Source of the DNA: Rhodobacter capsulatus
GTDB taxonomy: Bacteria; Pseudomonadota; Alphaproteobacteria; Rhodobacterales; Rhodobacteraceae
Direction of reading: 5' to 3'
Assembly: GCF_003254295.1 (NCBI RefSeq)
Contig: NZ_QKZO01000003.1
Location: 321,037-385,036 of the forward strand
DNA: 64,000 nucleotides
The notes below the pieces were generated by a model. It was not told the DNA's origin. It was given only the letters and a program-made list of their open reading frames with translations, and ran no database searches. Of the stretch, positions 1 to 64,000 are shown in pieces. Within the stretch, counting starts at the first letter, position 1, and every line of letters starts with the position of its first letter. A program made the position numbers and the translations under genes.

Positions 1-219
1 GCCCGCCGCGAAGATGGCGACCGCAAGCCCTACGCCCCGCGCGATGGCGAGGGGGCCAAATCCTTCGGCCCGCGCGGCAGCAAGCCCGGGTTCAAATCCG
101 AAGGCTTCAAGAGCCACGGCGCAAAACCCGGCGGCAAACCGCGCTCGGAAGGGTTCAAGAGCCACGCGGGCGGCGACAAGCGGCCCTTCGGCGGCAAGCC
201 CGGCCCGAAACGCGGCTGA
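1..219 (+). CDS. C-terminal basic tail of an RNA-binding protein (partial)
   Basis: The window opens inside a gene: the frame starting at base 1 stays open to TGA at 217-219 and gives the last 72 residues. The tail consists almost only of Gly, Lys, Arg, Pro, Ser and Phe, with a loose repeat around SEGFKSHGAKPGGKP seen twice. Disordered basic tails like this are common on alphaproteobacterial RsuA/RluB-type pseudouridine synthases and on DEAD-box helicases; the helicase at 8035 in this window has a similar one. No catalytic domain is in view, so the enzyme class is a guess, with a pseudouridine synthase my first choice. Confidence 0.6.
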   Translation, partial: ARREDGDRKPYAPRDGEGAKSFGPRGSKPGFKSEGFKSHGAKPGGKPRSEGFKSHAGGDKRPFGGKPGPKRG

Positions 220-295
220 TCCCGCGCGGCAAGCCCCTTCAAACCCGGCCCGGTTGCGCCTACCTTGAGCGCAACCGACCACCCGCGGAGGGCCC

Positions 296-379
296 ATGTC
301 GCGCAAAACCATGCAAACCATCGCTTTCGGACTGCTTCTGGCGCTGATCTTCTCGGTCGCGCTGAAAGGCACGGTCTGA
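296..379 (+). CDS. Small single-pass membrane peptide, 27 aa
   Basis: An ATG at 296 sits 5 bases after a good GGAGG ribosome site (287-291). The 27-residue product has a short basic N-terminus (MSRKTMQ) and one hydrophobic segment (IAFGLLLALIFSVAL). Its TGA ends at 379, one base before the ATG of the XpaC-like gene at 381, so the two are probably translationally coupled. Nothing in the peptide identifies a function. The strong ribosome site, the amphipathic design and the one-base spacing argue that it is translated; its small size argues caution. It could be a membrane partner of the following two-helix membrane protein, or simply a translational leader. Confidence 0.5.
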   Translation: MSRKTMQTIAFGLLLALIFSVALKGTV

Positions 380-380
380 A

Positions 381-1292
381 ATGGCCCGGCGCTTCGGCGG
401 CAAATACTCGCCCCGGCCCGGGGCGCCCGACCAGGGCTTTCCCGGCATCGCCCCCGACCGGCTGCCAGATCCCGCGCCGCGCCACCCGCTGGCAGGCCGC
501 CCGGCCTGGCTGGTCTTCGCCGCTTTCCCATTTCTTTTCAATGCGTTCGGCGATGGGCCCCTGGCGCTGGCGCGCAATCTCGGCGCCTTTGCCACGATCG
601 GTCTGGCCGCCTTCCTGATGCGCGAGGGGTTGAAGGCCGAAGCCGCCTTTGCGGCCCGCAAGACCGCCCGCCGCCCGGCCCTGCCGCGCAAGGCTCTGGG
701 GTCGGTCCTGCTTGGTGCGGGGCTGGCCGTGGGGGCGCAGGCGCCGGAACTTGGCCTGATCGGCGCGGGGGTCGTGGCCGCCGTCGGCGTGGCGCTTGGC
801 CTGATCGCCTTCGGGCTTGATCCGATGCGGGACAAGGGGATGGCGGGGGTCGACACGTTTCAGCAAGACCGCGTCGCGAAAGTCGTCGCCGAGGGCGAAA
901 GGCACCTGACCGCCCTGCGCGCGGCGATCGCGCGGATCGACGACGCCCGGCTGACCGCCCGGACCGAGGCCTTTGCCGCCTCGGCGCGCGGGCTTTTCCG
1001 CGCCGTCGAGGAGGACCCGGGCGATCTGACCGCGGCGCGGCGCTACATGACCGTCTATCTCCAGGGCGCCCGCGACGCCGGGGAGAAATGCGCCGATCTC
1101 TGGGCCAGCCGCCGCGACGAAACCGCCCGGGCCGCCTTCGAATCGCTGCTCGATGATCTGGAGGCGAATTTCACCGCCCGCACCCGCGCGCTTCTGGACA
1201 GCGGCCGCGAGGGGCTGGAGATCGAAATCGAGGTCCTGCGCGACCGGCTGGCCCGCGACGGCGTGATCAGCCCCCCCGACAAGGCCTTTTGA
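381..1292 (+). CDS. XpaC-like membrane protein (5-bromo-4-chloroindolyl phosphate hydrolysis family)
   Basis: This 303-residue protein has two hydrophobic stretches, around residues 50-85 (AWLVFAAFPFLFNAFG onward) and 110-145, followed by a soluble helical C-terminal half rich in Arg, Glu and Ala. That layout fits the XpaC family, whose genes in many bacteria sit directly beside telA, as here (telA at 2013). The family name comes from an old indolyl-phosphate colony phenotype and does not establish an enzymatic activity. The C-terminal half looks like a coiled or helical-bundle domain. It opens the cluster running to 6357 and is separated from the next gene by 132 bases. Family assignment rests on architecture and neighbours, so it is moderately sure. 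Confidence 0.65.
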   Translation: MARRFGGKYSPRPGAPDQGFPGIAPDRLPDPAPRHPLAGRPAWLVFAAFPFLFNAFGDGPLALARNLGAFATIGLAAFLMREGLKAEAAFAARKTARRPALPRKALGSVLLGAGLAVGAQAPELGLIGAGVVAAVGVALGLIAFGLDPMRDKGMAGVDTFQQDRVAKVVAEGERHLTALRAAIARIDDARLTARTEAFAASARGLFRAVEEDPGDLTAARRYMTVYLQGARDAGEKCADLWASRRDETARAAFESLLDDLEANFTARTRALLDSGREGLEIEIEVLRDRLARDGVISPPDKAF

Positions 1293-1424
1293 ACGGACAG
1301 CGTTTCCCGCCCGGAAACGCGCCGTTCTTTTCTAACCGCCCGTTTTCCCGGCAGTTTCCGCAGCTTGGCCACAAATCGGCCGCACCGGACGGCGAGTCTG
1401 ACTGCATCGTGTCAAAGGTGTCCC

Positions 1425-1991
1425 ATGGTCCAGACCGCCCCCCCGCCCCGCCCCCTTGCCGCCGCCCTCGGGGTGGTGGCGCAATTTCCCCGCCTTCTGC
1501 TCGGCCATCTGCATGCCGCGACGGTGCAGCTGTCGATCCGCGCCTCGGCGCTGCGCCGAAGGCCCGGGCCGCCCGGGCCGCTCGCCCCCGCCAAACATCT
1601 GGCCGAAGGCGGCGATCTGGCCGAGGCGGTGAAGCTGCGGATGACCGAGGTGCACCGGCAGCTGCGCCGCCTTGCGCCGGAACTGCTGCCGGTTTTCGCC
1701 GATTGCCGCGCCGCGCAGCTGCGGCTGTTGCAGGATCTGCGCCGCCGCCCCGCCGAGGCCCGGCGCGAGGCCGAAACCGCGCTGATCGGCGCGCTGGTGC
1801 AGATCGAGGCCGCGACGCGCAAACTTTCGGTTGTCCTTCCCGAGACGACGAAGGAATATGCCCTTGGCAGCTATGCCGACACGCTCGAAAAAGTCACGGG
1901 CGAGACGCTGGATTGCCTGATTGCGCTGCGTGCCCGGGCGACGGGCGCTCCGCGTGGGGTGCAGATCGGGGGCGAGGTCGATCCGGCCTGA
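1425..1991 (+). CDS. Unknown helical protein in the TelA cluster, 188 aa
   Basis: I do not recognise this protein. The ATG at 1425 follows an AAAGGTG ribosome site; the frame is open further upstream, but that part reads like untranslated leader. The product begins MVQTAPPPRPLAAALGVV, is strongly charged and helical (many Arg, Glu, Leu, Ala), has no clear transmembrane helix or signal peptide and no Cys-based metal site. It lies between the XpaC-like gene and telA, ending 21 bases before telA, so it is almost certainly in the same operon. TelA and XpaC are also mostly helical, so a structural partner is a reasonable inference. It could also be a very diverged XpaC- or TelA-like helical bundle. 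Confidence 0.6.
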   Translation: MVQTAPPPRPLAAALGVVAQFPRLLLGHLHAATVQLSIRASALRRRPGPPGPLAPAKHLAEGGDLAEAVKLRMTEVHRQLRRLAPELLPVFADCRAAQLRLLQDLRRRPAEARREAETALIGALVQIEAATRKLSVVLPETTKEYALGSYADTLEKVTGETLDCLIALRARATGAPRGVQIGGEVDPA

Positions 1992-2012
1992 CACCGCCCC
2001 AAGGGGGTGAGC

Positions 2013-3179
2013 ATGACCGAGACCGTCCGCGCCGAAGCCGCGAAGGCGCTTGCAGAGATTGAAACCGTGACCGCGACCGTGCTGGCCGAGCCCGCCCCGC
2101 CGCCGGTGCCGCTGGCCGAAGCCGCCCCGCCCGTCGCCGAGGCGATCCGCGCCCGCATGGCCGAGATCGACCTGCGCGACAGCGGTTCGATCACCCAGTT
2201 CGGCACCCGGGCGCAGGTGGAGTTGCAGGCGATCTCGCAGGAGATGCTGGCCGATGTCCGCGCCAAGGATCTGGGCGCGGCGGGCGACAGTCTCTCGGCG
2301 CTGGTGACGACGATCCGCGGTTTCTCCGAGGAGGAACTGGATGTGCGGCGCGAACGCTCGCTCTGGGACAGGCTGACCGGCCGCGCCGCGCCTTTCGCGA
2401 AATTCGTTGCCCGCTACGAAGAGGTGCAGGGCCAGATCGACAGCATCACCGATGCGCTTTTGGGCCACGAACAGCGGCTTCTGGTCGATATCAAGGCGCT
2501 CGATCGGCTTTATGAGAAGACCTTGAACTTCTACGACGAGCTGGCGCTTTACATCGCCGCGGGCGAGGCGAAGATCGCCGAGACCGACCGCGCCGACATC
2601 CCCGCCCGGGAAGCCGCGCTGGCCGCCGCGCCCGAAGCCGACAAGATGCTGCGCGCCCAGGAGCTGCGCGATCTGCGCGCCGCGCGCGACGATCTGGAAC
2701 GGCGCGTGCATGATCTGAAGCTGACGCGGCAGGTGACGATGCAGTCGCTGCCCTCGATCCGGCTTGTGCAGGAAAACGACAAGAGCCTGATCACAAAGAT
2801 CAATTCGACGCTCGTCAACACCGTGCCGCTGTGGGAAACGCAGCTGGCGCAGGCGGTGACGATCCAGCGCTCGGCCGATGCGGCCAAGGCGGTGAAACAG
2901 GCGGCCGATCTGACGAACGAATTGCTGGCGGCGAATGCGAAAACCCTGCGCGAGGCCAATGCGGCGGTGCGCACGGAAATGGAGCGCGGCGTTTTCGACA
3001 TCGCGGCGATCCGCGGCGCCAATGCCGAGCTGATCGCGACGATCGAGGACAGTTTGCGCATCGCCGACGAGGGCAAGCGGCACCGCGCCGAGGCCGAGGC
3101 GGAGCTGGTCACGCTGGAAGCCACGCTGCGCGAGACCCTGTCTTCGGCGCGGGCCAAGCCGGTGCAGGGCAAGGAATGA
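2013..3179 (+). CDS. telA: TelA-like toxic anion resistance protein
   Basis: The 388-residue product matches the TelA/KlaA family: an acidic, Ala/Pro-rich N-terminus, then long coiled-coil helices with the family-typical stretch around SITQFGTRAQVELQAISQEM (residues 50-70) and repeated charged heptads to the C-terminus. TelA proteins are linked to tellurite and other toxic-anion tolerance and to cell-envelope stress; their biochemical activity is not settled. An AAGGGGG ribosome site lies 7 bases before the ATG at 2013; a GTG two codons upstream is the alternative start. The stop overlaps the start of the following lipoprotein gene in an ATGA junction, so the two are co-translated. Length agrees with the family (about 350-400 residues). 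Confidence 0.8.
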   Translation: MTETVRAEAAKALAEIETVTATVLAEPAPPPVPLAEAAPPVAEAIRARMAEIDLRDSGSITQFGTRAQVELQAISQEMLADVRAKDLGAAGDSLSALVTTIRGFSEEELDVRRERSLWDRLTGRAAPFAKFVARYEEVQGQIDSITDALLGHEQRLLVDIKALDRLYEKTLNFYDELALYIAAGEAKIAETDRADIPAREAALAAAPEADKMLRAQELRDLRAARDDLERRVHDLKLTRQVTMQSLPSIRLVQENDKSLITKINSTLVNTVPLWETQLAQAVTIQRSADAAKAVKQAADLTNELLAANAKTLREANAAVRTEMERGVFDIAAIRGANAELIATIEDSLRIADEGKRHRAEAEAELVTLEATLRETLSSARAKPVQGKE

Positions 3180-4123
3180 CGCAAGGTCAAAGGCTTGCGG
3201 GGCTTCTTGCGCTCACCACGGTGCTTTCGGGCTGCTTTTTTCAGGGCGAGGAGGGCGGTCTTGACCGCTCCCCCCGCCCGCCGCCTGCGCCGCCCGCGCC
3301 GGTCTCGGTCAGCCCGCGCAGTGCCGAAAGCCTGGCCGCCGAAACCTATTACCGTCAGGTCGAGGCGACGCTGCGCAGCCGCGGGCTGATGCGCGTCGAT
3401 GTCGCGCCCCGCGATGCGCCCTTTGCCACGCATCAGCTGATCGAGAACTTCATCCATATCGCGCTTTACGACGAATATTCGGCCTTCGGCGGCACCTATA
3501 TCGCCCAAACCCGCGCCTCGCGGCTGCGGCGCTGGGAGGTTCCGGTGCGGATGTCGGTCAGTTTCGGCGATTCGGTGCCGCTGGCGCAGCGCGCCCATGA
3601 CAAGGCGATGATCACCGCCTATGCCGGGCAGCTGGCCGGCGCCACAAGGCACCCGGTTTCGGTGGGGGACGAGGCGGCGAATTTCGACGTGCTGGTGGTG
3701 AACGAGGACGAGCGCCGCGCGCTCGGGCCGCGGCTGATGCAGCTGGTGCCGGGCATCGACGCCGCCTCGGTCACGGCGATCACCAGCCTTGCGCCCTCGA
3801 CCTTCTGCGTCGTCTTCGCCTTTTCCAAGGGGAACGCCCCCGCCTACAACCACGCCGTCGCGGTGATCCGCGCCGAACATCCCGAGCTTTTGCGGCGCTC
3901 CTGCGTGCATGAGGAACTGGCGCAAGGTCTTGGACTTGCGAATGATTATCCGCATGCGCGGCCCTCGGTCTTCAACGACGACGAGGAATTCGCGCTGCTG
4001 ACCCGGCATGACGAGCTGCTGCTGCGGATGCTTTACGACCCGCGCCTGCGCCCCGGCATGACCGAGGCCGAGGCGCGGCCGATCATCACCGACATCGCCA
4101 CCGAGCTCACCGGCGGCAGCTAG
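3176..4123 (+). CDS. DUF2927-type lipoprotein
   Basis: The start overlaps the telA stop (ATGA at 3176-3179). The N-terminus MTQGQRLAGLLALTTVLSGC is a lipoprotein signal with the lipobox LSGC at residues 17-20, followed by a proline-rich linker (residues 30-45). The rest is a soluble domain of about 260 residues with the DUF2927 hallmarks I recall: an N-terminal LIENFIHIALYDEY stretch, a central RRALGPRLM region and a C-terminal SCVHEELAQGLGLANDYPHA motif. The HEELAQ motif resembles a metalloprotease-like helix, but no activity is known to me. It should sit in the envelope, anchored by a lipid, which suits an envelope-directed role for the cluster. Confidence 0.75.
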   Translation: MTQGQRLAGLLALTTVLSGCFFQGEEGGLDRSPRPPPAPPAPVSVSPRSAESLAAETYYRQVEATLRSRGLMRVDVAPRDAPFATHQLIENFIHIALYDEYSAFGGTYIAQTRASRLRRWEVPVRMSVSFGDSVPLAQRAHDKAMITAYAGQLAGATRHPVSVGDEAANFDVLVVNEDERRALGPRLMQLVPGIDAASVTAITSLAPSTFCVVFAFSKGNAPAYNHAVAVIRAEHPELLRRSCVHEELAQGLGLANDYPHARPSVFNDDEEFALLTRHDELLLRMLYDPRLRPGMTEAEARPIITDIATELTGGS

Positions 4124-4131
4124 GAGACCCC

Positions 4132-5232
4132 ATGGGCATTCTTGATTTCCTGACCGGCGAATTCATCGACGTGATCCATTGGGTCGATGACACGCGCGAC
4201 ACCATGGTCTGGCGCTTCGAACGCGAGGGGCATGCGATCAAATACGGCGCGAAACTGACCGTGCGCGAGGGGCAGGCGGCGGTTTTCGTGCATGAAGGCC
4301 AGCTGGCCGATGTCTTCGGGCCCGGGCTTTATCAGCTTGAAACCAACAACATGCCGATCCTGACGACGCTGCAGCATTGGGATCACGGCTTCCGCTCGCC
4401 CTTCAAATCCGAGATCTATTTCCTCAACACCACCCGCTTCACCGATCTGAAATGGGGCACGAAGAACCCGGTGACCTGCCGCGATCCGGAATTCGGCCCG
4501 GTGCGGCTGCGCGCTTTTGGCACCTATGCGATGCGCATCGTCGATCCGGCTGTTTTCATGCGGGAAATCGTCGGCACCGATGGCGAATTCACCGCCGACG
4601 AGATCAGCTTCCAGATCCGCAACGTGATCGTGCAGGAGTTTTCCCGCGTGGTCGCGGGGGCAAAAATCCCGGTGCTCGACATGGCGGCGAACACCGCCGA
4701 CATGGGCAAGCTGGTGGCGGGGGCGATCGATCCGCTGGTCGCGGCCTATGGTCTCTCGATCCCGGAATTCTATATCGAAAACATCAGCTTGCCCGAAGAG
4801 GTCGAGAAGGTTCTGGATCAGCGCACCTCGATGGGGATCGTCGGCGATCTCAACCGCTTCCTGCAGTTCAACGCGGCGCAGGCGATGGCGCAGCCGGGCA
4901 GCCCGATGGGCACGGCGATGGGCATGGGCATGGGGGCCGGGATGGGCATGAACATGGCCGCCGGGCCCTGGGGGGCGCCCGCCCCCGCGGCAGCCTTCAC
5001 GCCGCCCCCTCCGCCGCCGCCCGTCGAACTCGTCTGGCATCTGGCGGCGAACGGGCAGACCACCGGCCCCTTTGGCCGCGCGCAGCTTGCCGCGATGATC
5101 ACCGCGGGCGGGTTCACCCGCGCCAGCCTCGTCTGGGCGCCGGGTCAGGAGGGTTGGAAACCGGCCGCCGAGGTGCCGGATCTGGAAGCACTTTTCGCCA
5201 CCACGCCCCCGCCGCCGCCGCCCGGGGTGTAA
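4132..5232 (+). CDS. SPFH-domain protein with C-terminal GYF_2 domain (YdjI / virion-core-like)
   Basis: The 366-residue product begins MGILDFLTGEFIDVIHW, typical of the SPFH subgroup often labelled virion core protein, with Bacillus YdjI as a studied member. Residues about 25-240 form the SPFH domain; there is no N-terminal membrane helix. A Met/Gly-rich linker (residues 250-280, repeated MGMG units) and a run of prolines lead to a C-terminal GYF_2 domain (residues 300-350: VWHLAANGQTTGPF then WAPGQEGWKPA), a domain that usually binds proline-rich partners. The product ends in PPPPPPGV. The zinc-ribbon gene follows after 3 bases. YdjI-type proteins are recruited to stressed membranes by a zinc-ribbon membrane partner, and that is what I infer here. 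Confidence 0.8.
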   Translation: MGILDFLTGEFIDVIHWVDDTRDTMVWRFEREGHAIKYGAKLTVREGQAAVFVHEGQLADVFGPGLYQLETNNMPILTTLQHWDHGFRSPFKSEIYFLNTTRFTDLKWGTKNPVTCRDPEFGPVRLRAFGTYAMRIVDPAVFMREIVGTDGEFTADEISFQIRNVIVQEFSRVVAGAKIPVLDMAANTADMGKLVAGAIDPLVAAYGLSIPEFYIENISLPEEVEKVLDQRTSMGIVGDLNRFLQFNAAQAMAQPGSPMGTAMGMGMGAGMGMNMAAGPWGAPAPAAAFTPPPPPPPVELVWHLAANGQTTGPFGRAQLAAMITAGGFTRASLVWAPGQEGWKPAAEVPDLEALFATTPPPPPPGV

Positions 5233-5235
5233 GCC

Positions 5236-6357
5236 ATGGCGCTGCCCAAGGTGTCCCGCGACAAGACCGAGCATCACACGCCTTGCGAGGCCTGCGGCGC
5301 CGATCTGCGCTTTGCCCCCGGTCAGGAAAAGCTGCTCTGCGATCATTGCGGCCATGAACAGGCGATCCCGCGTGCCCTTGGCCGGGGCCGGTCCGGGCTG
5401 GTGGAACTGCCGCTGGCCGCCGGTCTGGCGGCACGTCTGCCCGCCGGGACGATGCAGGACAGCCGGACGCTGACATGTTCGAATTGCGCTGCCTTGATCG
5501 AGATAACCGGGGCAAATCATGCGGTGCAATGTCCGTTTTGTGCAACTCCGGTCGTGGTCGACACCGGGCTGACGCGGCAGATCAAACCGCAGGGCCTGGT
5601 GCCTTTCGCCCTGACCGAAGCGCAGGCGCATGCGGCGCTGAGCAAATGGCTGTCCGGGCTCTGGTTCGCGCCCTCGGGGCTGACGCAATATGCCCGCAAG
5701 GGCCGCAAGATGACCGGCGTCTATGCGCCGTTCTGGACCTTCGACGCCGAGACCCGCTCGCGCTACACCGGCGCGCGGGGCGACGCCTATTACGAGACCG
5801 AGCAGGTTCGGGTCGAGGTGAACGGGAAGATGGAAACCCGTACCCAGCAAGTGCGTCATGTGCGCTGGACCCCGGTCGCCGGCCGCGTCGCGCGCGATTT
5901 CGACGATGTGGTGATCTATGCCTCGCGCTCGTTGCCGCCCGCCTCCATGGCGGCGCTGCAGCCCTGGGATCTTTCGGCGCTGACGCCCTATCACCCTGAT
6001 TACCTTTCCGGATTCGAGGCCGAGGGCTATACGGTCGATCTCTCTGACGGGCATGATCAGGCGCGCACCGAAATGGCGCGGGTGATCGACATGGATGTGC
6101 GCCGCGACATTGGCGGCGACGAACAGCGCGTGGCCGCGATCGACACCGATTTCTCGGCCGAGACCTTCAAGCACATCCTGTTGCCGATCTGGACCGCCGC
6201 CTACAAATACCGCGACCGCTCCTATCGCTTCGTCATCAACGCCCAGACCGGGCAGGTGCGCGGCGACCGGCCCTGGTCGGCCTGGAAAATCGCCTTTGCG
6301 GTCGCTCTGACGGCGGTTGTCCTGGGGCTGGGCCTCTGGCTCTACAATGTTCAATAA
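5236..6357 (+). CDS. Zinc-ribbon membrane protein, partner of the SPFH protein
   Basis: The 373-residue protein has two zinc ribbons: CEACGADLRF...LLCDHCGHE (residues 16-40) and CSNCAALIEI...VQCPFC (residues 80-101). A long middle domain rich in aromatic and charged residues follows, then one C-terminal transmembrane helix (IAFAVALTAVVLGLGLWLYN, residues 350-372). The databases usually call it TFIIB-type zinc finger or primosomal protein N'-like, but the membrane anchor and the adjacency to an SPFH gene resemble Bacillus YdjG beside YdjI. I infer that it tethers the SPFH protein to the inner membrane. It closes the cluster; 60 bases separate it from the sugar kinase. Confidence 0.75.
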   Translation: MALPKVSRDKTEHHTPCEACGADLRFAPGQEKLLCDHCGHEQAIPRALGRGRSGLVELPLAAGLAARLPAGTMQDSRTLTCSNCAALIEITGANHAVQCPFCATPVVVDTGLTRQIKPQGLVPFALTEAQAHAALSKWLSGLWFAPSGLTQYARKGRKMTGVYAPFWTFDAETRSRYTGARGDAYYETEQVRVEVNGKMETRTQQVRHVRWTPVAGRVARDFDDVVIYASRSLPPASMAALQPWDLSALTPYHPDYLSGFEAEGYTVDLSDGHDQARTEMARVIDMDVRRDIGGDEQRVAAIDTDFSAETFKHILLPIWTAAYKYRDRSYRFVINAQTGQVRGDRPWSAWKIAFAVALTAVVLGLGLWLYNVQ

Positions 6358-6417
6358 CGCTGATTTATTGCGCCCCGCCCCGCCTGGCGCTATGTCTCGC
6401 CAAACGGGGGGGCACCG

Positions 6418-7341
6418 ATGATCCTGAGTTGTGGCGAAGCGCTGATCGACATGTTGCCGCGGCAAAGCCCGGCGGGCGAGGCCTGTTTCGCGCCCCATGC
6501 GGGCGGCTCGGTGTTCAACACGGCGATCGCGCTAGGCCGTCTGGGCGCGCGGGCCGGGTTCCTCTCGGGGATCTCGACCGATCTGTTCGGCGCGGTGCTG
6601 ATCGAGAGGCTGGCGGCCTCCGGGGTCGATGCGGGGCTTTCGATCCGCTCCGACCGGCCGACGACGCTGGCCTTCGTGACGCTGGTGGATGGTCACGCAA
6701 GCTACGCATTTTACGACGAAAATACCGCCGGACGGATGATCGCCCCGGAGGATCTGCCTGCCCTTCCGGCCGAGGTGACGGCGCTTTTCTTTGGCGGCAT
6801 CTCATTGCCGGTCGATCCCTGCGGCGGCACCTATGAGGCGCTGATGACGCGCGAAGCCGCGACCCGGGTGACGATGCTCGACCCGAACATCCGCCCGGGC
6901 TTCATCCGCGACGCGGCCGCCTATCGCGCCCGGCTGGGCCGGATGATCGCGCGGGCCGATATCGTGAAACTCTCGGACGAGGACCTGCGCTGGCTGGAAG
7001 GTCCGGGCGAGATCGCGGCGCTGGCGCGCGGCCTTCTGAGCCGCGGACCGAAGCTGATTTTCGTCACCGAGGGCAGTACGGGGGCGCATGGCTTCAGCGC
7101 CGAACTTTCCCTTTTCGAACCAGCGCACCGGGTGCGCGTGGTCGATACCGTGGGCGCGGGCGACACGTTCAACGCCGGTGTTCTGGCGGCGCTCGACCGG
7201 GCGGGCAAGCTGACGAAAGCCGGTGTCGCCACCGCCGGGGCGGGGCTGACCTCGGACTGTCTCAAGCTTGGCAATGCCGCCGCCGCCATCACCGTCAGCC
7301 GCGCGGGCGCCAACCCACCCTGGGCGGAGGAGCTGAAATGA
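6418..7341 (+). CDS. PfkB-family carbohydrate kinase (fructokinase-like)
   Basis: The 307-residue product has the ribokinase/PfkB layout. The N-terminal motif is GEALIDMLP with [15 protein letters not shown] (residues 28-43), matching PfkB signature 1. The C-terminal signature [17 protein letters not shown] (residues 242-258) contains the catalytic Asp in GAGD. Such enzymes phosphorylate sugars or nucleosides with ATP; fructokinase is the commonest assignment for this subgroup, but the substrate cannot be read from sequence. The stop overlaps the start of dtd (ATGA at 7338), so both are translated from one message. The fructose-specific PTS at 41316-46501 makes fructose-1-phosphate and would not need this kinase, so another sugar is also plausible. 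Confidence 0.85.
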
Positions 7342-7787
7342 GGGCCCTGATCCAGCGCGTCAGCCGCGCAAAAGTCGAAGTCGAGGAACGGGTTACGGGC
7401 GAGATCGGACCGGGTCTCCTGATCCTTGTCTGCGCCTTGCAGGGCGACACCGAAGCCGAGGCGGAGAAACTGGCCGCCCGGATTGCGAAGCTGCGCATCT
7501 TCAAGGACGAGGCCGGGAAGATGAACCGCTCGGTCAGCGATATCGGCGGCGCCTGTCTGGTCGTGAGCCAGTTCACCCTGGCCGCCGACACCTCGCGCGG
7601 CAACCGCCCGGGCTTTTCGAGCGCCGCCCCGCCGGAAGCGGGCAATCGGCTTTATGTGCAGTTTTCGAACACTCTGCGCGGGCTCGGCCTTGCCGTGGCG
7701 AATGGGGAATTCGGGGCGGACATGGCGGTCAGTCTGGTCAATGACGGACCGGTGACGATCTGGATGGACAGTGCCGACCGCGCCTGA
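7338..7787 (+). CDS. dtd: D-aminoacyl-tRNA deacylase
   Basis: The 149-residue enzyme hydrolyses D-amino acids (and glycine mischarged on tRNA-Ala) from tRNA in the cytosol, a translation proofreading step. The two family motifs are present: SQFTLAAD (residues 77-84, the SQxTL motif) and [11 protein letters not shown] (residues 135-145, the NxGPVT cis-proline motif). Length is exactly that expected for bacterial DTD (about 145-150 residues). Its start overlaps the stop of the PfkB-family kinase. A short inverted repeat (CGGCA, loop GAAA, TGCCG) just after the stop could end the message, though no T-run follows. Confidence 0.93.
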
Positions 7788-8034
7788 TCGATCGGCAGAA
7801 ATGCCGAAGATTGTCAGGATTGCCTTGACATGCGGAGCCATCGCGCCCATCTGGTAGGCATCCCGCCCTCGCTGCCGCGTGAGCAGCCGCTTTCCTTGCG
7901 AAAGCACGACCGGGACAATTGGCCTCACATTCACGCGGGGGGCCGGGTGCAACGCCTTGCACCGCCCGCCCGCCGCTGCCCCCGACCGGGGGCTTGATCC
8001 TTTGCGCGCCTTTGCGCCACGAAAGACGAACCTC

Positions 8035-9381
8035 TTGGAAACCTTTGAAAACCTCGGCCTTGCGCCGATGCTGCTGAAAAATCTGGCCGGTCTTGGCCTG
8101 ACCAAACCGACGCCGATCCAGGCGAAAGCCATCCCGCAGATCGTGCGCGGCCGCGACATCCTTGGCCTTGCGCAGACCGGGACCGGCAAGACCGCCGCCT
8201 TCGGCCTGCCGATGCTGACCCGAATCCTCGCCTATGGCAAACGCCCGGCGCCGAAAACCGTGCGCGCCCTGGTGCTGGCGCCGACGCGGGAACTTGCGAC
8301 GCAGATCCACGACAACCTCGCCGCCTATGCCGAGGGCGCCCCGGTGCGCATCCAGCGCGTCGTCGGCGGCGCCTCGCTGAACGTGCAGGCGGAAAAACTG
8401 TCGAAGGGCTGCGACGTGCTGATCGCCACGCCGGGCCGCCTGATCGACCTGATCGAACGCCGCGCGCTGGTGCTGAGCGAGACGAAATATCTCGTGCTCG
8501 ACGAGGCCGACCAGATGCTTGACATCGGTTTCATCCACACGCTGCGCCGGATCGCCAAGCTGATCCCGGCGGAACGGCAGACGCTGCTGTTCTCGGCCAC
8601 GATGCCGAAGCTGATGGAGGAACTGGCGGCCAGCTACCTGTCCGACCCGATCCGGGTCGAGGTCGCCACCCCCGGCAAGGCCGCCGAAAAGATCGATCAG
8701 GGTGTGCATTTCACCACCCAGGGCGAAAAGGCAGCGCTTCTGGCCGAATATATCTCGCGCCATCCGGGCGAGCTGGCGGTGGTCTTCAACCGTACCAAGC
8801 ACGGCTCGGACAAGCTGACGAAGCTTCTGGAAAAATGGGGTTTTTCGGTCACCGCCATCCATGGCAACAAAAGCCAGGGGCAGCGGGAACGGGCGCTTTC
8901 GGCGTTCCGCGCCAGCGAGGTGCAGGTGCTGGTGGCGACCGATGTGGCGGCGCGCGGCCTTGATATTCCGCAGGTGGCGCATGTCTACAACTACGACCTG
9001 CCGAACGTGCCCGAGAACTACGTGCACCGCATCGGCCGCACCGCGCGGGCCGGGCGCGATGGCCGCGCCGTGGCCTTCTGCGGTCCGCTCGAAATGAGCG
9101 ATCTGCGCGCGATCGAGGCCGCGATGGGCGCGAAGATCCCGGTCATCGGCGGCGAACCCCATGCCGAGGGGGGCACGCGTCCCGCCCCCGGGCGCAACAG
9201 CCAGCCGAAAAAGCAGCACCGCGGTCAGGGGCCGAAACCCGCCCGCGCGGGCGAGGCGAAACCGGCCCGCAAGCCCGATGCGAAACCGGCGGCGCAACGC
9301 GGCGGCCGCGCGGAAGGCCACGCCCCGGCGGGCGGTCAGGCCGCCCCCAAGCGTCCGGCGCGGGCGCAACGCGGCCACTGA
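8035..9381 (+). CDS. DEAD-box RNA helicase, RhlE type
   Basis: ATP-dependent RNA helicase with the full motif set: Q motif (GLTKPTPIQ), motif I AQTGTGKT, Ia PTRELATQ, II DEAD (in LVLDEADQMLD), III SAT, and C-terminal VATDVAARGLDI and HRIGRTARAG. After the helicase core (to about residue 370) comes a basic, Gly/Lys/Arg/Pro-rich tail of about 80 residues typical of RhlE-type proteins, which remodel ribosomal RNA and join RNA-degradation complexes. The start is uncertain: I chose the TTG at 8035 (reading LETFENLGL as METFENLGL) because family homology begins there; the frame is open back to a GTG at 7879, but that part reads like untranslated leader. The long leader may matter for cold-shock control. 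Confidence 0.9.
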   Translation: METFENLGLAPMLLKNLAGLGLTKPTPIQAKAIPQIVRGRDILGLAQTGTGKTAAFGLPMLTRILAYGKRPAPKTVRALVLAPTRELATQIHDNLAAYAEGAPVRIQRVVGGASLNVQAEKLSKGCDVLIATPGRLIDLIERRALVLSETKYLVLDEADQMLDIGFIHTLRRIAKLIPAERQTLLFSATMPKLMEELAASYLSDPIRVEVATPGKAAEKIDQGVHFTTQGEKAALLAEYISRHPGELAVVFNRTKHGSDKLTKLLEKWGFSVTAIHGNKSQGQRERALSAFRASEVQVLVATDVAARGLDIPQVAHVYNYDLPNVPENYVHRIGRTARAGRDGRAVAFCGPLEMSDLRAIEAAMGAKIPVIGGEPHAEGGTRPAPGRNSQPKKQHRGQGPKPARAGEAKPARKPDAKPAAQRGGRAEGHAPAGGQAAPKRPARAQRGH

Positions 9382-9390
9382 GACCCGGCA

Positions 9391-9407
9391 CGGGGGCCCT
9401 GCCCCCG
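9391..9407 (+). terminator. Hairpin after the helicase gene
   Basis: CGGGGGC and GCCCCCG pair with a 3-base loop ten bases after the helicase stop. There is no T-run, so it may be a transcript-end stabiliser rather than a full intrinsic terminator. Confidence 0.35.
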
Positions 9408-9450
9408 CCTCCCCTCTTGCGCGGCCGACCCGGCTGACGCAGAAGGCGGC

Positions 9451-10041
9451 ATGGCCAAGCTTTACTTCCATTACTCGACGATGAATGCCGGCAAGAGCAC
9501 CGCGCTCTTGCAGGCGTCCTACAACTACATCGAACGCGGCATGCAGACCCTGCTGGTCACGGCGCGTCTGGATGACCGCGCCGGTCCCGGCAAGATCGGC
9601 AGCCGCATCGGCATCTCGGCCGCGGCGACGTGCTTCACCCCCCAGACCGACATGTTCGATTTGTGCGGAAATCGGCTCGACTCAGGCCCCTGCGCCTGCG
9701 TTTTTGTCGATGAAGCGCAATTTCTGACCGAGGCGCAGGTCTGGCAACTGGCCCGCGTCGTGGACGATCTGGGGCTGCCGGTGATGTGTTACGGGCTGCG
9801 CGTCGATTTCCGCGGCCAGCTGTTCCCGGGCTCGGCGGCGCTGCTCGCGCTGGCCGATGAAATGCGCGAGGTCCGCACCATCTGCCATTGCGGCAAGAAG
9901 GCGACGATGGTCGTGCGGATGGGCCCCGATGGCCGGGCCCTGCACGAAGGCGCGCAGGTGCAGATCGGCGGCAACGAGACCTATGTCTCGCTGTGTCGCC
10001 GCCACTGGCGCGACGTGATGGGCGACGGCCCGCAGGCGTGA
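9451..10041 (+). CDS. tdk: Thymidine kinase
   Basis: The 196-residue type II thymidine kinase salvages thymidine to dTMP with ATP. It shows the P-loop STMNAGKS (residues 9-16), the Walker-B-like [10 protein letters not shown] (residues 84-93) with the catalytic Glu, and zinc-binding cysteines in ICHCGKKA (residues 144-151) and in CRRH near the C-terminus. Length agrees with the family. The start ATG at 9451 gives the usual [13 protein letters not shown]-terminus. It stands alone between the helicase and trxC; a 14-base exact tandem duplication lies shortly downstream. Confidence 0.95.
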
Positions 10042-10054
10042 TCCCGCAGTCTTG

Positions 10055-10082
10055 CCCCGCCGTCTTGACCCCGCCGTCTTGA
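10055..10082. repeat. Tandem 14-bp duplication
   Basis: CCCCGCCGTCTTGA occurs twice without a gap (10055-10068 and 10069-10082), just after tdk, and a weaker third copy precedes them. It looks like recent slippage in the spacer before trxC. Confidence 0.7.
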
Positions 10083-10136
10083 AATCGGCCGTCGGCGCCA
10101 GATATATTCTGCAACGCGCATATGATGGAGACCGAG

Positions 10137-10580
10137 ATGGCGGAAGCGCTGCGACTGACCTGCCTTGCCTGCGGGCAGGCGAACAAGCTGCCCTCGGACC
10201 GGCTGGCGGCGGGGCCGAAATGCGGCATTTGCGGCGCGGCGCTGATCACCGGCAAGGTGGCCGAGATCGATCCGGCGACGCTGGCCCAGGCCGAGCGCGA
10301 CGACCTGCCGCTGCTCGTCGATTTCTGGGCGCCCTGGTGCGGCCCCTGCCGCCAGATGGCGCCGCAATTTCAATCCGCCGCGGCGACGCTGGCGGGTCAG
10401 GTGCGGCTGGCGAAGATCGACACCGAGGCCCATCCGGCGGCCGCGCAGCGCCACCGCATCCAGGGCATCCCCGCATTCATCCTGTTTCGCAAGGGCCGCG
10501 AGCTGGCACGCGCCGCGGGCGCCCGGCCCGCAAACGAGCTTGTCGGCTTCGTCCGCGGCAAGCTGGGAGCGCGCGCCTGA
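10137..10580 (+). CDS. trxC: Thioredoxin 2 with N-terminal zinc finger
   Basis: A 147-residue thioredoxin with an N-terminal zinc-binding domain (CLACGQ at residues 10-15 and CGICG at 29-33) and the redox-active WCGPC in the thioredoxin fold (around residue 70). This two-part layout defines TrxC, a cytosolic disulfide reductase usually induced by oxidative stress. I chose the ATG at 10137 because GGAG lies 6 bases upstream; an in-frame ATG at 10122 would add five residues. The next feature is tRNA-Ala on the same strand, 81 bases on, with its own promoter. Confidence 0.92.
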
Positions 10581-10619
10581 GAAGATGAAAAAATTTGTGC
10601 GGAGAGGGGTTTGGGGCGC

Positions 10620-10648
10620 TTGACATTGCCCGCGCCTTGGGCGAAATA
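10620..10648 (+). promoter_or_regulatory. Sigma-70-like promoter of tRNA-Ala
   Basis: TTGACA (10620-10625), a 17-base spacer and GAAATA (10643-10648) lie 13 bases before the mature tRNA 5' end. Perfect -35 box and ideal spacing. Confidence 0.65.
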
Positions 10649-10661
10649 CCCCCCACGGCGA

Positions 10662-10737
10662 GGGGCTGTAGCTCAGTTGGGAGAGCGCATCGTTCGCAAT
10701 GATGAGGTCAGGGGTTCGATCCCCCTCAGCTCCACCA
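10662..10737 (+). tRNA. tRNA-Ala(CGC)
   Basis: A complete cloverleaf folds by eye: acceptor GGGGCTG with CAGCTCC, D-stem GCTC/GAGC, anticodon stem CATCG/TGATG around the loop TTCGCAA, and a T-arm with GGTTCGATCC. The anticodon is CGC, reading the alanine codon GCG. The third acceptor pair is G3-U70, the identity element of tRNA-Ala. The 3' CCA is encoded (10735-10737). Confidence 0.96.
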
Positions 10738-10884
10738 AGCCGTTCCATTGAAAGTTGACCCGAGGCGAAGTTTCTGCCTCAAGGGACTTCCGGACAGCCG
10801 ATCCGGTTTCCGCGCGGTTGTCTCCAAAGACCTTGATCCGGTGCCCGATCCGTCGTGGCGCCCTCTTTTCGGGAGAGAACGGCC

Positions 10885-11910
10885 ATGGCTTCCCGCCTCG
10901 ACCTGCTTTTGAAACATGTGACCCCGAGCGCCCGCGGGATCGAGATTGCCCCCTATTTCAACCCCGCCCTGCCGAAACGCGCGGGCTGCAACGTGCGGAT
11001 CTTCGACGTCTTCGACACCGAAACCCTGCGGGCCCGGGCGCGCGAGAACAGCTTCATCCCCGACAGCCGCATCGACGAGATCGAAGCGGTCGATTTCGTC
11101 GGCGACGCCTGCCGGATCGGTGCGGTGCTGGACCGGGAAGGCCGGCTGGGCAGTTTCGATCACATCGTCTCGTCGCATAATTTCGAACATCTCGCCAATC
11201 CGATCCTGTTCCTGCAGGGCGCGGCGCAGGCGCTGAAACCGGGCGGCGTGCTGAGCATGGCGATTCCCGACGGCCGCGCCTGTTTCGACCATTTCCGCGT
11301 CCCGACCCGGCTGGGCGACTGGCTGCTGGCCTATCACACCGACCGCGACAAGCCCGATCCGGTGACGCTGTTCGACGCTTACGGCTATCGTTCCTTCTAC
11401 TGGCGCGCGGCGGAACGCTCCGAGGCGAGCGGCTTTTTGACCGAGGATCCGGCCCGGTTTCGCCCCGAAGAGGATCTGCAGGCGCAATACGACGCCTTCG
11501 TGACCCGGCTTGCCGCGCCCTATGACTATACCGACGCCCATTGCAGCGTGCTCTTTCCCGAGCTCTTCGAACTGCATCTGCGCGAGCTGCACCATCTGGG
11601 CCTTGTCGACTTCGAGATCCTCGAGATCGCGCCGACGCAGGGGCATGAATTCTTCGCGCATCTGCGCAAGCCCGCAGCCCCTGCCCCGCGCGACGCGGCC
11701 GATTTCTATCGCCGCCGCGCCGTGCTGCTGCGCGCCGTGGCACTGCGGCTGGGCGAAACCCCGTTCATGAGCCGGCCGCGCTGGGAGATCGCCGAGCACG
11801 ACGCCCGGCATCCGCTGCGCGCGCTGCTCTTGAACCCGCGCCGGTTGCTGGCGCAGCTGCGGCTGTGGAACCGGCAGCGCCGCCAGCGGCGGCGCGCGCG
11901 GCGGGGCTGA
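10885..11910 (+). CDS. SAM-dependent methyltransferase domain protein
   Basis: The 341-residue protein carries a class I methyltransferase fold in its first two thirds: GIEIAPYFNPALPKRAG (residues 19-35) in place of motif I, FDHIVSSHNFEHLANP (residues 92-107) and LKPGGVLSMAIPDGR (residues 119-133), which fit Methyltransf_11-like enzymes. The C-terminal third is very Arg-rich. GGAGAG lies about 7 bases before the ATG at 10885, which is why I prefer it to the upstream in-frame codon at 10855. Substrate unknown; related proteins often act in glycan or lipid modification. It converges with the GGDEF-EAL gene, only 9 bases separating the two stop codons. Confidence 0.75.
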   Translation: MASRLDLLLKHVTPSARGIEIAPYFNPALPKRAGCNVRIFDVFDTETLRARARENSFIPDSRIDEIEAVDFVGDACRIGAVLDREGRLGSFDHIVSSHNFEHLANPILFLQGAAQALKPGGVLSMAIPDGRACFDHFRVPTRLGDWLLAYHTDRDKPDPVTLFDAYGYRSFYWRAAERSEASGFLTEDPARFRPEEDLQAQYDAFVTRLAAPYDYTDAHCSVLFPELFELHLRELHHLGLVDFEILEIAPTQGHEFFAHLRKPAAPAPRDAADFYRRRAVLLRAVALRLGETPFMSRPRWEIAEHDARHPLRALLLNPRRLLAQLRLWNRQRRQRRRARRG

Positions 11911-11919
11911 GCGGCCGCG

Positions 11920-13971
11920 TCAAAGCCTGCTGCCCGCGGCGGGCAGCAGCTCGAAGGGGCGGGCTGGGCCGAAACGGAAGCCCTGCCCCTCAAGGCAGCC
12001 CAGCCCGCGCAGATAGACCGCGGCCTTTTCGGTCTCCACGCCCTCGGCGACGGTTTCAAGCCCAAGCACCGCCGCCAGATCCAGAATCGCGCGCAAGATC
12101 GGCGCGTTGCGGTGATCGGCCGCCAGCCCCATCACGAAGGATTTGTCGAGCTTGATGCGGTCGATCGGCAGATCGCGCAGATGCGAGAGCGAGGCGAAGC
12201 CGGTGCCGAAATCATCCAGCGCGATCCGCATCCCCTGCGCGCGCAGCCGCGTGAAGCCCTGCGCCAGCACCTCGGACCGCTGCCCGAGCAGCACGGTTTC
12301 GACCACTTCCAGCTCGATCAGCGCAGGCGAAAGCCCGCGTGTCGCGATCAGCGCCAGGATCTGTTCGGCGAAATCCATGCCCCGCAGCGAGGCTTCGGAG
12401 AAATTGACCCCCACCCGCATCAGCCGCGCCGCATCGCGCGTCAGATCGGCCAGAACCGCATCAAGCACATTGCCATCGACCAGCCGCGCGCAATCGACAT
12501 CCTCCAGCGCCGCCCCCCAGAGTTCGGGGCCGCAGATCGTGCCTTCGCGCGTGCGGATCCGCGCCAGCGCCTCGTAGCCGACGATGCGGCGGCTGTCGAG
12601 CCGCACCTTGGGCTGATACCAGGCCAGAATCCGGCCCTCGCGCGCGGCTTCCTGCACGAAGGCGATGGCGGCGCGGCGGGCCTCGACCCGGTCGCGCAGC
12701 GGCCCGCGCAGAAAGGCGGCCGAGCCCGGACGGACCGTTTTCACCTCGGCCAGCGCCTGACGGGCGCAGCGCAGCAACCCCTCGGCATCGGTGGCATCGG
12801 CGGGAAAGCTGGCCATGCCGATGCAGGCCGTCAGCACCGTCGCCGCCACGTCGAAGGGCTGCGCCAGCGCCGTCCGCGCCGCCTGTGCCAGCCGTTCGGC
12901 CGCCGCATCGGCATCGGCGGCGGGCAGAAGCAGGGCGAATTCGTCGCCGCCCAGCCGCGCCGCCAGCCCGGCCGCGCCGACAAGCCCCGAAAGCCGCACC
13001 GCCACCTCGCGCAGAGCCGCATCCGCCGCATCGGCGCCCAGAAGATCGTTCACCGCGTTGAAATCGTCGAGATCGAGCAGCACCAGCGCAAAGCTCCCCC
13101 CCTCCAGCGCGCCCTGCAGCTGGCGGTGGAACAGGCGGCGATTGGCAAGGCCGGTCAGCTCGTCGATATTGGCCGCCTGCCAGAGCCGCTGCTGATCCTC
13201 GTGCATCCGGGTGATATCGTGCAGCACCCCGGCGATGCGCGTCATCTGCCCGCCCAGCCATTCCCCCTCGGCCTGCATCTGCACGCGGCGCAGCACGCCC
13301 GCGGGGGTCGAGAGCACCGCCTCGTGCTCGATCGGCGCCTGCGTGCGCGTGAGCTGCGCCAGATCGTCCCGGATCGCCGCCCGCACCTTGCCCGAGACGA
13401 ACCGCGCCAGCAGCTGCTCCAGCGTCAGCCCCGCCGCCGCGGGCAGGCCCAGCATCTCGAACACCCGGTCCGAGGCCTCGATCTCGCCGGTTTCGGGATC
13501 CAGCGCAAAGGCGCCGACCCCGGCCATGCGTTCGATCTGCGCCAGCCAGCGCATGCGCAGCTGCGCCAGCACGCCCGCCCGCGCCTGATCCTGGTCGCGC
13601 TGATGCGCCCGCGCCGCGTCGCTCAGCACGAAGCCGATGCGGCCCGAGTCTTGCGACAGCTGCGCGCTGAGCAGGCAATGGCGCAGCCCGCCGCCCGCAT
13701 CGGGCAAGGGCAGCGTCACCTCGTCCAGATGGCCCTGTGCGCAGAGCTTCGGCCACAGATCGGTCTTCCAGTAGACTTGCCCCGGCATCGCCAGCAGATG
13801 CGCGAAGCGGCGTTGACCGATCAGCGCCGATGCGGGCTGCCCGAGCCAGCGCAGCAGCGTCGCATTGGCGGCAAGGATCCGCCCCTCCAGATCGGTCAGC
13901 AAAAGCCCGCAGGGCAGCAGGTCGGCCTCCGGCCCGAAACCATCGCAAGCAAGGGGCGGAAAATCCATCAT
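11920..13971 (-). CDS. PAS-PAS-GGDEF-EAL cyclic-di-GMP protein
   Basis: A 683-residue soluble signalling protein: two PAS domains (about residues 10-130 and 150-275), a GGDEF domain with intact [11 protein letters not shown] (around residue 340) and an EAL domain with YEALARIRTREG (around residue 470) and DDFGTGFASLSHL. Both catalytic signatures are intact, so it may make or degrade cyclic di-GMP; PAS-linked bifunctional proteins usually favour one activity. No membrane helix. The start is ATGATG at 13971/13968. It has no convincing ribosome site of its own but overlaps the stop of a 37-codon ORF with a strong site, so translational coupling is likely. It converges with the methyltransferase. 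Confidence 0.88.
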   Translation of the reverse strand: MMDFPPLACDGFGPEADLLPCGLLLTDLEGRILAANATLLRWLGQPASALIGQRRFAHLLAMPGQVYWKTDLWPKLCAQGHLDEVTLPLPDAGGGLRHCLLSAQLSQDSGRIGFVLSDAARAHQRDQDQARAGVLAQLRMRWLAQIERMAGVGAFALDPETGEIEASDRVFEMLGLPAAAGLTLEQLLARFVSGKVRAAIRDDLAQLTRTQAPIEHEAVLSTPAGVLRRVQMQAEGEWLGGQMTRIAGVLHDITRMHEDQQRLWQAANIDELTGLANRRLFHRQLQGALEGGSFALVLLDLDDFNAVNDLLGADAADAALREVAVRLSGLVGAAGLAARLGGDEFALLLPAADADAAAERLAQAARTALAQPFDVAATVLTACIGMASFPADATDAEGLLRCARQALAEVKTVRPGSAAFLRGPLRDRVEARRAAIAFVQEAAREGRILAWYQPKVRLDSRRIVGYEALARIRTREGTICGPELWGAALEDVDCARLVDGNVLDAVLADLTRDAARLMRVGVNFSEASLRGMDFAEQILALIATRGLSPALIELEVVETVLLGQRSEVLAQGFTRLRAQGMRIALDDFGTGFASLSHLRDLPIDRIKLDKSFVMGLAADHRNAPILRAILDLAAVLGLETVAEGVETEKAAVYLRGLGCLEGQGFRFGPARPFELLPAAGSRL
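11927..11949. terminator. Hairpin at the convergent gene ends
   Basis: CTGCTGCCCGC (11927-11937) and its exact reverse complement GCGGGCAGCAG (11939-11949) form a strong stem inside the last codons of the GGDEF-EAL gene, where the methyltransferase message also ends. No T-run; possible transcript end on either strand. Confidence 0.35.
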
Positions 13972-14081
13972 CGCGCCGCCCCCGCGCCGCAGCGACCGCA
14001 GGCCCCTGCCCCGCCCGGCCGGGGCCGGGGCAGCGCGCCCGAATCGGCAACAAGCGATTTCAGCATGCGAGAATTCGGCAT
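13968..14081 (-). CDS. Small ORF coupled to the GGDEF-EAL gene, 37 aa
   Basis: On the minus strand an ATG at 14081 follows a strong GGAGG site (14094-14090) with 8-base spacing. The ORF runs 37 codons and its TGA overlaps the ATGATG start of the cyclic-di-GMP gene, which lacks a ribosome site of its own. The product starts MPNSRMLKSLVADSG and continues Pro/Gly/Arg/Cys-rich with a CGRC motif; I recognise no domain. The arrangement suggests a leader whose translation delivers ribosomes to the downstream gene. Whether the peptide itself matters cannot be judged here. Confidence 0.45.
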   Translation of the reverse strand: MPNSRMLKSLVADSGALPRPRPGGAGACGRCGAGAAR

Positions 14082-14356
14082 GCGACAGTCCTCCGCGCGG
14101 GGCGCCGCATCCCGCCCCGTTCTCCCTGAATATACCCGAGTTGCCACCAAAACCTTGATGCAGCCCCAGATTGTGCAGGCCAAGACTGATCTTGCCGGGC
14201 CTTGCCCCTGCCCCGCCCCTGTCTTTCCGCAGTTCGTTAAAAAATCCTTGCCGCAACCGGGGTCGGGGCGCAGAATTTTCACCGTTGCACCCGACGCCCC
14301 CGGTCCGGCGGGCCCCGCGGTGCGGCAGCGCGGACCGGACCCGCGCAGGAGGGCGG
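14082..14356. other. Divergent intergenic region
   Basis: Together with the small ORF this forms the 385-base gap between the GGDEF-EAL gene (left) and the FG-GAP/RTX gene (right). On the minus strand a TATATT element (complement of 14129-14134) is a possible -10 box about 50 bases before the small ORF, but no matching -35 is clear. Toward the right gene an A-rich GTTAAAAAATCC lies near 14238. I see no operator palindrome or RNA gene. Confidence 0.4.
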
Positions 14357-17293
14357 ATGACGCGGGAAATCGACCTCTCGGCCCTGACATCGGATCAGGG
14401 CGTCGTCCTGCACGACAGCGTGACAGGCGCGGGGTTCGGCTGCTGCGTCGCCTCGGCGGGCGACCTCAACGGCGACGGGCACGACGATCTGATGATCGGC
14501 GCGATCGGGGACAGCCGGGGCGGAACGGATACCGGCGCGGTCTGGGTGATTTTCGGCAGTGTCGGGGGCCCGACGGGGCCGATCGGTCTGGACGCGCTGA
14601 CCCCCGCGCAGGGGCTGATGATCCGCGGCCCCGAGACGGGGGCAAGGTTCGGCGCCAGCCTGGCCGCGGCGGGCGACGTGAACGGCGACGGCCTCGACGA
14701 CATCGTGATCGGCGCGCCGCGCAGCGATCTGGGCGCGCCCGATGGCGGCGCGGCCTGGGTGGTCTTCGGCGCCCCCGATATCGGCGCCGGGGGGCCCCTC
14801 GATCTGGCCGCGAGCCCGGCCGACCGGGCGCTGCGGATCAGCGGCGGTGCCGAGGCCGATCTGGCGGGCAGCAGCGTCGCGGCGGCGGGGGATTTCGACG
14901 GCGACGGTCTGGCCGATCTGCTGATCGGCGTGCCGCGCGCCGACACGGGCGGCACCGATACAGGCGCGGTCTGGCTGATCCGCGGCGGCGCCGATCTGTC
15001 GCGGCTGGGGCAGATCGCGCTGACGGCGCTGCCCGCGGGGCTGGGTCAGGCGATCACCGGCCGCGCGGACTGGGATCTGCTCGGGCTTTCGGTGTCGCGG
15101 GCGGGGGATCTGAACGGCGACGGGCGGATGGATCTGATCCTTGCCGCGCCCGGCCGCGATGTCGCGGGGGCGGGCGCGACGGGCGAAGATGCCGGGACGG
15201 CCTGGGTGATCTTCGGCAGCGCCGATCCCGACCGCGGCCCGATCGACCTGGCCGCGCTGACGCCCGAGACCGGCTTTGCCCTGACCGGCCCCGGCGACGG
15301 CGCGGCGGCGGGCTGGTCGGTGGCGGCGCTCGGCGACATCAACGGCGACGGCATCGACGACATCGCGATCGGCGCCCCCTATGCGCAGGGCACCGCCCCC
15401 TGGAGCGGCGGCGCCTGGGTGATCTTCGGGCGCGACACCGGCGCCGGGGGCCCGCCCTTCGGCAGGCTCGATCTGGCGGCGCTGGACCCGGGCGAGGGCT
15501 TTGCGATCACCGGTGCGGGATCGAATGACGCGCTGGGCTGGGCGGTTTCGGCGGCGGGCGACGTGAACGGCGACGGGCTGGGCGATCTGGTTCTGGGCGC
15601 TCCCGGCCATGACGGCGGGACCGGCGCCGCCTGGGTGATCTTCGGGCGCAACGTGGCGGCGGGGGCGACGCCCTTCGGCACGCTTGATCTGGCCGATCTG
15701 GACGGGCTGGACGGGCTGGCGCTGATCGGCTGGGCGGGCGCCTCGGCCGGGGTCTCGGTCGCGGCGGCGGGCGATCTGAACGGCGACGGGCTTGGCGATC
15801 TGCTGCTGGGCGCCCCGGGCGCGCAGGGCGATCCGACGGCGGCGGGGGCGGCGGTGGTGCTTTATGGCGGCAGTTTCGCCAGCCGGCTCTCGGGCAGCAC
15901 CGGCAATGACACGCTCTCGGGCAGCACCGGTGACGATGCGGTGCTGGGCTTTGCGGGCAATGACCTGCTTTACGGCGCGGCGGGGCTTGACGCGCTGCTG
16001 GGCGCGGCGGGCAATGACACGCTGGACGGCGGCGCGGGCGACGACACGATGCGTGGCGGCGCGGGCGATGATACCTATGTCGTCGACAGCCAGACCGACA
16101 CGGTCTGCGAATTCTGCACCCCCGAGGGCGCCGAGGATGCGGGCGGCGCCGATACGGTTCTGGCCCGGATCTCTTATGACCTGACGTTCTGCGCGGGCGC
16201 CTGTTTCATCGAGACGCTGATCCTGATCGGCACCGGCGCGCTTTCGGCCACCGGCAATGCGCTGAGCAACCGTCTGATCGGCAACGAGGCGGCCAATCTT
16301 CTGCGCGGTCTGGACGGGGCCGACACGCTGGACGGCCGGGACGGAAACGACCGGCTTGACGGCGGGAACGGCAATGATCGGCTGCAGGGCGGCGCCGGGG
16401 CGGATGTGATGCTGGGCGGCGCGGGCAATGACATCTACACGGTCGACAGCGACGCCGATCAGGTGCTTGAGACCCTCTCCGAGACCGACCTGCGCGATGC
16501 GGGCGGCATCGACACCGTGCTGACCTCGGTCAGCTACAGTCTGGCGGCTCCGGGCCGCGGCTTTGTCGAGCGGCTGATGCTGACCGGCACCGCGGCGATC
16601 AATGCCACCGGCAATGCGCTGGACAACACGCTGACCGGCAACAGCGGGGCGAACCGGCTCAGCGGCGGCGCGGGGGCGGATGTGATGATCGGCGGCGCGG
16701 GCAATGACATCTATTTCGTCGAACGCGCCAGCGACCGCGTGGTCGAGACGATCTCCGAATCCGATCTGCGCGACGCGGGCGGCATCGACACGGTGATGAC
16801 CTCGGTCAGCTACAGCCTGACGGGGGCGACCCGGGCCTTTGTCGAGCGGCTGGTGTTGACCGGCACCGCGGCGATCAACGGCACCGGCAACGGGCTGGCG
16901 AACCAGATCTCGGGCAATGCGGGGGCGAACCGGATCTCGGGCGGGCTTGGCCTTGACACGCTGCGCGGCGGCGCCGGGGCGGACAGCTTCGTCTTCGACA
17001 CCGCGCCCGCGCCGGACAATCTGGACCGCATCCTGGATTTCAACCCGCTGGACGACACGCTCCGGTTCGATGACGCGGTCTTCGCGGCGCTGGTCCCGGG
17101 GCGGGTGGCGAGCGGCGCCTTCGTGATCAACACCACGGGTCTGGCGCAAGAGGCCGACGACCGGCTGATCTATGAAAGCGACACCGGGCGGCTCTTCTAT
17201 GATCCGAACGGCGCGGCCGCGGGCGGGCGGGTGCTGGTGGCGATCCTGGCCCCGGATCTGGCGCTGACCCCGGCCGATTTCGTGATCTATTGA
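14357..17293 (+). CDS. Large FG-GAP (integrin-like) and RTX repeat protein, probable type I secreted
   Basis: The 978-residue protein starts at ATG 14357 behind AGGAGGG. Residues 1-510 hold seven FG-GAP/VCBS-type blades, each with a calcium-loop motif such as NGDGHDDLMIGA, NGDGLDDIVIGAP or NGDGIDDIAIGAP, predicting a seven-bladed beta-propeller. Residues about 515-900 carry RTX calcium-binding nonapeptides (GGAGDDTMRGGAGDDTY and similar), including two near-identical 92-residue units. The C-terminus (DNLDRILDFNPLDDTLRFDD) is the usual RTX secretion-signal region. No N-terminal signal peptide, as expected for type I secretion. No toxin or enzyme domain is visible, so a calcium-dependent adhesin or surface-layer role is inferred. 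No type I exporter genes lie nearby. Confidence 0.88.
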   Translation: MTREIDLSALTSDQGVVLHDSVTGAGFGCCVASAGDLNGDGHDDLMIGAIGDSRGGTDTGAVWVIFGSVGGPTGPIGLDALTPAQGLMIRGPETGARFGASLAAAGDVNGDGLDDIVIGAPRSDLGAPDGGAAWVVFGAPDIGAGGPLDLAASPADRALRISGGAEADLAGSSVAAAGDFDGDGLADLLIGVPRADTGGTDTGAVWLIRGGADLSRLGQIALTALPAGLGQAITGRADWDLLGLSVSRAGDLNGDGRMDLILAAPGRDVAGAGATGEDAGTAWVIFGSADPDRGPIDLAALTPETGFALTGPGDGAAAGWSVAALGDINGDGIDDIAIGAPYAQGTAPWSGGAWVIFGRDTGAGGPPFGRLDLAALDPGEGFAITGAGSNDALGWAVSAAGDVNGDGLGDLVLGAPGHDGGTGAAWVIFGRNVAAGATPFGTLDLADLDGLDGLALIGWAGASAGVSVAAAGDLNGDGLGDLLLGAPGAQGDPTAAGAAVVLYGGSFASRLSGSTGNDTLSGSTGDDAVLGFAGNDLLYGAAGLDALLGAAGNDTLDGGAGDDTMRGGAGDDTYVVDSQTDTVCEFCTPEGAEDAGGADTVLARISYDLTFCAGACFIETLILIGTGALSATGNALSNRLIGNEAANLLRGLDGADTLDGRDGNDRLDGGNGNDRLQGGAGADVMLGGAGNDIYTVDSDADQVLETLSETDLRDAGGIDTVLTSVSYSLAAPGRGFVERLMLTGTAAINATGNALDNTLTGNSGANRLSGGAGADVMIGGAGNDIYFVERASDRVVETISESDLRDAGGIDTVMTSVSYSLTGATRAFVERLVLTGTAAINGTGNGLANQISGNAGANRISGGLGLDTLRGGAGADSFVFDTAPAPDNLDRILDFNPLDDTLRFDDAVFAALVPGRVASGAFVINTTGLAQEADDRLIYESDTGRLFYDPNGAAAGGRVLVAILAPDLALTPADFVIY
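16401..16952 (+). repeat. Tandem 276-bp unit inside the RTX region
   Basis: Two copies of a 276-base (92-codon) unit begin at 16401 and 16677. They share long runs such as the DNA for DAGGIDTV and LTGTAAIN, and differ mainly by substitutions, so they arose by in-frame duplication. Confidence 0.75.
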
Positions 17294-17297
17294 TCGA

Positions 17298-17320
17298 AAA
17301 GGGCGCCCGAGGCGCCCTTT
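17298..17320. terminator. Bidirectional terminator
   Basis: AAAGGGCGCC and GGCGCCCTTT pair with a 3-base loop between the convergent RTX gene and ABC binding-protein gene. T residues end the plus-strand arm and, by symmetry, the minus-strand arm. Confidence 0.75.
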
Positions 17321-17335
17321 CCGGATCTGCACCGC

Positions 17336-18319
17336 TTATTTCAGCGCTTCGTTGGTGATCTCGAGCGTATAGGCCCCCTCGGGCGCCTTGGTGATCACCG
17401 GATCCGAACCGCCGCCCATCAGCGTCGCCACGGTGCGCTCGTAATCGGCCACATCCAGCGCCCCGTTCGAGCCCGCCGTCAGCTTCGCCACTTCGCTCAT
17501 CATGCGCTTCTGATGCGTCTCGGTCTGCGCCCCGGTCTCGTCGTTGTCCAGAACGATCATCGCGGCTTCGTCCGGGTTCGCCTCGGCATATTTCCAGCCC
17601 TTCATCGCGGCGCGGACGAATTTCACCATCGTCGCCTTGAAGGCCGGATCGGCGAGCTTGTCCTCCATCACGTAAAGACCGTCTTCCAGTGTCGCGACGC
17701 CCTCGTCTTCATATTTGAAGGTGACCAGATCCTCGGGCTTGATCCCCGCATCGATCACCTGCCAATATTCGTTGTAGGTCATCGTCGAGATGCAGGCGGC
17801 CTGCTTTTGCAACAGCGGATCGACGTTGAAGCCCTGCTTCAGCACCTCGACGCCATCCGCCCCGCCCGTCGTCGGAATGCCCAGCTTCGACATCCAGTTC
17901 AGGAACGGATATTCGTTGCCGAAGAACCAGACGCCCAGCGTCTTGCCCTTGAAATCGGCGGTGGTGGCGACGCCCGTTTCCTTCAGACAGGTCAGCATCA
18001 TGCCCGAATGCTTGAAGGGCTGCGCGATGTTGACAAGCTTGAGCCCCTTTTCGCGCGCAGCCAAAGCGGGCGGCATCCAGTCGACGATCACATCGGCGCC
18101 GCCCCCCGCGATCACCTGTTCAGGCGCGATATCGGGGCCGCCCGGCAGGATCGTGACATCAAGCCCCTCTTCCTCGAAATAGCCCTTTTCGGCGGCGACG
18201 TAATAGCCCGCGAATTGCGCCTGCGTCACCCATTTCAGCTGCAGCTTGACCTCTTCGGCCGAGGCGGCGCCCGCCATCAGCGCCAGTGCCGCCGCCCCCA
18301 GCATCACCTTTTTCATCAT
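17336..18319 (-). CDS. ABC transporter substrate-binding protein, NMT1/THI5-like (pyrimidine locus)
   Basis: A 327-residue periplasmic binding protein with a clear Sec signal (MMKKVMLGAAALALMAGAAS, cleavage after ASA) and the NMT1/THI5-like start of the mature chain (KLQLKWVTQAQFAGYYVAAE). AGGAGAG precedes the ATG at 18319 by 6 bases, which decides the start against the longer open frame. It is the last gene of the leftward operon of dihydropyrimidinase, ATPase and two permeases. Family members bind thiamine pyrimidine precursors, riboflavin, sulfonates or pyrimidines; the neighbours favour a pyrimidine or a reduced or hydantoin-like relative as ligand. Confidence 0.85.
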   Translation of the reverse strand: MMKKVMLGAAALALMAGAASAEEVKLQLKWVTQAQFAGYYVAAEKGYFEEEGLDVTILPGGPDIAPEQVIAGGGADVIVDWMPPALAAREKGLKLVNIAQPFKHSGMMLTCLKETGVATTADFKGKTLGVWFFGNEYPFLNWMSKLGIPTTGGADGVEVLKQGFNVDPLLQKQAACISTMTYNEYWQVIDAGIKPEDLVTFKYEDEGVATLEDGLYVMEDKLADPAFKATMVKFVRAAMKGWKYAEANPDEAAMIVLDNDETGAQTETHQKRMMSEVAKLTAGSNGALDVADYERTVATLMGGGSDPVITKAPEGAYTLEITNEALK

Positions 18320-18363
18320 CGTCTCTCCTGTTGCGTCCGGGACTTGCGCCCGGTTGGTTGAAC

Positions 18364-19212
18364 TCATCTTCCCCGTTGCGACGGGTGCCAGAAGGTTGCC
18401 GCCTTCTCGATCATCGCGATCAGCCCGAAAAGGCCCGATCCCGCCAGCGCCGCCACCGCAATCTCGGCCCAGACCAGCGCCAGATCAAGCTGTCCGACCG
18501 AGGTGGAGATGCGAAACCCCATGCCGCGGGTGGGCGAGCCGAAAAACTCGGCGACGATCGCGCCGATCAGCGCCAGCGTGGTGGCGATCTTCAAGCCGTT
18601 GAACAGGAACGGCAAAGCGGCGGGCAGGCGCATCTTGATCAGGCTTTGGCCGTAGCTGGCCGACCAGGTCGCCATCAGATCGCGGCTCAGCGCATCCGTG
18701 GCGGCCAGCCCCGCGACCATGTTCACCAGCACCGGAAAGAACACCATCACGACGACGACGGCGGCCTTCGACTGCCAGTCGAAGCCGAACCACATCACCA
18801 GAATCGGCGCGATGCCGACGATGGGCAGGGCGGCGACGAAATTGCCGACCGGCAGAAGCCCACGTTGCAGGAAGGGCGAGCGGTCAACCGCAATCGCCAC
18901 CAGGATCGCCGCGCCGCAGCCGATCAGATAGCCCGAAAGCGCGCCCTTGAGGATCGTCTGCACGAAATCCCCCCACAAAAGCGGCAGGTTGGCGGCAATC
19001 GCGGCGGCGATGTCGCTCGGCGCGGGCAGGATGACGGGGCTGACATTCAGCCCGCGCACCAGCCCCTGCCACAGCACCAAAAGCGTCACCCCGAACAGCG
19101 TCGCCACCAGCGCCCGCACCGGGCGGGAATTCGGGAACCGCTCCGCCAGATAAAAGTTGAGCGCCATCGCGCCGCCCCAGAACAGGATCGCTCCCCAGCC
19201 AATCGCGCTCAT
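18364..19212 (-). CDS. ABC transporter permease, BPD type (pyrimidine locus)
   Basis: The 282-residue inner-membrane protein has about six hydrophobic segments and the permease EAA-type loop around ATWSASYGQSLIKMRLPAALP (residues 178-198), where the ATPase docks. Its start overlaps the stop of the upstream permease (ATGA at 19212-19209). The two permeases form the heterodimeric channel of the transporter. The N-terminal 30 residues add an extra hydrophobic segment. Family SsuC/TauC/ThiX-like; substrate inferred from the locus, not from the sequence. Confidence 0.85.
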   Translation of the reverse strand: MSAIGWGAILFWGGAMALNFYLAERFPNSRPVRALVATLFGVTLLVLWQGLVRGLNVSPVILPAPSDIAAAIAANLPLLWGDFVQTILKGALSGYLIGCGAAILVAIAVDRSPFLQRGLLPVGNFVAALPIVGIAPILVMWFGFDWQSKAAVVVVMVFFPVLVNMVAGLAATDALSRDLMATWSASYGQSLIKMRLPAALPFLFNGLKIATTLALIGAIVAEFFGSPTRGMGFRISTSVGQLDLALVWAEIAVAALAGSGLFGLIAMIEKAATFWHPSQRGR

Positions 19213-20072
19213 CGCACCATCCCCATGCGTTTGAGAACCCGGCCCTCGATCAGCCCGACGATCAGCACCAGCCCCGCCGCCAGGATCGCGGCGGCAAAAA
19301 GCGCCGACCAGATCTGGATGGTCTGACCGTAATAGCTGCCCGACAGAAGCCGCGCGCCCAGCCCCTGGCTTGCCCCCGCGGGCAGTTCGGCGACGATCGT
19401 GCCCACAAGCGCGGCCGCCACGCCCACTTTCAGCGAGGCGAAAAGATAAGGCATCGAGGAGGGCAGCCGCAGCTTCCAGAACGTCTCCGCCCCGCTGGCA
19501 TTATAGGTGCGCAACAGATCCAGCTGCATCGCATCGGGCGCCCGCAGCCCCTTGACCATGCCCACCAGCACCGGGAAGAAGCTCAGATAGGCCGCAATGA
19601 TCGCCTTTGGAATCAAGCCCTTGATGCCAAGCGAGGCCAGCACGACAATGACCATCGGCGCAATCGCCAGGATCGGGATCGTCTGGCTGGCAATCGCCCA
19701 GGGCATCACGCTCATGTCCATGGCGCGCGAATGCACGATGCCGACCGCCAGCAAGATCCCCGCCGCCGTGCCCAGGCCAAAGCCCGCCATCGTCGCCGAA
19801 AAGGTGATCCAGGAATGCAGCACCAGGCTTTTCTTCGAGGTGATCTTCTGCCCCGTGAACCCGTCCCAAAGCCCCTTCGCCACCTGATGCGGCGCGGGCA
19901 GGACGGGGCGTTCCTGCATCATCGTATCGGCCAGCATCTGCGCCGTGGTCACCGTCACCCCGGCACGCGCGGCCTGATCATAGGTCCATTGCTTGTTCAA
20001 GAGCACCGCCGCGCCATACCACAGCGCGATAATGGCACTCAGAACCGCCAGGATCGGAAGGATCGACCTCAT
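19209..20072 (-). CDS. ABC transporter permease, BPD type (pyrimidine locus)
   Basis: The 287-residue permease partner has an N-terminal membrane anchor (ILPILAVLSAIIALWYGAAVL), a periplasmic loop, then the permease core with the docking loop around YNASGAETFWKLRLPSSMP (residues 190-208). It overlaps the next permease gene by four bases. Upstream, 93 bases separate it from the ATPase gene; they contain a GGGGGGC-type hairpin and the recurring GATATTTGCGGCAAGATGAA motif, which could attenuate or stabilise the message between ATPase and permease. Confidence 0.85.
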   Translation of the reverse strand: MRSILPILAVLSAIIALWYGAAVLLNKQWTYDQAARAGVTVTTAQMLADTMMQERPVLPAPHQVAKGLWDGFTGQKITSKKSLVLHSWITFSATMAGFGLGTAAGILLAVGIVHSRAMDMSVMPWAIASQTIPILAIAPMVIVVLASLGIKGLIPKAIIAAYLSFFPVLVGMVKGLRAPDAMQLDLLRTYNASGAETFWKLRLPSSMPYLFASLKVGVAAALVGTIVAELPAGASQGLGARLLSGSYYGQTIQIWSALFAAAILAAGLVLIVGLIEGRVLKRMGMVR

Positions 20073-20086
20073 GCCCGTGCTCCCCC

Positions 20087-20138
20087 TTCATCTTGCCGCA
20101 AATATCTTCGGGGGGTGCGGGGGGCAGACAGCCCCCCG
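20087..20138 (-). repeat. Intergenic hairpin plus GTATTT/CAAGATGAA motif, copy 1
   Basis: Read on the minus strand: GGGGGGC, loop, GCCCCCC, then ACCCCCC, GAAGATATTTGCGGCAAG and ATGAAGG. The same order occurs at 22440-22486 and in part at 59325-59375. It lies between two genes of one operon. Confidence 0.6.
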
Positions 20139-20165
20139 TCCGACATCGGTCCCGATGCGCGCCGC

Positions 20166-20957
20166 TCAGTCATAGGCATGCCCCGCGCGCAGCCCCTCGC
20201 GGACGCGATGGGCGATCTTCAGAAATTCCGCGCTGTCGCGGATATCCAGCGGCCGGTCCTTCGGCAGGGTGCTTTCGATCACATCGGTGATCCGGCCCGG
20301 ACGGGGCGACATCACCACGATCTTGGTCGAGAGATAAACCGCCTCGGGAATCGAATGCGTCACGAAGCCGATGGTCTTGCCGGTCCGCGCCCAAAGCTTC
20401 AACAGCTCCTCGTTCAGCCGGTCGCGCACGATTTCATCCAGCGCGCCGAAGGGCTCGTCCATCAGCAGGATATCCGCATCGAAGGCCAAGGCCCGGGCGA
20501 TGCTGGCGCGCTGCTGCATCCCCCCCGAAAGCTGCCAGGGGAACTTCTTCGCGAAGCCCTGCAGATCGACAAGCGAGAGCACTTTTTCAACACGGGCGTC
20601 CTGTTCGGCCTTGGTATAGCCCATGATTTCCAGCGGAAGTTTCACATTTCCCGCAATCGTGCGCCAGGGGTAAAGCCCCGCCGCCTGAAACACATAGCCA
20701 TAGCTGCGGGCCTTGCGCGCCTCCTCGGGCGGGATCGAATTCACCGTCAGCGTGCCGCTGGTCGGGTGTTCCAGCGCCGCGATGCAGCGCAGGAAAGTGG
20801 TCTTGCCGCAGCCCGAAGGACCGATGAAGCTGACGAAATCGCCCCGCTCGATCGACAGGTTCACGTCTTTCAGCGCCTGAACCGGACCGTCATTGGTCTG
20901 AAAGACCAGGTTCAGATCCTTGGCAAATATCACGGGGGCTTTCACGTCTTCGGTCAT
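20166..20957 (-). CDS. ABC transporter ATP-binding protein (pyrimidine locus)
   Basis: The 263-residue ATPase has Walker A GPSGCGKTT (residues 42-50), signature LSGGMQQRASIARAL (residues 143-157), Walker [17 protein letters not shown] (162-177) and the H-loop FVTHSIPEAVYLS. It belongs to the nitrate/sulfonate/taurine (SsuB/TauB-like) group that works with NMT1/THI5-type binding proteins. Only 6 bases separate it from the dihydropyrimidinase gene upstream. It energises the two permeases that follow. Confidence 0.9.
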   Translation of the reverse strand: MTEDVKAPVIFAKDLNLVFQTNDGPVQALKDVNLSIERGDFVSFIGPSGCGKTTFLRCIAALEHPTSGTLTVNSIPPEEARKARSYGYVFQAAGLYPWRTIAGNVKLPLEIMGYTKAEQDARVEKVLSLVDLQGFAKKFPWQLSGGMQQRASIARALAFDADILLMDEPFGALDEIVRDRLNEELLKLWARTGKTIGFVTHSIPEAVYLSTKIVVMSPRPGRITDVIESTLPKDRPLDIRDSAEFLKIAHRVREGLRAGHAYD

Positions 20958-20963
20958 CCTTGC

Positions 20964-22415
20964 TTACACGCCACTGGCCGGAATGCCCGAGCGCACCACC
21001 GGACGCGGGGCGGTCAGGTCTTTCCAGGTGCTCAGCGCCTTGCTCACCGACCCGTTCGGGTCACGCGCCACGAACTGCCCGTGGCCCTCGCGGCTTTGCA
21101 CCTTTCCGTCCGCAACCGCAACCATCCCGCGGCTCAGCGTGTAGCGCGGCAGGCCCTTCACCTCCTTGCCCTCGAAGACGTTGTAATCAATCGCAGATTG
21201 CTGGCTCGCCGCGGAAATCGTCTTGCGTGCTTCGGGGTCCCAGACCACCAGATCGGCATCGGCGCCGACCAGCACCGCGCCCTTCTTCGGATACATCCCC
21301 ATGATCTTGGCGATATTGGTCGAGGTCACGGCGACGAATTCGTTCATCGTGATCCGCCCCGTGTTCACCCCCGCCGTCCAGAGCATCGGCAGCCGGTCCT
21401 CCAGCCCCCCGGTGCCGTTCGGGATCCTGGTGAAATTGCCGACCCCGAACCGCTTCTGCTCGGTGGTGAAGGCGCAATGGTCGGTGGCAACGCAAGACAG
21501 CGTCCCCGCCGCCAGCCCCGCCCAAAGACTGTCCTGATGGTGCTTGGCCCGGAACGGCGGCGACATCACGCGCCGCGCCGCATGGTCCCAGTCGGGATGG
21601 AAATATTCGCTTTCATCCAGCGTCAGATGCTGAATGAGCGGCTCGCCCCAGACCCGCTTGCCCTGCATCCGCGCGCGGCGAATGGCTTCATGCGCCTCCT
21701 CGCAGGAGGTATGCACCACATAAAGCGGCACGCCGGCCATGTCGGCGATCATGATGGCGCGGTTCGTCGCCTCGCCCTCGACCTGGCTCGGCCGGGAATA
21801 GGCATGCGCCTCGGGGCCCGTATTGCCCTCGGCCAGCAGTTTCGCCGACATTTCCGCGACGATATCGCCGTTTTCCGCATGCACCATCGGGATCGCCCCG
21901 ATCTCGGCGCAGCGCTTGAAACTGGCGAAAAGCTCGTCGTCATTCACCATCAAGGCGCCCTTGTAGGCCAGGAAATGCTTGAACGAGGTGATGCCGCGCT
22001 CGACCACTTTCGGCATCTCGTCAAAGACTTGCTGCCCCCACCAGGTCACCGCCATGTGGAAGGAATAGTCGCAATGCGCGCGGGCGGACTTGTTGTCCCA
22101 TTGCTGCAGAGCATCCATCAGCCCCTGCCCCGGATCGGGCAGCGCGAAATCGATCACCATCGTCGTGCCGCCCGCCAGCGCCGCGCGGGTGCCGCTGTCG
22201 AAATCGTCGCTCGAATAGGTGCCCATGAAGGGCATCTCGAGATGCGTATGCGGGTCGATGCCGCCCGGCATCACATAGCAGCCGGTGGCGTCCAGCACGG
22301 TGTCGCCCGTCAGCCCCTGCCCGATCGCGATGATCTGCCCGCCCTCGATCGCCACATCGGCCCGGTAGGTCAGATCGGCGGTGACGATGGTTCCGTTCTT
22401 GATGACTGTGGTCAT
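20964..22415 (-). CDS. hydA: Dihydropyrimidinase (hydantoinase)
   Basis: The 483-residue zinc amidohydrolase opens the ring of 5,6-dihydrouracil or dihydrothymine (and hydantoins), the second step of reductive pyrimidine breakdown. Visible metal ligands: DPHTHLE (residues 56-62) and the carbamylated lysine region TSFKHFLAYKGA (around 145-157), plus YVVHTSC and CVATDHCAF. I chose the ATG at 22415 because GGGAG lies 6 bases upstream; a GTG two codons earlier is possible. It is followed at once by the ABC transporter, so uptake and degradation are co-expressed. Confidence 0.92.
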   Translation of the reverse strand: MTTVIKNGTIVTADLTYRADVAIEGGQIIAIGQGLTGDTVLDATGCYVMPGGIDPHTHLEMPFMGTYSSDDFDSGTRAALAGGTTMVIDFALPDPGQGLMDALQQWDNKSARAHCDYSFHMAVTWWGQQVFDEMPKVVERGITSFKHFLAYKGALMVNDDELFASFKRCAEIGAIPMVHAENGDIVAEMSAKLLAEGNTGPEAHAYSRPSQVEGEATNRAIMIADMAGVPLYVVHTSCEEAHEAIRRARMQGKRVWGEPLIQHLTLDESEYFHPDWDHAARRVMSPPFRAKHHQDSLWAGLAAGTLSCVATDHCAFTTEQKRFGVGNFTRIPNGTGGLEDRLPMLWTAGVNTGRITMNEFVAVTSTNIAKIMGMYPKKGAVLVGADADLVVWDPEARKTISAASQQSAIDYNVFEGKEVKGLPRYTLSRGMVAVADGKVQSREGHGQFVARDPNGSVSKALSTWKDLTAPRPVVRSGIPASGV

Positions 22416-22439
22416 GTCCACTCCCTGAAAGCATCCGCT

Positions 22440-22486
22440 TTCATCTTGCCCTAAATACCTCGGGGGTCCGGGGGCAGCGCCCCCGG
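22440..22486 (-). repeat. Intergenic hairpin plus GTATTT/CAAGATGAA motif, copy 2
   Basis: Minus strand: CCGGGGGC, GCT, GCCCCCGG, then ACCCCCGAGGTATTTAGG and GCAAGATGAAAG, just before the dihydropyrimidinase gene. Same order and spacing as the copy at 20087-20138. Confidence 0.6.
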
Positions 22487-22493
22487 CGCGCGG

Positions 22494-23744
22494 TCAGTCT
22501 ACGACGACGGCGGTTTCCAGAACCGCATGCAACAGCACATCCGCCCCGGCCGCGGCCCATTCGGGCGAAATCTCCTCGGCCTCGTTATGGCTCAGCCCAT
22601 CGACACAGGGACACATGACCATCGTCGTCGGCGCGACCTTCGCGGTCCAGCAGGCGTCATGCCCCGCGCCCGAGATGATGTCGCGATGCGCATAGCCCAG
22701 CTTCTCGGCCGCGGCGCGGACGCGCCCCACCAGTTCGGGCGTGAAGGTGACCGGGTCGAAATGGCCCACCGCCTCGACGGCGCAGCCGACTTTCAGATCG
22801 TCGCAGATCGCCGCCGCGCGGCGCTCGATCTCGGCGCGCATCCCGTCCAGCTTCGCCTGATCGGGGCTGCGGATGTCGACGGTGAAAATCACCGTGCCCG
22901 GCAGCACGTTGCGCGAATTCGGGCTGAAGTTCACCTGCCCCACCCCGCCCACGGCATCGGGCTGGGCGGCCATCGCGACCTCTTGCACCATCTCGATGAT
23001 CCGCGCCATCGCAAGGCCCGCATTGACCCGCATCCCCATGGGCGTGGAACCCGTATGCGCCTCTTTCCCGGTCAGGGTGAATTCAAGCCACCACAGCCCC
23101 TGGCAATGCGTCACCACGCCGATCGTCTTTTTCTCGGCCTCAAGGATCGGGCCCTGCTCGATATGCAGCTCGAAATAGGCCTGCATCTTGCGCGCGCCGA
23201 CTTCTTCGTCACCGACCCAGCCGATCCGCGCCAGTTCCGCGCCGAAGCTCTTGCACTCCGGATCCTTGCGCGCATAGGCGTAATCCAGGCTGTGGATGCC
23301 CGCAAAGACGCCCGAGGCCAGCATGGCGGGCGCGAACCGCGCCCCTTCCTCGTTCGTCCAGTTCGTCACCACGACCGGGTGTTTCGTGCGGATGCCGCGG
23401 TCGTTCAGCGTGCGGATGACCTCAAGCCCGCCCAGAACCCCCAGAACGCCATCGTATTTCCCGCCCGTCGGCTGGGTATCCAGATGCGAGCCGATATAGA
23501 CCGGCAGCGCCTCCGGGTCGGTGCCCGCGCGGCACATGAACATGTTGCCCATCCGGTCAAGGCCCATGGTCAAACCCGCCGCATCGCACCAGCTCTTGAA
23601 CAGGGCGCGGCCCTCGGCATCGGCATCGGTCACGGTCTGGCGGTTGTTGCCCCCCGCGATCCCCGGCCCGACCTGCGCCATCTGCATGAGGCTGTCCCAC
23701 AGGCGCGCGGAATTGATACGGAGGTTTTCTCCGGGTGATGGCAT
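22494..23744 (-). CDS. Zn-dependent N-carbamoyl-amino-acid amidohydrolase (beta-ureidopropionase type)
   Basis: The 416-residue M20-family hydantoinase/carbamoylase enzyme shows the metal-binding motifs GSHLDTQPTGGKYDGVLG (residues 84-101) and NWTNEEGARF (128-137), and the substrate region SGAGHDACW (around 363). With dihydropyrimidinase next door, the likely reaction is N-carbamoyl-beta-alanine to beta-alanine, CO2 and ammonia, the third step of reductive pyrimidine breakdown; allantoate or N-carbamoyl-L-amino acids are alternative substrates in this family. It is the first gene of the leftward operon ending at 17336 and lies 52 bases downstream of a RutR-like palindrome. Confidence 0.88.
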   Translation of the reverse strand: MPSPGENLRINSARLWDSLMQMAQVGPGIAGGNNRQTVTDADAEGRALFKSWCDAAGLTMGLDRMGNMFMCRAGTDPEALPVYIGSHLDTQPTGGKYDGVLGVLGGLEVIRTLNDRGIRTKHPVVVTNWTNEEGARFAPAMLASGVFAGIHSLDYAYARKDPECKSFGAELARIGWVGDEEVGARKMQAYFELHIEQGPILEAEKKTIGVVTHCQGLWWLEFTLTGKEAHTGSTPMGMRVNAGLAMARIIEMVQEVAMAAQPDAVGGVGQVNFSPNSRNVLPGTVIFTVDIRSPDQAKLDGMRAEIERRAAAICDDLKVGCAVEAVGHFDPVTFTPELVGRVRAAAEKLGYAHRDIISGAGHDACWTAKVAPTTMVMCPCVDGLSHNEAEEISPEWAAAGADVLLHAVLETAVVVD

Positions 23745-24046
23745 CTGGCTGTCTCCCTGTCGTCTGCGGGGCTTTGCCCTCTTGCGACTCGTTTTCTGAC
23801 CGATTGGTCAGAGGAAAGAGGCCACGCTTCCCCGCCCCGGTCAATGGGGAATGGGGGGCTTGCGGGGCGCTTGGCGCGGGGGACACAGGCGATTGCCCGA
23901 ATTTTGGGCGGGACCAAGCGGCGGCTTGATCGGCGGGCCCGATGCGGCTAGCCTTTGCTCACCCAAGAAGGCGCCAAAGGCCCCGGGGTGCGGCTGACAG
24001 GGGAAATCCCGCGGCGGCAACGAGAGCAGTCAAGGACGAGGCAGGC
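23745..24046. other. Divergent control region of the pyrimidine hydrolase operon
   Basis: The 302-base gap between the leftward amidohydrolase and the rightward XRE gene. It holds the palindrome at 23796-23811 and otherwise unremarkable GC-rich sequence; no further ORF or RNA gene is evident. Confidence 0.5.
23796..23811. promoter_or_regulatory. RutR-like operator
   Basis: CTGACCGATTGGTCAG is a dyad (CTGACC, 4 bases, GGTCAG). It closely matches the RutR box I recall, TTGACCA NN TGGTCAA. RutR is the TetR-family, uracil/thymine-sensing repressor of pyrimidine use. It lies 52 bases before the amidohydrolase start, where a repressor would block the operon promoter. The rutR gene is not in the window. 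Confidence 0.65.
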
Positions 24047-24331
24047 ATGGAAGAGATGGAGAGCGGCCTTTGGCAGGCGCTTGAACGCAGCGCGGCCTTT
24101 TACGAGGGCGACGCGGCTTTCGAACCGATCCCGCAGGAACGCATCAACCCGGTCGACTTGCGGCGCAAGATGGGGCTGACCCAGGCGCAGATGGCGCCGA
24201 TGATGGGCATGAGCCTGTCGGGCTATCGCAAATGGGAACAGGGCCAGCGCGCGATCAGCGGCCCGGCCGCGGTGCTCTTGCGGGTGATCGAAACCGCCCC
24301 CGAAGCGGTGAAACAGGCGCTGGCGTCGTAA
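24047..24331 (+). CDS. XRE-family helix-turn-helix protein (antitoxin-like)
   Basis: The 94-residue protein has an acidic N-terminal half and a Cro/CI-type helix-turn-helix in the C-terminal half (LRRKMGLTQAQMAPMMGMSL, then YRKWEQGQRAIS, residues 43-75). The size and the conserved WEQGQR resemble HigA/NadS-type antitoxins and small transcription factors. No toxin gene is adjacent on either side. It sits between the two leftward pyrimidine-degradation operons and reads the opposite way, so it could regulate them, but it has no visible ligand domain. Start at ATG 24047; a second ATG three codons on is possible. Confidence 0.75.
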   Translation: MEEMESGLWQALERSAAFYEGDAAFEPIPQERINPVDLRRKMGLTQAQMAPMMGMSLSGYRKWEQGQRAISGPAAVLLRVIETAPEAVKQALAS

Positions 24332-24349
24332 GAAAATTCCCCGCAAGGG

Positions 24350-24564
24350 TCGGGCGGAACAGGAAAAGCACCGCTTTTCCCCGCCCGCTGGTGCACGCGC
24401 GGTCACACGACCGTTTCCCCAAGCGAGACAGAGGGCAGCGCCCGGCCCGGCGGGCGAGAAGCGCCCGCCTGTGGCGCGGGGCGGGCGCTGCCCGAGGGCC
24501 TTTGGGCCCTCGGCGGTCACGGGGCCGATCTGTCGCCAGACCTCGGCGATGGCCTCGGTCAATC
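24350..24564 (-). repeat. Structured interspersed repeat, copy A
   Basis: First of three copies (others 30796-31003 and 55476-55684). The nearly identical core is 24428-24513, with nested stems GGGCAGCGCCCG/CGGGCGCTGCCC and GGCGGGCG/CGCCCGCC, then CCGAGGGCC/GGGCCCTCGG. A hairpin built on GGAAAAGC/GCTTTTCC forms the left end. Relative to the leftward preA gene it lies about 40 bases downstream of the stop, after a further hairpin. Minus strand is given because all copies follow leftward genes. Confidence 0.85.
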
Positions 24565-24566
24565 TG

Positions 24567-24601
24567 GATGGGCTTCCCGGGCTTCGACCGGAAAGCCCAT
24601 C
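24567..24601 (-). terminator. Hairpin after preA
   Basis: GATGGGCTTCCCGG and CCGGAAAGCCCATC pair with one mismatch around a 7-base loop, three bases after the preA stop. Stem strength suggests a transcript end; no T-run is present. Confidence 0.5.
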
Positions 24602-24604
24602 ACC

Positions 24605-25906
24605 TCACTTCCCGCTGGTCGTCGCCATCGGGTTGTTCGGATGCCCGGTCCAGTTCAGATAGTCGCCGACCGGCTTGGCCGTGCGCAGGTCCAGCTCGCC
24701 CTCGGACAGCTCGCGCATGGTGATGCAGTTCGTCGGGCAGACCTCGACGCAGAGGTTGCAGGCGACACATTCCTCTTCCTTCACCGTCACCGTGCGATCC
24801 GCCGCCATCGTGATCGCCTGATGCGAGGTGTCCTCGCAGACGATGTGGCAGCGGCCGCATTTGATGCAATCCTCCTGCGCGATGCTGGCCTTGGTGGTGT
24901 AGTTCAGGTTCAGATACTGCCAATCCGTCACCTTCGGCACGGCGCGGCCGACGATTTCGCGCGTCTCGGTCAGGCCCTTGCGGTCCATGTAGTCCGACAG
25001 GCCCGAGATCATCTCCTCGACGATCTTGAAGCCATAGGTCATCACCGCGGTGCAGACCTGCACGTTATGCGCGCCCGGGGCCATGAACTCGGCCGCATCG
25101 CGCCAGGTGGTGACGCCGCCGATGCCCGAAATCGGCAAACCGCGCGTGGCCGGGTTGCGGGCGATCTCGGCCACCATGTTCAGCGCGATCGGTTTCACCG
25201 CCGGGCCGCAATAGCCGCCATGGGTGCCGAACCCGTCAATCGTCGGCTGCGGCGCAAACAGATCCAGATCGACCGAGGTGATCGAATTGATCGTGTTGAT
25301 CAGGCTCACCGCATCGGCGCCGCCGCGTTTCGCCGCTTCGGCCGGTATGCGGATGTCCGAGATGTTGGGCGTCAGCTTGACGATGCAGGGCATACGCGAA
25401 TGTTGCTTCACCCAGCGCGTCACCATCTCCACATAGTCCGGCACCTGCCCCACCGCCGCGCCCATGCCGCGTTCGGCCATGCCATGCGGACAGCCGAAGT
25501 TCAGCTCGACCCCGTCGGCCTCGGTTTCCTCGACCCGGGCCAGGATCGCTTTCCAGCTGTCCTCGTCGCAGGGCACCATCAGCGACACGACCAAGGCCCG
25601 GTCCGGGTAATCGCGCTTGACCGATTTGATCTCGCGCAGGTTCACCTCGAGCGGCCGGTCGGTGATCAACTCGATGTTGTTCAGGCCGAGAAGCGTGCCA
25701 TCGGGCCCGTGGATCGCGCCATAGCGCGGGCCGGAGACGTTCACCACCGGCGGGCCATCAAGCCCGAGCGTCTTCCAGACGACGCCGCCCCAACCGGCCT
25801 CAAAGGCGCGGCGGACGTTCACTTCCTTGTCGGTCGGCGGCGCCGAGGCGAGCCAGAACGGGTTCGGGGATTTGATGCCAAGGAATGTCGAAGTCAGGTT
25901 CGCCAT
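24605..25906 (-). CDS. preA: NAD-dependent dihydropyrimidine dehydrogenase, PreA subunit
   Basis: The 433-residue subunit reduces uracil and thymine, the first step of reductive pyrimidine breakdown. It has the FMN-binding TIM-barrel start (LTSTFLGIKSPNPFWLASAP), the substrate motif NFGCPHGM with the catalytic-loop Cys (residues 136-143) and two 4Fe-4S ferredoxin sites at the C-terminus (CIKCGRCHIVC and CVACNLCVEVC). The gene begins two bases after the preT stop, so PreT and PreA are made together and form the PreTA complex. Repeat copy A follows downstream. Confidence 0.94.
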   Translation of the reverse strand: MANLTSTFLGIKSPNPFWLASAPPTDKEVNVRRAFEAGWGGVVWKTLGLDGPPVVNVSGPRYGAIHGPDGTLLGLNNIELITDRPLEVNLREIKSVKRDYPDRALVVSLMVPCDEDSWKAILARVEETEADGVELNFGCPHGMAERGMGAAVGQVPDYVEMVTRWVKQHSRMPCIVKLTPNISDIRIPAEAAKRGGADAVSLINTINSITSVDLDLFAPQPTIDGFGTHGGYCGPAVKPIALNMVAEIARNPATRGLPISGIGGVTTWRDAAEFMAPGAHNVQVCTAVMTYGFKIVEEMISGLSDYMDRKGLTETREIVGRAVPKVTDWQYLNLNYTTKASIAQEDCIKCGRCHIVCEDTSHQAITMAADRTVTVKEEECVACNLCVEVCPTNCITMRELSEGELDLRTAKPVGDYLNWTGHPNNPMATTSGK

Positions 25907-25907
25907 C

Positions 25908-27239
25908 TCAGGCCCCCATCAGAAAAGCGTGGATATCTTCGGCCGCATCGCGGCCCTGCGCGACGGCGGTCACCGTCAGATCTTCGCCGCCACTGGCGCA
26001 ATCGCCGCCCGCCCAGACATGGGACAGCCCGGTGCGCCCGCGCGCGTCGATCTCGATCTTGCCGTCGGTGATCGTCAGGCCTTCAGGCACCGGCCCCAAA
26101 GTCTGGCCGATCGCGGTGAAGATCTGATCCGCCTTGATCCGCAAGGTGTCGTCCAGCTGCACCAGTTTTCCATCGCGGGTTTCGGTGCGGGCGAATTCGA
26201 CCTCATAGCCCTGATCGTCCTTGCGGATCGCCACGGGCGCGGCATTCGGCACGATCCGCACGCCGTTCTTTTGCGCATGCTCCTGTTCATGGCCCGAGGC
26301 GGGCATTTCCGCCTGCGAGCGGCGATAGACGATGCTGGCGGTCTCGGCGCCCAGCAGTTTCGCCTGCACCGCCGCATCGACCGCGGTCATGCCGCCACCG
26401 ATCACCACGACGCGGCGGCCGACGGGGACCGTCGCCAGATCCTCGGCCTGACGCAGATGCGCGATGAACTCGGTCGCCGGCGTGGCAAATTCCGCCCCGG
26501 GGATCGTCAGCGCATTCACGCCGGCAAGCCCCATGCCAAGGAAGACCGCGTCATGGTCCGCCAGCAGATCCGCCACCGAACCGTTGCGGCCAAGCTGCCA
26601 GTTTTCCAGCACCGCGATGCCGCCGATCTGCAACAGCCAGGCCACTTCCCTGGCCGCAAAGCCACCCGGCGCCTTGTAGGCGGCGATGCCATATTCATTC
26701 AGCCCGCCCGGTTTCAGCCGCGCGTCATAAACGGTGACCTCGTGGCCGCGCATCGCCAGCCGATGCGCGCAGGCCAGACCCGCAGGCCCCGCCCCCACCA
26801 CGGCCACGGCTTTCCCCGTTCGGGCCGCGCGCGTGAAGGGATGGACGCCCGAGGTCTGCAGCCGGTCGGTGGCAAAGCGCTGCAAGGCGCCGATCTCGAC
26901 CGGCTTGCCCTCGGCCGCCTCGCGCACGCAGGCGCCCTCGCACAGGGTTTCGGTCGGACAGACCCGGGCGCACATGCCGCCAAGGATGTTTTGCGACAGG
27001 ATCGTCTGCGCCGCCGCCTCGGGCGTGCCGGTCAGGATCTGCCGGATGAAGAGCGGCACGTCGATGTCGGACGGACAGGCCGTGGTGCAGGGCGCCTCGG
27101 CGCAGAAATAGCAACGCGCCGCCGCCACCTGCGCCTGATGCGGGCTCAAAGGCGGCGCGACATCGGCAAAGGCCGTGCAATATTCGGCATCGGAAAGACG
27201 CCCGGGATGCACCCCGGGTCGATACTGGCTTGTGGTCAC
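25908..27239 (-). CDS. preT: NAD-dependent dihydropyrimidine dehydrogenase, PreT subunit
   Basis: The 443-residue flavoprotein transfers electrons from NADH to PreA. It shows N-terminal 4Fe-4S-type cysteines (CYFCAEAPCTTACPSDID, around residues 36-53), an FAD Rossmann motif VVGAGPAGLACAHRL and an NAD motif VVIGGGMTAVDAA, as in the glutamate synthase small-subunit family. I chose the GTG at 27239 because GGGAGG lies just upstream (27250-27245); the frame is open further back but that part is not family-like. A palindromic AT-rich element lies about 50 bases upstream. First gene of the preTA operon. Confidence 0.92.
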   Translation of the reverse strand: MTTSQYRPGVHPGRLSDAEYCTAFADVAPPLSPHQAQVAAARCYFCAEAPCTTACPSDIDVPLFIRQILTGTPEAAAQTILSQNILGGMCARVCPTETLCEGACVREAAEGKPVEIGALQRFATDRLQTSGVHPFTRAARTGKAVAVVGAGPAGLACAHRLAMRGHEVTVYDARLKPGGLNEYGIAAYKAPGGFAAREVAWLLQIGGIAVLENWQLGRNGSVADLLADHDAVFLGMGLAGVNALTIPGAEFATPATEFIAHLRQAEDLATVPVGRRVVVIGGGMTAVDAAVQAKLLGAETASIVYRRSQAEMPASGHEQEHAQKNGVRIVPNAAPVAIRKDDQGYEVEFARTETRDGKLVQLDDTLRIKADQIFTAIGQTLGPVPEGLTITDGKIEIDARGRTGLSHVWAGGDCASGGEDLTVTAVAQGRDAAEDIHAFLMGA

Positions 27240-27288
27240 TGTGACCTCCCTGGCTTTGTTATTGCCTTCGAGGCTGCCATGATCCGAA

Positions 27289-27308
27289 ATTTTATCAATA
27301 GGTAAAAT
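27289..27308. promoter_or_regulatory. AT-rich palindrome upstream of preT
   Basis: ATTTTATC and GGTAAAAT flank AATA; the arms are complementary at 7 of 8 positions. It stands out in GC-rich DNA 50 bases before the preT start, a good place for an operator of the preTA operon. The regulator is not identified. Confidence 0.4.
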
Positions 27309-27892
27309 ACTGACGGACAGGCATTGGCGCATCGCAGCCGGGCATCTGCCCAAGGAATGGGCTGATGCGGGGGAAATTGCGGTCAGAGATTCGGGAAGAC
27401 GGCGCGAAACGGCGGCGAAGACGAAAGATTCGGCACGGAGTCGGCACGGGACAGGCCCAGAATCAGGCCCGAGCGTGCGACATTCATGTCAATCACGCGA
27501 CTTGGGAAGCCGTCAGAACGGTTTCAAGCCCTCGCGACGGGTAAAATCGGCGCGACAATTCGACCTGAAAATTCCGGTTGCCTGCGACAGGCCGTCCGGG
27601 CCCGCGCGCCGGGGCAACCGGCCGATCTGCGACAGGCTAACGCAGTTTAATGCACATCCGCAATGACCGTTTGACCCGAAGGCCGGTTTCGCGCCCCCCG
27701 CAAGGCGCCCGCCGCGCGACGGCCGCGAGGCGCAAACCCCCTTTGCCACATGGCTCTTGCGCCCTGTCGCACCCCCCTGCCGCAGGCCCCGCGCGGGCCC
27801 GCGGACCGGCCCCGGAATCAGCCAAAGATACCTCTGGAACACCTGTTTTCACTGGGGTTTTGCGCCCCCGGGGGTGGCCGAATTTGCCGCAG

Positions 27893-27910
27893 TGTCAGCC
27901 CGACTTTACA
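27893..27910. promoter_or_regulatory. CrtJ/PpsR binding palindrome of puc
   Basis: TGTCAGCCCGACTTTACA fits the TGT-N12-ACA consensus of CrtJ/PpsR exactly. This is the aerobic repressor of photosynthesis genes in purple bacteria. It directly adjoins the -35 candidate, consistent with repression. Confidence 0.75.
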
Positions 27911-27911
27911 C

Positions 27912-27940
27912 TTGATCGCCGACACTCGGGCTCCCATAGT
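27912..27940 (+). promoter_or_regulatory. Candidate puc promoter
   Basis: TTGATC (27912-27917), a 17-base spacer and CATAGT (27935-27940) form a weak sigma-70-like promoter next to the CrtJ/PpsR site. A start near 27947 would give a leader of about 115 bases to pucB. Confidence 0.5.
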
Positions 27941-28063
27941 GCGTCTCACGAGGTCGGATCACAGACGGTCCGGCAGCGGGGGGGCGCTGAGACGGGGCTC
28001 GAACTTAACCGAGAGAGCTTCATCAACGTTCCCAATGATCCCAGTTTTGGAGGATTCGGGACA

Positions 28064-28213
28064 ATGACTGACGATAAAGCTGGGCCGAGCGGCCTGTCGC
28101 TGAAAGAAGCTGAAGAAATCCACAGCTACCTGATCGATGGCACCCGTGTGTTCGGGGCGATGGCGCTTGTTGCGCACATCCTCTCGGCCATCGCCACGCC
28201 GTGGCTCGGGTAA
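28064..28213 (+). CDS. pucB: LH2 (B800-850) light-harvesting beta polypeptide
   Basis: A 49-residue antenna polypeptide of the peripheral light-harvesting complex in the photosynthetic membrane. It has the acidic N-terminus [20 protein letters not shown], the conserved bacteriochlorophyll-ligating His in [13 protein letters not shown], a single transmembrane helix and no signal peptide. GGAGG lies 10 bases before the ATG at 28064. pucA follows after 20 bases. The sequence agrees with my memory of R. capsulatus PucB. Expression is expected under low oxygen and low light from the promoter at 27912. Confidence 0.98.
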
Positions 28214-28233
28214 TCGGGTAGAGGAGAAATACA

Positions 28234-28416
28234 ATGAACAACGCCAAAATCTGGACCGTCGTCAAGCCCTCGACCGGTATCCCGCTGATCCTCGGCGCCG
28301 TTGCGGTCGCCGCTCTGATCGTGCACGCCGGCCTGCTGACCAACACGACCTGGTTCGCGAACTACTGGAACGGCAACCCGATGGCGACCGTCGTCGCTGT
28401 TGCGCCGGCTCAGTAA
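28234..28416 (+). CDS. pucA: LH2 (B800-850) light-harvesting alpha polypeptide
   Basis: A 60-residue antenna polypeptide that pairs with PucB and binds bacteriochlorophyll and carotenoid. It has the typical start [20 protein letters not shown], the helix with the ligand His in ALIVHAGLL and a C-terminal [11 protein letters not shown] region with the aromatic residues that tune B850 absorption. A GGAGA site precedes the ATG. A strong hairpin follows the stop and separates pucBA from pucC, a known arrangement that leaves abundant pucBA message and little pucC message. Confidence 0.98.
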
Positions 28417-28429
28417 TCTGCTGACCTTT

Positions 28430-28457
28430 GGGCCCACCGGCACCCGTCGGTGGGCCC
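28430..28457 (+). terminator. Hairpin between pucA and pucC
   Basis: GGGCCCACCG and CGGTGGGCCC pair perfectly around an 8-base loop, 13 bases after pucA. It probably acts as partial terminator and RNA stabiliser for the pucBA message. Confidence 0.75.
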
Positions 28458-28512
28458 ATTCCCTCCGGGGCTGAGCCCCTCGCACTTTCTCTCTCCGACG
28501 GGCGGCTGGACT

Positions 28513-29901
28513 ATGGGCTACCGTGCTTTTGCTCTGAAGAACCTGGCGCGGCACGCTCCGAAGTACCTGCCATTCGCCGACGTGGCCAGTGAAGAGGTTC
28601 CGCTCTCGCGGTTGCTGCGACTGTCGCTCTTTCAGATCACCGTCGGGATGACCTTGACCCTGCTCGCGGGCACCCTGAACCGGGTGATGATCGTCGAGCT
28701 GGCGGTTCCGGCCTCGCTCGTCTCGGTGATGCTGGCGATGCCGATGCTGTTTGCGCCCTTCCGCACGCTGATCGGCTTCAAGTCCGACACGCACAAGTCG
28801 GCTCTCGGGCTGCGTCGCGCGCCCTGGATCTGGAAGGGAACGATTTATCAATTCGGCGGCTTCGCCATCATGCCCTTCGCGCTTCTGGTGCTGTCGGGGT
28901 TCGGTGAATCCGTGGATGCGCCGCGCTGGATCGGAATGAGCGCGGCCGCTCTTGCCTTCCTCCTCGTGGGGGCCGGGGTGCATATCGTCCAGACCGCGGG
29001 TCTGGCGCTGGCAACCGACCTCGTCGCGGAAGAAGACCAGCCGAAGGTCGTCGGCCTCATGTATGTGATGCTGCTCTTCGGCATGGTGATCAGCGCGCTC
29101 GTCTACGGGGCGTTGCTGGCGGACTACACGCCCGGGCGCCTGATCCAGGTGATCCAGGGGACTGCATTGGCGAGTGTCGTGTTGAACATGGCCGCGATGT
29201 GGAAGCAGGAAGCCGTCAGCCGGGACCGTGCCCGGCAGATGGAAACCGCGGTGCACCCGACCTTCAAGGAGGCCTTCGGCCTGCTGATGGGCCGTCCGGG
29301 GATGCTGGCGCTGCTGACCGTGATCGCGCTGGGGACTTTCGGCTTCGGTATGGCCGATGTGCTTTTGGAACCCTACGGGGGTCAGGCGCTGCACCTGACC
29401 GTCGGGGAGACGACGAAACTGACCGCGCTCTTTGCGCTGGGGACGCTTGCCGGTTTCGGCACTGCGTCCCGTGTGCTGGGGAACGGGGCAAGGCCGATGC
29501 CGCTGGCGGTGCTGGGTGCACTGATCGGGGTTCCCGGGTTTGTCGCCATCATCATGTCCTCGCTGATCAGCCAGGACGGTATCTGGCTGTTCCTTGCGGG
29601 CACCTTCGCTGTCGGGCTCGGCATCGGTCTTTTCGGCCATGCCACGCTGACGGCGACCATGCGGACCGCGCCCGCCGATCGGATCGGGCTGGCGCTGGGA
29701 GCCTGGGGGGCTGTGCAGGCGACGGCCGCCGGTCTGGGTGTCGCGCTTGCGGGGGTGGTTCGTGACGGTTTGGTTGCCCTGCCGGGGACTTTCGGGTCCG
29801 GTGTGGTGGGGCCTTATAATACGGTGTTCGCCATCGAGGCGTTGATTTTGATCGTGGCCATCGCCTTCGCTGTGCCGCTTCTCAAGCGGGGAGGTCGATG
29901 A
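28513..29901 (+). CDS. pucC: PucC, LH2 assembly protein (BCD/MFS family)
   Basis: A 462-residue inner-membrane protein with about twelve hydrophobic segments, of the PucC/LhaA/BchG-associated family within the major facilitator superfamily. It is required for LH2 assembly and is thought to shepherd pigments or complexes. I chose the ATG at 28513 (MGYRAFALKNLARHAPKYLP) since upstream in-frame sequence overlaps the pucA hairpin. The family-typical segment RRAPWIWKGTIYQFGGFAIM lies at residues 99-118. Fourth base-level unit of the puc operon after the hairpin; pucDE follows after 63 bases. Confidence 0.96.
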   Translation: MGYRAFALKNLARHAPKYLPFADVASEEVPLSRLLRLSLFQITVGMTLTLLAGTLNRVMIVELAVPASLVSVMLAMPMLFAPFRTLIGFKSDTHKSALGLRRAPWIWKGTIYQFGGFAIMPFALLVLSGFGESVDAPRWIGMSAAALAFLLVGAGVHIVQTAGLALATDLVAEEDQPKVVGLMYVMLLFGMVISALVYGALLADYTPGRLIQVIQGTALASVVLNMAAMWKQEAVSRDRARQMETAVHPTFKEAFGLLMGRPGMLALLTVIALGTFGFGMADVLLEPYGGQALHLTVGETTKLTALFALGTLAGFGTASRVLGNGARPMPLAVLGALIGVPGFVAIIMSSLISQDGIWLFLAGTFAVGLGIGLFGHATLTATMRTAPADRIGLALGAWGAVQATAAGLGVALAGVVRDGLVALPGTFGSGVVGPYNTVFAIEALILIVAIAFAVPLLKRGGR

Positions 29902-29964
29902 CCCGAGGCCCGTGCGGGACACCTGGACGTGACTGAAGAATGCCCTTGAACCCGAGGAGGACGC

Positions 29965-30663
29965 ATGACGACGGTGATCACACGGCTTTATGCCGATGAA
30001 AAAACGGCTTGCGACATCGCAAGACAACTGAAAAGCGAAGGTATTCCGAAACGCGCTCTGAAGGTCGTCGTCGCCGACGGCAAGAAGGGCGCTGCCTTGG
30101 CCGAAGCCCTCAAGTCCGCCGGCGTGCATCCCAGCGCGGCTGCGGGCTATGCCGAACGTGTCGCCGGCGGCGCTGCCGCGCTCGTGGCGAAAGTCAACTA
30201 CAAGCCGCTCGGCGCGGCGAAACTCGTGCGCGCCATCACTGCTCGCGCAGCGGTGGTCGCGGTCGAGAACGCAACCGAAGAGTTCACCTGTGAGGACGCA
30301 TCTGAAATGACTGACAACATCATGAAAGACCACCGGCACATCTTCCTGCCGCAACCCGTCAAGGCCGACGAAAAGCCCGGCGCCTTCTCGGAGCGCTTTG
30401 GCTGGAAACTTCTGCTCGACACCCCGCGCAAGAAGAACGTCTACGAAGGCACCAAGTTCATGTCGCAAGACTTCTGGCCGACGCCCTTGGTGAAAACCAC
30501 CGCGCCGAAGGTCAAGCTGATCCCGGCTGACGCTCCGCCGCAATCGGCGAAGTTCTGGAAAGCCCCGCTGCTGAAAGACACGCCGCGTCAATCGAACGTG
30601 ATCCCGGGCGACTTCCTGCCCTTCTCGAACACCTTCGGCCTGGCGACCATTCAGCGTCGCTGA
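29965..30663 (+). CDS. pucDE: PucDE, LH2 accessory protein (pucD and pucE in one frame)
   Basis: One open frame of 232 residues with GAGGAGG before its ATG. The first 114 residues are Ala/Lys-rich with regular helices and Val-rich strands and match what is called pucD. From the internal ATG at 30307 onward the sequence is the 14-kDa LH2 gamma protein PucE. No stop or frameshift separates the two, so a full-length PucDE fusion and a shorter PucE from the internal start are both possible. In R. capsulatus these proteins stabilise LH2 rather than bind pigment. It ends the operon at the terminator at 30710. Confidence 0.85.
   Translation: MTTVITRLYADEKTACDIARQLKSEGIPKRALKVVVADGKKGAALAEALKSAGVHPSAAAGYAERVAGGAAALVAKVNYKPLGAAKLVRAITARAAVVAVENATEEFTCEDASEMTDNIMKDHRHIFLPQPVKADEKPGAFSERFGWKLLLDTPRKKNVYEGTKFMSQDFWPTPLVKTTAPKVKLIPADAPPQSAKFWKAPLLKDTPRQSNVIPGDFLPFSNTFGLATIQRR
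30307..30663 (+). CDS. pucE: PucE, 14-kDa gamma protein of LH2 (internal start)
   Basis: An internal in-frame ATG at 30307 lies behind GAGGACGC with 7-9-base spacing and gives 118 residues beginning MTDNIMKDHRHIFLPQPVKA, the size of the 14-kDa protein that copurifies with the R. capsulatus B800-850 complex. The product is hydrophilic and Pro/Lys-rich, without a membrane helix, as known for PucE. It is nested in the longer frame above; protein-level evidence from earlier work on LH2 supports the short form. Confidence 0.75.
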   Translation: MTDNIMKDHRHIFLPQPVKADEKPGAFSERFGWKLLLDTPRKKNVYEGTKFMSQDFWPTPLVKTTAPKVKLIPADAPPQSAKFWKAPLLKDTPRQSNVIPGDFLPFSNTFGLATIQRR

Positions 30664-30672
30664 TCACTGACA

Positions 30673-30694
30673 AGGGGCGGCATGGACCGCCCCT
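30673..30694 (+). terminator. Hairpin directly after pucE
   Basis: AGGGGCGG and CCGCCCCT pair around a 6-base loop, ten bases past the stop. It may protect the puc 3' end upstream of the terminator proper. Confidence 0.5.
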
Positions 30695-30709
30695 GCACTC
30701 CTCGGGTTT

Positions 30710-30765
30710 GCGCCCGTCTGTCCGCCCTTCTTTGGAAGGTCCGAACAGGCGGGCGCCTTTTATTT
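30710..30765 (+). terminator. Rho-independent terminator of the puc operon
   Basis: A long stem (GCGCCCGTCTGT with ACAGGCGGGCGC, continued by CCGCCCTTC/GAAGGTCCG) is followed by CCTTTTATTT. Stem plus T-run make this the clearest intrinsic terminator in the window. Confidence 0.85.
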
Positions 30766-30795
30766 CGGCCCCCCCCTGCCCTGCCGAACGGCGCG

Positions 30796-31003
30796 TCGGG
30801 CGAAACGGAAAACGCATCGCGTTTTCCCGCCCGTTGCGAGCCGGTCGGCACAGGACCGCAGTCCCAGGCGTGACAGAGGGCGGCGCCCGTCCCGGCGGGC
30901 GAGAAGCGCCCGCCGGGACGGGGCGGGCGCTGCCCGAGTGCCTTTGGGCCCTCGGGGGGCATCGGACCAATGATCCGCGAGGCCAAGGCGATGGCCTTGG
31001 CCA
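30796..31003 (-). repeat. Structured interspersed repeat, copy B
   Basis: Second copy of the family (core 30873-30955). The left hairpin uses GGAAAACGC/GCGTTTTCC, differing from copy A with matching changes on both arms. The right end is GGCCAAGG/CCTTGGCC at 30981-31002, only 8 bases from the stop codon of the leftward cysA gene. Confidence 0.88.
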
Positions 31004-31011
31004 GACGGAGG

Positions 31012-31734
31012 TCAAGCCGTGATGAACTCGCGCACGAAACTGCTGGCCGGACGGGCGCGGATGTCGCTGGGGCGGCCGATCTGCTCGATCCGGCCCATCG
31101 ACATCACCACCACCATATCGGCCAGCTCCATCGCCTCTTCCTGATCATGGGTCACGAAGACCGTGGTCAGGCCGGTGGCGTCGTGAATGTCGCGCAGCCC
31201 CTGACGCAGCTCCTTGCGGACCTTGGCATCGAGCGCGCCGAAGGGCTCGTCCAGAAGCAGCATCCGCGGCTCGATGGCGAGCGCCCGGGCCAGGGCCACG
31301 CGCTGGCGCTGCCCGCCCGAAAGCTGGCTCGGATAGCGCGCGCCAATCTCGGGCAGCTGGATCAGCTCCAGCAGCCGCGCCACCCGCCGGGCGATCTCCA
31401 GCTTCGGCGGCCGCTCGGCCCTCGGCCGGGCGCGCAACCCGTAGGCGATGTTTTCAAACACCGTCATGTGCCGGAACAAAGCATAGCTTTGGAACACGAA
31501 GCCCGCGCGGCGATCCTGCACCCGGATGTCGGTGGCGTCCTGGCCGTCAAACAGCACCCGCCCCGAGGTCGGGAATTCGAGCCCCCCCAGAATCCGCAAC
31601 AGCGTCGTCTTGCCCGAGCCCGAGGGGCCCAGAAGCGCCACCAGCGCCCCCGAGGGGATGGCGAGCGACACCGGATGCAGCGCCGCCGTGGTGCCGAAGA
31701 GCTTCGAGATCTCTTGAATGTCGATATCCATCAT
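31012..31734 (-). CDS. cysA: Sulfate/thiosulfate ABC transporter ATPase, short CysA
   Basis: ATPase with Walker [10 protein letters not shown] (residues 36-44), signature [15 protein letters not shown] (around 137-151), Walker [16 protein letters not shown] and H-loop [15 protein letters not shown]. It energises CysT/CysW for sulfate and thiosulfate uptake. The product has only 240 residues, against about 350 for typical CysA: it ends right after the nucleotide-binding domain and lacks the C-terminal regulatory (TOBE-type) region. Repeat copy B begins 8 bases beyond the stop. Start ATG at 31734, 5 bases after the cysW stop, with TGAGGGAC upstream. Confidence 0.88.
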
Positions 31735-31739
31735 GTCCC

Positions 31740-32603
31740 TCAATGGCGGTGGGTGGCGGCGATTTCGTCGGCGTGGCGCAGCTCCAGCACGGTCTTGAGC
31801 AGCAGCGTGACCAGCGCGAGCGCGGTGAGCAGCCCGGCCAGCGAAAACGCCGCGACCGAGAGATATTCGTTGTAAAGCATCTCGATGGTGATCGGCATCG
31901 TCGCGGTCTGGCCGCGGATCTTGCCCGAGACGACGGCGACGGCGCCGAATTCCCCCATCGCGCGGGCGTTGCACAAAAGCACGCCATAAAGCAGCGCCCA
32001 GCGGATCTTCGGCAGCGTCACCGTGGTGAAGACCCGCCAGCCCGAGGCGCCCAGCGTCAGCGCCGCCTCCTCCTCCTGGCAGCCCTGCTCGATCATCACC
32101 GGAATGAGCTCGCGCGCGACAAAGGGGAAGGTGACGAACATCGTCGCCAGCACGATCCCCGGAAGGGCGAAGACGATCGGGTAACCCTGTGCCACCAGCC
32201 AGCCGCCGATGGCGGAATTCGCCCCGAACATCAAGACGATGCACAGCCCCGCCACGACCGGAGATACCGAAAACGGCAGGTCGATCAGGGTGATCAGGAA
32301 GGCCTTGCCGCGAAACTCGAAGCGAGTGATGAACCAGGCCGCCGCAATCCCGAAAACGGCGTTGAGCGGCACCGACAGCGCGGCAATCATCAGCGTCAAC
32401 CGGATCGCCGACAGCGCATCGGGGTTGCCGAGGCTTTTCAGCGCGGCAAACCAGCCCTTGGCCAGCGCCTCGACAAAGACGGTCAGCAGCGGCGCGGCGA
32501 CCAGAAGCGCCATCCCGGCCACGGCGGCCAGGATCAAAAGGCCCCGCACCAGCGGCGTCTCATCGGTGGCGGATCGCCAGTTGCGTTCGGCTGCGTCAGA
32601 CAT
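31740..32603 (-). CDS. cysW: Sulfate/thiosulfate ABC permease CysW
   Basis: The 287-residue inner-membrane permease has six hydrophobic segments and the docking loop around [20 protein letters not shown] (residues 160-180), with [17 protein letters not shown], characteristic of CysW. GGAGG lies 7 bases before the ATG at 32603. The start overlaps the cysT stop by eight bases, so the permeases are co-translated. It pairs with CysT to form the channel. No sulfate-binding protein gene (sbp/cysP) is present in the cluster. Confidence 0.93.
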
Positions 32604-33432
32604 CGCCAATCCTCCGGCGGCTCCAGATCTGGATCAGGTTGATGGCAAGCAGCATCGCGAAGCTGATCGCCAGCATGGCAATGCCGATCGCGGCGGCGCC
32701 GTCGTAGTTGAATTCTTCCAGCTGGATCACGATCAGAAGCGGCGCGATCTCGGTTTTCAGCGGGATGTTTCCGGCGATGAAGATCACCGAACCGTATTCG
32801 CCCACCGCCCGCGCGAGCGACAGCGCAAAGCCGGTCAACGCGGCTGGCAGCAGCATCGGCGCGATGATCCGGCGCAAGGTGGTGAAGCGGGTGGCGCCCA
32901 GCGTCGCCGAGGCCTCCTCGACCTCGCGGTCGATCTCCTCGATCACCGGTTGCACGGTGCGGGTGACGAAGGGCAGGCCGACAAAGATCAGCGCCAGAAA
33001 GATCCCCCCTTGCGTATAGGCGATCTTCAGCCCGAAATCCTTGGCCAGCGCGCCAAAGACCCCGTTGGGCGCGTAAAGCGTGGTCAGCGCGATGCCCGCG
33101 ACGGCGGTCGGCAGGGCGAAGGGCAGATCGACGGCGGCATCGACCAGACGGCGGCCGGGAAAGTCGTAACGCACCAGCACCCAGGCCAGAACGACGCCGA
33201 AGACCAGATTGAACAGCGCCGCGAAGAACGAGAGCCGGAACGACAGTTCCAGCGCCGCCCAGACCCGCTCGCGGTTCACCGTGGCCCAGAGGCCGTCGAG
33301 CCCGTAGCTGGCGCCCTGCGCCAGAAGCGCGCCGATCGGGCCCAGCACGACCAGCGACAGCATCGTCAGCGTGATCCCCATCGACAGCCCCAGCCCCGGC
33401 ATCGGCGAGCGATTGATCAGCGGGCGCGGCAT
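32596..33432 (-). CDS. cysT: Sulfate/thiosulfate ABC permease CysT (CysU)
   Basis: The 278-residue permease has six hydrophobic segments, the docking loop [20 protein letters not shown] (around residues 155-175) and the typical CysT stretch [23 protein letters not shown] lies 9 bases before the ATG at 33432; an in-frame ATG 10 residues further up is possible. First gene of cysTWA. Upstream lies AT-rich sequence with an imperfect dyad at 33525-33542, where a sulfur-starvation regulator could act. Confidence 0.93.
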
Positions 33433-33524
33433 GCTGGCGGTCCTTTCCGTGAGCCTCGTCATTTCCAAAATATCCACCGTGTCAGTCGAGATTGAAAGGG
33501 ATAAATCTCGTCATTATTGGTCGT

Positions 33525-33542
33525 GAATATAGAATTTTATTC
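33525..33542. promoter_or_regulatory. AT-rich imperfect dyad upstream of cysT
   Basis: GAATATAGAATTTTATTC (arms GAATA/TATTC) lies 93 bases before cysT in an AT-rich island. LysR-type sulfur regulators (CysB/Cbl class) bind loosely conserved AT-rich sites like this. The assignment is weak. Confidence 0.3.
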
Positions 33543-33581
33543 TCTGCCGTTCCGCCACCCTTCCGGCGCGAGTCGCCAGAA

Positions 33582-33608
33582 GAAAAGGCCCCGCCGGGGC
33601 GGGGCCTT
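33582..33608 (-). terminator. Rho-independent terminator of cysK
   Basis: AAGGCCCCGCC pairs with GGCGGGGCCTT; on the minus strand TTTTCTT follows. It lies 28 bases after the cysK stop and separates it from cysTWA. Confidence 0.8.
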
Positions 33609-33636
33609 ATGCCAGGATCCTGACTTCAAAGGGCCG

Positions 33637-34611
33637 TCAGGCCGGGGCGCCGGTGCCGTCGAAGACGCCCTCGAACAGCACCGAGGACAGATAGCGCTCG
33701 CCCGAGTCGGGCAGGATCACCACGATGGTCTTGCCAGCGTTTTCCGGCCGCGCCGCCAGCCGCAGCGCCGCCGCCGTGGCCGCGCCGCAGGAAATCCCGG
33801 CCAGAATGCCTTCCTCGCGGGCCAGCCGCAGCGCCACCGCCACCGCTTCTTCGTTCGAGACCTGCTCGATCGCATCGACAAGGCTCAGGTCCAGCACCTC
33901 GGGCACGAACCCGGCGCCGATGCCCTGGATCTTGTGCGGCCCGGGTTTCACCGCCTCGCCCGCCCGGGTCTGGCTGAGCACCGGGCTTGCCGCGGGCTCG
34001 ACCGCGACCGAGGTGATCGCCTTGCCCAAGGTCTGCTTGAAATAGCGGCTGACGCCGGTGATCGTGCCGCCGGTGCCGACGCCCGCGACGAAAATGTCGA
34101 TCTTGCCGCCGGTCGCGGCCTCGATCTCGGGGCCGGTGGTGCGTTCGTGAATCGCCGGGTTGGCCGGGTTCCTGAACTGTTGCAAGAGCACGTATTTCGG
34201 GTCCGAGGCGGCGATTTCCTCGGCCTTGGCGATGGCGCCCGCCATGCCCTTCGCCCCCTCGGTCAGCACCAGCTTCGCGCCGTAGGCCAAAAGCAGCTTG
34301 CGCCGTTCCAGGCTCATCGTCTCGGGCATGGTGAGCGTGATCGGAATGCCGCGCGCCGCGGCGACGAAGGCCAGCGCGATGCCGGTATTGCCCGAGGTCG
34401 GCTCGACGATTTCCTTGCCAGGCGTCAGGAGGCCGCGTTCCTCCGCGTCCCAGATCAGCGCCGCGCCGATCCGGCATTTGACCGAGCCCGCCGGATTGCG
34501 CGCCTCGATCTTCGCCAGAACGGTGGCGCCCAGCCCCTGCCCCAGCCGCCCCAGCTTCACCAGCGGCGTGCCGCCGATCGAGCGCGAATTGTCCTCGAAA
34601 ACCATCGTCAT
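33637..34611 (-). CDS. cysK: Cysteine synthase A (O-acetylserine sulfhydrylase)
   Basis: The 324-residue PLP enzyme makes cysteine from O-acetylserine and sulfide, the last step of sulfate assimilation. It has the PLP-lysine motif [11 protein letters not shown] (residues 35-45; Lys in SVKCR), the loop [12 protein letters not shown], and the phosphate-binding [18 protein letters not shown] precedes the ATG at 34611. Just upstream of the sulfate transporter on the same strand, but with its own terminator, so probably transcribed separately; both serve sulfur assimilation. Motif SVKCR has Cys where many CysK have Asp (SVKDR), as in some CysK/CysM variants. Confidence 0.92.
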
Positions 34612-34873
34612 CTGATCTCCCCTTTGCGTGCCCATCCTATCGACCACGCCCGGCCGCGGTTGAAAAGGGGCTAAAACCCGCCTTCCTGAAAGCGGCCGAA
34701 CTTTGGGAGAATGGTGTTTTCGCCATGGCCCGAAAAAGCACAAAATTCTGTTCCGCGCCCCTCCGGCGCGGGAATTCCGGGCCGAACACCGGCCCGGCGC
34801 CCGGTTCAGAGAATAAAATCCGCAAACCTGCCCCGGGGCAAAAGCCCGGGATTCGCCCCGCCCGGGGCGCGCC

Positions 34874-34900
34874 GCGCGCCGGGATCAGGCCCCGGCGCGC
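34874..34900 (-). terminator. Hairpin after trpB
   Basis: GCGCGCCGGG and CCCGGCGCGC pair perfectly around a 7-base loop, 8 bases past the trpB stop. No T-run; a transcript end is likely. Confidence 0.5.
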
Positions 34901-34907
34901 GCCTGCC

Positions 34908-36116
34908 TCACAGATCGGTTGCGAAGCCGTAGGTCTGGGTGACGTAATCGATGTCCTTGTCGCCCCGGCCCGACAGGTTGATCAGGATCGACTTGCCCGG
35001 ATGGGCCGCCGCCTCGCGCATCGCGAAGGCCACGGCATGCGCGCTTTCGAGCGCGGGAATGATCCCCTCGTGCCGCGAGAGCGCGAAAAAGGCCTTCAGC
35101 GCCTCCTTGTCATTGGCGGTGGTGTAGTGCACCCGGCCGATCTTGTGCAGATGCGCGTGCTCCGGGCCGACGCCGGGATAATCCAGCCCCGAGGCGACGG
35201 TGTGCACCGGCGCGGGCTCGCCCTGCGCATCCTTGAGCACAAGGGTGCGGAAGCCGTGAATGTCGCCATCCTCGCCAAAGGAAATCGTCGCCGCGTGATC
35301 GCCCAGATTCGAGGAGGTGCCGAGCGGCTCGACGCCGTAAAGACCGACCGCGGCATCGTCGATGAAGCCCGAGAAAATCCCCATCGCATTCGAGCCGCCG
35401 CCGACGCAAGCCGCCACCATGTCAGGCAATTCCCCCGTCATTTCAAGGAATTGCTCGCGTGCCTCGACGCCGATGACATGCTGGAAATCGCGCACCATCC
35501 GCGGGAACGGATGCGGGCCGACGACCGATCCGATGGCGAAAAGCGCGGTATCGGCCTGGGCGATGTAGCTCTGGAAGCAGCTGTCCACCGCTTCTTTCAG
35601 CGAGCGCCCGCCAAACGAGACCGGCACCACCGTCGCGCCCAGAAGCTTCATCCGGGTGACGTTCGGCGCCTCCTTGGCGATGTCGATCTCGCCCATGTGA
35701 ATCTCGCAGTCCATGCCGAAATAGGCCGCCGCCGTGGCCAGCGCGACCCCGTGCTGCCCCGCCCCGGTTTCGGCCATCAGCTTGGTCTTGCCCATGAATT
35801 TCGCCAGCAACCCCTCGGCCATGCAATGGTTGAGCTTGTGCGCGCCGGTATGGTTGAGATCCTCGCGCTTGGCATAGATCTGCGCGCCGCCGCACAGCGC
35901 CGAGAGGTTCTTCAGATAGGAAACGGGCGTGGGGCGGCCCTGGAAATGCTTGCGGATCTGGCGCAGTTCGGCGATGAAATCGGCCGATTTCGAGATTTTC
36001 GCGTAAGCCTCGCGGATCTCCTTGAAATGCGGCTCGAGCGGCGGTGGCAGCATCGCCCCGCCGTAGCTGCCAAACCACCCGTCCTTGTCCGGTGTCGTCT
36101 TGAGATAGGATGTCAT
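34908..36116 (-). CDS. trpB: Tryptophan synthase beta chain (solitary copy)
   Basis: The 402-residue PLP enzyme joins indole and serine to tryptophan. The PLP lysine is K94 in [31 protein letters not shown] (phosphate loop) and SGRGDKD follow, all family hallmarks. Its N-terminus ([20 protein letters not shown]) differs from the TrpB proteins usually encoded with trpF and trpA in alphaproteobacteria, and neither gene is nearby. It may be a second, divergent TrpB. Start ATG 36116 with GGAAGGACC upstream. Nearest neighbours are cysK (downstream) and a cyclic-di-GMP protein (upstream). Confidence 0.88.
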
Positions 36117-36241
36117 CCTCGGTCCTTCCACGGTCGTTCCGGCCGGGATTTGACGCCGAACGACGCGGCACGGCAAGGCGCGAAAGCGCCACAGTCCCGG
36201 CCGGGACCGGTTTTTTGGTCGCAACCGCGCGCGGGCCGGGA

Positions 36242-38206
36242 TCAGCCGGTGCGGCAGGCGTTTCCGCGCAGGAAACGGGCGAAATCGGCGGCATCCATCG
36301 GGCTCGACCACAGGAAGCCCTGCCCGACATCGATGCCCAGATCGACCAGCACCGCCCGCTGCGCCTCGTCCTCCACCCCCTCGGCGACCGAGCGGATGCC
36401 CATGCCGCGGGCGATTTCGGCGATCGCGGCGACGATGGCGCGATCCTCGCGGCGATAGCACAGACCGGCAATGAAACTGCGGTCGATCTTCAGTTCCGCC
36501 ACCGGCACCTTTTTCAGATCGCCCAGCGCGGCATGGCCGGTGCCGAAATCATCGAGCGACAGTTCATACCCGCGCTCCGCCAGCGAATCGAGCAGGCTGA
36601 TCGTCATGTCGGTGCCGCGCCCGACAAAGCAGCCCTCGGTGATCTCGAGCAGCAAATCGCGGCCGTCGACGCCCGACGCCTCGAACATCGCGATGGTGTC
36701 GAGCAGCAGCTCGGGCGATTTGATGTCGTCGGGATGGATGTTCAGCGCGATCTTGCCCGGCGCCAGCCCCGCGCCGCGCCAGCCCAGCAGATCGGCCGCC
36801 ACGGTCTCGGCGATCCGGCGCGACAGATTGGGCAGCAGACCGCGTTCGGCGGCGATGGTCAGGAAACTGTCGGGGGCGACGGCAGAGCCGTCGGGCCTGC
36901 GCCAGCGCACCAGCGCCTCCGCCCCCAGCAGGCGGCCATCGCTCAGCGCGATCTTCGGCTGATACTGCACATAAAGCTGCTCGCCCTCCAGCGCCTCGCG
37001 CAGCCCGGCCTCGATCCGGTCGCTCTCGATCACCCGCCTGCGCAGCTGTTCGTTGAACAGCAGGCACTGGCCGCGCCCGCTTTCCTTGGCCCGGTTCAGC
37101 GCCAGATCGGCCTTGATCAGCAACTCGACCGGATCGGCGCCGTCGTCCGGGCAGATCACCGCCCCGATCGAGGCGCCCGGATGCACCCGCCGCCCCGCCA
37201 GAAGTGCGGGCGGCTCGAAGGCCGCCAGCAGGCGATCGGCGATCGGGCGGATCTGCGCCGCCGCGCTCACCTCGGCCAGGATCACCGCGAATTCATCCCC
37301 GCCGAGCCGGGCGATCACATCGCCCTCGGGCAGGTTGGCGCGCAGGCGGCGGGCAATTTCGGTCAGCAATTCATCGCCGACCCCATGGCCGAACAGGTCG
37401 TTGACGTTCTTGAACCGGTCAAGATCCATCAGCAGCAGCGCAAAGCCCCGGCCGCTGTCGCGCTGGCGCGCCACCGCCTCGGCCAGGCGGGCGTTGAAGG
37501 CCTTGCGGTTCAGAAGCCCGGTGGTGTCGTCGATATTGGCCAGAAGATAGTTTTCGTCGCGGGCCTGGCGCAGGCTGCCGACGGCCCGCGACAGCGCCGC
37601 GACGGAATCGTCGCGCTGCCGGGCGGTTTCGCCGGTGCGATAGGAAAAATACGCCAGAAAGGCGCCGTAAAGCAGCGCATAAAGCGTCACCGACCAGGCC
37701 TGCGCCCAGCCGCCCAGGTGAAACGACAGGATCACCGCGGCGAGGATCGTCGACTGGAAGGCCACCGCGGCGACGAAGGCGCGGTGCAGCATGAAGACGC
37801 CCCCGGCCAGCATGCCGGTGCTGACAAGCAGCACCACCAGCGGGTCACCGGTCTGATGCAGGCCGATCACATGCAAAGGCAGCACCGCCCAGGGCGCGGC
37901 GAACAGCACCGAGGTCAGGATCAGCCGCCGCGCCGCCCGGGCGGAAACCCGCGGGACCCGGCGCCCGGCGGCACGGCGCGACATCCGGCTGAGCGCACCG
38001 CCCAGCGCGAGGATCGAGCCGAGCCAGAAGACCACGAAGCTGCGGTCATCATGGCGCAGCGATTCCAGCACGTAGATCATCGCGTTCAGCGCCGTCACCG
38101 AAACCCCGACCGACGTCCCCTGCACGACGCTGGCAACGTCTTCCGGGCTGGGATGCTTGGTCAGCACCGCCCGGATCCGGGTCAACAGGAGAGGCAGCTG
38201 GGGCAA
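36242..38206 (-). CDS. Membrane GGDEF-EAL cyclic-di-GMP protein
   Basis: The 654-residue protein has about six transmembrane helices in residues 25-205 (for example [16 protein letters not shown] and [16 protein letters not shown]), then a GGDEF domain with intact [13 protein letters not shown] (about residue 300) and an EAL domain with [14 protein letters not shown] (about 430), EITEGCF and [13 protein letters not shown]. Both signatures look intact. The N-terminal membrane sensor has no domain I can name. Start is a TTG at 38206; a stop lies four codons further up and no ATG is available nearby, so an internal GTG is the alternative. It lies 105 bases after another GGDEF-EAL gene on the same strand. 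Confidence 0.88.
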
Positions 38207-38311
38207 AACGTCAGTCTTTCATCGGAGTCGCGCCCTCGATCATGGCGGCAAATGGTAACCAGCGCCTGAAGGCGACCCAAAAATCCCGCTCAAAGCGAAA
38301 AGCCGCCGCGA

Positions 38312-41068
38312 TCAGGCAAGGGCGGCAGCCTCGGCGCGCAGCCCGTCGGATTGCAGAAATTCGCATAGAAAATCCATGGCAGGCAGGGGTTTGGCGAAAT
38401 GATAGCCCTGCCCCAGATCGCAGCCATGCTGGCGCAGCCAGACCACCTGGGCGGGTGTGTCGATGCCTTCGGCGACGGTGCGCAGCCCCAGCGCCGCCGC
38501 CATCGCCAGGGTCGCGCGCACGATCGCATCGGAGGCCCCGTCATCCAGCGCGATGCGCGAGACGAAACTGCGGTCGATCTTCAATTCCTTCAGCTGCAGC
38601 TTTTGCAGATAGCTGAGCGAGGAATAGCCGGTGCCGAAATCATCCGCCGAAAGCTCGAACCCGGCCGCCAGAAGCGCCTCGATACTGTCGCGCGCCTCCG
38701 AATTCAGATCGACGACCGCGCCCTCGGTGATCTCGAACAGCACATCTTCGGGGCCCAGATCCGCCGCCTGCAGATGCGCCAGCACCGCCTGCCCGAACCG
38801 GACCCGGCGCAGGCTTTCGGGCGAGAGGTTGATCGAGATGCACAGCTGCTGGCCGCGCCCGCGCAGCGTCGCGACAAAGGCACCGACCAGATCGATCATC
38901 AAAAGGTCGATGTCGCGCACGAGGCCGGTCTTTTCCGCGATCGGCATGAAGATGTCGGGGCCGATCCCCGCCAGCGCCGGATCGGTGCAGCGCACCAGCG
39001 CCTCAGCCCCGGCCAGGCTGCCGTGATCGAGCAGGTTGATCTTCGGCTGCAGATAAAGCGCAAAGGCGCCGTCGCGGATCGCGCGTTGCAGCGATTGTCC
39101 GATCGTCGCCTCGCGCGCGAGCCGGTCGCGCAGCTTCGGCGTGAAGGGCACGGCGCGGTTGCCGCCCAGCGCCTTGGCCTCGTACATCGCTAGATCGGCG
39201 TTCAGCCACATTTCCTCGGGGCTGTGCGCATCCATCGGAAACCGGCTCATCCCCATCGAGGCGGACAGATAAAGCGGCTGGCCGTCGATCTCGAAAGGTT
39301 CGGCGAAAGCCTGCGCCAGCGCCGCGGTCGCCGCCTCGGGTTCCTCGGCAAGGCGGCCGCGGCTGAGGAAGGTGAATTCCTCGGCCCCGGCCCGGGCCAG
39401 CAGCTGATCGGGTTCGCGCAGCGCCTCCAGCCGTTCGGCGACCTTGCAGATCACCCGGTCGCCCAGCTGCGGGCCGAAACGGTCCTTGATCTGCTGGAAC
39501 TGGTCGATCGACAGGAAGACCTGCTGCAACAGATCGCCCGCGGCGCGCGCGCGCAGCTGCGCCGGGCCGACCTGGGCGCGAAAGGATTCGCGGTTGGGCA
39601 GCCCGGTCAGCGCATCATGCGTCGCGGCATGGCTGGCCTCTTCGGCGGCCTCGGCCAGACGCCGCTCGTCCATCAGCCTTTGCGTGATGTCGGAAACCGA
39701 ACAGACCACCTGCACCGGCCCGCCGCGCGCTTCCATCGGCGCCGCATTGACCGAGATCACCCGCTCCGTCCCGTCCGGTCGCGGCAGGGTCAGGCGCAGG
39801 TCGTTCAGCGTCTCGCCGCCCCGCGCCACGCGCTCGAAGGGAAAGCCCCGCCCCGCCCCGCTGCCGTCGCGCTGGCCATAAAGCCAGCCCAGCGCCGCAT
39901 GAGAGCGCCCGACCAGCCCCGCCCCGGTGGCGTCAAGGATCTGCTCCGCCTCCATGTTCGCAAAGACGATCACCCCCGAAGGGTCGAAGGCCAGGATGCC
40001 CGAGACAGAGGTTTCCGTCAGCCGCTGCAGGAAGTCGTTCTTCGCGATCAGCTCGGCTTCGAGCTGCTTGCGGCGCGAAATGTCGACATGCACCCCCGAG
40101 AGCACCAGCGCCTCGCCGGTCGCGGCCATCTCGACGGCGCGGCCGCGCGACAGGATCCAGACCCAGTGCCCGTCGGCATGGCGCATGCGGAATTCTTCGG
40201 TGAAGAAATAGTCCCGGCTGCGGAACTTCGGCGCCTGGGCGGTGTTCAGCCGCACCATGTCCTCGGGATGGACCAGCGCGCGCCAGTCGTCGATCATCAG
40301 CGGCGCGGGCAGGTCTTCGGGCTTGCGGCCGATGATCTCGGCCCAGCGGTCGTTGATCACCAGCCGGTTCGTGCGCAGATCGTGCCGCCAGGTGCCCACC
40401 TGCCCCCCGGCGATGACATCGGCCAGCCCCCGGATCGCCTCCTGCTGGTCGTGCACATCAAGGGCGAAGCCGAACAGCCTGCCGCCAGGGGCGCGAAAGT
40501 TGCTGTCGACATCGGTCACCACCTTGATCCAGCGGTAAGTGCCGTCACGGTCGCGGATCCGGTGCACATGCGGCGGGATCGGCACCCGCCCGCCCGCGAA
40601 AATCTCGCGGTGCAGCGCCATATGGGCGTTGAAACTGTCCATGTCGTCGGGATGGACGAGCGCGCGCAGCTCGGTTGTCGGCACCGCCTCCCCCTCGCGC
40701 CAGCCGATCCGGCGCGCCAGGATGCCGGAGGTGCGCAGCCACAGGACCCCGTGGCGGTCGACGAAGCTTTCCCAGTCGCAGCCCCCCGCCGCACCCAGCG
40801 CCCCGCGCAGCCGGTTCTCGGCCTGCGAGACGGCGTCGAAAGCGTTTTCCAGCTGCGCCAGCGTGCCGCGCAGCACCGCCCAGAGCGCCAGCGAGGTCAG
40901 GGCGATGAAGGCCCAGCCCTTGAAGGTCTGATAGGATTGATAATCCTGATAATCCCCGGAAATCAGCGTCAGCAGCCGGTCGCTTGTCAGAATGTACAGC
41001 ACGCCCACCAGCGCATAGGCCGCAGCGACCCGAAACGCAGTGAAGTGATGAACCAGTCTGGCAGGCAT
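38312..41068 (-). CDS. Membrane PAS-GGDEF-EAL protein with degenerate GGDEF
   Basis: The 918-residue protein has two N-terminal membrane helices (residues 12-70), three PAS domains (about 100-475), a GGDEF domain and an EAL domain (about 650-910). The GGDEF signature reads RAGAEEF, so cyclase activity is probably lost. The EAL domain keeps AGAEALVRC, EITEGAV, DDFGTGYSSLSYL and LKIDRSF, consistent with an active cyclic-di-GMP phosphodiesterase. ATG at 41068 is the only good start. With the neighbour at 36242 it forms a tandem pair, perhaps by old duplication, although the sensor parts differ. Confidence 0.9.
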   Translation of the reverse strand: MPARLVHHFTAFRVAAAYALVGVLYILTSDRLLTLISGDYQDYQSYQTFKGWAFIALTSLALWAVLRGTLAQLENAFDAVSQAENRLRGALGAAGGCDWESFVDRHGVLWLRTSGILARRIGWREGEAVPTTELRALVHPDDMDSFNAHMALHREIFAGGRVPIPPHVHRIRDRDGTYRWIKVVTDVDSNFRAPGGRLFGFALDVHDQQEAIRGLADVIAGGQVGTWRHDLRTNRLVINDRWAEIIGRKPEDLPAPLMIDDWRALVHPEDMVRLNTAQAPKFRSRDYFFTEEFRMRHADGHWVWILSRGRAVEMAATGEALVLSGVHVDISRRKQLEAELIAKNDFLQRLTETSVSGILAFDPSGVIVFANMEAEQILDATGAGLVGRSHAALGWLYGQRDGSGAGRGFPFERVARGGETLNDLRLTLPRPDGTERVISVNAAPMEARGGPVQVVCSVSDITQRLMDERRLAEAAEEASHAATHDALTGLPNRESFRAQVGPAQLRARAAGDLLQQVFLSIDQFQQIKDRFGPQLGDRVICKVAERLEALREPDQLLARAGAEEFTFLSRGRLAEEPEAATAALAQAFAEPFEIDGQPLYLSASMGMSRFPMDAHSPEEMWLNADLAMYEAKALGGNRAVPFTPKLRDRLAREATIGQSLQRAIRDGAFALYLQPKINLLDHGSLAGAEALVRCTDPALAGIGPDIFMPIAEKTGLVRDIDLLMIDLVGAFVATLRGRGQQLCISINLSPESLRRVRFGQAVLAHLQAADLGPEDVLFEITEGAVVDLNSEARDSIEALLAAGFELSADDFGTGYSSLSYLQKLQLKELKIDRSFVSRIALDDGASDAIVRATLAMAAALGLRTVAEGIDTPAQVVWLRQHGCDLGQGYHFAKPLPAMDFLCEFLQSDGLRAEAAALA

Positions 41069-41265
41069 GGCGGGCTTTTCGCGTGTGTTCCGGGGTCAGA
41101 AGAAGTCGGACACGAACGCGGACGATGTGTCAATCGCCGTGAACGCGCGCTTTCGAAATACCCCGGCACCCTGCACCGCAAGCGGTGAAGCAATCCTTGC
41201 GATTTTGCGGATGCCCCGTGAATCTTGGAAGAATTTTCACGATTTTCGCGCCGGGCGGGCATGGG

Positions 41266-41295
41266 AAAGCCGACGATCCGCGGACCGTCGGCCTT
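41266..41295 (-). terminator. Terminator of the fru operon
   Basis: AAAGCCGACG and CGTCGGCCTT pair around a 10-base loop, 21 bases after fruA; the minus strand ends in CGGCTTTCCC. A likely intrinsic terminator. Confidence 0.65.
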
Positions 41296-41315
41296 GTGTT
41301 CGCCCCCTCGCCCGA

Positions 41316-43052
41316 TCAGGTGCGGGCGGTCTCCTCGGCCGGGATCGGCTTTTTCAGCGCGATCAGCAGGCCCGTCGTCACCAGCGTGCCGACCACGATC
41401 GAGAGCGCATAAAGCCCGAGGTTCGTCACCGCATGCGGGATGGCAAGGACGAAGATCCCGCCATGCGGCGCGACCAGCAGGCAGCCCAGCGCCATCGACA
41501 GCGCCCCGGTGATCGCCGAGCCGACGATGATCGCGGGGATCACCCGGGCCGGGTCTTTCGCGGCAAAGGGGATCGCGCCTTCGGTGATGAAGGAGAGCCC
41601 CAGCACCGCGGCGGCGCCCCCGGCTTCGCGTTCTTCGGCGGTGAAGCGGTTTTTCGCCACAAGCGTCGCCAGGGCCAGCCCCAGCGGCGGCGTCATCCCC
41701 GCGGCCATCACCGCGGCCATCGGCGCATAGGTGCTCGAGGTCAGAAGACCGACGGCGAAAGTATAGGCGGCCTTGTTGATCGGGCCCCCCATGTCGACGG
41801 CCATCATGCCGCCGAGGATCAGGCCAAGAACGACGGCATTGGTGGTGCCCAGCCCCTGCAGGAAGGCGGTCATCGCCGCGAGGATCGCCGCCACCGGCTC
41901 GCCCACCACATAGACCATCACCAGCCCGGTGATCGCGGTCGAGAGCAGCGGCAGGATCAGCACGGGCTTGAGTCCCTCGAGCGTGCGCGGCAGCTTGATC
42001 GCATCGCGCAGCCAGCGCGCCACATAGCCCGCCAGAAAGCCCGCGACGATGCCGCCCAGGAACCCGGCGTTCAGGTTCACCGCCAGCATGCCGCCGATCA
42101 GACCCGGCGTCAGGCCGGGACGGTCGGCGATCGAATAGGCGATGAACCCCGCCAGAACCGGCACCATCAGCTTGAAGGCGGCGCCGCCACCGATCGCCAT
42201 CAGCGCCGCGGGCAGCGTGCCCTCGGCCTCGAAGGCCTTGATGCCGAAAACGAACGAAAGCGCGATCAGCAGACCACCCGCAACCACCAGCGGCAGCATG
42301 TAGGACACGCCCGTCAGCAGGTGCATGTAGGGGCCCGAGCGGGTCGCGGCGCGCTGCGCCTTGAGCGCATCGACGGTGTCGGCGAGGCTGGTGCCCAGCA
42401 CCACGCCCTCGGCCAGGGCCGCATCCAGCACCTTGGCCGCGCCCTTCACCGCCGCGCCGACCGAGGTCTTGTAGACCTTTTTCCCGGCAAAGCGGCTGTC
42501 ATCGACATGGGTGTCGGCCGCGATCACCACCAGATCGGCGGCCTGGATCTGCGCCGCGCTCAGCGCGTTTTGCGAGCCGACCGAGCCCTGGGTCTCGACC
42601 GCGATCTCCCAGCCGCGGGCGGCGGCGGACTTCTTCAGCGCATCGGTCGCCATGAAGGTATGGGCGATGCCGGTCGGACAGGAGGTGATCGCCACCACCT
42701 TGAGCGGCCTTTGGCCTGTGTCTGTCGTCATTTGCGGGGTCTCCTCTCCGGTCAGGGCAAGGGCCTCGGCCAGCACCGCCGCCGTCTGGGTGACGGCGCG
42801 GGCAGTCGAGGTCCGGTAAACGGGTTTCGTGACGAAGCGGACATCCTCGATGCGGAGGTCGGCGGCGATCACCACCACATCGGCGGCGGCGATCTCGGCC
42901 CCCTGCAGCGGCGCTTCGACGCCCTCGGCGGAGTGGCGTTCGACACGGATCTGATGGCCCAGCGCCTGCGCGGTGGCGCTCAGCGCCTCGGCGGCCAGAT
43001 GGGTATGCGCGACGCCCTTGGCACCGGCGGTCACGGCAACGATCTTCGACAT
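41316..43052 (-). CDS. fruA: Fructose PTS transporter EIIBC
   Basis: The 578-residue inner-membrane transporter takes up fructose as fructose-1-phosphate. The N-terminus holds two EIIB-like domains: a degenerate one (residues 1-100) and one with the phosphorylated Cys in AITSCPTGIAHTFMATDAL (residues 128-146). The EIIC domain follows from about residue 240, with about nine hydrophobic segments including GGLLIALSFVFGIKAF. Gene order fruB-fruK-fruA is that known in R. capsulatus. Ends at the terminator at 41266. Confidence 0.95.
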   Translation of the reverse strand: MSKIVAVTAGAKGVAHTHLAAEALSATAQALGHQIRVERHSAEGVEAPLQGAEIAAADVVVIAADLRIEDVRFVTKPVYRTSTARAVTQTAAVLAEALALTGEETPQMTTDTGQRPLKVVAITSCPTGIAHTFMATDALKKSAAARGWEIAVETQGSVGSQNALSAAQIQAADLVVIAADTHVDDSRFAGKKVYKTSVGAAVKGAAKVLDAALAEGVVLGTSLADTVDALKAQRAATRSGPYMHLLTGVSYMLPLVVAGGLLIALSFVFGIKAFEAEGTLPAALMAIGGGAAFKLMVPVLAGFIAYSIADRPGLTPGLIGGMLAVNLNAGFLGGIVAGFLAGYVARWLRDAIKLPRTLEGLKPVLILPLLSTAITGLVMVYVVGEPVAAILAAMTAFLQGLGTTNAVVLGLILGGMMAVDMGGPINKAAYTFAVGLLTSSTYAPMAAVMAAGMTPPLGLALATLVAKNRFTAEEREAGGAAAVLGLSFITEGAIPFAAKDPARVIPAIIVGSAITGALSMALGCLLVAPHGGIFVLAIPHAVTNLGLYALSIVVGTLVTTGLLIALKKPIPAEETART

Positions 43053-43070
43053 GGGTTCCTCCCCTGCGGC

Positions 43071-44021
43071 TCAGACGGGCGGCAGCGTTTTGACGGTGAC
43101 GGTGCGGGCAAGCTGGGTGATGCGGTCCTGCGGCGGCAGATGCGGGCCGATTTCCCCCAGCGCGCCCAGCGAAAAGGCGGTGGCCAGACGGGCGGTGTCG
43201 GGCAGGCCCAGCCCAAGCGTCGCGGCATGGATCAGCCCCGCCACCATCGCGTCGCCCGCCCCGACGGTCGAGGCGATCCGGGTCGCGGGCGGGATCGCCA
43301 GCACCGCCTCGGCGCCGCGCACCAGCACCGCGCCCGCCGCCCCCATCGAGACGGCGACGAGCCCGACGCCCGAGGCCGCCAGATCGCGCGCGGCCTCGCA
43401 GACGGTCTCGGGCCCGGTCAGGCGGCGGCCCAGATGCGCGCCCAGTTCGGCGACATTGGGCTTGACGATGTCGGGCCGCGCCGCCAGCGCCAGCCCCAGC
43501 GCGGGCCCCGAAGTGTCCAGCGCCACCCGCGCGCCGCCCTTGCGGGCGAGGGCGGCCAGATCGGCATAGGCCTCGGCGCCGATCCCGGCGGGCAGGCTGC
43601 CGCAAAGGGCCACCCAATCCAGACCCTGCGCCAGAAGCTCGGTCAGGGTCGCGGCCACGGCCCCGAGATCGGCAGGCCCCGCGGCGATGCCCGGAAAGTT
43701 CAGATCGGTGACCTGATCTTGCAGCGGATCGACGATTTTCACATTCGTCCGCGTCGCGCCGGGCAGGCGCTGGCAGGCATCGACCAGCCCCGTCGCCGCG
43801 AAATGGCGCGCGAACAGCGCCGCATTCTCGGCGCCGAGCAACCCGGTCACCGCGACCCCGTGGCCGACATGGGCCAGGAAGGAGGCGACATTGACCCCCT
43901 TGCCGCCCGCATCGATGCGCGAGGCGGCCACCCGGTTCACCGCATCGGCGGTGAAGCCCGGCACGGTCACCGTCTGATCGACGGCGGAATTGAGCGAAAC
44001 CGTGGCGATGCGCAGCGTCAT
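43071..44021 (-). CDS. fruK: 1-phosphofructokinase
   Basis: The 316-residue PfkB-family enzyme makes fructose-1,6-bisphosphate from fructose-1-phosphate. It has the N-terminal NSAVDQTVTVPGF, the GGKGVNVASFLAHVG signature (residues 38-52) and the C-terminal STVGAGDAMVAGLIHA with the catalytic Asp. Its start overlaps the fruB stop in an ATGA junction (44021-44018). Middle gene of fruBKA. Confidence 0.95.
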   Translation of the reverse strand: MTLRIATVSLNSAVDQTVTVPGFTADAVNRVAASRIDAGGKGVNVASFLAHVGHGVAVTGLLGAENAALFARHFAATGLVDACQRLPGATRTNVKIVDPLQDQVTDLNFPGIAAGPADLGAVAATLTELLAQGLDWVALCGSLPAGIGAEAYADLAALARKGGARVALDTSGPALGLALAARPDIVKPNVAELGAHLGRRLTGPETVCEAARDLAASGVGLVAVSMGAAGAVLVRGAEAVLAIPPATRIASTVGAGDAMVAGLIHAATLGLGLPDTARLATAFSLGALGEIGPHLPPQDRITQLARTVTVKTLPPV

Positions 44022-46501
44022 TTCAGCCCCCGCACTTCGGCCGCGGTCGTGCAGGCCAGCGCGCGGCGTGCCAGATCCCGGTTTTGCGCCATCGCAGAGT
44101 GGCGCAGCTGCGCCTTGATCCCCGCCACCGCCGGGATCGAGACCGAGAGTTCCCGCACCCCCAGCCCCGAGAGCACCGCGGCCCCCACCGGATCGCCCGC
44201 GATGCCGCCGCAGGCGCCGACCCAGATCCCCGCGGCCTCGGCCGCGCGCACGGTGCTGTCGATCAGCCGCAGCACCGCCGGATGCAGCCCGTCGGCCTGT
44301 TTTGCCAGCACCGGATGCATCCGGTCCATCGCCAGCGCATATTGCGTCAGGTCATTCGTGCCGATCGAGAAGAAATCGACCCGTTTCGCCAGTTCCGGCG
44401 CCATCATCACGGCGGAGGGGATCTCGATCATGATCCCGATCTCGACCGGTGCGGCGCCGACCTCCAGCCGGACCTCCTCGGCGATGCGGCGGGCGGTTTC
44501 CAGCTCCTCGATCATCGCGATCATCGGGAACATGATGCGGACCTGCCCCCCGGCCGCGGCCCGGTAGATCGCCCGCAGCTGGGTGCGGAACAGGTCTTCG
44601 TGCGACAGGCAAAAGCGGATGCCGCGCTCGCCCAGGAACGGGTTTTGTTCAACGGGCATGCGCAGATAGGGGATTTCCTTGTCGCCGCCCACATCCAGCG
44701 TGCGGATGATGATCGGCAGCCCGTTCAGCGCCGAAAGCATGGCGGCATAGATCGCCAGCTGTTCGTCCTCGCCGGGCGGGGCCTCGCGGTTCACGAACAG
44801 GAATTCGGTGCGCAAAAGCCCCACGCCCTCGGCCCCCGCCTCGACCGAGGCGATGGCCTCGGCCACGTCCGAGATATTGGCAACCACCTCGACGCGCGCG
44901 CCATCAAGCGTCAGCGCGGGCTTGTAGCGTTCGCGCGCCTCGGCCTCGCGTTGCGCCGCCAGCGCCGCCATCGCGGCCTCGGCCCGGGCTTTGTCGGCCT
45001 CGGTCGGGGCAACGACGATCACCCCCGCGCCGCCATCCAGCAGAACCGGCGTGCCGCTGGCCAGATCAAGGAGCCGCGGCCCGACCCCCGCCACCGCCGG
45101 AATATCCAGCGCCCGCGCGATGATCGCGGTATGCGAGGTCGGCCCGCCCTGCGCCGTGGCAAGGCCGCGCACCAGCGCCGGATCGAGCCGCGCGGTATCG
45201 GACGGCGTCAGGTCATCGGCCAGCAGGATGCAAGGCGCGGTGGGCAGATGCGTCTCGCCCGTCCGCACCCGGCCCAGATGCTGCAGCACGCGCTGGCCCG
45301 CATCGCGCAGATCGATGGCGCGGCCCGACAGCACCGCATCCTTCATCGCCCCCAGCATGTCGGCGCGGTCGGAAAAGACCCGGTGCCAGGCAAACCCGGC
45401 CGAGCGGCCCTGCCCGATCAGCGCCTTCGCCTCGGCGACCATTTCGGGGTCGTGCAAAAACTCCTGATGGGCACGAAAGATCGCGGCGCGGGCGGGGCCG
45501 GATTTTTTCCAGACTTCGTCGTGCAGCTCTTCCAGCTCGTGCCAGGCGGTCTGCAGCGCGGTGTCGAGCCGGTCGGTTTCAAAGGCCGCATCCGCACCGT
45601 CGGTGTCAAAGACCACCTCGTCGCGGGCAAAGCGGAAGACGGGGGCAAACGCGTATCCCGGCGAGGAGGAGATGCCATGAAGGGTGCGCCCCTCGTAGCA
45701 GGCCATCGACGCGATTGCCCCCGTCAGACCGGGCGTCGCGGCTTCGGGGGCCGCCGCACCGGTGTCTTCTTCGTCCTCAAGCCCGGCCGCAAAGGCCGCG
45801 GCCAGCGCCGCCAGGGCGGCATCGGCCTCCGGGCCCTCGGCGCTGACGCGCAGGGCCGCGCCTTGCGCCGCCCCCAGATTGAGAAGCGAAATCAAGCTTT
45901 TGCCATTCGCCACCTTGGCGCCGTTACGCACACGGATCTCGGCGGCAAAACCCTTAGCCAGATCGACCAGCGTGGTCGCGGGCCGGGCATGCAGCCCATG
46001 CGCGCCGCTGACCACGACATCGAACCCCTGCGCGAAATCGGCGGGCGCCCCGGCCGGGGCCGCCACCGGCGCCGCGGCGCCGGTCAGCCGCGCGACGATC
46101 ACCGCCGCATCCGTCGTCGTCGCCAGCCGCTCGGCCTCGGCTTCGTCGGCCAGAACATCGGTCAGATTGCTCAGCACCTGCAGGTGCTCATCCGATTTCG
46201 CCGCGATCGCCACCACCAGACGCGCGGTGTCGCCCGGCGCCCATTCGACCCCAGCAGGCAGCTGCACCACCGCAATCGCCGTGTCGTGGATCAGGTCGCG
46301 GTCCTGCGGCAGGCCATGCGGAATCGCGATGCCATTGCCCAGAAAGGTATTCGCGACGGCCTCGCGGCCCATCATGCTCTGGCCGTAGCGCGGGTCGATC
46401 TTGCCCGCCGCGGTCAAAAGATCCACGGCCTGCGCGATCGCATCGGCCTTGTCGGTGGCCGTCTTGCCGATGGCCACAAGTTCGCTGGTCAGGGGTATCA
46501 C
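44018..46501 (-). CDS. fruB: Fructose PTS multiphosphoryl transfer protein (EIIA-HPr-EI)
   Basis: The 827-residue soluble protein fuses three PTS domains: EIIA-Fru (residues 1-145; phosphorylated His in AIPHGLPQDRD), HPr (about 155-250; His in GLHARPATTLVDL) and enzyme I (about 270-827; active His in GGPTSHTAIIARAL, PEP site near SIGTNDLTQYALAMDR). It carries phosphate from PEP to FruA. I chose the GTG at 46501 because GGAGGAACC precedes it directly; the frame is open another 480 codons upstream, but that is antisense to the binding-protein gene. First gene of the operon. Confidence 0.95.
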   Translation of the reverse strand: MIPLTSELVAIGKTATDKADAIAQAVDLLTAAGKIDPRYGQSMMGREAVANTFLGNGIAIPHGLPQDRDLIHDTAIAVVQLPAGVEWAPGDTARLVVAIAAKSDEHLQVLSNLTDVLADEAEAERLATTTDAAVIVARLTGAAAPVAAPAGAPADFAQGFDVVVSGAHGLHARPATTLVDLAKGFAAEIRVRNGAKVANGKSLISLLNLGAAQGAALRVSAEGPEADAALAALAAAFAAGLEDEEDTGAAAPEAATPGLTGAIASMACYEGRTLHGISSSPGYAFAPVFRFARDEVVFDTDGADAAFETDRLDTALQTAWHELEELHDEVWKKSGPARAAIFRAHQEFLHDPEMVAEAKALIGQGRSAGFAWHRVFSDRADMLGAMKDAVLSGRAIDLRDAGQRVLQHLGRVRTGETHLPTAPCILLADDLTPSDTARLDPALVRGLATAQGGPTSHTAIIARALDIPAVAGVGPRLLDLASGTPVLLDGGAGVIVVAPTEADKARAEAAMAALAAQREAEARERYKPALTLDGARVEVVANISDVAEAIASVEAGAEGVGLLRTEFLFVNREAPPGEDEQLAIYAAMLSALNGLPIIIRTLDVGGDKEIPYLRMPVEQNPFLGERGIRFCLSHEDLFRTQLRAIYRAAAGGQVRIMFPMIAMIEELETARRIAEEVRLEVGAAPVEIGIMIEIPSAVMMAPELAKRVDFFSIGTNDLTQYALAMDRMHPVLAKQADGLHPAVLRLIDSTVRAAEAAGIWVGACGGIAGDPVGAAVLSGLGVRELSVSIPAVAGIKAQLRHSAMAQNRDLARRALACTTAAEVRGLK

Positions 46502-46567
46502 GGTTCCTCCTCGGCATCGGATGTGCGATGATCCTGGGGGACGAAGCGCCCGGCAGATGAATGGAGT

Positions 46568-47983
46568 ATGTCGCCCGTGACGGCCCGGCTTGTAACAATT
46601 GTCATCCTGGCGCTGAGCCTGACCCGCGCCGAGGCGCTTGAAGTGCTGACCCGCGACGGCGGCCCGATTGCCGGGCCCGCGATCGCGCATGGGGCGGAGT
46701 TCGCGCGCGAAACCGGCGTCGCGGTGCAGGTGACGCCCCGCCCCTTCGATGCGCTTTACGGTGCGGTGATGATGGGGTTCGTCACCGGCCGTCCGCCCGC
46801 CGATGTGCTGATCCTGCCCGCCGACTGGCTGCCCGATGTCGCGCCTTACCTCATGCCGGTGCCCGCGGCGCTGGTGGAGAGCCCGCTGGTGCGCGGCATC
46901 CACCCCGCCTATCGCGACCGGCAGATGCGCTGGCGGGGGCAATGGCTGGCGGTGACGCTGGACGGCGATCTGCACATGGGCGCCTATCGCCGCGATCTGT
47001 TCGAGGATCCGGCGACGCGGGCGGCCTATCGGGCGCAGACCGGCCGGGCGCTGGAACCGCCGCGGAGCTGGGACGATTACGCCCGCATCGCCGCCTTTTT
47101 CCACGCCCGCGGCCTTTCCGGCACGCTCGAAGCCTCGGCCGAGAACGGGCAACGGCTCTGGTCGCTGTTTTCCCATGCCGCCGCCTATACCGCCCATCCC
47201 GACCATCCGGGGCATTTCTTCTTCGACCCCGAGACGATGGCGCCCGAGATCGACAACCCGGCCTGGGTCCGGGCGCTGCAGGATTATCTGGCGGCGCTGG
47301 CCACGGCGCCCGGGGCGCCGCTGCCCAGTCACGCGGTGCGCACGGAATTTGCCGCGGGAAGGGCGGCGATGGCGCTCGACTGGTCCGATATCGGCACGGT
47401 GGCGACCGATCCGGTGAGTTCGAAAATCCGCGACCGGGTCGGGTTCTTTGCGCTTCCGGGCGCCGATCAGGTCTGGAACCCGGTCGCGAAACGCTGGGAC
47501 CGGCTGGCGGCGCCGCGTCCGGTGCCGTTCCTCGCCTTTGGCGGCTGGATCGCCGTCGTGCCGCGCGGCGCCGCCGATCCGAACGCCGCCTGGGATTACA
47601 TCGCCTTCATGGCCGATCCGGCGCGGGCGGCGCAGGATGTCATGTCGGGCGCCTCGGGCTTCAACCCCTACCGGCTCTCGCAGCTGGATGACACCGCGGG
47701 CTGGGCGCGGCTGATGGGGCCGCAGGCGGCCGGGGATTATCTGTCGGTGCTGCGCGAAAGCCTGTCGGCGCCGCAGACCGCGCCGGATCTGCGCCTGCCG
47801 GGATATCCCGCCTACATGGCCGCGCTGGATGCCCGGATCGGCCGGGTGCTGGCGGGCGAGATCTCGCCCGAGGTGGCACTGGCCGCCGCCGCCGCAGATT
47901 GGGACCGGATCACCGATCGCCTTGGCCGCGCCAGCCAGCGCCGCCACTACCGCGAGGCGATGGGGCTGGAGGCGGCGCCATGA
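46568..47983 (+). CDS. Periplasmic solute-binding protein, family 1, beside a histidine kinase
   Basis: The 471-residue protein has a short Sec signal (RLVTIVILALSLTRAEA, cleavage near residue 23) and the family 1 (COG1653, sugar-type) binding-protein fold, beginning LEVLTRDGGPIAGPAIAHGA. Central stretches such as VAPYLMPVPAALVESPLV and FGGWIAVVPRGAADPNAAWD agree with that fold. No permease or ATPase gene is adjacent. Its stop overlaps the start of the hybrid kinase gene (ATGA at 47980), so it most likely serves as the ligand-sensing partner of the kinase, as TorT does for TorS. It diverges from fruB with 66 bases between starts. Confidence 0.85.
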   Translation: MSPVTARLVTIVILALSLTRAEALEVLTRDGGPIAGPAIAHGAEFARETGVAVQVTPRPFDALYGAVMMGFVTGRPPADVLILPADWLPDVAPYLMPVPAALVESPLVRGIHPAYRDRQMRWRGQWLAVTLDGDLHMGAYRRDLFEDPATRAAYRAQTGRALEPPRSWDDYARIAAFFHARGLSGTLEASAENGQRLWSLFSHAAAYTAHPDHPGHFFFDPETMAPEIDNPAWVRALQDYLAALATAPGAPLPSHAVRTEFAAGRAAMALDWSDIGTVATDPVSSKIRDRVGFFALPGADQVWNPVAKRWDRLAAPRPVPFLAFGGWIAVVPRGAADPNAAWDYIAFMADPARAAQDVMSGASGFNPYRLSQLDDTAGWARLMGPQAAGDYLSVLRESLSAPQTAPDLRLPGYPAYMAALDARIGRVLAGEISPEVALAAAAADWDRITDRLGRASQRRHYREAMGLEAAP

Positions 47984-50658
47984 GCCTTTGGCGCGGCATT
48001 CAGGGGCGGCTGTTGCTGATCGTCGCGCTCTCCACCCTGGCGATGGCGCTGGCGGGGGTCGCGGCGATCCGGGCGCTCGATCAGATCGGCGAGGCGGCAG
48101 AGACCGTCACCGGCCGCGATGTGCCCGCGATGGCGGCGGCCTTGCGGCTGGCGCGGATCGGCGACCGGCTGCAAAGCCGCGGCGCCAGCCTGATGGCCGC
48201 CAGCACCGCCGAAGCGCTGAGCGAGGCGCAGCGCGCCATCGATGCCGATCTGGCGGCCTTTGCCGAGCAGATGCGCGCCCTGCGCGCCGCCGCGCCCGGG
48301 GAGAACTCGGATCAGATCGCCACGCTTTCGGCCGATCTGGCGGCGCGGCTGCGCGCGCTTTCCGCCGATCTCGACCGGCTCCGCGCCGTTGCGACACTGC
48401 GCGCGGCGGAACGGGCAAAGATGCTGGCGCAACAGGATTTTCTGCGCCAGCTGCTGGGCCCCTCGATCCTCGCGGTGGAGGCGATCACCGCAGGTGAGAC
48501 CCTGCCCGACCCAGAGATCTACCGCACCGCCGTGCGCTCGCAGGCGCCGCTGCTGGCGGCGGAACGGCTGACCGACCGGGCGATGTCGGAGCTGCTCCTG
48601 GCGGGCGATGCGCGCGACGCGCCGGCGCTGCAGGCTGGCCGCGCCGCCTATCGGCGCACGCTGGCGCAGCTTGACGCCACCGGGGCGGCGCTGCCCGCGG
48701 GCTTGCGCGCCGAGTTCCGCAGGGCCCTTGTCGCCTTTCACAATCAGGCAAAAACGGGCGGGATCTTCGATCTGCAGGCCGAGGACATGGCCGCCCGCGC
48801 CCGGGCCGAGGCCGATCTGCGCGGCGCGGCGGCGCGGGCGGCGGATCTGAAGACCGCGGTCGACGGCCGGGTGATCGCCGCAAGCACCACCACCGCCGAG
48901 GTGACCGAAAGCCTGCGCCGCACGATTCTGGAACGCACCGCGCAATTCGCGGCGATCGGCCTTGCGGTGATCCTGATCGCCGGGGGGCTGTCCTATGGTC
49001 TGGTGATCCGGCCGCTCGCGCGCAATCTGCGCGGGGTGACGGCGGCGATGGTGCGGCTGGCCGCGGGGGAACGCGACGCCACCGTGCCCGGCGCCAGCCG
49101 CGCCGACGAAATCGGCGATCTCGCCCGCGCCTTCAGCGTCTTTCGCGAAAACTCGGCGCAGGTGGAAAAGCTGGACCGCGAGCTGGCGGAACGCTCGAGC
49201 CTGCTTCTGGCGACTTTCGAGACGATGAAGGACGGGTTTTCCGTCTTTGATCGCGACCGGCGGCTGGTGGCCTGCAATCCGCAATATCTGACGCTGCATG
49301 ATTTCACCGCCGCGGAGGTCGCCACCGCCCCCACGATCACCGAGATCAACCGGATGCTGACGGCGCGGGGGGTGCAGGCCAGCCTGCCCGACGGCACGCC
49401 GGTCGACTTGGACGATCTGGTGCCGCGGCGGCTGGCCGGGCCGACGCGGATCGAGATGCGCTTTCCCGCGGGGCGGGTGCTGGAGCTGCGCTCGAACCCG
49501 ATCCCGATGGGCGGTTTCGCCACGATCCACATGGATGTGACCGAAAGCCGGGCGACGCAAAGCCAGCTCTTGCACGCGCAAAAGCTGGAGACGGTGGGCC
49601 AGCTGACCGGGGGCATCGCGCATGATTTCAACAACATCCTGGCGGTGATCATCGGCAATCTGAACATTCTGGCGCGCGAATTGGGCCCCAGCCCGGCGCT
49701 GAAGGCGCGGGCCGAGCGTGGCCTGTCCGCCGCCAACCGCGCCGCCGGGCTGATCAACCGGCTGTTGACCTTTTCGCGCCGCCAGCGCCTTGCCCCCGAA
49801 AATGTCGATCTGAACGGCCTCGTGCACGGGATGCTGGATCTCTTGCAGTCAAGCCTGGGGTCGGGGGTGCGGATCACGCCGGATCTGGCCGCGGATCTGC
49901 CGCGGGTGCGTGTCGATCCGGGGCAGCTGGAAAACGCGCTGATGAACCTGGCGGTGAATGCCCGCGACGCGATGGAGGGGGCCGGAGAGATCACCGTCAC
50001 CACCCGGCGCGCCGCCGATGGCTTTGTCGAACTGGCCGTTTCCGACACCGGCGCGGGCATCCCGCCCGACCTTCTGGATCAGGTTTTCGAGCCCTTCTTC
50101 ACCACGAAACCCGTGGGCAAGGGCAGCGGGCTGGGCCTGTCCATGGTCTATGGTTTCGTGCGGCAATCGGGCGGCACGGTGACGATCGACAGCGCCCCGG
50201 GGGCGGGCACCCGCGTCAGCCTGCGCCTGCTGGAGAGCCCCGCGCCCGAGGCCCCCGCGCGCCCCGAAGGGCTGGACACGGCCGAGGCCTGCATTCTGGC
50301 CGTCGATGACGACGCCGACCTGCTGGAGATCACCGCCGATCAGCTGCGCCGTCTGGGCCATGCCGTCGTCACCGCGCCCGACGGGCTGAGCGCGCTTGAA
50401 ATGCTGCAGGAAATTCCCGAAATCGACCTGCTTTACACCGATCTGGCGATGCCGGGGCTGGACGGCCGGGCGCTGGCCGAGAAGGCGCAGGCGCTGCGCC
50501 CGGATCTGCCGGTGCTCTTCACCTCGGGCGCGCCGGGCAAGGCGGGGGCGGATCTGCCGAACCTGTTGCGCAAGCCCGTCCCCGAGGAGGTTCTGGCCGC
50601 GGCGATCCGCCTGACGCTGGAAGATCAGAGCCGCCGCACCTCGGCATCGAGCACATAA
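47980..50658 (+). CDS. Hybrid sensor histidine kinase (TorS-like)
   Basis: The 892-residue inner-membrane kinase has a first membrane helix (LLLIVALSTLAMALAGVAAI), a periplasmic helical domain of about 300 residues as in TorS, a second helix (AAIGLAVILIAGGLSYGLVI, about residue 325-345) and HAMP. A PAS domain follows (about 410-530), then the His-kinase domain with H548 in GGIAHDFNN, ATP-binding N-box NLAVNARDAM and GSGLGLSMVYGF. Last comes a receiver domain with D821 in YTDLAMPG. Its start overlaps the binding-protein gene. Its 3' end overlaps the convergent response regulator by 34 bases. The receiver could relay to that regulator. Confidence 0.93.
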   Translation: MSLWRGIQGRLLLIVALSTLAMALAGVAAIRALDQIGEAAETVTGRDVPAMAAALRLARIGDRLQSRGASLMAASTAEALSEAQRAIDADLAAFAEQMRALRAAAPGENSDQIATLSADLAARLRALSADLDRLRAVATLRAAERAKMLAQQDFLRQLLGPSILAVEAITAGETLPDPEIYRTAVRSQAPLLAAERLTDRAMSELLLAGDARDAPALQAGRAAYRRTLAQLDATGAALPAGLRAEFRRALVAFHNQAKTGGIFDLQAEDMAARARAEADLRGAAARAADLKTAVDGRVIAASTTTAEVTESLRRTILERTAQFAAIGLAVILIAGGLSYGLVIRPLARNLRGVTAAMVRLAAGERDATVPGASRADEIGDLARAFSVFRENSAQVEKLDRELAERSSLLLATFETMKDGFSVFDRDRRLVACNPQYLTLHDFTAAEVATAPTITEINRMLTARGVQASLPDGTPVDLDDLVPRRLAGPTRIEMRFPAGRVLELRSNPIPMGGFATIHMDVTESRATQSQLLHAQKLETVGQLTGGIAHDFNNILAVIIGNLNILARELGPSPALKARAERGLSAANRAAGLINRLLTFSRRQRLAPENVDLNGLVHGMLDLLQSSLGSGVRITPDLAADLPRVRVDPGQLENALMNLAVNARDAMEGAGEITVTTRRAADGFVELAVSDTGAGIPPDLLDQVFEPFFTTKPVGKGSGLGLSMVYGFVRQSGGTVTIDSAPGAGTRVSLRLLESPAPEAPARPEGLDTAEACILAVDDDADLLEITADQLRRLGHAVVTAPDGLSALEMLQEIPEIDLLYTDLAMPGLDGRALAEKAQALRPDLPVLFTSGAPGKAGADLPNLLRKPVPEEVLAAAIRLTLEDQSRRTSASST

Positions 50659-51335
50659 CCCGCGCCGCGTTCGGTGCGGATCAGTTGCGGCGCGCGCGGA
50701 TTGGGCTCGATCTTGCGCCGCAGCCGCAAGATCAGCACGTCGATGGTGCGGTCAAAGACCTCGCCGCCATCGGCGCGGGTGCGTTCGAGCAGCTGATCGC
50801 GGCTGAGCACGCAGCGCGGTGCCCGCACAAAGGCCTCCAGCAGCAGGAATTCCGCATTGGTCAGCGCCACCGCCTGCCCCGCGGGGGTTTCCAGCACCCG
50901 CGCCGTCAGGTCGATCACCCAGCCCGCGAAGCTGCGCCGGTCATGTTCGGTCAGCGCAACCGGCACCGCGGCGGCGCCCGAGCGGCGCAGCACCGCCTTG
51001 ATCCGCGCCACCAATTCGCGTGGATTGAAGGGTTTGACCACATAATCATCGGCGCCCATTTCAAGGCCGACGATCCGGTCCACATCGCCGCCCAGCCCGG
51101 TCAGCATGATGATCGGAATCGCGGAAGTTGCCCGCAACCGCGCGGCCAGGCTCAGCCCGTCCTGATCGGGCAGGCGCAGATCAAGCAAGATCAGATCGGG
51201 CGCAGCCGCCGCCAGCGCGGGCGCCACCTCGGCCGCGGTCGCCGCCTCGGTCACCTCCCAGTCGCGCGATTCGAGCTCGTAGCGCACAAGCTCGCGCACA
51301 TCCGGGTCGTCATCGACGATCAGAATCCTCACCAT
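50625..51335 (-). CDS. OmpR-family response regulator
   Basis: The 236-residue regulator has a receiver domain (VDDD at residues 7-10, phosphorylated D52 in LILLDLRLPD, K in VVKPFNP) and a winged-helix DNA-binding domain (about 130-230, ending RTERGAGYVLD). It is encoded tail-to-tail with the hybrid kinase, overlapping it by 34 bases, and is the likely output of the binding-protein/kinase pair; TorR is the classical counterpart. Targets unknown; the nearby fru operon is one candidate. ATG at 51335. Confidence 0.93.
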   Translation of the reverse strand: MVRILIVDDDPDVRELVRYELESRDWEVTEAATAAEVAPALAAAAPDLILLDLRLPDQDGLSLAARLRATSAIPIIMLTGLGGDVDRIVGLEMGADDYVVKPFNPRELVARIKAVLRRSGAAAVPVALTEHDRRSFAGWVIDLTARVLETPAGQAVALTNAEFLLLEAFVRAPRCVLSRDQLLERTRADGGEVFDRTIDVLILRLRRKIEPNPRAPQLIRTERGAGYVLDAEVRRL

Positions 51336-51413
51336 GCCGCAGGCCTCCCCGGCCTCACCATAAAAGGGGATCGCCCCGCCCGCCAGCCTGCAGGCGTTCG
51401 GGAATGCGGGCGG

Positions 51414-51587
51414 TCAGGAGTGCGGGGCGGCGGGGTCTTCGGTCGGGCTGTCCTCTTCCTCGGCAAGATCGCCCGGAATGACGTAGCTGCCCCTCAGCCA
51501 GCGCGCCAGATCGACATCGGCGCAGCGTTTCGAGCAGAAGGGGCGGTATTTCGGCTCGGTCGCCTTGCCGCAGATCGGGCAGCTCAT
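51414..51587 (-). CDS. yacG: YacG zinc-finger protein (DNA gyrase inhibitor)
   Basis: A 57-residue zinc protein with CPICGKA (residues 3-9) and FCSKRCADVDL (residues 17-27), the C-X2-C and C-X3-C metal site of the YacG/DUF329 family, followed by an acidic tail. YacG of E. coli binds GyrB and inhibits gyrase. Its ATG at 51587 overlaps the stop of the ribonuclease gene, so it is the last gene of infA-maf-rng-yacG. Length agrees with the family (about 60-65 residues). Confidence 0.9.
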   Translation of the reverse strand: MSCPICGKATEPKYRPFCSKRCADVDLARWLRGSYVIPGDLAEEEDSPTEDPAAPHS

Positions 51588-52624
51588 GTCCGCCCCGCCA
51601 GCAGGGACGCCAGCGCCGCCCGGTCACGCTTGCGCACGAGTTCGTAAAGCCCCAGCGGCGTCCAGCCCGCAAGGCTGGTTTCCGCCGCTTCGGTCTTGAA
51701 GGCCGCGCGCAGCTGCTGTTCCAGCACCAGACGGTCTTTCTTCGGCATCGGCGCGAAATCGACCACGACCTGACCGCCCAGCCCCCGCAGCCGCAGCTGC
51801 CGCGGCAGATCGCGGGCAGCGGCGATATTGGCTTTCAGCGCCGCGGCGGGCGAGGTGTCGGCGCCGGTGTTCACATCGACGGCGACCAGCGCGCGCGTCG
51901 GCTCGATCATCAGGTGACCGCCGCCGGGCAGCGCCACGCGGGGCGACAGAACCGCGTCGATCGCTTCCAGAACGCCATGATCTTCAAAGCCCTCCACCAC
52001 CTCGTCGGGGGCGGGATCGGCCCATTCGCGCCAGGCTTCCTCGTGCGGCGCAGGCGCATCGACGAGCAATTCCGGCGCGCCCTCGACATCGGCCAGAACC
52101 GCCTCGGCCAGCTCGCGCAGGCCCGCCAGATCCTCGACGATCTCGCCTTCTTCCGCGCCCTCGCAGGCCGAGCGCAGGATCAGGCCCATCTCCGAGCCCT
52201 CCATCACCACAGCCGCCAGCGCCTGCAGACCTTCGCGCGTATCTTCCTCGCGGATGCGGCGCGAGACATTCAGCCCCGGCGCGCCCGGGGTGACGATGCC
52301 GTAGCGGCCCTTGAACAACAGCCGCAGCGTCACCGGGATCGCCTTGCCCGGTTCCGCCCCGCCCGAGACCTGCACCAGCACCGATTGCCCCGGCGACAGC
52401 CCCTTGGCGTCTTTCAAAAAGCCCTTTTCGGCCCCCGGAAGCGCCACGAACAGACCGCCCTGCCCTTTCATCGGCCGTTCGATCTTCGCGCGGCAGATCG
52501 CACCGGGCGCCAGCGCCATCGCGTCCGAAACATCGACAAGCAGGTCTTCGAGCTGGCCATCGACCATCAGCGCGGCGGCCTCAAGCCCGCCGACCGCGCC
52601 CAGAACCACGATCCGACCCTTCAT
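51584..52624 (-). CDS. rng: Ribonuclease E/G family protein (RNase G type)
   Basis: The 346-residue ribonuclease is short for the family (E. coli RNase G has 489 residues). It keeps the S1-like N-terminus ([19 protein letters not shown]), RNase H-like parts and the catalytic core with [19 protein letters not shown] and [11 protein letters not shown], including the active-site Asp residues. It lacks the C-terminal Zn-link and small domain, so it is a trimmed RNase G-like enzyme. Rhodobacteraceae often carry this short form between maf and yacG. The ATG at 52624 overlaps the maf stop. Confidence 0.88.
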
Positions 52625-53196
52625 GCGTCCTCTCCCATGGCAAGGCCCGCCGCGCGCAACAGCACGGCGGTCTCGGCCAGCGGCAGGCCGACGACGCCGG
52701 TGAACGAGCCTTGAATCCAAGGCACGAAGGCCCCGGCAAGGCCCTGAATGGCATAGCCGCCCGCCTTGCCCTGCCATTCACCGCTGGCAAGATAGCCGTT
52801 CACTTCCGCATTCGAGAGCGGGCGGAATTTCACCACCGTATCCACCAGCCGCTCGCGCAGGCCCAAGGCCGTGCGCACGGCAACCGCGGTCAGCACATGA
52901 TGGCGACGGCCCGACAGCAGCCACAGGAACTCGGCCGCTTCCTTTTCATCGGCGGGCTTGCCCAGAATCCGGCGCCCGCAGGTGACGGTGGTATCGGCGG
53001 TCAGGATCACCTCATCGCCCGCACAATCCAGCACCGCCGCCTTTTCGCGCGCCATGCGCGCGACATAGGCGCGGGCATCCTCGCCGCGTTCGGGGGTTTC
53101 GTCGATGTCGGGGATACGCACCTCGGCCGGGGTCAGACCCAGCTGACCCAGAAGCTCGCGTCGCCGCGGGCTGGCCGATCCGAGGATGAGCTTCAC
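52621..53196 (-). CDS. maf: Maf-family nucleotide pyrophosphatase
   Basis: The 191-residue hydrolase has the Maf hallmarks: [17 protein letters not shown] at the N-terminus, [20 protein letters not shown] (with the conserved DE and ARxYVxR-type residues) and [18 protein letters not shown]. Maf proteins hydrolyse dTTP/UTP or modified nucleotides in the cytosol. The start is GTG at 53196, overlapping the infA stop in a GTGA junction, so it is co-translated with infA. Confidence 0.92.
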
Positions 53197-53411
53197 TTGA
53201 AGCGGTAGTTGATGCGACCCTTGGTCAGGTCATAGGTGTTCATTTCCACCTGCACCCGGTCGCCTGCCAGAACACGGATGCGGTTCTTGCGCATCTTGCC
53301 TGCCATATGCGCGATGATCTCATGGCCGTTTTCCAGCTCGACCTTGAACGTCGCGTTCGGCAGGAGTTCCTTCACGACGCCGGGGAATTCGAGCATTTCT
53401 TCCTTGGCCAT
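53193..53411 (-). CDS. infA: Translation initiation factor IF-1
   Basis: The 72-residue OB-fold protein [20 protein letters not shown]... is a clear IF-1, with [20 protein letters not shown] and NYRFK at the end. It binds the ribosomal A site during initiation. The ATG at 53411 is preceded by GGAGTGACC; a GTG two codons upstream is not needed. First gene of the infA-maf-rng-yacG operon. Confidence 0.98.
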
Positions 53412-53493
53412 GGTCACTCCATTGGGGATACCCGCACGGATGCGGCGGGCGCGCTTTCTTTGCGCCCGCTAAAGGCAGAATTCAAGGGCAATG

Positions 53494-54396
53494 TCAAGAT
53501 TTTCGGGGGGATTCGACCACGGTGCGGATCTGCACCGCCTGCAGAGGCTGCTCCGACCAGTGCTGGAACAGCAGTACCGAGCCGTCGCGGCGGCTGTGCG
53601 TGACCTGGTCCAGATCGACCGTGGCGACGACCCAGCCGGGTTCGTCATAGCCCCCGATCGCCAGCACGCCATCGTCCGGCCAGCCCGCGTCGGGGGGGCC
53701 GTAGATCCCTGCGGCGCCGTGATTTTCATCGACCGCGGGGCACCAGGGCGCAAGGCCCACGACCGGCGCCTGCACCGTCACGCACTGGTTTTCCAGGGCC
53801 CGCGCCTGCGCCCCGATCCGCACCCGGTTGTAGCCCGCGGCAGCATCGGTGCAGCTCGGCGCCAGCAAGATCTCCGCCCCCGCTTCGCACAGGGCCCGCG
53901 ACAAAAGGGGAAATTCGCTGTCATAGCAGATCACGATGCCGATCTTGCCGATTCCGGTCTCGAACAGCGTGAGTCCCCGGCCCGGGCCGATGGTCCAGTC
54001 CTCGCGTTCGAAGCGGGTCATGATCGCCTTGTCCTGATGGCCGATCCGCCCCGCGGGGCCAAACAGCACGGCGCGGTTGCGCAGATCATAGCCGTCCTGC
54101 GCCGGGCCCGAGGGGGCAAGGATGTAAAGGCCGAATTCGATCGCAAGGCCCTCGAAATGACGCTCCATCGCGGCGCGGTGGTGCAACACCTCGGCCACGG
54201 CGCGGCGCAGATCGGCGGCGACCTCGGCCCCGCCAAGGCTGGCCAGTTCCATCGCCGCATATTCGGGAAAGACCAGCAGATCGGCTTTCTTCAAGGCCGC
54301 CATCTGCACCCAGGCGCGGGTCTTGGCTTCATAGCCGGCCCAGTCCTCGGCCCAGTCGAGCGGATAGGCCGCGGCGGCGATGGTGACATGTCTCAC
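53494..54396 (-). CDS. Carbon-nitrogen hydrolase (nitrilase family)
   Basis: The 300-residue enzyme has the Glu-Lys-Cys triad in order: FPEYAAMEL (Glu about 45), HQDKAIMTRFE (Lys about 123) and VICYDSEFPLL (Cys about 159). These place it in the amidase/omega-amidase branch rather than true nitrilases. The substrate is not predictable. The GTG start at 54396 overlaps the stop of the GNAT gene upstream (GTGA). With the GNAT and SnoaL-like genes it forms a tight three-gene operon. It ends 82 bases before infA. Confidence 0.85.
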   Translation of the reverse strand: MRHVTIAAAAYPLDWAEDWAGYEAKTRAWVQMAALKKADLLVFPEYAAMELASLGGAEVAADLRRAVAEVLHHRAAMERHFEGLAIEFGLYILAPSGPAQDGYDLRNRAVLFGPAGRIGHQDKAIMTRFEREDWTIGPGRGLTLFETGIGKIGIVICYDSEFPLLSRALCEAGAEILLAPSCTDAAAGYNRVRIGAQARALENQCVTVQAPVVGLAPWCPAVDENHGAAGIYGPPDAGWPDDGVLAIGGYDEPGWVVATVDLDQVTHSRRDGSVLLFQHWSEQPLQAVQIRTVVESPRKS

Positions 54397-54974
54397 AGCG
54401 GCCTCCCCCAGAATTGCAACGGTTTCGCAGTCTCGCCCGCGGCGCCGATATCCGTCCAGCGGAAATGCGCGATCACGCCGGGCAGGGGCACATAGCCGCG
54501 CTTTTGCCAGAACCCGTCAAGCGGGCGGTAAGTGTCTGGTTTCAGTGGATGATCCTTGGGGCGGATCACCGCGCAAAAGGCGCTGAAGCGGCGGCCGAGC
54601 GCCCTTGCATGGGCCTCGCGCGCGTCGAAGAAGGCGTGGCCAAGGCCCTGGCCGCGATAATCGGGCAACAGCACCGACTCGGCGCAGTAAAAGACCGTCT
54701 CGAGCGGCAGGCCGGTCGGGGCGAAGGAGGCGGCGAAATCCTCCGCATGATCTTCCAGCGGCGTGCCGGTGGCGGCGCCCACCAGCCGCGGCCCGTCAAA
54801 GGCGCCGACGACGACGGCGCCGGGCGAGGTCCGGTAGCTTTCCAGATAGCGGCGTTCATAGTCCAGCGAGCCCTCGTAAAGATAGGGCCAGTCGCGAAAG
54901 ACCGCGATGCGCAGCGCCGCCACATCGTCCAGCGCGGCATCAAGCGCCGGGCCGGTCAGAACCCGCGTTTCCAT
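54393..54974 (-). CDS. GNAT-family N-acetyltransferase
   Basis: The 193-residue protein has the acetyl-CoA-binding motif A in VLLPDYRGQGLGHAFFDARE (residues 108-127; Q/RxxGxG/A core is YRGQGLG), the GNAT hallmark. N-terminal part METRVLTGPALDAALDDVAA. Substrate not known; being translationally coupled to an amidase-type hydrolase and a SnoaL-like protein suggests a small-molecule pathway. ATG at 54974 overlaps the stop of the upstream gene in a TGATG junction. Confidence 0.8.
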   Translation of the reverse strand: METRVLTGPALDAALDDVAALRIAVFRDWPYLYEGSLDYERRYLESYRTSPGAVVVGAFDGPRLVGAATGTPLEDHAEDFAASFAPTGLPLETVFYCAESVLLPDYRGQGLGHAFFDAREAHARALGRRFSAFCAVIRPKDHPLKPDTYRPLDGFWQKRGYVPLPGVIAHFRWTDIGAAGETAKPLQFWGRPL

Positions 54975-55381
54975 CAGCGGACCTGACGGATCCAGTCGGC
55001 CAGGTTGTAATAGGTGGTGACGCGCTGGATGCGGTTGCCGCGCAGGGTGAAGAAGCTGCCCGCGGGCAGGATGTAGCTTTGGCCGCGCGCCTCGGGCAGG
55101 CCGTCGTCGGTGGCGATGTAGCGGCCATGGACGGTAAATTCCGCCGCCGCGCGGCTGCCCGCATCATTCGCCATCACCACGATGTCGGCCAGCGTCTCGC
55201 GGTAGCAGCGGGACATGTGGGCGTTGAAGGCGCGGAAGGTTTCGACGCCGCGGCGGATTTCGCCCTCGTTGACGTGATGCTCGAAATCCTCGGTCAGAAG
55301 CGCCTCCATCGCCGAGGTGTCGCCCCGGTTGAAGGCGTCGTAATAGGCGGAAATCACGGCAAGGGCGGCGGCGCGGGGCAT
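54974..55381 (-). CDS. SnoaL/NTF2-like protein
   Basis: The 135-residue protein has the cone-shaped NTF2 fold pattern: an N-terminal helix (AVISAYYDAFNRGDTSAMEALLTEDFEHH, the YYDAFNxGD motif) followed by strands ending in YYNLADWIRQV. Members are ketosteroid-isomerase-like or carry unknown substrates. GGAGG lies 9 bases before the ATG at 55381, which I prefer to an earlier in-frame codon. First gene of the operon with the GNAT and nitrilase-type genes. Confidence 0.8.
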   Translation of the reverse strand: MPRAAALAVISAYYDAFNRGDTSAMEALLTEDFEHHVNEGEIRRGVETFRAFNAHMSRCYRETLADIVVMANDAGSRAAAEFTVHGRYIATDDGLPEARGQSYILPAGSFFTLRGNRIQRVTTYYNLADWIRQVR

Positions 55382-55475
55382 CGGATCCTCCATCTGGTGC
55401 CGCATCTGTGGCATGAGCGGCCGGTTTGGTCAAACCTTGGAACCGGCAGGGCATGGGGCAAAAGCGGCATGGGGT

Positions 55476-55684
55476 TCGGGCGGGGAAACGCGACCCGCGT
55501 TTCCCCGCCCGCGGCGCCCCGGTTGTGGCATGACCGTTTCAGCCCGCACAACAGAGGGCAGCGCCCGGCCCGGCGGGCGAGAAGCGCCCGCCATGGGCGG
55601 GGCGGGCGCTGCCCGAGGGCCTCTGGGCCCTCGGGGGTCGCGGGACTGCTGTGAGGCATGGCCAAGGCGATGGCCTTGGCCAAG
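55476..55684 (-). repeat. Structured interspersed repeat, copy C
   Basis: Third copy (core 55551-55634). The left hairpin is perfect over 16 pairs, CGGGCGGGGAAACGCG with CGCGTTTCCCCGCCCG. The right end GGCCAAGG/CCTTGGCC lies 5 bases from the stop of the leftward reductase gene. This copy fills most of the 308-base gap between the reductase and the SnoaL-like gene. Confidence 0.88.
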
Positions 55685-55689
55685 GCAGC

Positions 55690-56523
55690 TCACGCCAGCG
55701 CCGCCCGCACGGTTTCCGCCATCGGCACCGTCGGCCGCCCGATCAGCCGCGAGAGCGTCTGGCTGTCGTCGTAAAGCGCCCCGGCCGTGCCCACCACCGC
55801 ATCGGATTGGGCCAGCGTCGCGGCAAAGGCGGCGGGCAGGCCGAAGCCTTCGAGCGCCTTGGCATAGTCCGCCTGCGTCATGTTCACATAGGCGACCGGC
55901 TTGCCCGATTGCGCCGCGACCTCGGCCGCAAGCTCGGCCATGGTGAAGGCGCTGTCCCCCGCAAGTTCATAGACCTGCCCCTCGTGGCCCGGCTCCAGCG
56001 CCACCACCGCCGCCGCTTCGGCATAATCGGCCCGCGGCGCGGCGGCATATTTCCCCTCGCCCGCCGCGCCGATCAGCGCCCCATGCGCCAGCGCCGCGCC
56101 AAGATTGCCGGTCAGGTTCTCGGTGTACCAGCCGTTGCGCAGGATCGTATAAGCGACGCCCGAGGCCTTCAGCGCGGCCTCGGTCGCGATGTGATCGGCG
56201 GCCAGCAGCGTCATCGGCGAGGCATCGCCCTTGAGCACCGAGGTATAGACGATCCGCCCCACGCCCGCGGCCTTGGCCGCCGCGATCGCCCTGGCATGCT
56301 GCCCGGCGCGGTCGTTGAAATCATTGCTGGAAATCAGCACCAGCACCGAAACTCCGGCCAGCGCCGCCGCATCGGGGGCGGTGTAGTCGAAGGCGCGGGC
56401 CTCGTATCCCACGATGCGCGCGGGCGTGCGGGCAAGGGCGACGGGCGCGGCGCCGCGGGCTTTCAGCGCGGCAAGGACAAGCGTCCCCAGTTGTCCGGTG
56501 GCGGCAGAGACGGCGATGGTCAT
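55690..56523 (-). CDS. NAD(P)H-binding reductase, QorB/NmrA-like
   Basis: The 277-residue Rossmann-fold protein starts MTIAVSAATGQLGTLVLAAL (GxTGxxG-type motif as AATGQLG) and has the NmrA/QorB-type core (YTSVLKGDASPMTLLAADH, ILRNGWYTENL). Such proteins reduce quinones with NAD(P)H or sense redox. AAGGA lies 6 bases before the ATG at 56523. It diverges from an HxlR-family gene, the usual partner of qorB-type genes, pointing to control by electrophile or quinone stress. Repeat copy C begins 5 bases after its stop. Confidence 0.85.
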   Translation of the reverse strand: MTIAVSAATGQLGTLVLAALKARGAAPVALARTPARIVGYEARAFDYTAPDAAALAGVSVLVLISSNDFNDRAGQHARAIAAAKAAGVGRIVYTSVLKGDASPMTLLAADHIATEAALKASGVAYTILRNGWYTENLTGNLGAALAHGALIGAAGEGKYAAAPRADYAEAAAVVALEPGHEGQVYELAGDSAFTMAELAAEVAAQSGKPVAYVNMTQADYAKALEGFGLPAAFAATLAQSDAVVGTAGALYDDSQTLSRLIGRPTVPMAETVRAALA

Positions 56524-56574
56524 GGGCATTCCTTTCGTTGACTTGCCCGATCTCGCCACAGGTGCTATCAAAAC

Positions 56575-56602
56575 GTAAGTACCCACATGAATGTAAGTAT
56601 CC
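56575..56602. promoter_or_regulatory. Direct repeats, likely HxlR operator
   Basis: GTAAGTACCC (56575-56584) and GTAAGTATCC (56593-56602) repeat with an 18-base period between the divergent QorB-like and HxlR genes. A plausible site for the HxlR protein; not tested. Confidence 0.5.
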
Positions 56603-56609
56603 GAAAAAG

Positions 56610-57002
56610 ATGCACAGCCCCCCCGCCGTCCTTGCAGAGCTGCCGCGTGGCGATGTTCTGGCCGCCGACTGCCCGTCGCGGCAGATCCTGCAGCATGTCA
56701 CCTCGCGCTGGGGCGGGCTTGTGCTGATCGCGCTTGGCCGCGAAACGCTGCGATTCGCGCAGCTGCGCCGCAAGATCGGCGGGATTTCCGAGCGAATGTT
56801 GGCGCAGACGCTGCAGGTGCTGGAGGCCGACGGTCTGGTGGCGCGGCACGATCACGGCGAGGTGCCGCCGCGCGTCGATTACCGCCTGACGCCCGCGGGC
56901 TGGGAAATCGCGACGCGGGTCTTTGCGCTCACCGACTGGATCGAGACGCATCTGCCCGATCTGCTGGCCAGGCGGGCGGAAAAGGCTCAGGCCCTCGGCT
57001 GA
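56610..57002 (+). CDS. HxlR-family transcriptional regulator
   Basis: The 130-residue winged-helix regulator has the HxlR core CPSRQILQHVTSRWGGLVLI (residues 20-39), with the conserved N-terminal Cys used for sensing in QorR- and HypR-type members, then FAQLRRKIGGISERMLAQTL (HTH) and VEYRLTP-like VDYRLTPAGWE. It reads away from the QorB-like gene and probably controls it through the direct repeats in the gap. No ribosome site precedes the ATG at 56610, so a leaderless message is possible. Its 3' end overlaps the convergent phosphatase gene by 16 bases. Confidence 0.87.
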   Translation: MHSPPAVLAELPRGDVLAADCPSRQILQHVTSRWGGLVLIALGRETLRFAQLRRKIGGISERMLAQTLQVLEADGLVARHDHGEVPPRVDYRLTPAGWEIATRVFALTDWIETHLPDLLARRAEKAQALG

Positions 57003-57439
57003 CCGAAGCGGGCAAGGATATGATCGCGGATCTGGTCGCGGGTCTGGCGGTAGTAATGCAACCGCGCCTCGCGGCCCTCGCCCAGCCCCGTCGGGTCCAT
57101 GATCGCCCAGTGCTCGACCTCGATGTGGTAAAACCGCGTCAGATCGAGCGCCTGATGGTAAGACGCGGGGGAGAGCGCAATGACCAGATCAAAGCCCCCC
57201 AGATCGTCGCCCATCTCCTTGAGTTCATGAAAACTTCTGGCCTGATGCCGTTCAAGGTCGACGCCGATTTCGGAACAGACGGCAATCGCGAACCCGTCGG
57301 TGTCCAGATCGGCCTTGACCCCCACCGACTGCACATAGACCTCGCGGCCGTAGAACTGCTTCATCATCCCCTCGGCCATCGGCGAGCGCGTCGCGTTATG
57401 GTCGCAGCAGAACAGGACGGCGTTGGGAAGCTTGCCCAT
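56987..57439 (-). CDS. Low-molecular-weight protein tyrosine phosphatase family protein
   Basis: The 150-residue protein has the P-loop CDHNATRS (residues 12-19: Cys12, Arg18) and a late DPTG where the general acid Asp lies. In canonical LMW-PTPs the P-loop reads CxGNxCRS; here His replaces the Gly and the second Cys is absent, so the enzyme may be a variant phosphatase or an arsenate-reductase-like protein. It starts at ATG 57439, overlapping the stop of the UPF0262 gene in a TGATG junction, as is usual in Rhodobacterales. Confidence 0.85.
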   Translation of the reverse strand: MGKLPNAVLFCCDHNATRSPMAEGMMKQFYGREVYVQSVGVKADLDTDGFAIAVCSEIGVDLERHQARSFHELKEMGDDLGGFDLVIALSPASYHQALDLTRFYHIEVEHWAIMDPTGLGEGREARLHYYRQTRDQIRDHILARFGQPRA

Positions 57440-57918
57440 CAGCTTACCGGGGTCAGCACGCAAACAAGGGTGAAGAGCCGCCGGGCGGTGTCGATGTCGA
57501 TATCGGCCTTGCCGGTCAGGCGTTCCTGCAGCACGCGGGCGCCCTCGTTGTGAATGCCGCGCCGGGCCATGTCCACCGCCTCGATCTGGCTGGGCGGCAG
57601 TTTCTTCACCGCCTCGAAATAGCTTTCGCAGATCTGGAAATAATCCTTCACCACCTGCCGGAACGGGCCGAAGGACAGGTGGAACTCGGCCACCTTGGCG
57701 CCGGTTTCCAGGCAGGTGTCGAAGACCAGCCGCCCGTCGCGCACCGAGAGCGTCAGCGCAAAGGGCCCCTCGGGCGCTGGGGCGCCGTCACGGCCGGGGA
57801 TCACCCAGCTGTTGTCCTCGAGCAGGTCGAAAACCGCGACGCGGCGCTCCTGCTCGATTTCGGGCGTCGGCGCGGGCAGGCCGGAATCGTCGATGTCCAG
57901 ACGCGTTATGCGGCTCAT
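57439..57918 (-). CDS. UPF0262 family protein
   Basis: The 159-residue protein matches the UPF0262 family, a conserved alphaproteobacterial protein of unknown function found with hisD, the LMW phosphatase and DUF2948 genes. Recognisable stretches: FDLLEDNSWVIPG, LTLSVRDGRLVFD and FRQVVKDYFQICESYFEAVK. No membrane helix or metal motif. It overlaps the hisD stop by four bases and the phosphatase start by one, so the three genes are co-translated. Confidence 0.9.
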   Translation of the reverse strand: MSRITRLDIDDSGLPAPTPEIEQERRVAVFDLLEDNSWVIPGRDGAPAPEGPFALTLSVRDGRLVFDTCLETGAKVAEFHLSFGPFRQVVKDYFQICESYFEAVKKLPPSQIEAVDMARRGIHNEGARVLQERLTGKADIDIDTARRLFTLVCVLTPVS

Positions 57919-59234
57919 TCTGTCGCCTTTTCGTTCAATGCATCAAGACGCGCGCGGACCGAAAGCCCATGCGCCTGAAGGCTTTCCGAAATGGCAAGCG
58001 TCTCGGCGGCGGGGCCGATGGCACGCAAAGCCTCGGGCGTCATTTTCGCCAGCGTCGTGCGCTTGAGGAAATCCATCACCGACAGCCCCGAGGAAAACCG
58101 CGCCGAGCGCGCCGTGGGCAGAACATGGTTCGGCCCGCCGACATAATCGCCGATCGCCTCTGGCGTCCATTGGCCAAGGAAGATCGCCCCCGCATGGGTG
58201 ATCTGCGCGGACAGCGCCTCGGGGTCGGCGACGCAAAGTTCAAGGTGTTCCGGCGCGACGCGGTTCGAGAGCATTGCCGCCTCGGCCAGATCGCGGGTGA
58301 CGATCACCGCGCCGAAATCGCGCCAGCTCGCCCCGGCGATGTCGCGCCGTTCAAGCGTCTCAAGCCGCTTTTCCACTGCCGCGGTGACGGCCTTGGCGAA
58401 ACCGGCATCCGGCGTCAGGATCAGCGCCTGCGCCGATTGGTCGTGTTCGGCCTGGCTCAGCAGATCCAGCGCCACCCAGTCGGGGTTTGCGGTTTCATCC
58501 GCGATCACCAGAATTTCCGAAGGCCCGGCGATCATGTCGATGCCGACCCGGCCAAAGACCCGCCGCTTCGCCGCCGCGACAAAGGCATTGCCCGGCCCGG
58601 TGATCTTGTCCACGGGCGCGATCGTCGCGGTGCCATAGGCCAAAGCCGCCACCGCCTGCGCGCCGCCGATGCGGTAGACCGTGTCCACCCCGGCGATCTC
58701 GGCCGCCAGCAGCACCAGCGGATTGACCACGCCCCCGGGCGTCGGACAGACGACGACCAGCCGCTCCACCCCCGCCACCTTGGCCGGGATCGCATTCATC
58801 AACACGGACGAGGGATAGGAGGCGAGCCCCCCCGGCACGTAAAGCCCGGCGGCCGAGACCGGCGACCAGCGCCAGCCCAGCTCCGCCCCCGTGGCCTCGG
58901 TCCAGCGCTCCTCCATCACCGGCATCTGCCGGGCGTGATAGGCGCGGATGCGCTCCGCCGCGAGTTCCAGCGCCGCGCGCTCGGCCGCGGGCACACGGGC
59001 GATTTCGGCCGCGATCTCGGCTTTCGAAAAGGCGAGCGTCTCGGGCGTCAGATCGAGCCGGTCGAATTTCGACGTGTAATCGATCACCGCCGCATCGCCG
59101 CGCGCGCGCACCTCGGCGATGATCGCCGCCACCGTCGCATCGACATCGGGGCTGTCCTCGCGCTTCATCCCCAGAAGGGCGGTGAAACGGGTCTCGAAAT
59201 CATCGGCATCGGTGGTCAGGAAATGCGGCATCAT
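57915..59234 (-). CDS. hisD: Histidinol dehydrogenase
   Basis: The 439-residue zinc enzyme performs the last two steps of histidine biosynthesis, L-histidinol to histidine, with NAD. It shows VPGGLASYPSSVLMNAIPA, DMIAGPSEILVIAD and the C-terminal VGGPNHVLPTARSARFSSGL stretches of the family. AAGGAGCCC precedes ATGATG at 59234/59231; I chose the first. It heads hisD-UPF0262-phosphatase. Other his genes are not in the window. Confidence 0.96.
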   Translation of the reverse strand: MMPHFLTTDADDFETRFTALLGMKREDSPDVDATVAAIIAEVRARGDAAVIDYTSKFDRLDLTPETLAFSKAEIAAEIARVPAAERAALELAAERIRAYHARQMPVMEERWTEATGAELGWRWSPVSAAGLYVPGGLASYPSSVLMNAIPAKVAGVERLVVVCPTPGGVVNPLVLLAAEIAGVDTVYRIGGAQAVAALAYGTATIAPVDKITGPGNAFVAAAKRRVFGRVGIDMIAGPSEILVIADETANPDWVALDLLSQAEHDQSAQALILTPDAGFAKAVTAAVEKRLETLERRDIAGASWRDFGAVIVTRDLAEAAMLSNRVAPEHLELCVADPEALSAQITHAGAIFLGQWTPEAIGDYVGGPNHVLPTARSARFSSGLSVMDFLKRTTLAKMTPEALRAIGPAAETLAISESLQAHGLSVRARLDALNEKATE

Positions 59235-59324
59235 GGGCTCCTTCTTGACCAAGGGGATAGAGCGAAGCGGGACGCGGGGCAAGCTTCGCGCGCGGCCGCG
59301 CCCTGCGGCATCCGCCGCGAAAGA

Positions 59325-59375
59325 GCGTATTTGGGCCAAGAAAAAGCATGTGGTTTTTTCTTGGTGCAAATACGC
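59325..59375. terminator. Long inverted repeat between GNAT gene and hisD
   Basis: GCGTATTTG...CCAAGAAAAA and TTTTTTCTTGG...CAAATACGC pair over almost the whole 51 bases, with A-run and T-run inside the stem. It ends the leftward GNAT transcript in front of hisD. It can be seen as two facing copies of the GTATTT/CAAGA motif known from 20087 and 22440. Confidence 0.75.
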
Positions 59376-59403
59376 CTCTGCCTTGCGGGCCGGGGGCGCG
59401 CTT

Positions 59404-59880
59404 TCAGATCAGGCGCTTGCGCAGGGGATGGCCCAGAAGCCAGCCGCCACCGCCGCCGCGGTCATCCATCTGCCAGCCCTGACGGCGGTAGAAGGCCAGC
59501 GCGGTGTTCGTGGCTGTCAGCCGCGCCTCGACGCGGCCATGGGCGCGCAATTCCTCTTCCAGCGCCGCCAGCAGGGCGCGGCCGCAGCCCTTGCCCTGCG
59601 CCTCGGGCGCGGCGAACAGCAGGCGGATCCGGCCCTCTCCGTCGGGCTGATGGCGCCAGTCGATCGCGCCCACGGCGACGATGCCCTCGGGCTCCGCGAC
59701 GAACAGCCGCTGGTCGGGGTCGTGCAGGATCGAGGCGAGCGCCATCGGGCTGTTCGAGGCGACCCAGGGCCGGATGCGCTCCGGGTCGTCGCGATGATCG
59801 GCGCGGCACAAAGCAGTGATCGACGCGCCGATCACCGCCGACAGGACGGGCAGTTCCTCGGATCGGGCAGGACGGATCAT
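59404..59880 (-). CDS. GNAT-family N-acetyltransferase
   Basis: The 158-residue protein has the acetyl-CoA motif in LLFAAPEAQGKGCGRALLAALE (residues 88-109; QGKGCG core) and the C-terminal TNTALAFYRRQGWQ stretch typical of GNAT enzymes. The acceptor is unknown. It lies between DUF2948 (13 bases upstream) and hisD, and is followed by the long inverted repeat. Separate from the GNAT gene at 54393, which has a different sequence. Confidence 0.88.
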   Translation of the reverse strand: MIRPARSEELPVLSAVIGASITALCRADHRDDPERIRPWVASNSPMALASILHDPDQRLFVAEPEGIVAVGAIDWRHQPDGEGRIRLLFAAPEAQGKGCGRALLAALEEELRAHGRVEARLTATNTALAFYRRQGWQMDDRGGGGGWLLGHPLRKRLI

Positions 59881-59893
59881 GATCTTCGGCCTT

Positions 59894-60373
59894 CTATTCC
59901 GGGTGGGTCGGCGCCTGACCCGAAACGGCCCGGTAGGGCCGCGTCACATCCCGCAGATCGACGGACAGGCATTCGACCCCGGCGGCAATCGCACCATCCC
60001 CCGCAAGGGTGATCACCACGCGCCCTGCCCCCTCGCCCCCCGGCTCGAAGGCGATGTCGAGCAGCGACAGCACCAGATCCGGGTCCTTGCGGTCAAACCC
60101 CTGCGAGGCGACCTGGATCACATCCGAGAGCACCAGAAGCGACTGCACCCGCTCGTAGGGGCGGCGCTCGGCCTCGGCCGCGGCCTTGTCCTCCCAGCGG
60201 AAACGGTTGAGCAGCATCGAGAGCTGCCGGGCCTTCGGCGCGTAGCGGATTTCGGTCGCCGGCAGCACGGCATCCTGCACCAGAGCCGCCAGCACGCCCA
60301 GATCCGCCGCGCTTTCCGCGCGCAGGTTCAGCGGCCCTTCGGCCCCGTCGTCAAACCGTGCATCCCGGCTCAT
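59894..60373 (-). CDS. DUF2948 family protein
   Basis: The 159-residue protein matches DUF2948, found next to murA in many Alphaproteobacteria: [22 protein letters not shown] near the start, [13 protein letters not shown] and [18 protein letters not shown] in the middle. It starts inside the murA stop (overlap at 60370-60373), so it is translated with murA. Function unknown; it is soluble, with no metal or nucleotide motif. Confidence 0.88.
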
Positions 60374-61638
60374 TCGCCCTTCACCCGTTCGATCTGCGCC
60401 CCGACGGCGCGCAGCTTTTCTTCCACCCGTTCGTAGCCGCGATCAAGGTGGTAAACGCGACTGACCACGGTTTCGCCTTCGGCCGCCAACCCGGCCAGAA
60501 TCAGGGAAACCGAGGCCCGCAAATCAGTTGCCATGACCCGGGCGCCTTTCAGCCGGTCAACGCCGTGCACTTTTGCAACACCGCCATGCACCTCGATCCG
60601 TGCCCCCATCCTGGCCAGTTCCGGCGCATGCATGAAGCGATTCTCGAAAATCCGCTCTTCCAGCACCGAGGTCCCCTCGGCCGTGCACAAAAGCGCCATC
60701 ATCTGCGCTTGCAGATCGGTCGGGAAGCCGGGGAAAGGCTCGGTCACCACATCGACGGCGCGGATGCGGCCGTTCTTGCGTTTGACCTTGAGGCCGCGGG
60801 CGGTTTCCTCGACCGAGATCCCGGCGGCATCCAGTTTCTCGCAGAAGCTTGCGACCAGCTCGATCCGGCCGCCCAGGCATTCCACCTCGCCGCCGCAGAT
60901 CGCAGGCGCCAGCATGTAGGTGCCCAGCTCGATCCGGTCGGTGACAACCGGATGCGTCGCCCCGTGCAGCCGATCGACGCCCTGAATGGTGATCGTCGCC
61001 GTCCCCTCGCCCTCGATCTGGGCCCCCATCGCCCGCAGGCAGCGGGCGAGATCGACGATTTCCGGTTCCCGCGCGGCGTTTTTCAGCACCGAAGTGCCCT
61101 TGGCCAGAACCGCCGCCATCAGGAAATTCTCGGTCGCGCCGACGCTGGCAAAGCGCATCTCATGCACCGCGCCCTTCAGCCCGCCGCGCGCATTGGCGTG
61201 CAGATAGCCTTCCTTCAGCTCGATCTCGGCGCCGAGCGCGGTCAGCGCATCGATGTGAATGTCCATCGGCCGCGCCCCGATCGCGCAGCCGCCGGGCAGC
61301 GACACGACGGCATGGCCGAGCCGCGCCAGCAGCGGGCCGAGCACCAGATTCGAGGCCCGCATCTTCCGCACGATGTCATAATCGGCGACCGGGTTGATCT
61401 CGCCGTGGCACGAGGTGGCGAGCACCTTGCCGTCCTGCAGCGCGGTGACCTCGGCGCCGAGGCTGGCCAGAAGCTGCGTCATCGTGCGGATGTCGGAAAG
61501 CCGCGGCGCATTGGTCAGCGTCAGCGGTTCCTCGGACAGCAGGGTGGCGGGCATCAGCGCCAGACAGGCGTTCTTCGCGCCCGCGATCGGGATCTGCCCG
61601 GAAAGCGGCCCGTTGCCGCGCACAAGGATACTGTCCAC
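60370..61638 (-). CDS. murA: UDP-N-acetylglucosamine 1-carboxyvinyltransferase
   Basis: The 422-residue enzyme catalyses the first committed step of peptidoglycan synthesis, adding enolpyruvate from PEP to UDP-GlcNAc. The catalytic, fosfomycin-binding Cys is in [12 protein letters not shown] (about residue 117), with the N-terminal [10 protein letters not shown] (Lys/Asn) and [14 protein letters not shown] near the C-terminus. The start is GTG at 61638. Length is standard. A 54-codon conserved ORF precedes it closely on the same strand. Confidence 0.97.
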
Positions 61639-61642
61639 TCGC

Positions 61643-61807
61643 TCACTCCTCCGGGCCGGTTTCGGCCGTCTCGTTGTTGTTTTCCTCGGCCGAGCGCGCC
61701 CGCGCCTGCGCCTTGCGCCGCGTCAGATTGGCGCGCAGGGCAGCGGCCAGACGCGCATCGCGCGTGGCGTCAGAGGCGGTTTTCCGGCTGGGGGTGTCCT
61801 TTGTCAT
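61643..61807 (-). CDS. Small conserved hydrophilic protein upstream of murA, 54 aa
   Basis: A 54-residue ORF ([20 protein letters not shown]...) with Arg/Ala-rich middle and acidic C-terminus, ATG at 61807, TGA 4 bases before murA. It fits small proteins seen in front of murA in related genomes. No known motif; possibly a nucleic-acid or ribosome-associated peptide given its charge. Close spacing to murA suggests one operon. Confidence 0.65.
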
Positions 61808-61860
61808 GGGCCCTTTTAGCGAGGCCGATGAAATGTGTCGAGAGAGGGTGAATATTTGGC

Positions 61861-61889
61861 TTGCGCACCCCGCCCGAGTCGTCTAAATC
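61861..61889 (+). promoter_or_regulatory. Candidate promoter of tRNA-Thr
   Basis: TTGCGC (61861-61866), 17 bases and TAAATC (61884-61889) lie about 40 bases before the tRNA. Acceptable sigma-70-like boxes. Confidence 0.45.
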
Positions 61890-61929
61890 CCCGCCACGGT
61901 CAACGAAGACCAGCGTGAAAGCGCCGGAT

Positions 61930-62004
<75 letters not shown>

Positions 62005-62053
62005 TAACTTAGCCAATTCGCGCCCTTCCTCTTGCACAGTTATCCGCACAGTT

Positions 62054-63118
62054 TCACCGCCGTTCGATCACTTCGAGCGCCGGCTCTTGATGGTGCGGGC
62101 TGTGGTGCCAGTAGTGCTTGCGGATCGTCTCGGGCGAGGTGTTGAAGTATTCGGCGGCATCTTCGACCCCAAGCCCCGCAGAGATTGCCCAGGTGATTGC
62201 GGTATGCTTGAGAACGTGCGGAGAGACGTCTTCAAGCCCCGCCCTCTCGGCCGCGCGCCGGATGCCGGTCTTGATGTTCTGCACCGGCTTCCCGCGATAC
62301 ATCACGACATGCGTGCCGCGATGCGTCCCCCACCTGCTCAAATGCCCGCGCATCTGACGCGGCAAACGAATGCGGCCGCGCCGCTTGTTCGTCTCGGCCT
62401 GCCCTTCCTCGCGAAACCTGACCGTGCCCTGGTCCAGATCAATGCGGGTCCACGTCAGCTCAAGAATCGCACTCGCCCTGCGCCCGGTGTAAAGCGACAA
62501 CAAGATGAACCGACGCACATGCGGCTCGGCATGGCGCAGCAGCTTCGCCGCTTCCTGGCGCGTCAGCCATCGGTCGCGCGGCTCGCCCGCATCGGGCAGG
62601 GAAACCGTGATAGGATGAATGAGGATGCCCTCTTGATGGGCATAGTTGAGAGCCGCTTGCAGCACCCCCAATTCGCGCCGGACGGTCGAAGCGCCAGCGG
62701 TCACGACGCGGGAAATGGCCTTGCCGGTCTTCGATGTGGTTTCGATCTTGCGCGGCTTGGCCCGCTCGCGCTCATATCGGCGGCAGGTCGAGCCTTTCAC
62801 GGCATCGCAGGTCAGATCCGCCCAGAACGGTGCAAGCGCCTGAATCGAACAAGCCAGCGTTTGCGGCGAAGCAAGCAGCCTGCCCCTATCTTCAGCATAG
62901 AGTGCCAGCACCTCACCCACGGTCAGTTCCCCCGGATGGGCAGGACCATGCCGCCGCTCGATCTGCTTGCGGGCGAGGTATTCCGCGAGAGCTGCTTCAG
63001 CTTCGCCACGCTGCTCAAGGCCATATCCTGTCCGCTTTTGGGTGCTGCCGTCGCGAATGACCCACTGGCGTTCATCGTGTCGGAAGTAGAGGCGGGCCGG
63101 TTGTTTGTGCCTTGGCAT
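62054..63118 (-). CDS. Tyrosine recombinase (integrase) of an integrated element
   Basis: The 354-residue phage-type integrase has an N-terminal arm-binding part (ARLYFRHDERQWVIRDGS), a SAM-like core-binding domain (about 70-190) and the catalytic domain with R in LYTGRRASAILELTW, the H..R box in VSPHVLKHTAITWAISAG and the Tyr in TIRKHYWHHS. It is encoded with its 3' end toward tRNA-Thr, the normal arrangement at an attachment site. Codon use is less GC-biased than in the chromosome next to it. Its first 196 bases overlap the excisionase-like gene in another frame. Confidence 0.93.
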   Translation of the reverse strand: MPRHKQPARLYFRHDERQWVIRDGSTQKRTGYGLEQRGEAEAALAEYLARKQIERRHGPAHPGELTVGEVLALYAEDRGRLLASPQTLACSIQALAPFWADLTCDAVKGSTCRRYERERAKPRKIETTSKTGKAISRVVTAGASTVRRELGVLQAALNYAHQEGILIHPITVSLPDAGEPRDRWLTRQEAAKLLRHAEPHVRRFILLSLYTGRRASAILELTWTRIDLDQGTVRFREEGQAETNKRRGRIRLPRQMRGHLSRWGTHRGTHVVMYRGKPVQNIKTGIRRAAERAGLEDVSPHVLKHTAITWAISAGLGVEDAAEYFNTSPETIRKHYWHHSPHHQEPALEVIERR

Positions 63119-63324
63119 TGCAGATACTCCCGAAGGGCATGCCTGGTGGTGTAGAAGCGCTTCCCGATCTGTGTTGCCCAGAGGCTACCCTCACGCCGCG
63201 CCTTGCGAAGCGCCGAAACAGAAACGCCTGAATGCAGAAAGTCCGCAGCCTCTTCGAAGGTCATCAAACCGAAACCCTCCAACGCAGGCGCATCCGAGTG
63301 CAGATCGCGTGGTTGAGAGACCAT
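62923..63324 (-). CDS. Excisionase-like helix-turn-helix protein
   Basis: The 133-residue protein has a winged or MerR-like HTH of the excisionase type in residues 20-70: LMTFEEAADFLHSGVSVSAL, then RKARREGSLWATQIGKRFY and TTRHALREYLQC. Such proteins control integrase direction. The last 65 residues are low-complexity (Ser/Thr/Ala) and overlap the integrase start in a different frame, so the functional domain is the first half. ATG at 63324, four bases from the stop of the next gene. Confidence 0.75.
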   Translation of the reverse strand: MVSQPRDLHSDAPALEGFGLMTFEEAADFLHSGVSVSALRKARREGSLWATQIGKRFYTTRHALREYLQCQGTNNRPASTSDTMNASGSFATAAPKSGQDMALSSVAKLKQLSRNTSPASRSSGGMVLPIRGN

Positions 63325-63328
63325 GGCC

Positions 63329-63976
63329 TTAAGCTCCTTGGGCCAAGCGGATCGCGGGGCGCGGCAGTCGATCCAAGACCATGTGAGCCATCGCCCCCAT
63401 GCAAAACAGGATCACCGGCCCCTGAATGTGATCGTCGGCGAAGAACGTGTTCCCGAAGAACGTTTCTTCGGAGATGTCCTCGTCGTAGTAGAACTGAGTT
63501 TTCCCGTTCGCCCAGATAATCAGCCATTCCGGGGTTCTCATGCCCGCAACACCGAACGATTGCTCGGCTTCCGCGATCAGGATCGAGTCGAGGGCAGCGT
63601 CTTCGATCATCGAAGTCCTTTCAGCCCCACCTTCATGCGCGCAAAGTCGATCGAGAATTTCTTGAGGGATTGCCCCAACCTGCCCTTGCGCGGCGGCCTT
63701 AGCCCCCTCCGAATAAGCCCTCGAACTGTGCAGCATGACGAGAAAAATCGACCTCGCCACTTCGACAGCGAAGCCACTTGCCGCGCCTGGCGTGAGGCCG
63801 CGAGAAACAAGAGCCTGCATCGCCACCATGATCAGAACGTCAACGATGGTGTAATGGCCATGCCTTTCATTCTTTGCCAGATGTCCGGATCTGCGCCAGT
63901 TGCGCACGGTCGCTTGCGGCACCTTGGTGACCTCCTCGGCTTCGCTCGGGGTATAGGTTTCAAGTTCCAGCTTCAT
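63329..63976 (-). CDS. MerR-like regulator of the integrated element
   Basis: The 215-residue protein starts with a MerR-like HTH (YTPSEAEEVTKVPQATVRNW, then RRSGHL and a wing-like region, residues 8-45). A helical segment (VDVLIMVAMQALVSRGLTPG) and a C-terminal domain of about 120 residues that I do not recognise follow. It lies 4 bases upstream of the excisionase-like gene, so it is probably the element's transcriptional regulator. The remainder of the element lies beyond the window. Whether the C-terminal domain senses something is unknown. Confidence 0.7.
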   Translation of the reverse strand: MKLELETYTPSEAEEVTKVPQATVRNWRRSGHLAKNERHGHYTIVDVLIMVAMQALVSRGLTPGAASGFAVEVARSIFLVMLHSSRAYSEGAKAAAQGQVGAIPQEILDRLCAHEGGAERTSMIEDAALDSILIAEAEQSFGVAGMRTPEWLIIWANGKTQFYYDEDISEETFFGNTFFADDHIQGPVILFCMGAMAHMVLDRLPRPAIRLAQGA

Positions 63977-64000
63977 GCGTGCAGCCCCAGATTTTGAGTA

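Follow-up and report, generated by a model that had tools for sequence, protein, structure and literature searches.

Three copies of a repeat of about 210 bp lie in the window, by which we mean the whole stretch of 64,000 nucleotides of Rhodobacter capsulatus DNA that was analyzed, and the three are alignable with one another over that length (Table 1). Copy 1 is located between convergent genes, a plus-strand gene (ORF 23942-24331; stop 24329-24331) and a minus-strand gene (ORF 24605-25906; stop 24605), with gaps of 19 and 43 nt to the flanking stops. Copy 2 also sits between convergent genes (plus-strand stop 30663, minus-strand stop 31012), with gaps of 133 and 8 nt, and upstream of it, within 28450-30663, is gene 28450-29901, which we take to resemble the light-harvesting assembly protein PucC, a likeness that fits a photosynthetic Rhodobacter. 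Copy 3 has a tandem context with a single facing stop codon, that of the minus-strand gene 55690-56586 at a distance of 7 nt, and it lies upstream of the minus-strand gene 54974-55414; its covariance-model match is 55484-55682, because the match begins inside the element. The initial annotation had placed three copies at these positions, and our alignment refines their ends, confirms a core of about 85 bp that is near-identical among them, and bears out the pairing of the left arms, which read GGAAAAGC/GCTTTTCC, GGAAAACGC/GCGTTTTCC, and GGGAAACGCG/CGCGTTTCCC in the three copies.

Table 1. Repeat copies in the window and their structural parts
Feature	Coordinates	Strand	Remark
Copy 1, whole element	24351..24561	+	~210-bp repeat, refined ends
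Copy 1, left hairpin, 6 + 8 pairs	24351..24387	+	pairs checked in copy alignment
Copy 1, core, 15-pair stem around hairpin GGCGGGCG-AGAAG-CGCCCGCC	24433..24493	+	
Copy 1, tail hairpin GAGGGC-CTTTGG-GCCCTC	24494..24512	+	
Copy 1, right hairpin GACCTCGGC-GATG-GCCTCGGTC	24539..24561	+	inner TC/TC unpaired in copy 1
Copy 2, whole element	30797..31003	+	~210-bp repeat, refined ends
Copy 2, left hairpin	30797..30833	+	
Copy 2, core	30878..30935	+	
Copy 2, right hairpin	30981..31003	+	all pairs formed
Copy 3, whole element	55477..55682	+	~210-bp repeat, refined ends
Copy 3, left hairpin	55477..55511	+	
Copy 3, core	55556..55614	+	
Copy 3, right hairpin	55660..55682	+	all pairs formed

The repeat forms a family of about 42 copies in its own genome, mostly of 205-212 bp, of which the window contains three. 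BLAST with copy 3 as the query gave at least 42 matches in that genome (best 40 of 176 candidates scored), two of which are partial and contain the palindromic left arm only, and a core covariance model, R1, built from 26 sequences of which 21 are from the same genome (G000), also found at least 42, so that the earlier expectation of many genome-wide copies holds. The 21-base pattern of the core, allowing as many as 3 mismatches, had 35 matches compared with 2 for the reversed control, and the fold of copy 3 has a z of -7.6, with 0 of 200 dinucleotide shuffles equally good. On the BLAST matches, the core model, the 21-base pattern, and the fold, the likeness of the copies is not due to chance. 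Protein coding was rejected on length: 137 of the 149 distinct copies compared are full length, and their lengths are spread evenly over the three phases (48/45/44).

The element opens with the left hairpin, of 6 + 8 pairs, which is followed by a variable stretch containing GACCGTTT; next come the core, the tail hairpin, a second variable stretch, and the right hairpin, which is built on GGC-GATG-GCC. The 15-pair stem of the core encloses the same GGCGGGCG-AGAAG-CGCCCGCC hairpin that is listed for copy 1. One copy of 196 bases (G000:C1:56214-56409; L033 1416-1611) is without the 5' strand of the core stem and retains the inner and outer hairpins. The stems are maintained by paired changes, as had been suggested from the left arms of the window copies. 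In 36 copies from within the genome, pairing is found in 94.6% of 1,857 cells, compared with 37.8-51.9% once the partners are displaced by 1-3 columns; both sides have changed in 71 cells, compared with a shuffled mean of 23.6 (reached by 0 of 500 shuffles) and with 2-9 under such displacement. A cross-genus set of 27 sequences, two window copies and 25 from other records of several genera, gives a comparable picture, with 97.0% of 1,107 cells paired and 64 double-changed cells, compared with 20.1 in shuffles and 1-11 in slides; this count omits the tail hairpin and the outer part of the left hairpin, whose columns did not align. Two of the five paired-change measures are weaker in the cross-genus set, namely the number of pairs with a double change (9 versus 6.4, reached by 6 of 500 shuffles) and the number of further pair types (17 versus 18.8 shuffled, reached by 486 of 500). 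Across records the right hairpin varies as a unit, for example TGGCGAAGGC/GCCTTCGCCA, TGGCAGGGGC/GCCCCTGCCA, and TGGCAAAGGC/GCCTTTGCCA, and in most copies of the R. capsulatus group two of its inner pairs fail to form.

The covariance-model search of the own and related genomes that was proposed with the initial annotation returned further copies in both. In addition to the own genome, R1 detected at least 51 copies in G010, at least 44 in G014, at least 29 in G009, and a single one in G005; the remaining 13 of 18 Rhodobacter congeners gave no copy with up to 150 candidates scored per genome. These counts are lower bounds, since at most 150 candidates were scored per congener and at most 38 per other genome of the family. 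Under strict filters, 30 of 119 other sampled Rhodobacteraceae genomes were positive, with at least 1-9 copies each, and relatives that have the core alone were found in other genera of the family. R1 copies number at least 150 in Rhodobacter sp. SGA-6-6, 53 in Pseudorhodobacter sp. PARRP1, and 26 in F. albus. The exact 21-base core occurs in at least 115 stretches of GTDB contigs, and the 80 listed pointed to full-length copies in SGA-6-6, PARRP1, Frigidibacter, and several MAGs. Direct tandem arrays are present in Rhodobacter MAGs (L292 132-794, L343 460-1114, L329 2796-3383, L332 3200-3858), often with about 35 bases separating the units, and in the Frigidibacter records L293, L341, and L356 an additional stretch inside the core splits the model match in two. 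Core relatives were found in 54 of 72,556 plasmid records, all of Phaeobacter or Leisingera; such cores start 30 nt behind an annotated gene end in Leisingera aquaemixtae (L258) and 13 nt behind one in Phaeobacter inhibens (L259). There were no matches in 50,697 records of a phage collection. The absence of a matching named element noted earlier persists: at the gathering score, Rfam reports two tRNAs in the window and nothing on the repeats; a lax Rfam search with copy 1 gave seven matches that are all far below the gathering score of their own family; and the repeat is undescribed in the open literature searched, as judged by its listings.

The view from one window did not extend to the placement of the copies relative to stop codons, to their spread in the family, or to an exchange of orientation between species. 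From 167 R1 matches in five genomes, 149 copies were taken with their flanks, and flanking genes were assigned by codon-usage calls trained on 11 ORFs of the window, all 11 stops of which were recovered. Both neighbors were called for 148 copies, of which 102 are convergent, 42 co-directional (26 + 16), and 4 divergent. A facing stop codon is present at 144 of the 148, within 30 nt in 136 (median 10.5 nt), and in 80 of the 102 convergent copies both gaps are 30 nt or less. Counted as distinct sites, 35 of 54 are convergent, 18 tandem, and 1 divergent, compared with 4 convergent among 50 element-free junctions in the window, which serve as the control. In the case of SGA-6-6, 25 copies (7 convergent, 15 tandem, 3 divergent) are near background, with most facing stops within about 65 nt of the copy. 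Eight apparently unshared G000 sites were followed in five genomes, and 14 site-locus alignments were judged by eye, several distant ones (G013, G005) being too diverged for judging occupancy. By these alignments, three convergent sites of G009 are empty, with some 0-30 nt between the genes, and at the G009 site orthologous to G000:C6:203996 (L233) a different, simple hairpin between convergent genes replaces the repeat.

Sites were then compared among four Rhodobacter species by a grouping of flanks that allows inversion; same-way flank matches alone give 87 sites, many of them single, and the singles were inverted occupants. The grouping yields the 54 sites, 44 of which are common to at least two species, and 33 of these 44 are mixed in orientation. 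The 160 orthologous pairs, which are not independent events, comprise 83 same-way and 77 inverted pairs. Among full-length copies (12 incomplete of 149 omitted), mean element identity is 0.878 for same-way orthologs (73 pairs), 0.784 for inverted orthologs (69), and 0.774 for non-orthologous copies (6,823). Of the 40 same-way pairs in the three closest species, 5 are no more alike than unrelated copies, and none of the 44 inverted pairs exceeds 0.839. Counted by site, orientation is mixed at 26 of 38, inverted pairs all stay below 0.85, and an unrelated same-way pair occurs at 5 of 38 sites, 4 of them mixed, as expected from a double flip. Beyond 30 nt, flank identity in these species is 0.938-0.952 for inverted and 0.932-0.953 for same-way pairs, and in the first 30 nt, including the gap, it is 0.855 and 0.914, respectively. 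The stretches between stop and element resemble each other in same-way pairs (mean scores 5.1 and 4.1); for inverted pairs, set side by side in the element frame, the scores are what chance gives (-1.0 and -1.6 versus -1.2 and -2.1). One inverted pair is that of R. viridis NZ_QJTK01000001.1 (L324) and R. capsulatus SP108 NZ_SWJZ01000017.1 (L311). Since inverted pairs are close to the non-orthologous level and their flanks are equally kept, the occupants of these sites have been exchanged, nearly always with a flip. The exchange is bounded by the stop codons, sequence and direction change together, and the donor is not visible in the aligned copies.

Three ordinary routes to such a pattern fail, because they predict kept sequence, a near-identical donor, or differing flanks. 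In-place inversion as the sole process is contradicted by the divergence of inverted orthologs, whose identity exceeds that of non-orthologous copies by no more than about 0.01; at 50 variable columns the values are 0.451 for inverted and 0.442 for non-orthologous pairs, and alignment in the flank frame is random (0.584 and 0.584). Recent transposition from a resident copy is contradicted by the finding that 0 of 28 minority-orientation alleles have a non-orthologous match above 0.90 among 137 aligned copies, and the closest same-genome relative of these alleles is no nearer than that of the others (0.846 versus 0.853). Within one genome, the closest match between copies is 0.875 or less in G000, 0.89 in G009, 0.928 in G010, and 0.904 in G014, the last two values coming from one exceptional pair each. 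Import by recombination together with the flanking genes conflicts with flanks beyond 30 nt that are alike in inverted and same-way pairs. We put forward, tentatively, a slot-faithful and orientation-reversing exchange, in which about 50 gene-end slots stay fixed and, from one sister species to another, their occupants give way to others, nearly always flipped; if true, repeats would here turn over in a way that is new. A new copy may insert in the opposite direction beside the old one, which is then lost because the pair forms a long palindrome, though this route leaves the missing donors unexplained; among the 149 copies there is no site with two adjacent copies, and the nearest pair is 1.5 kb apart. 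The occupants may instead be old alternative alleles that do not recombine because they are inverted, with same-way alleles being homogenized, though very long-lived alleles would be required. A third possible route would be an error-prone copying step.

The best reading of the repeat is that it is a REP/ERIC-like structured 3' end for abutting genes, in either orientation, and we give about an even chance to its being a non-coding, interspersed multi-hairpin repeat of Rhodobacteraceae that acts as a structured gene end. A structured 3' end on both mRNAs is favored because of the stop spacing, the convergent bias, and the kept stems. Transcription into the gap would produce an RNA that folds into strong hairpins just past the stop codon, and these might shield the mRNA 3' end from exonucleases and help to stop or pause polymerase ahead of the opposite gene. 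This effect would be roughly symmetric, while the sequence is not, and therefore an occupant in either orientation would serve. Consistent with such a role are the paired changes, which exceed the controls both in this genome and across genera, the proximity of most copies to a facing stop, the excess of convergent sites over the window control, the rarity of divergent copies, the presence of either orientation at shared sites, the different hairpin at the G009 site, and the plasmid cores close behind genes. Against it are the lack of a U-run past either outer stem, the lack of a terminator-like site at copy 1, the near-background context in SGA-6-6, the 13 of 18 congeners without the repeat, and the fact that one stop can be distant, as at window copy 2.

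The same placement past convergent stop codons, with strong hairpins directly behind them, would also be expected of a conventional bidirectional intrinsic terminator, but the end profile of 130 copies (12 incomplete and 7 more omitted of 149) has no U-run beyond either outer stem, the outside consensus being AAMC and RRNC, and no terminator-like site was found at 24200-24700 around copy 1, which makes this reading very improbable. A device acting at the DNA level, for which a supercoil-absorbing role proposed for some E. coli BIMEs is the analogy, might be a cruciform or a gyrase or nucleoid-protein site that takes up positive supercoils between converging polymerases. It would account for the convergent bias, the indifference to orientation, and the palindromic stems, and it is in keeping with a strand test of G.U versus A.C departures that favors neither RNA strand: G.U cells outnumber A.C cells (133 versus 72), yet per pair the split is 14 versus 10 (p = 0.54), and the test thus does not decide between the RNA and the cruciform DNA named in the initial annotation. 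With 18 of 54 sites being tandem, and the tight spacing to stop codons being better explained through RNA or translation, we regard it as unlikely.

A further possibility, which we hold to be a real one if rather improbable, is that the repeat is a mobile element, selfish and non-autonomous, that uses its hairpins to transpose, perhaps in the form of folded single-stranded DNA, and that persists only where it does least harm, past stop codons, so that its placement would be no sign of a host function. Its concentration in few lineages (many copies in four genomes versus none in 13 congeners), the empty orthologous sites, and the direct tandem arrays in some MAGs are all in line with mobility. 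So is SGA-6-6 (G152), in which coherent orientation and GC skew go in step, as lagging-strand insertion would give: 130 of 150 listed copies have the majority direction along their contigs, compared with a shuffled mean of 94.7 (0 of 20,000 shuffles), and at 16 of 20 loci the skew, taken in the element frame, has a negative sign. On one contig 23 of 23 copies point one way, and on another 19 of 21 point the opposite way. It looks as though copy orientation in SGA-6-6 is set by replication. Orientation along contigs is not coherent in G010 (runs test z -1.5) and is mixed on the three copy-richest contigs of PARRP1 (9:6, 7:5, and 4:6, counted by eye), and a GC-skew bias is absent in G000, G009, G010, and G014; therefore, coherence is not treated as a general property. 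Mobility is opposed by a search for the Y1 (IS200/IS605-like) transposase PF01797, the one type sought, which found none in 18 congeners or in SGA-6-6 with a control that rang in 5 of 14 genomes. In the 130 copies of the end profile, direct repeats of 3-8 nt around the element are no commoner than with re-paired flanks, so that there is no target-site duplication, which also speaks against a MITE, and stems are retained in old copies, newly made copies are absent from G000, and, as noted above, nearly all copies are full length.

The usual view of interspersed palindromic repeats is that they transpose and then decay; here sites and stems persist, and the occupant changes and flips. We class the repeat as a new family within a known kind, that of palindromic repeats between genes, and its turnover is unusual; its occurrence in a tractable photosynthetic model genus makes both the role of hairpin repeats at gene ends and turnover without a visible transposase testable.

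Among known systems, REPs are described, in the part of the account available, as palindromes of 20-40 bp with a GTAG/CGTC tag and many intergenic copies, mostly convergent or co-directional (PMC3733652). The repeat resembles REP/BIME systems with RAYT in being palindromic, intergenic, and present in many copies with a convergent and co-directional bias (144 of 148 copies), but it is a multi-stem unit of about 210 bp that is accompanied by no Y1/RAYT gene in the 18 congeners or SGA-6-6 and has, by eye, no GTAG or CGTC tag at its ends, which read GKTTCGGGCG and GGYCARRNC; terminal inverted repeats are also absent by eye, since the ends differ (CGGGCGG... versus ...GGYCA). With the ERIC (IRU) of enterobacteria it shares the form of a single long, structured intergenic unit; as far as the excerpted source goes, ERIC is 127 bp long, has a terminal repeat of 7 bp, and ends in TA on either side, and its orientation is said to affect mRNA stability (PMC2229807), whereas our repeat is without target duplication or TA termini, a distinction drawn by description rather than by sequence. 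The CIR of Caulobacter and Brucella, likewise an alphaproteobacterial intergenic stem-loop repeat with a partial resemblance to MITEs, is described in the same excerpt around a GANTC motif (PMC2229807), which is absent by eye from our consensus, and CIR too is set apart by description and not by sequence. Finally, in the available portion of a survey, stem-loops in many bacteria are found preferentially in intergenic regions of convergent genes and in the 50 bp directly past stop codons, where bidirectional use is possible (PMC1590033); our repeat shares this convergent, post-stop placement, but theirs are single hairpins, partly with A/T runs, and here it is a repeated multi-stem unit without runs that stands at the gene end.
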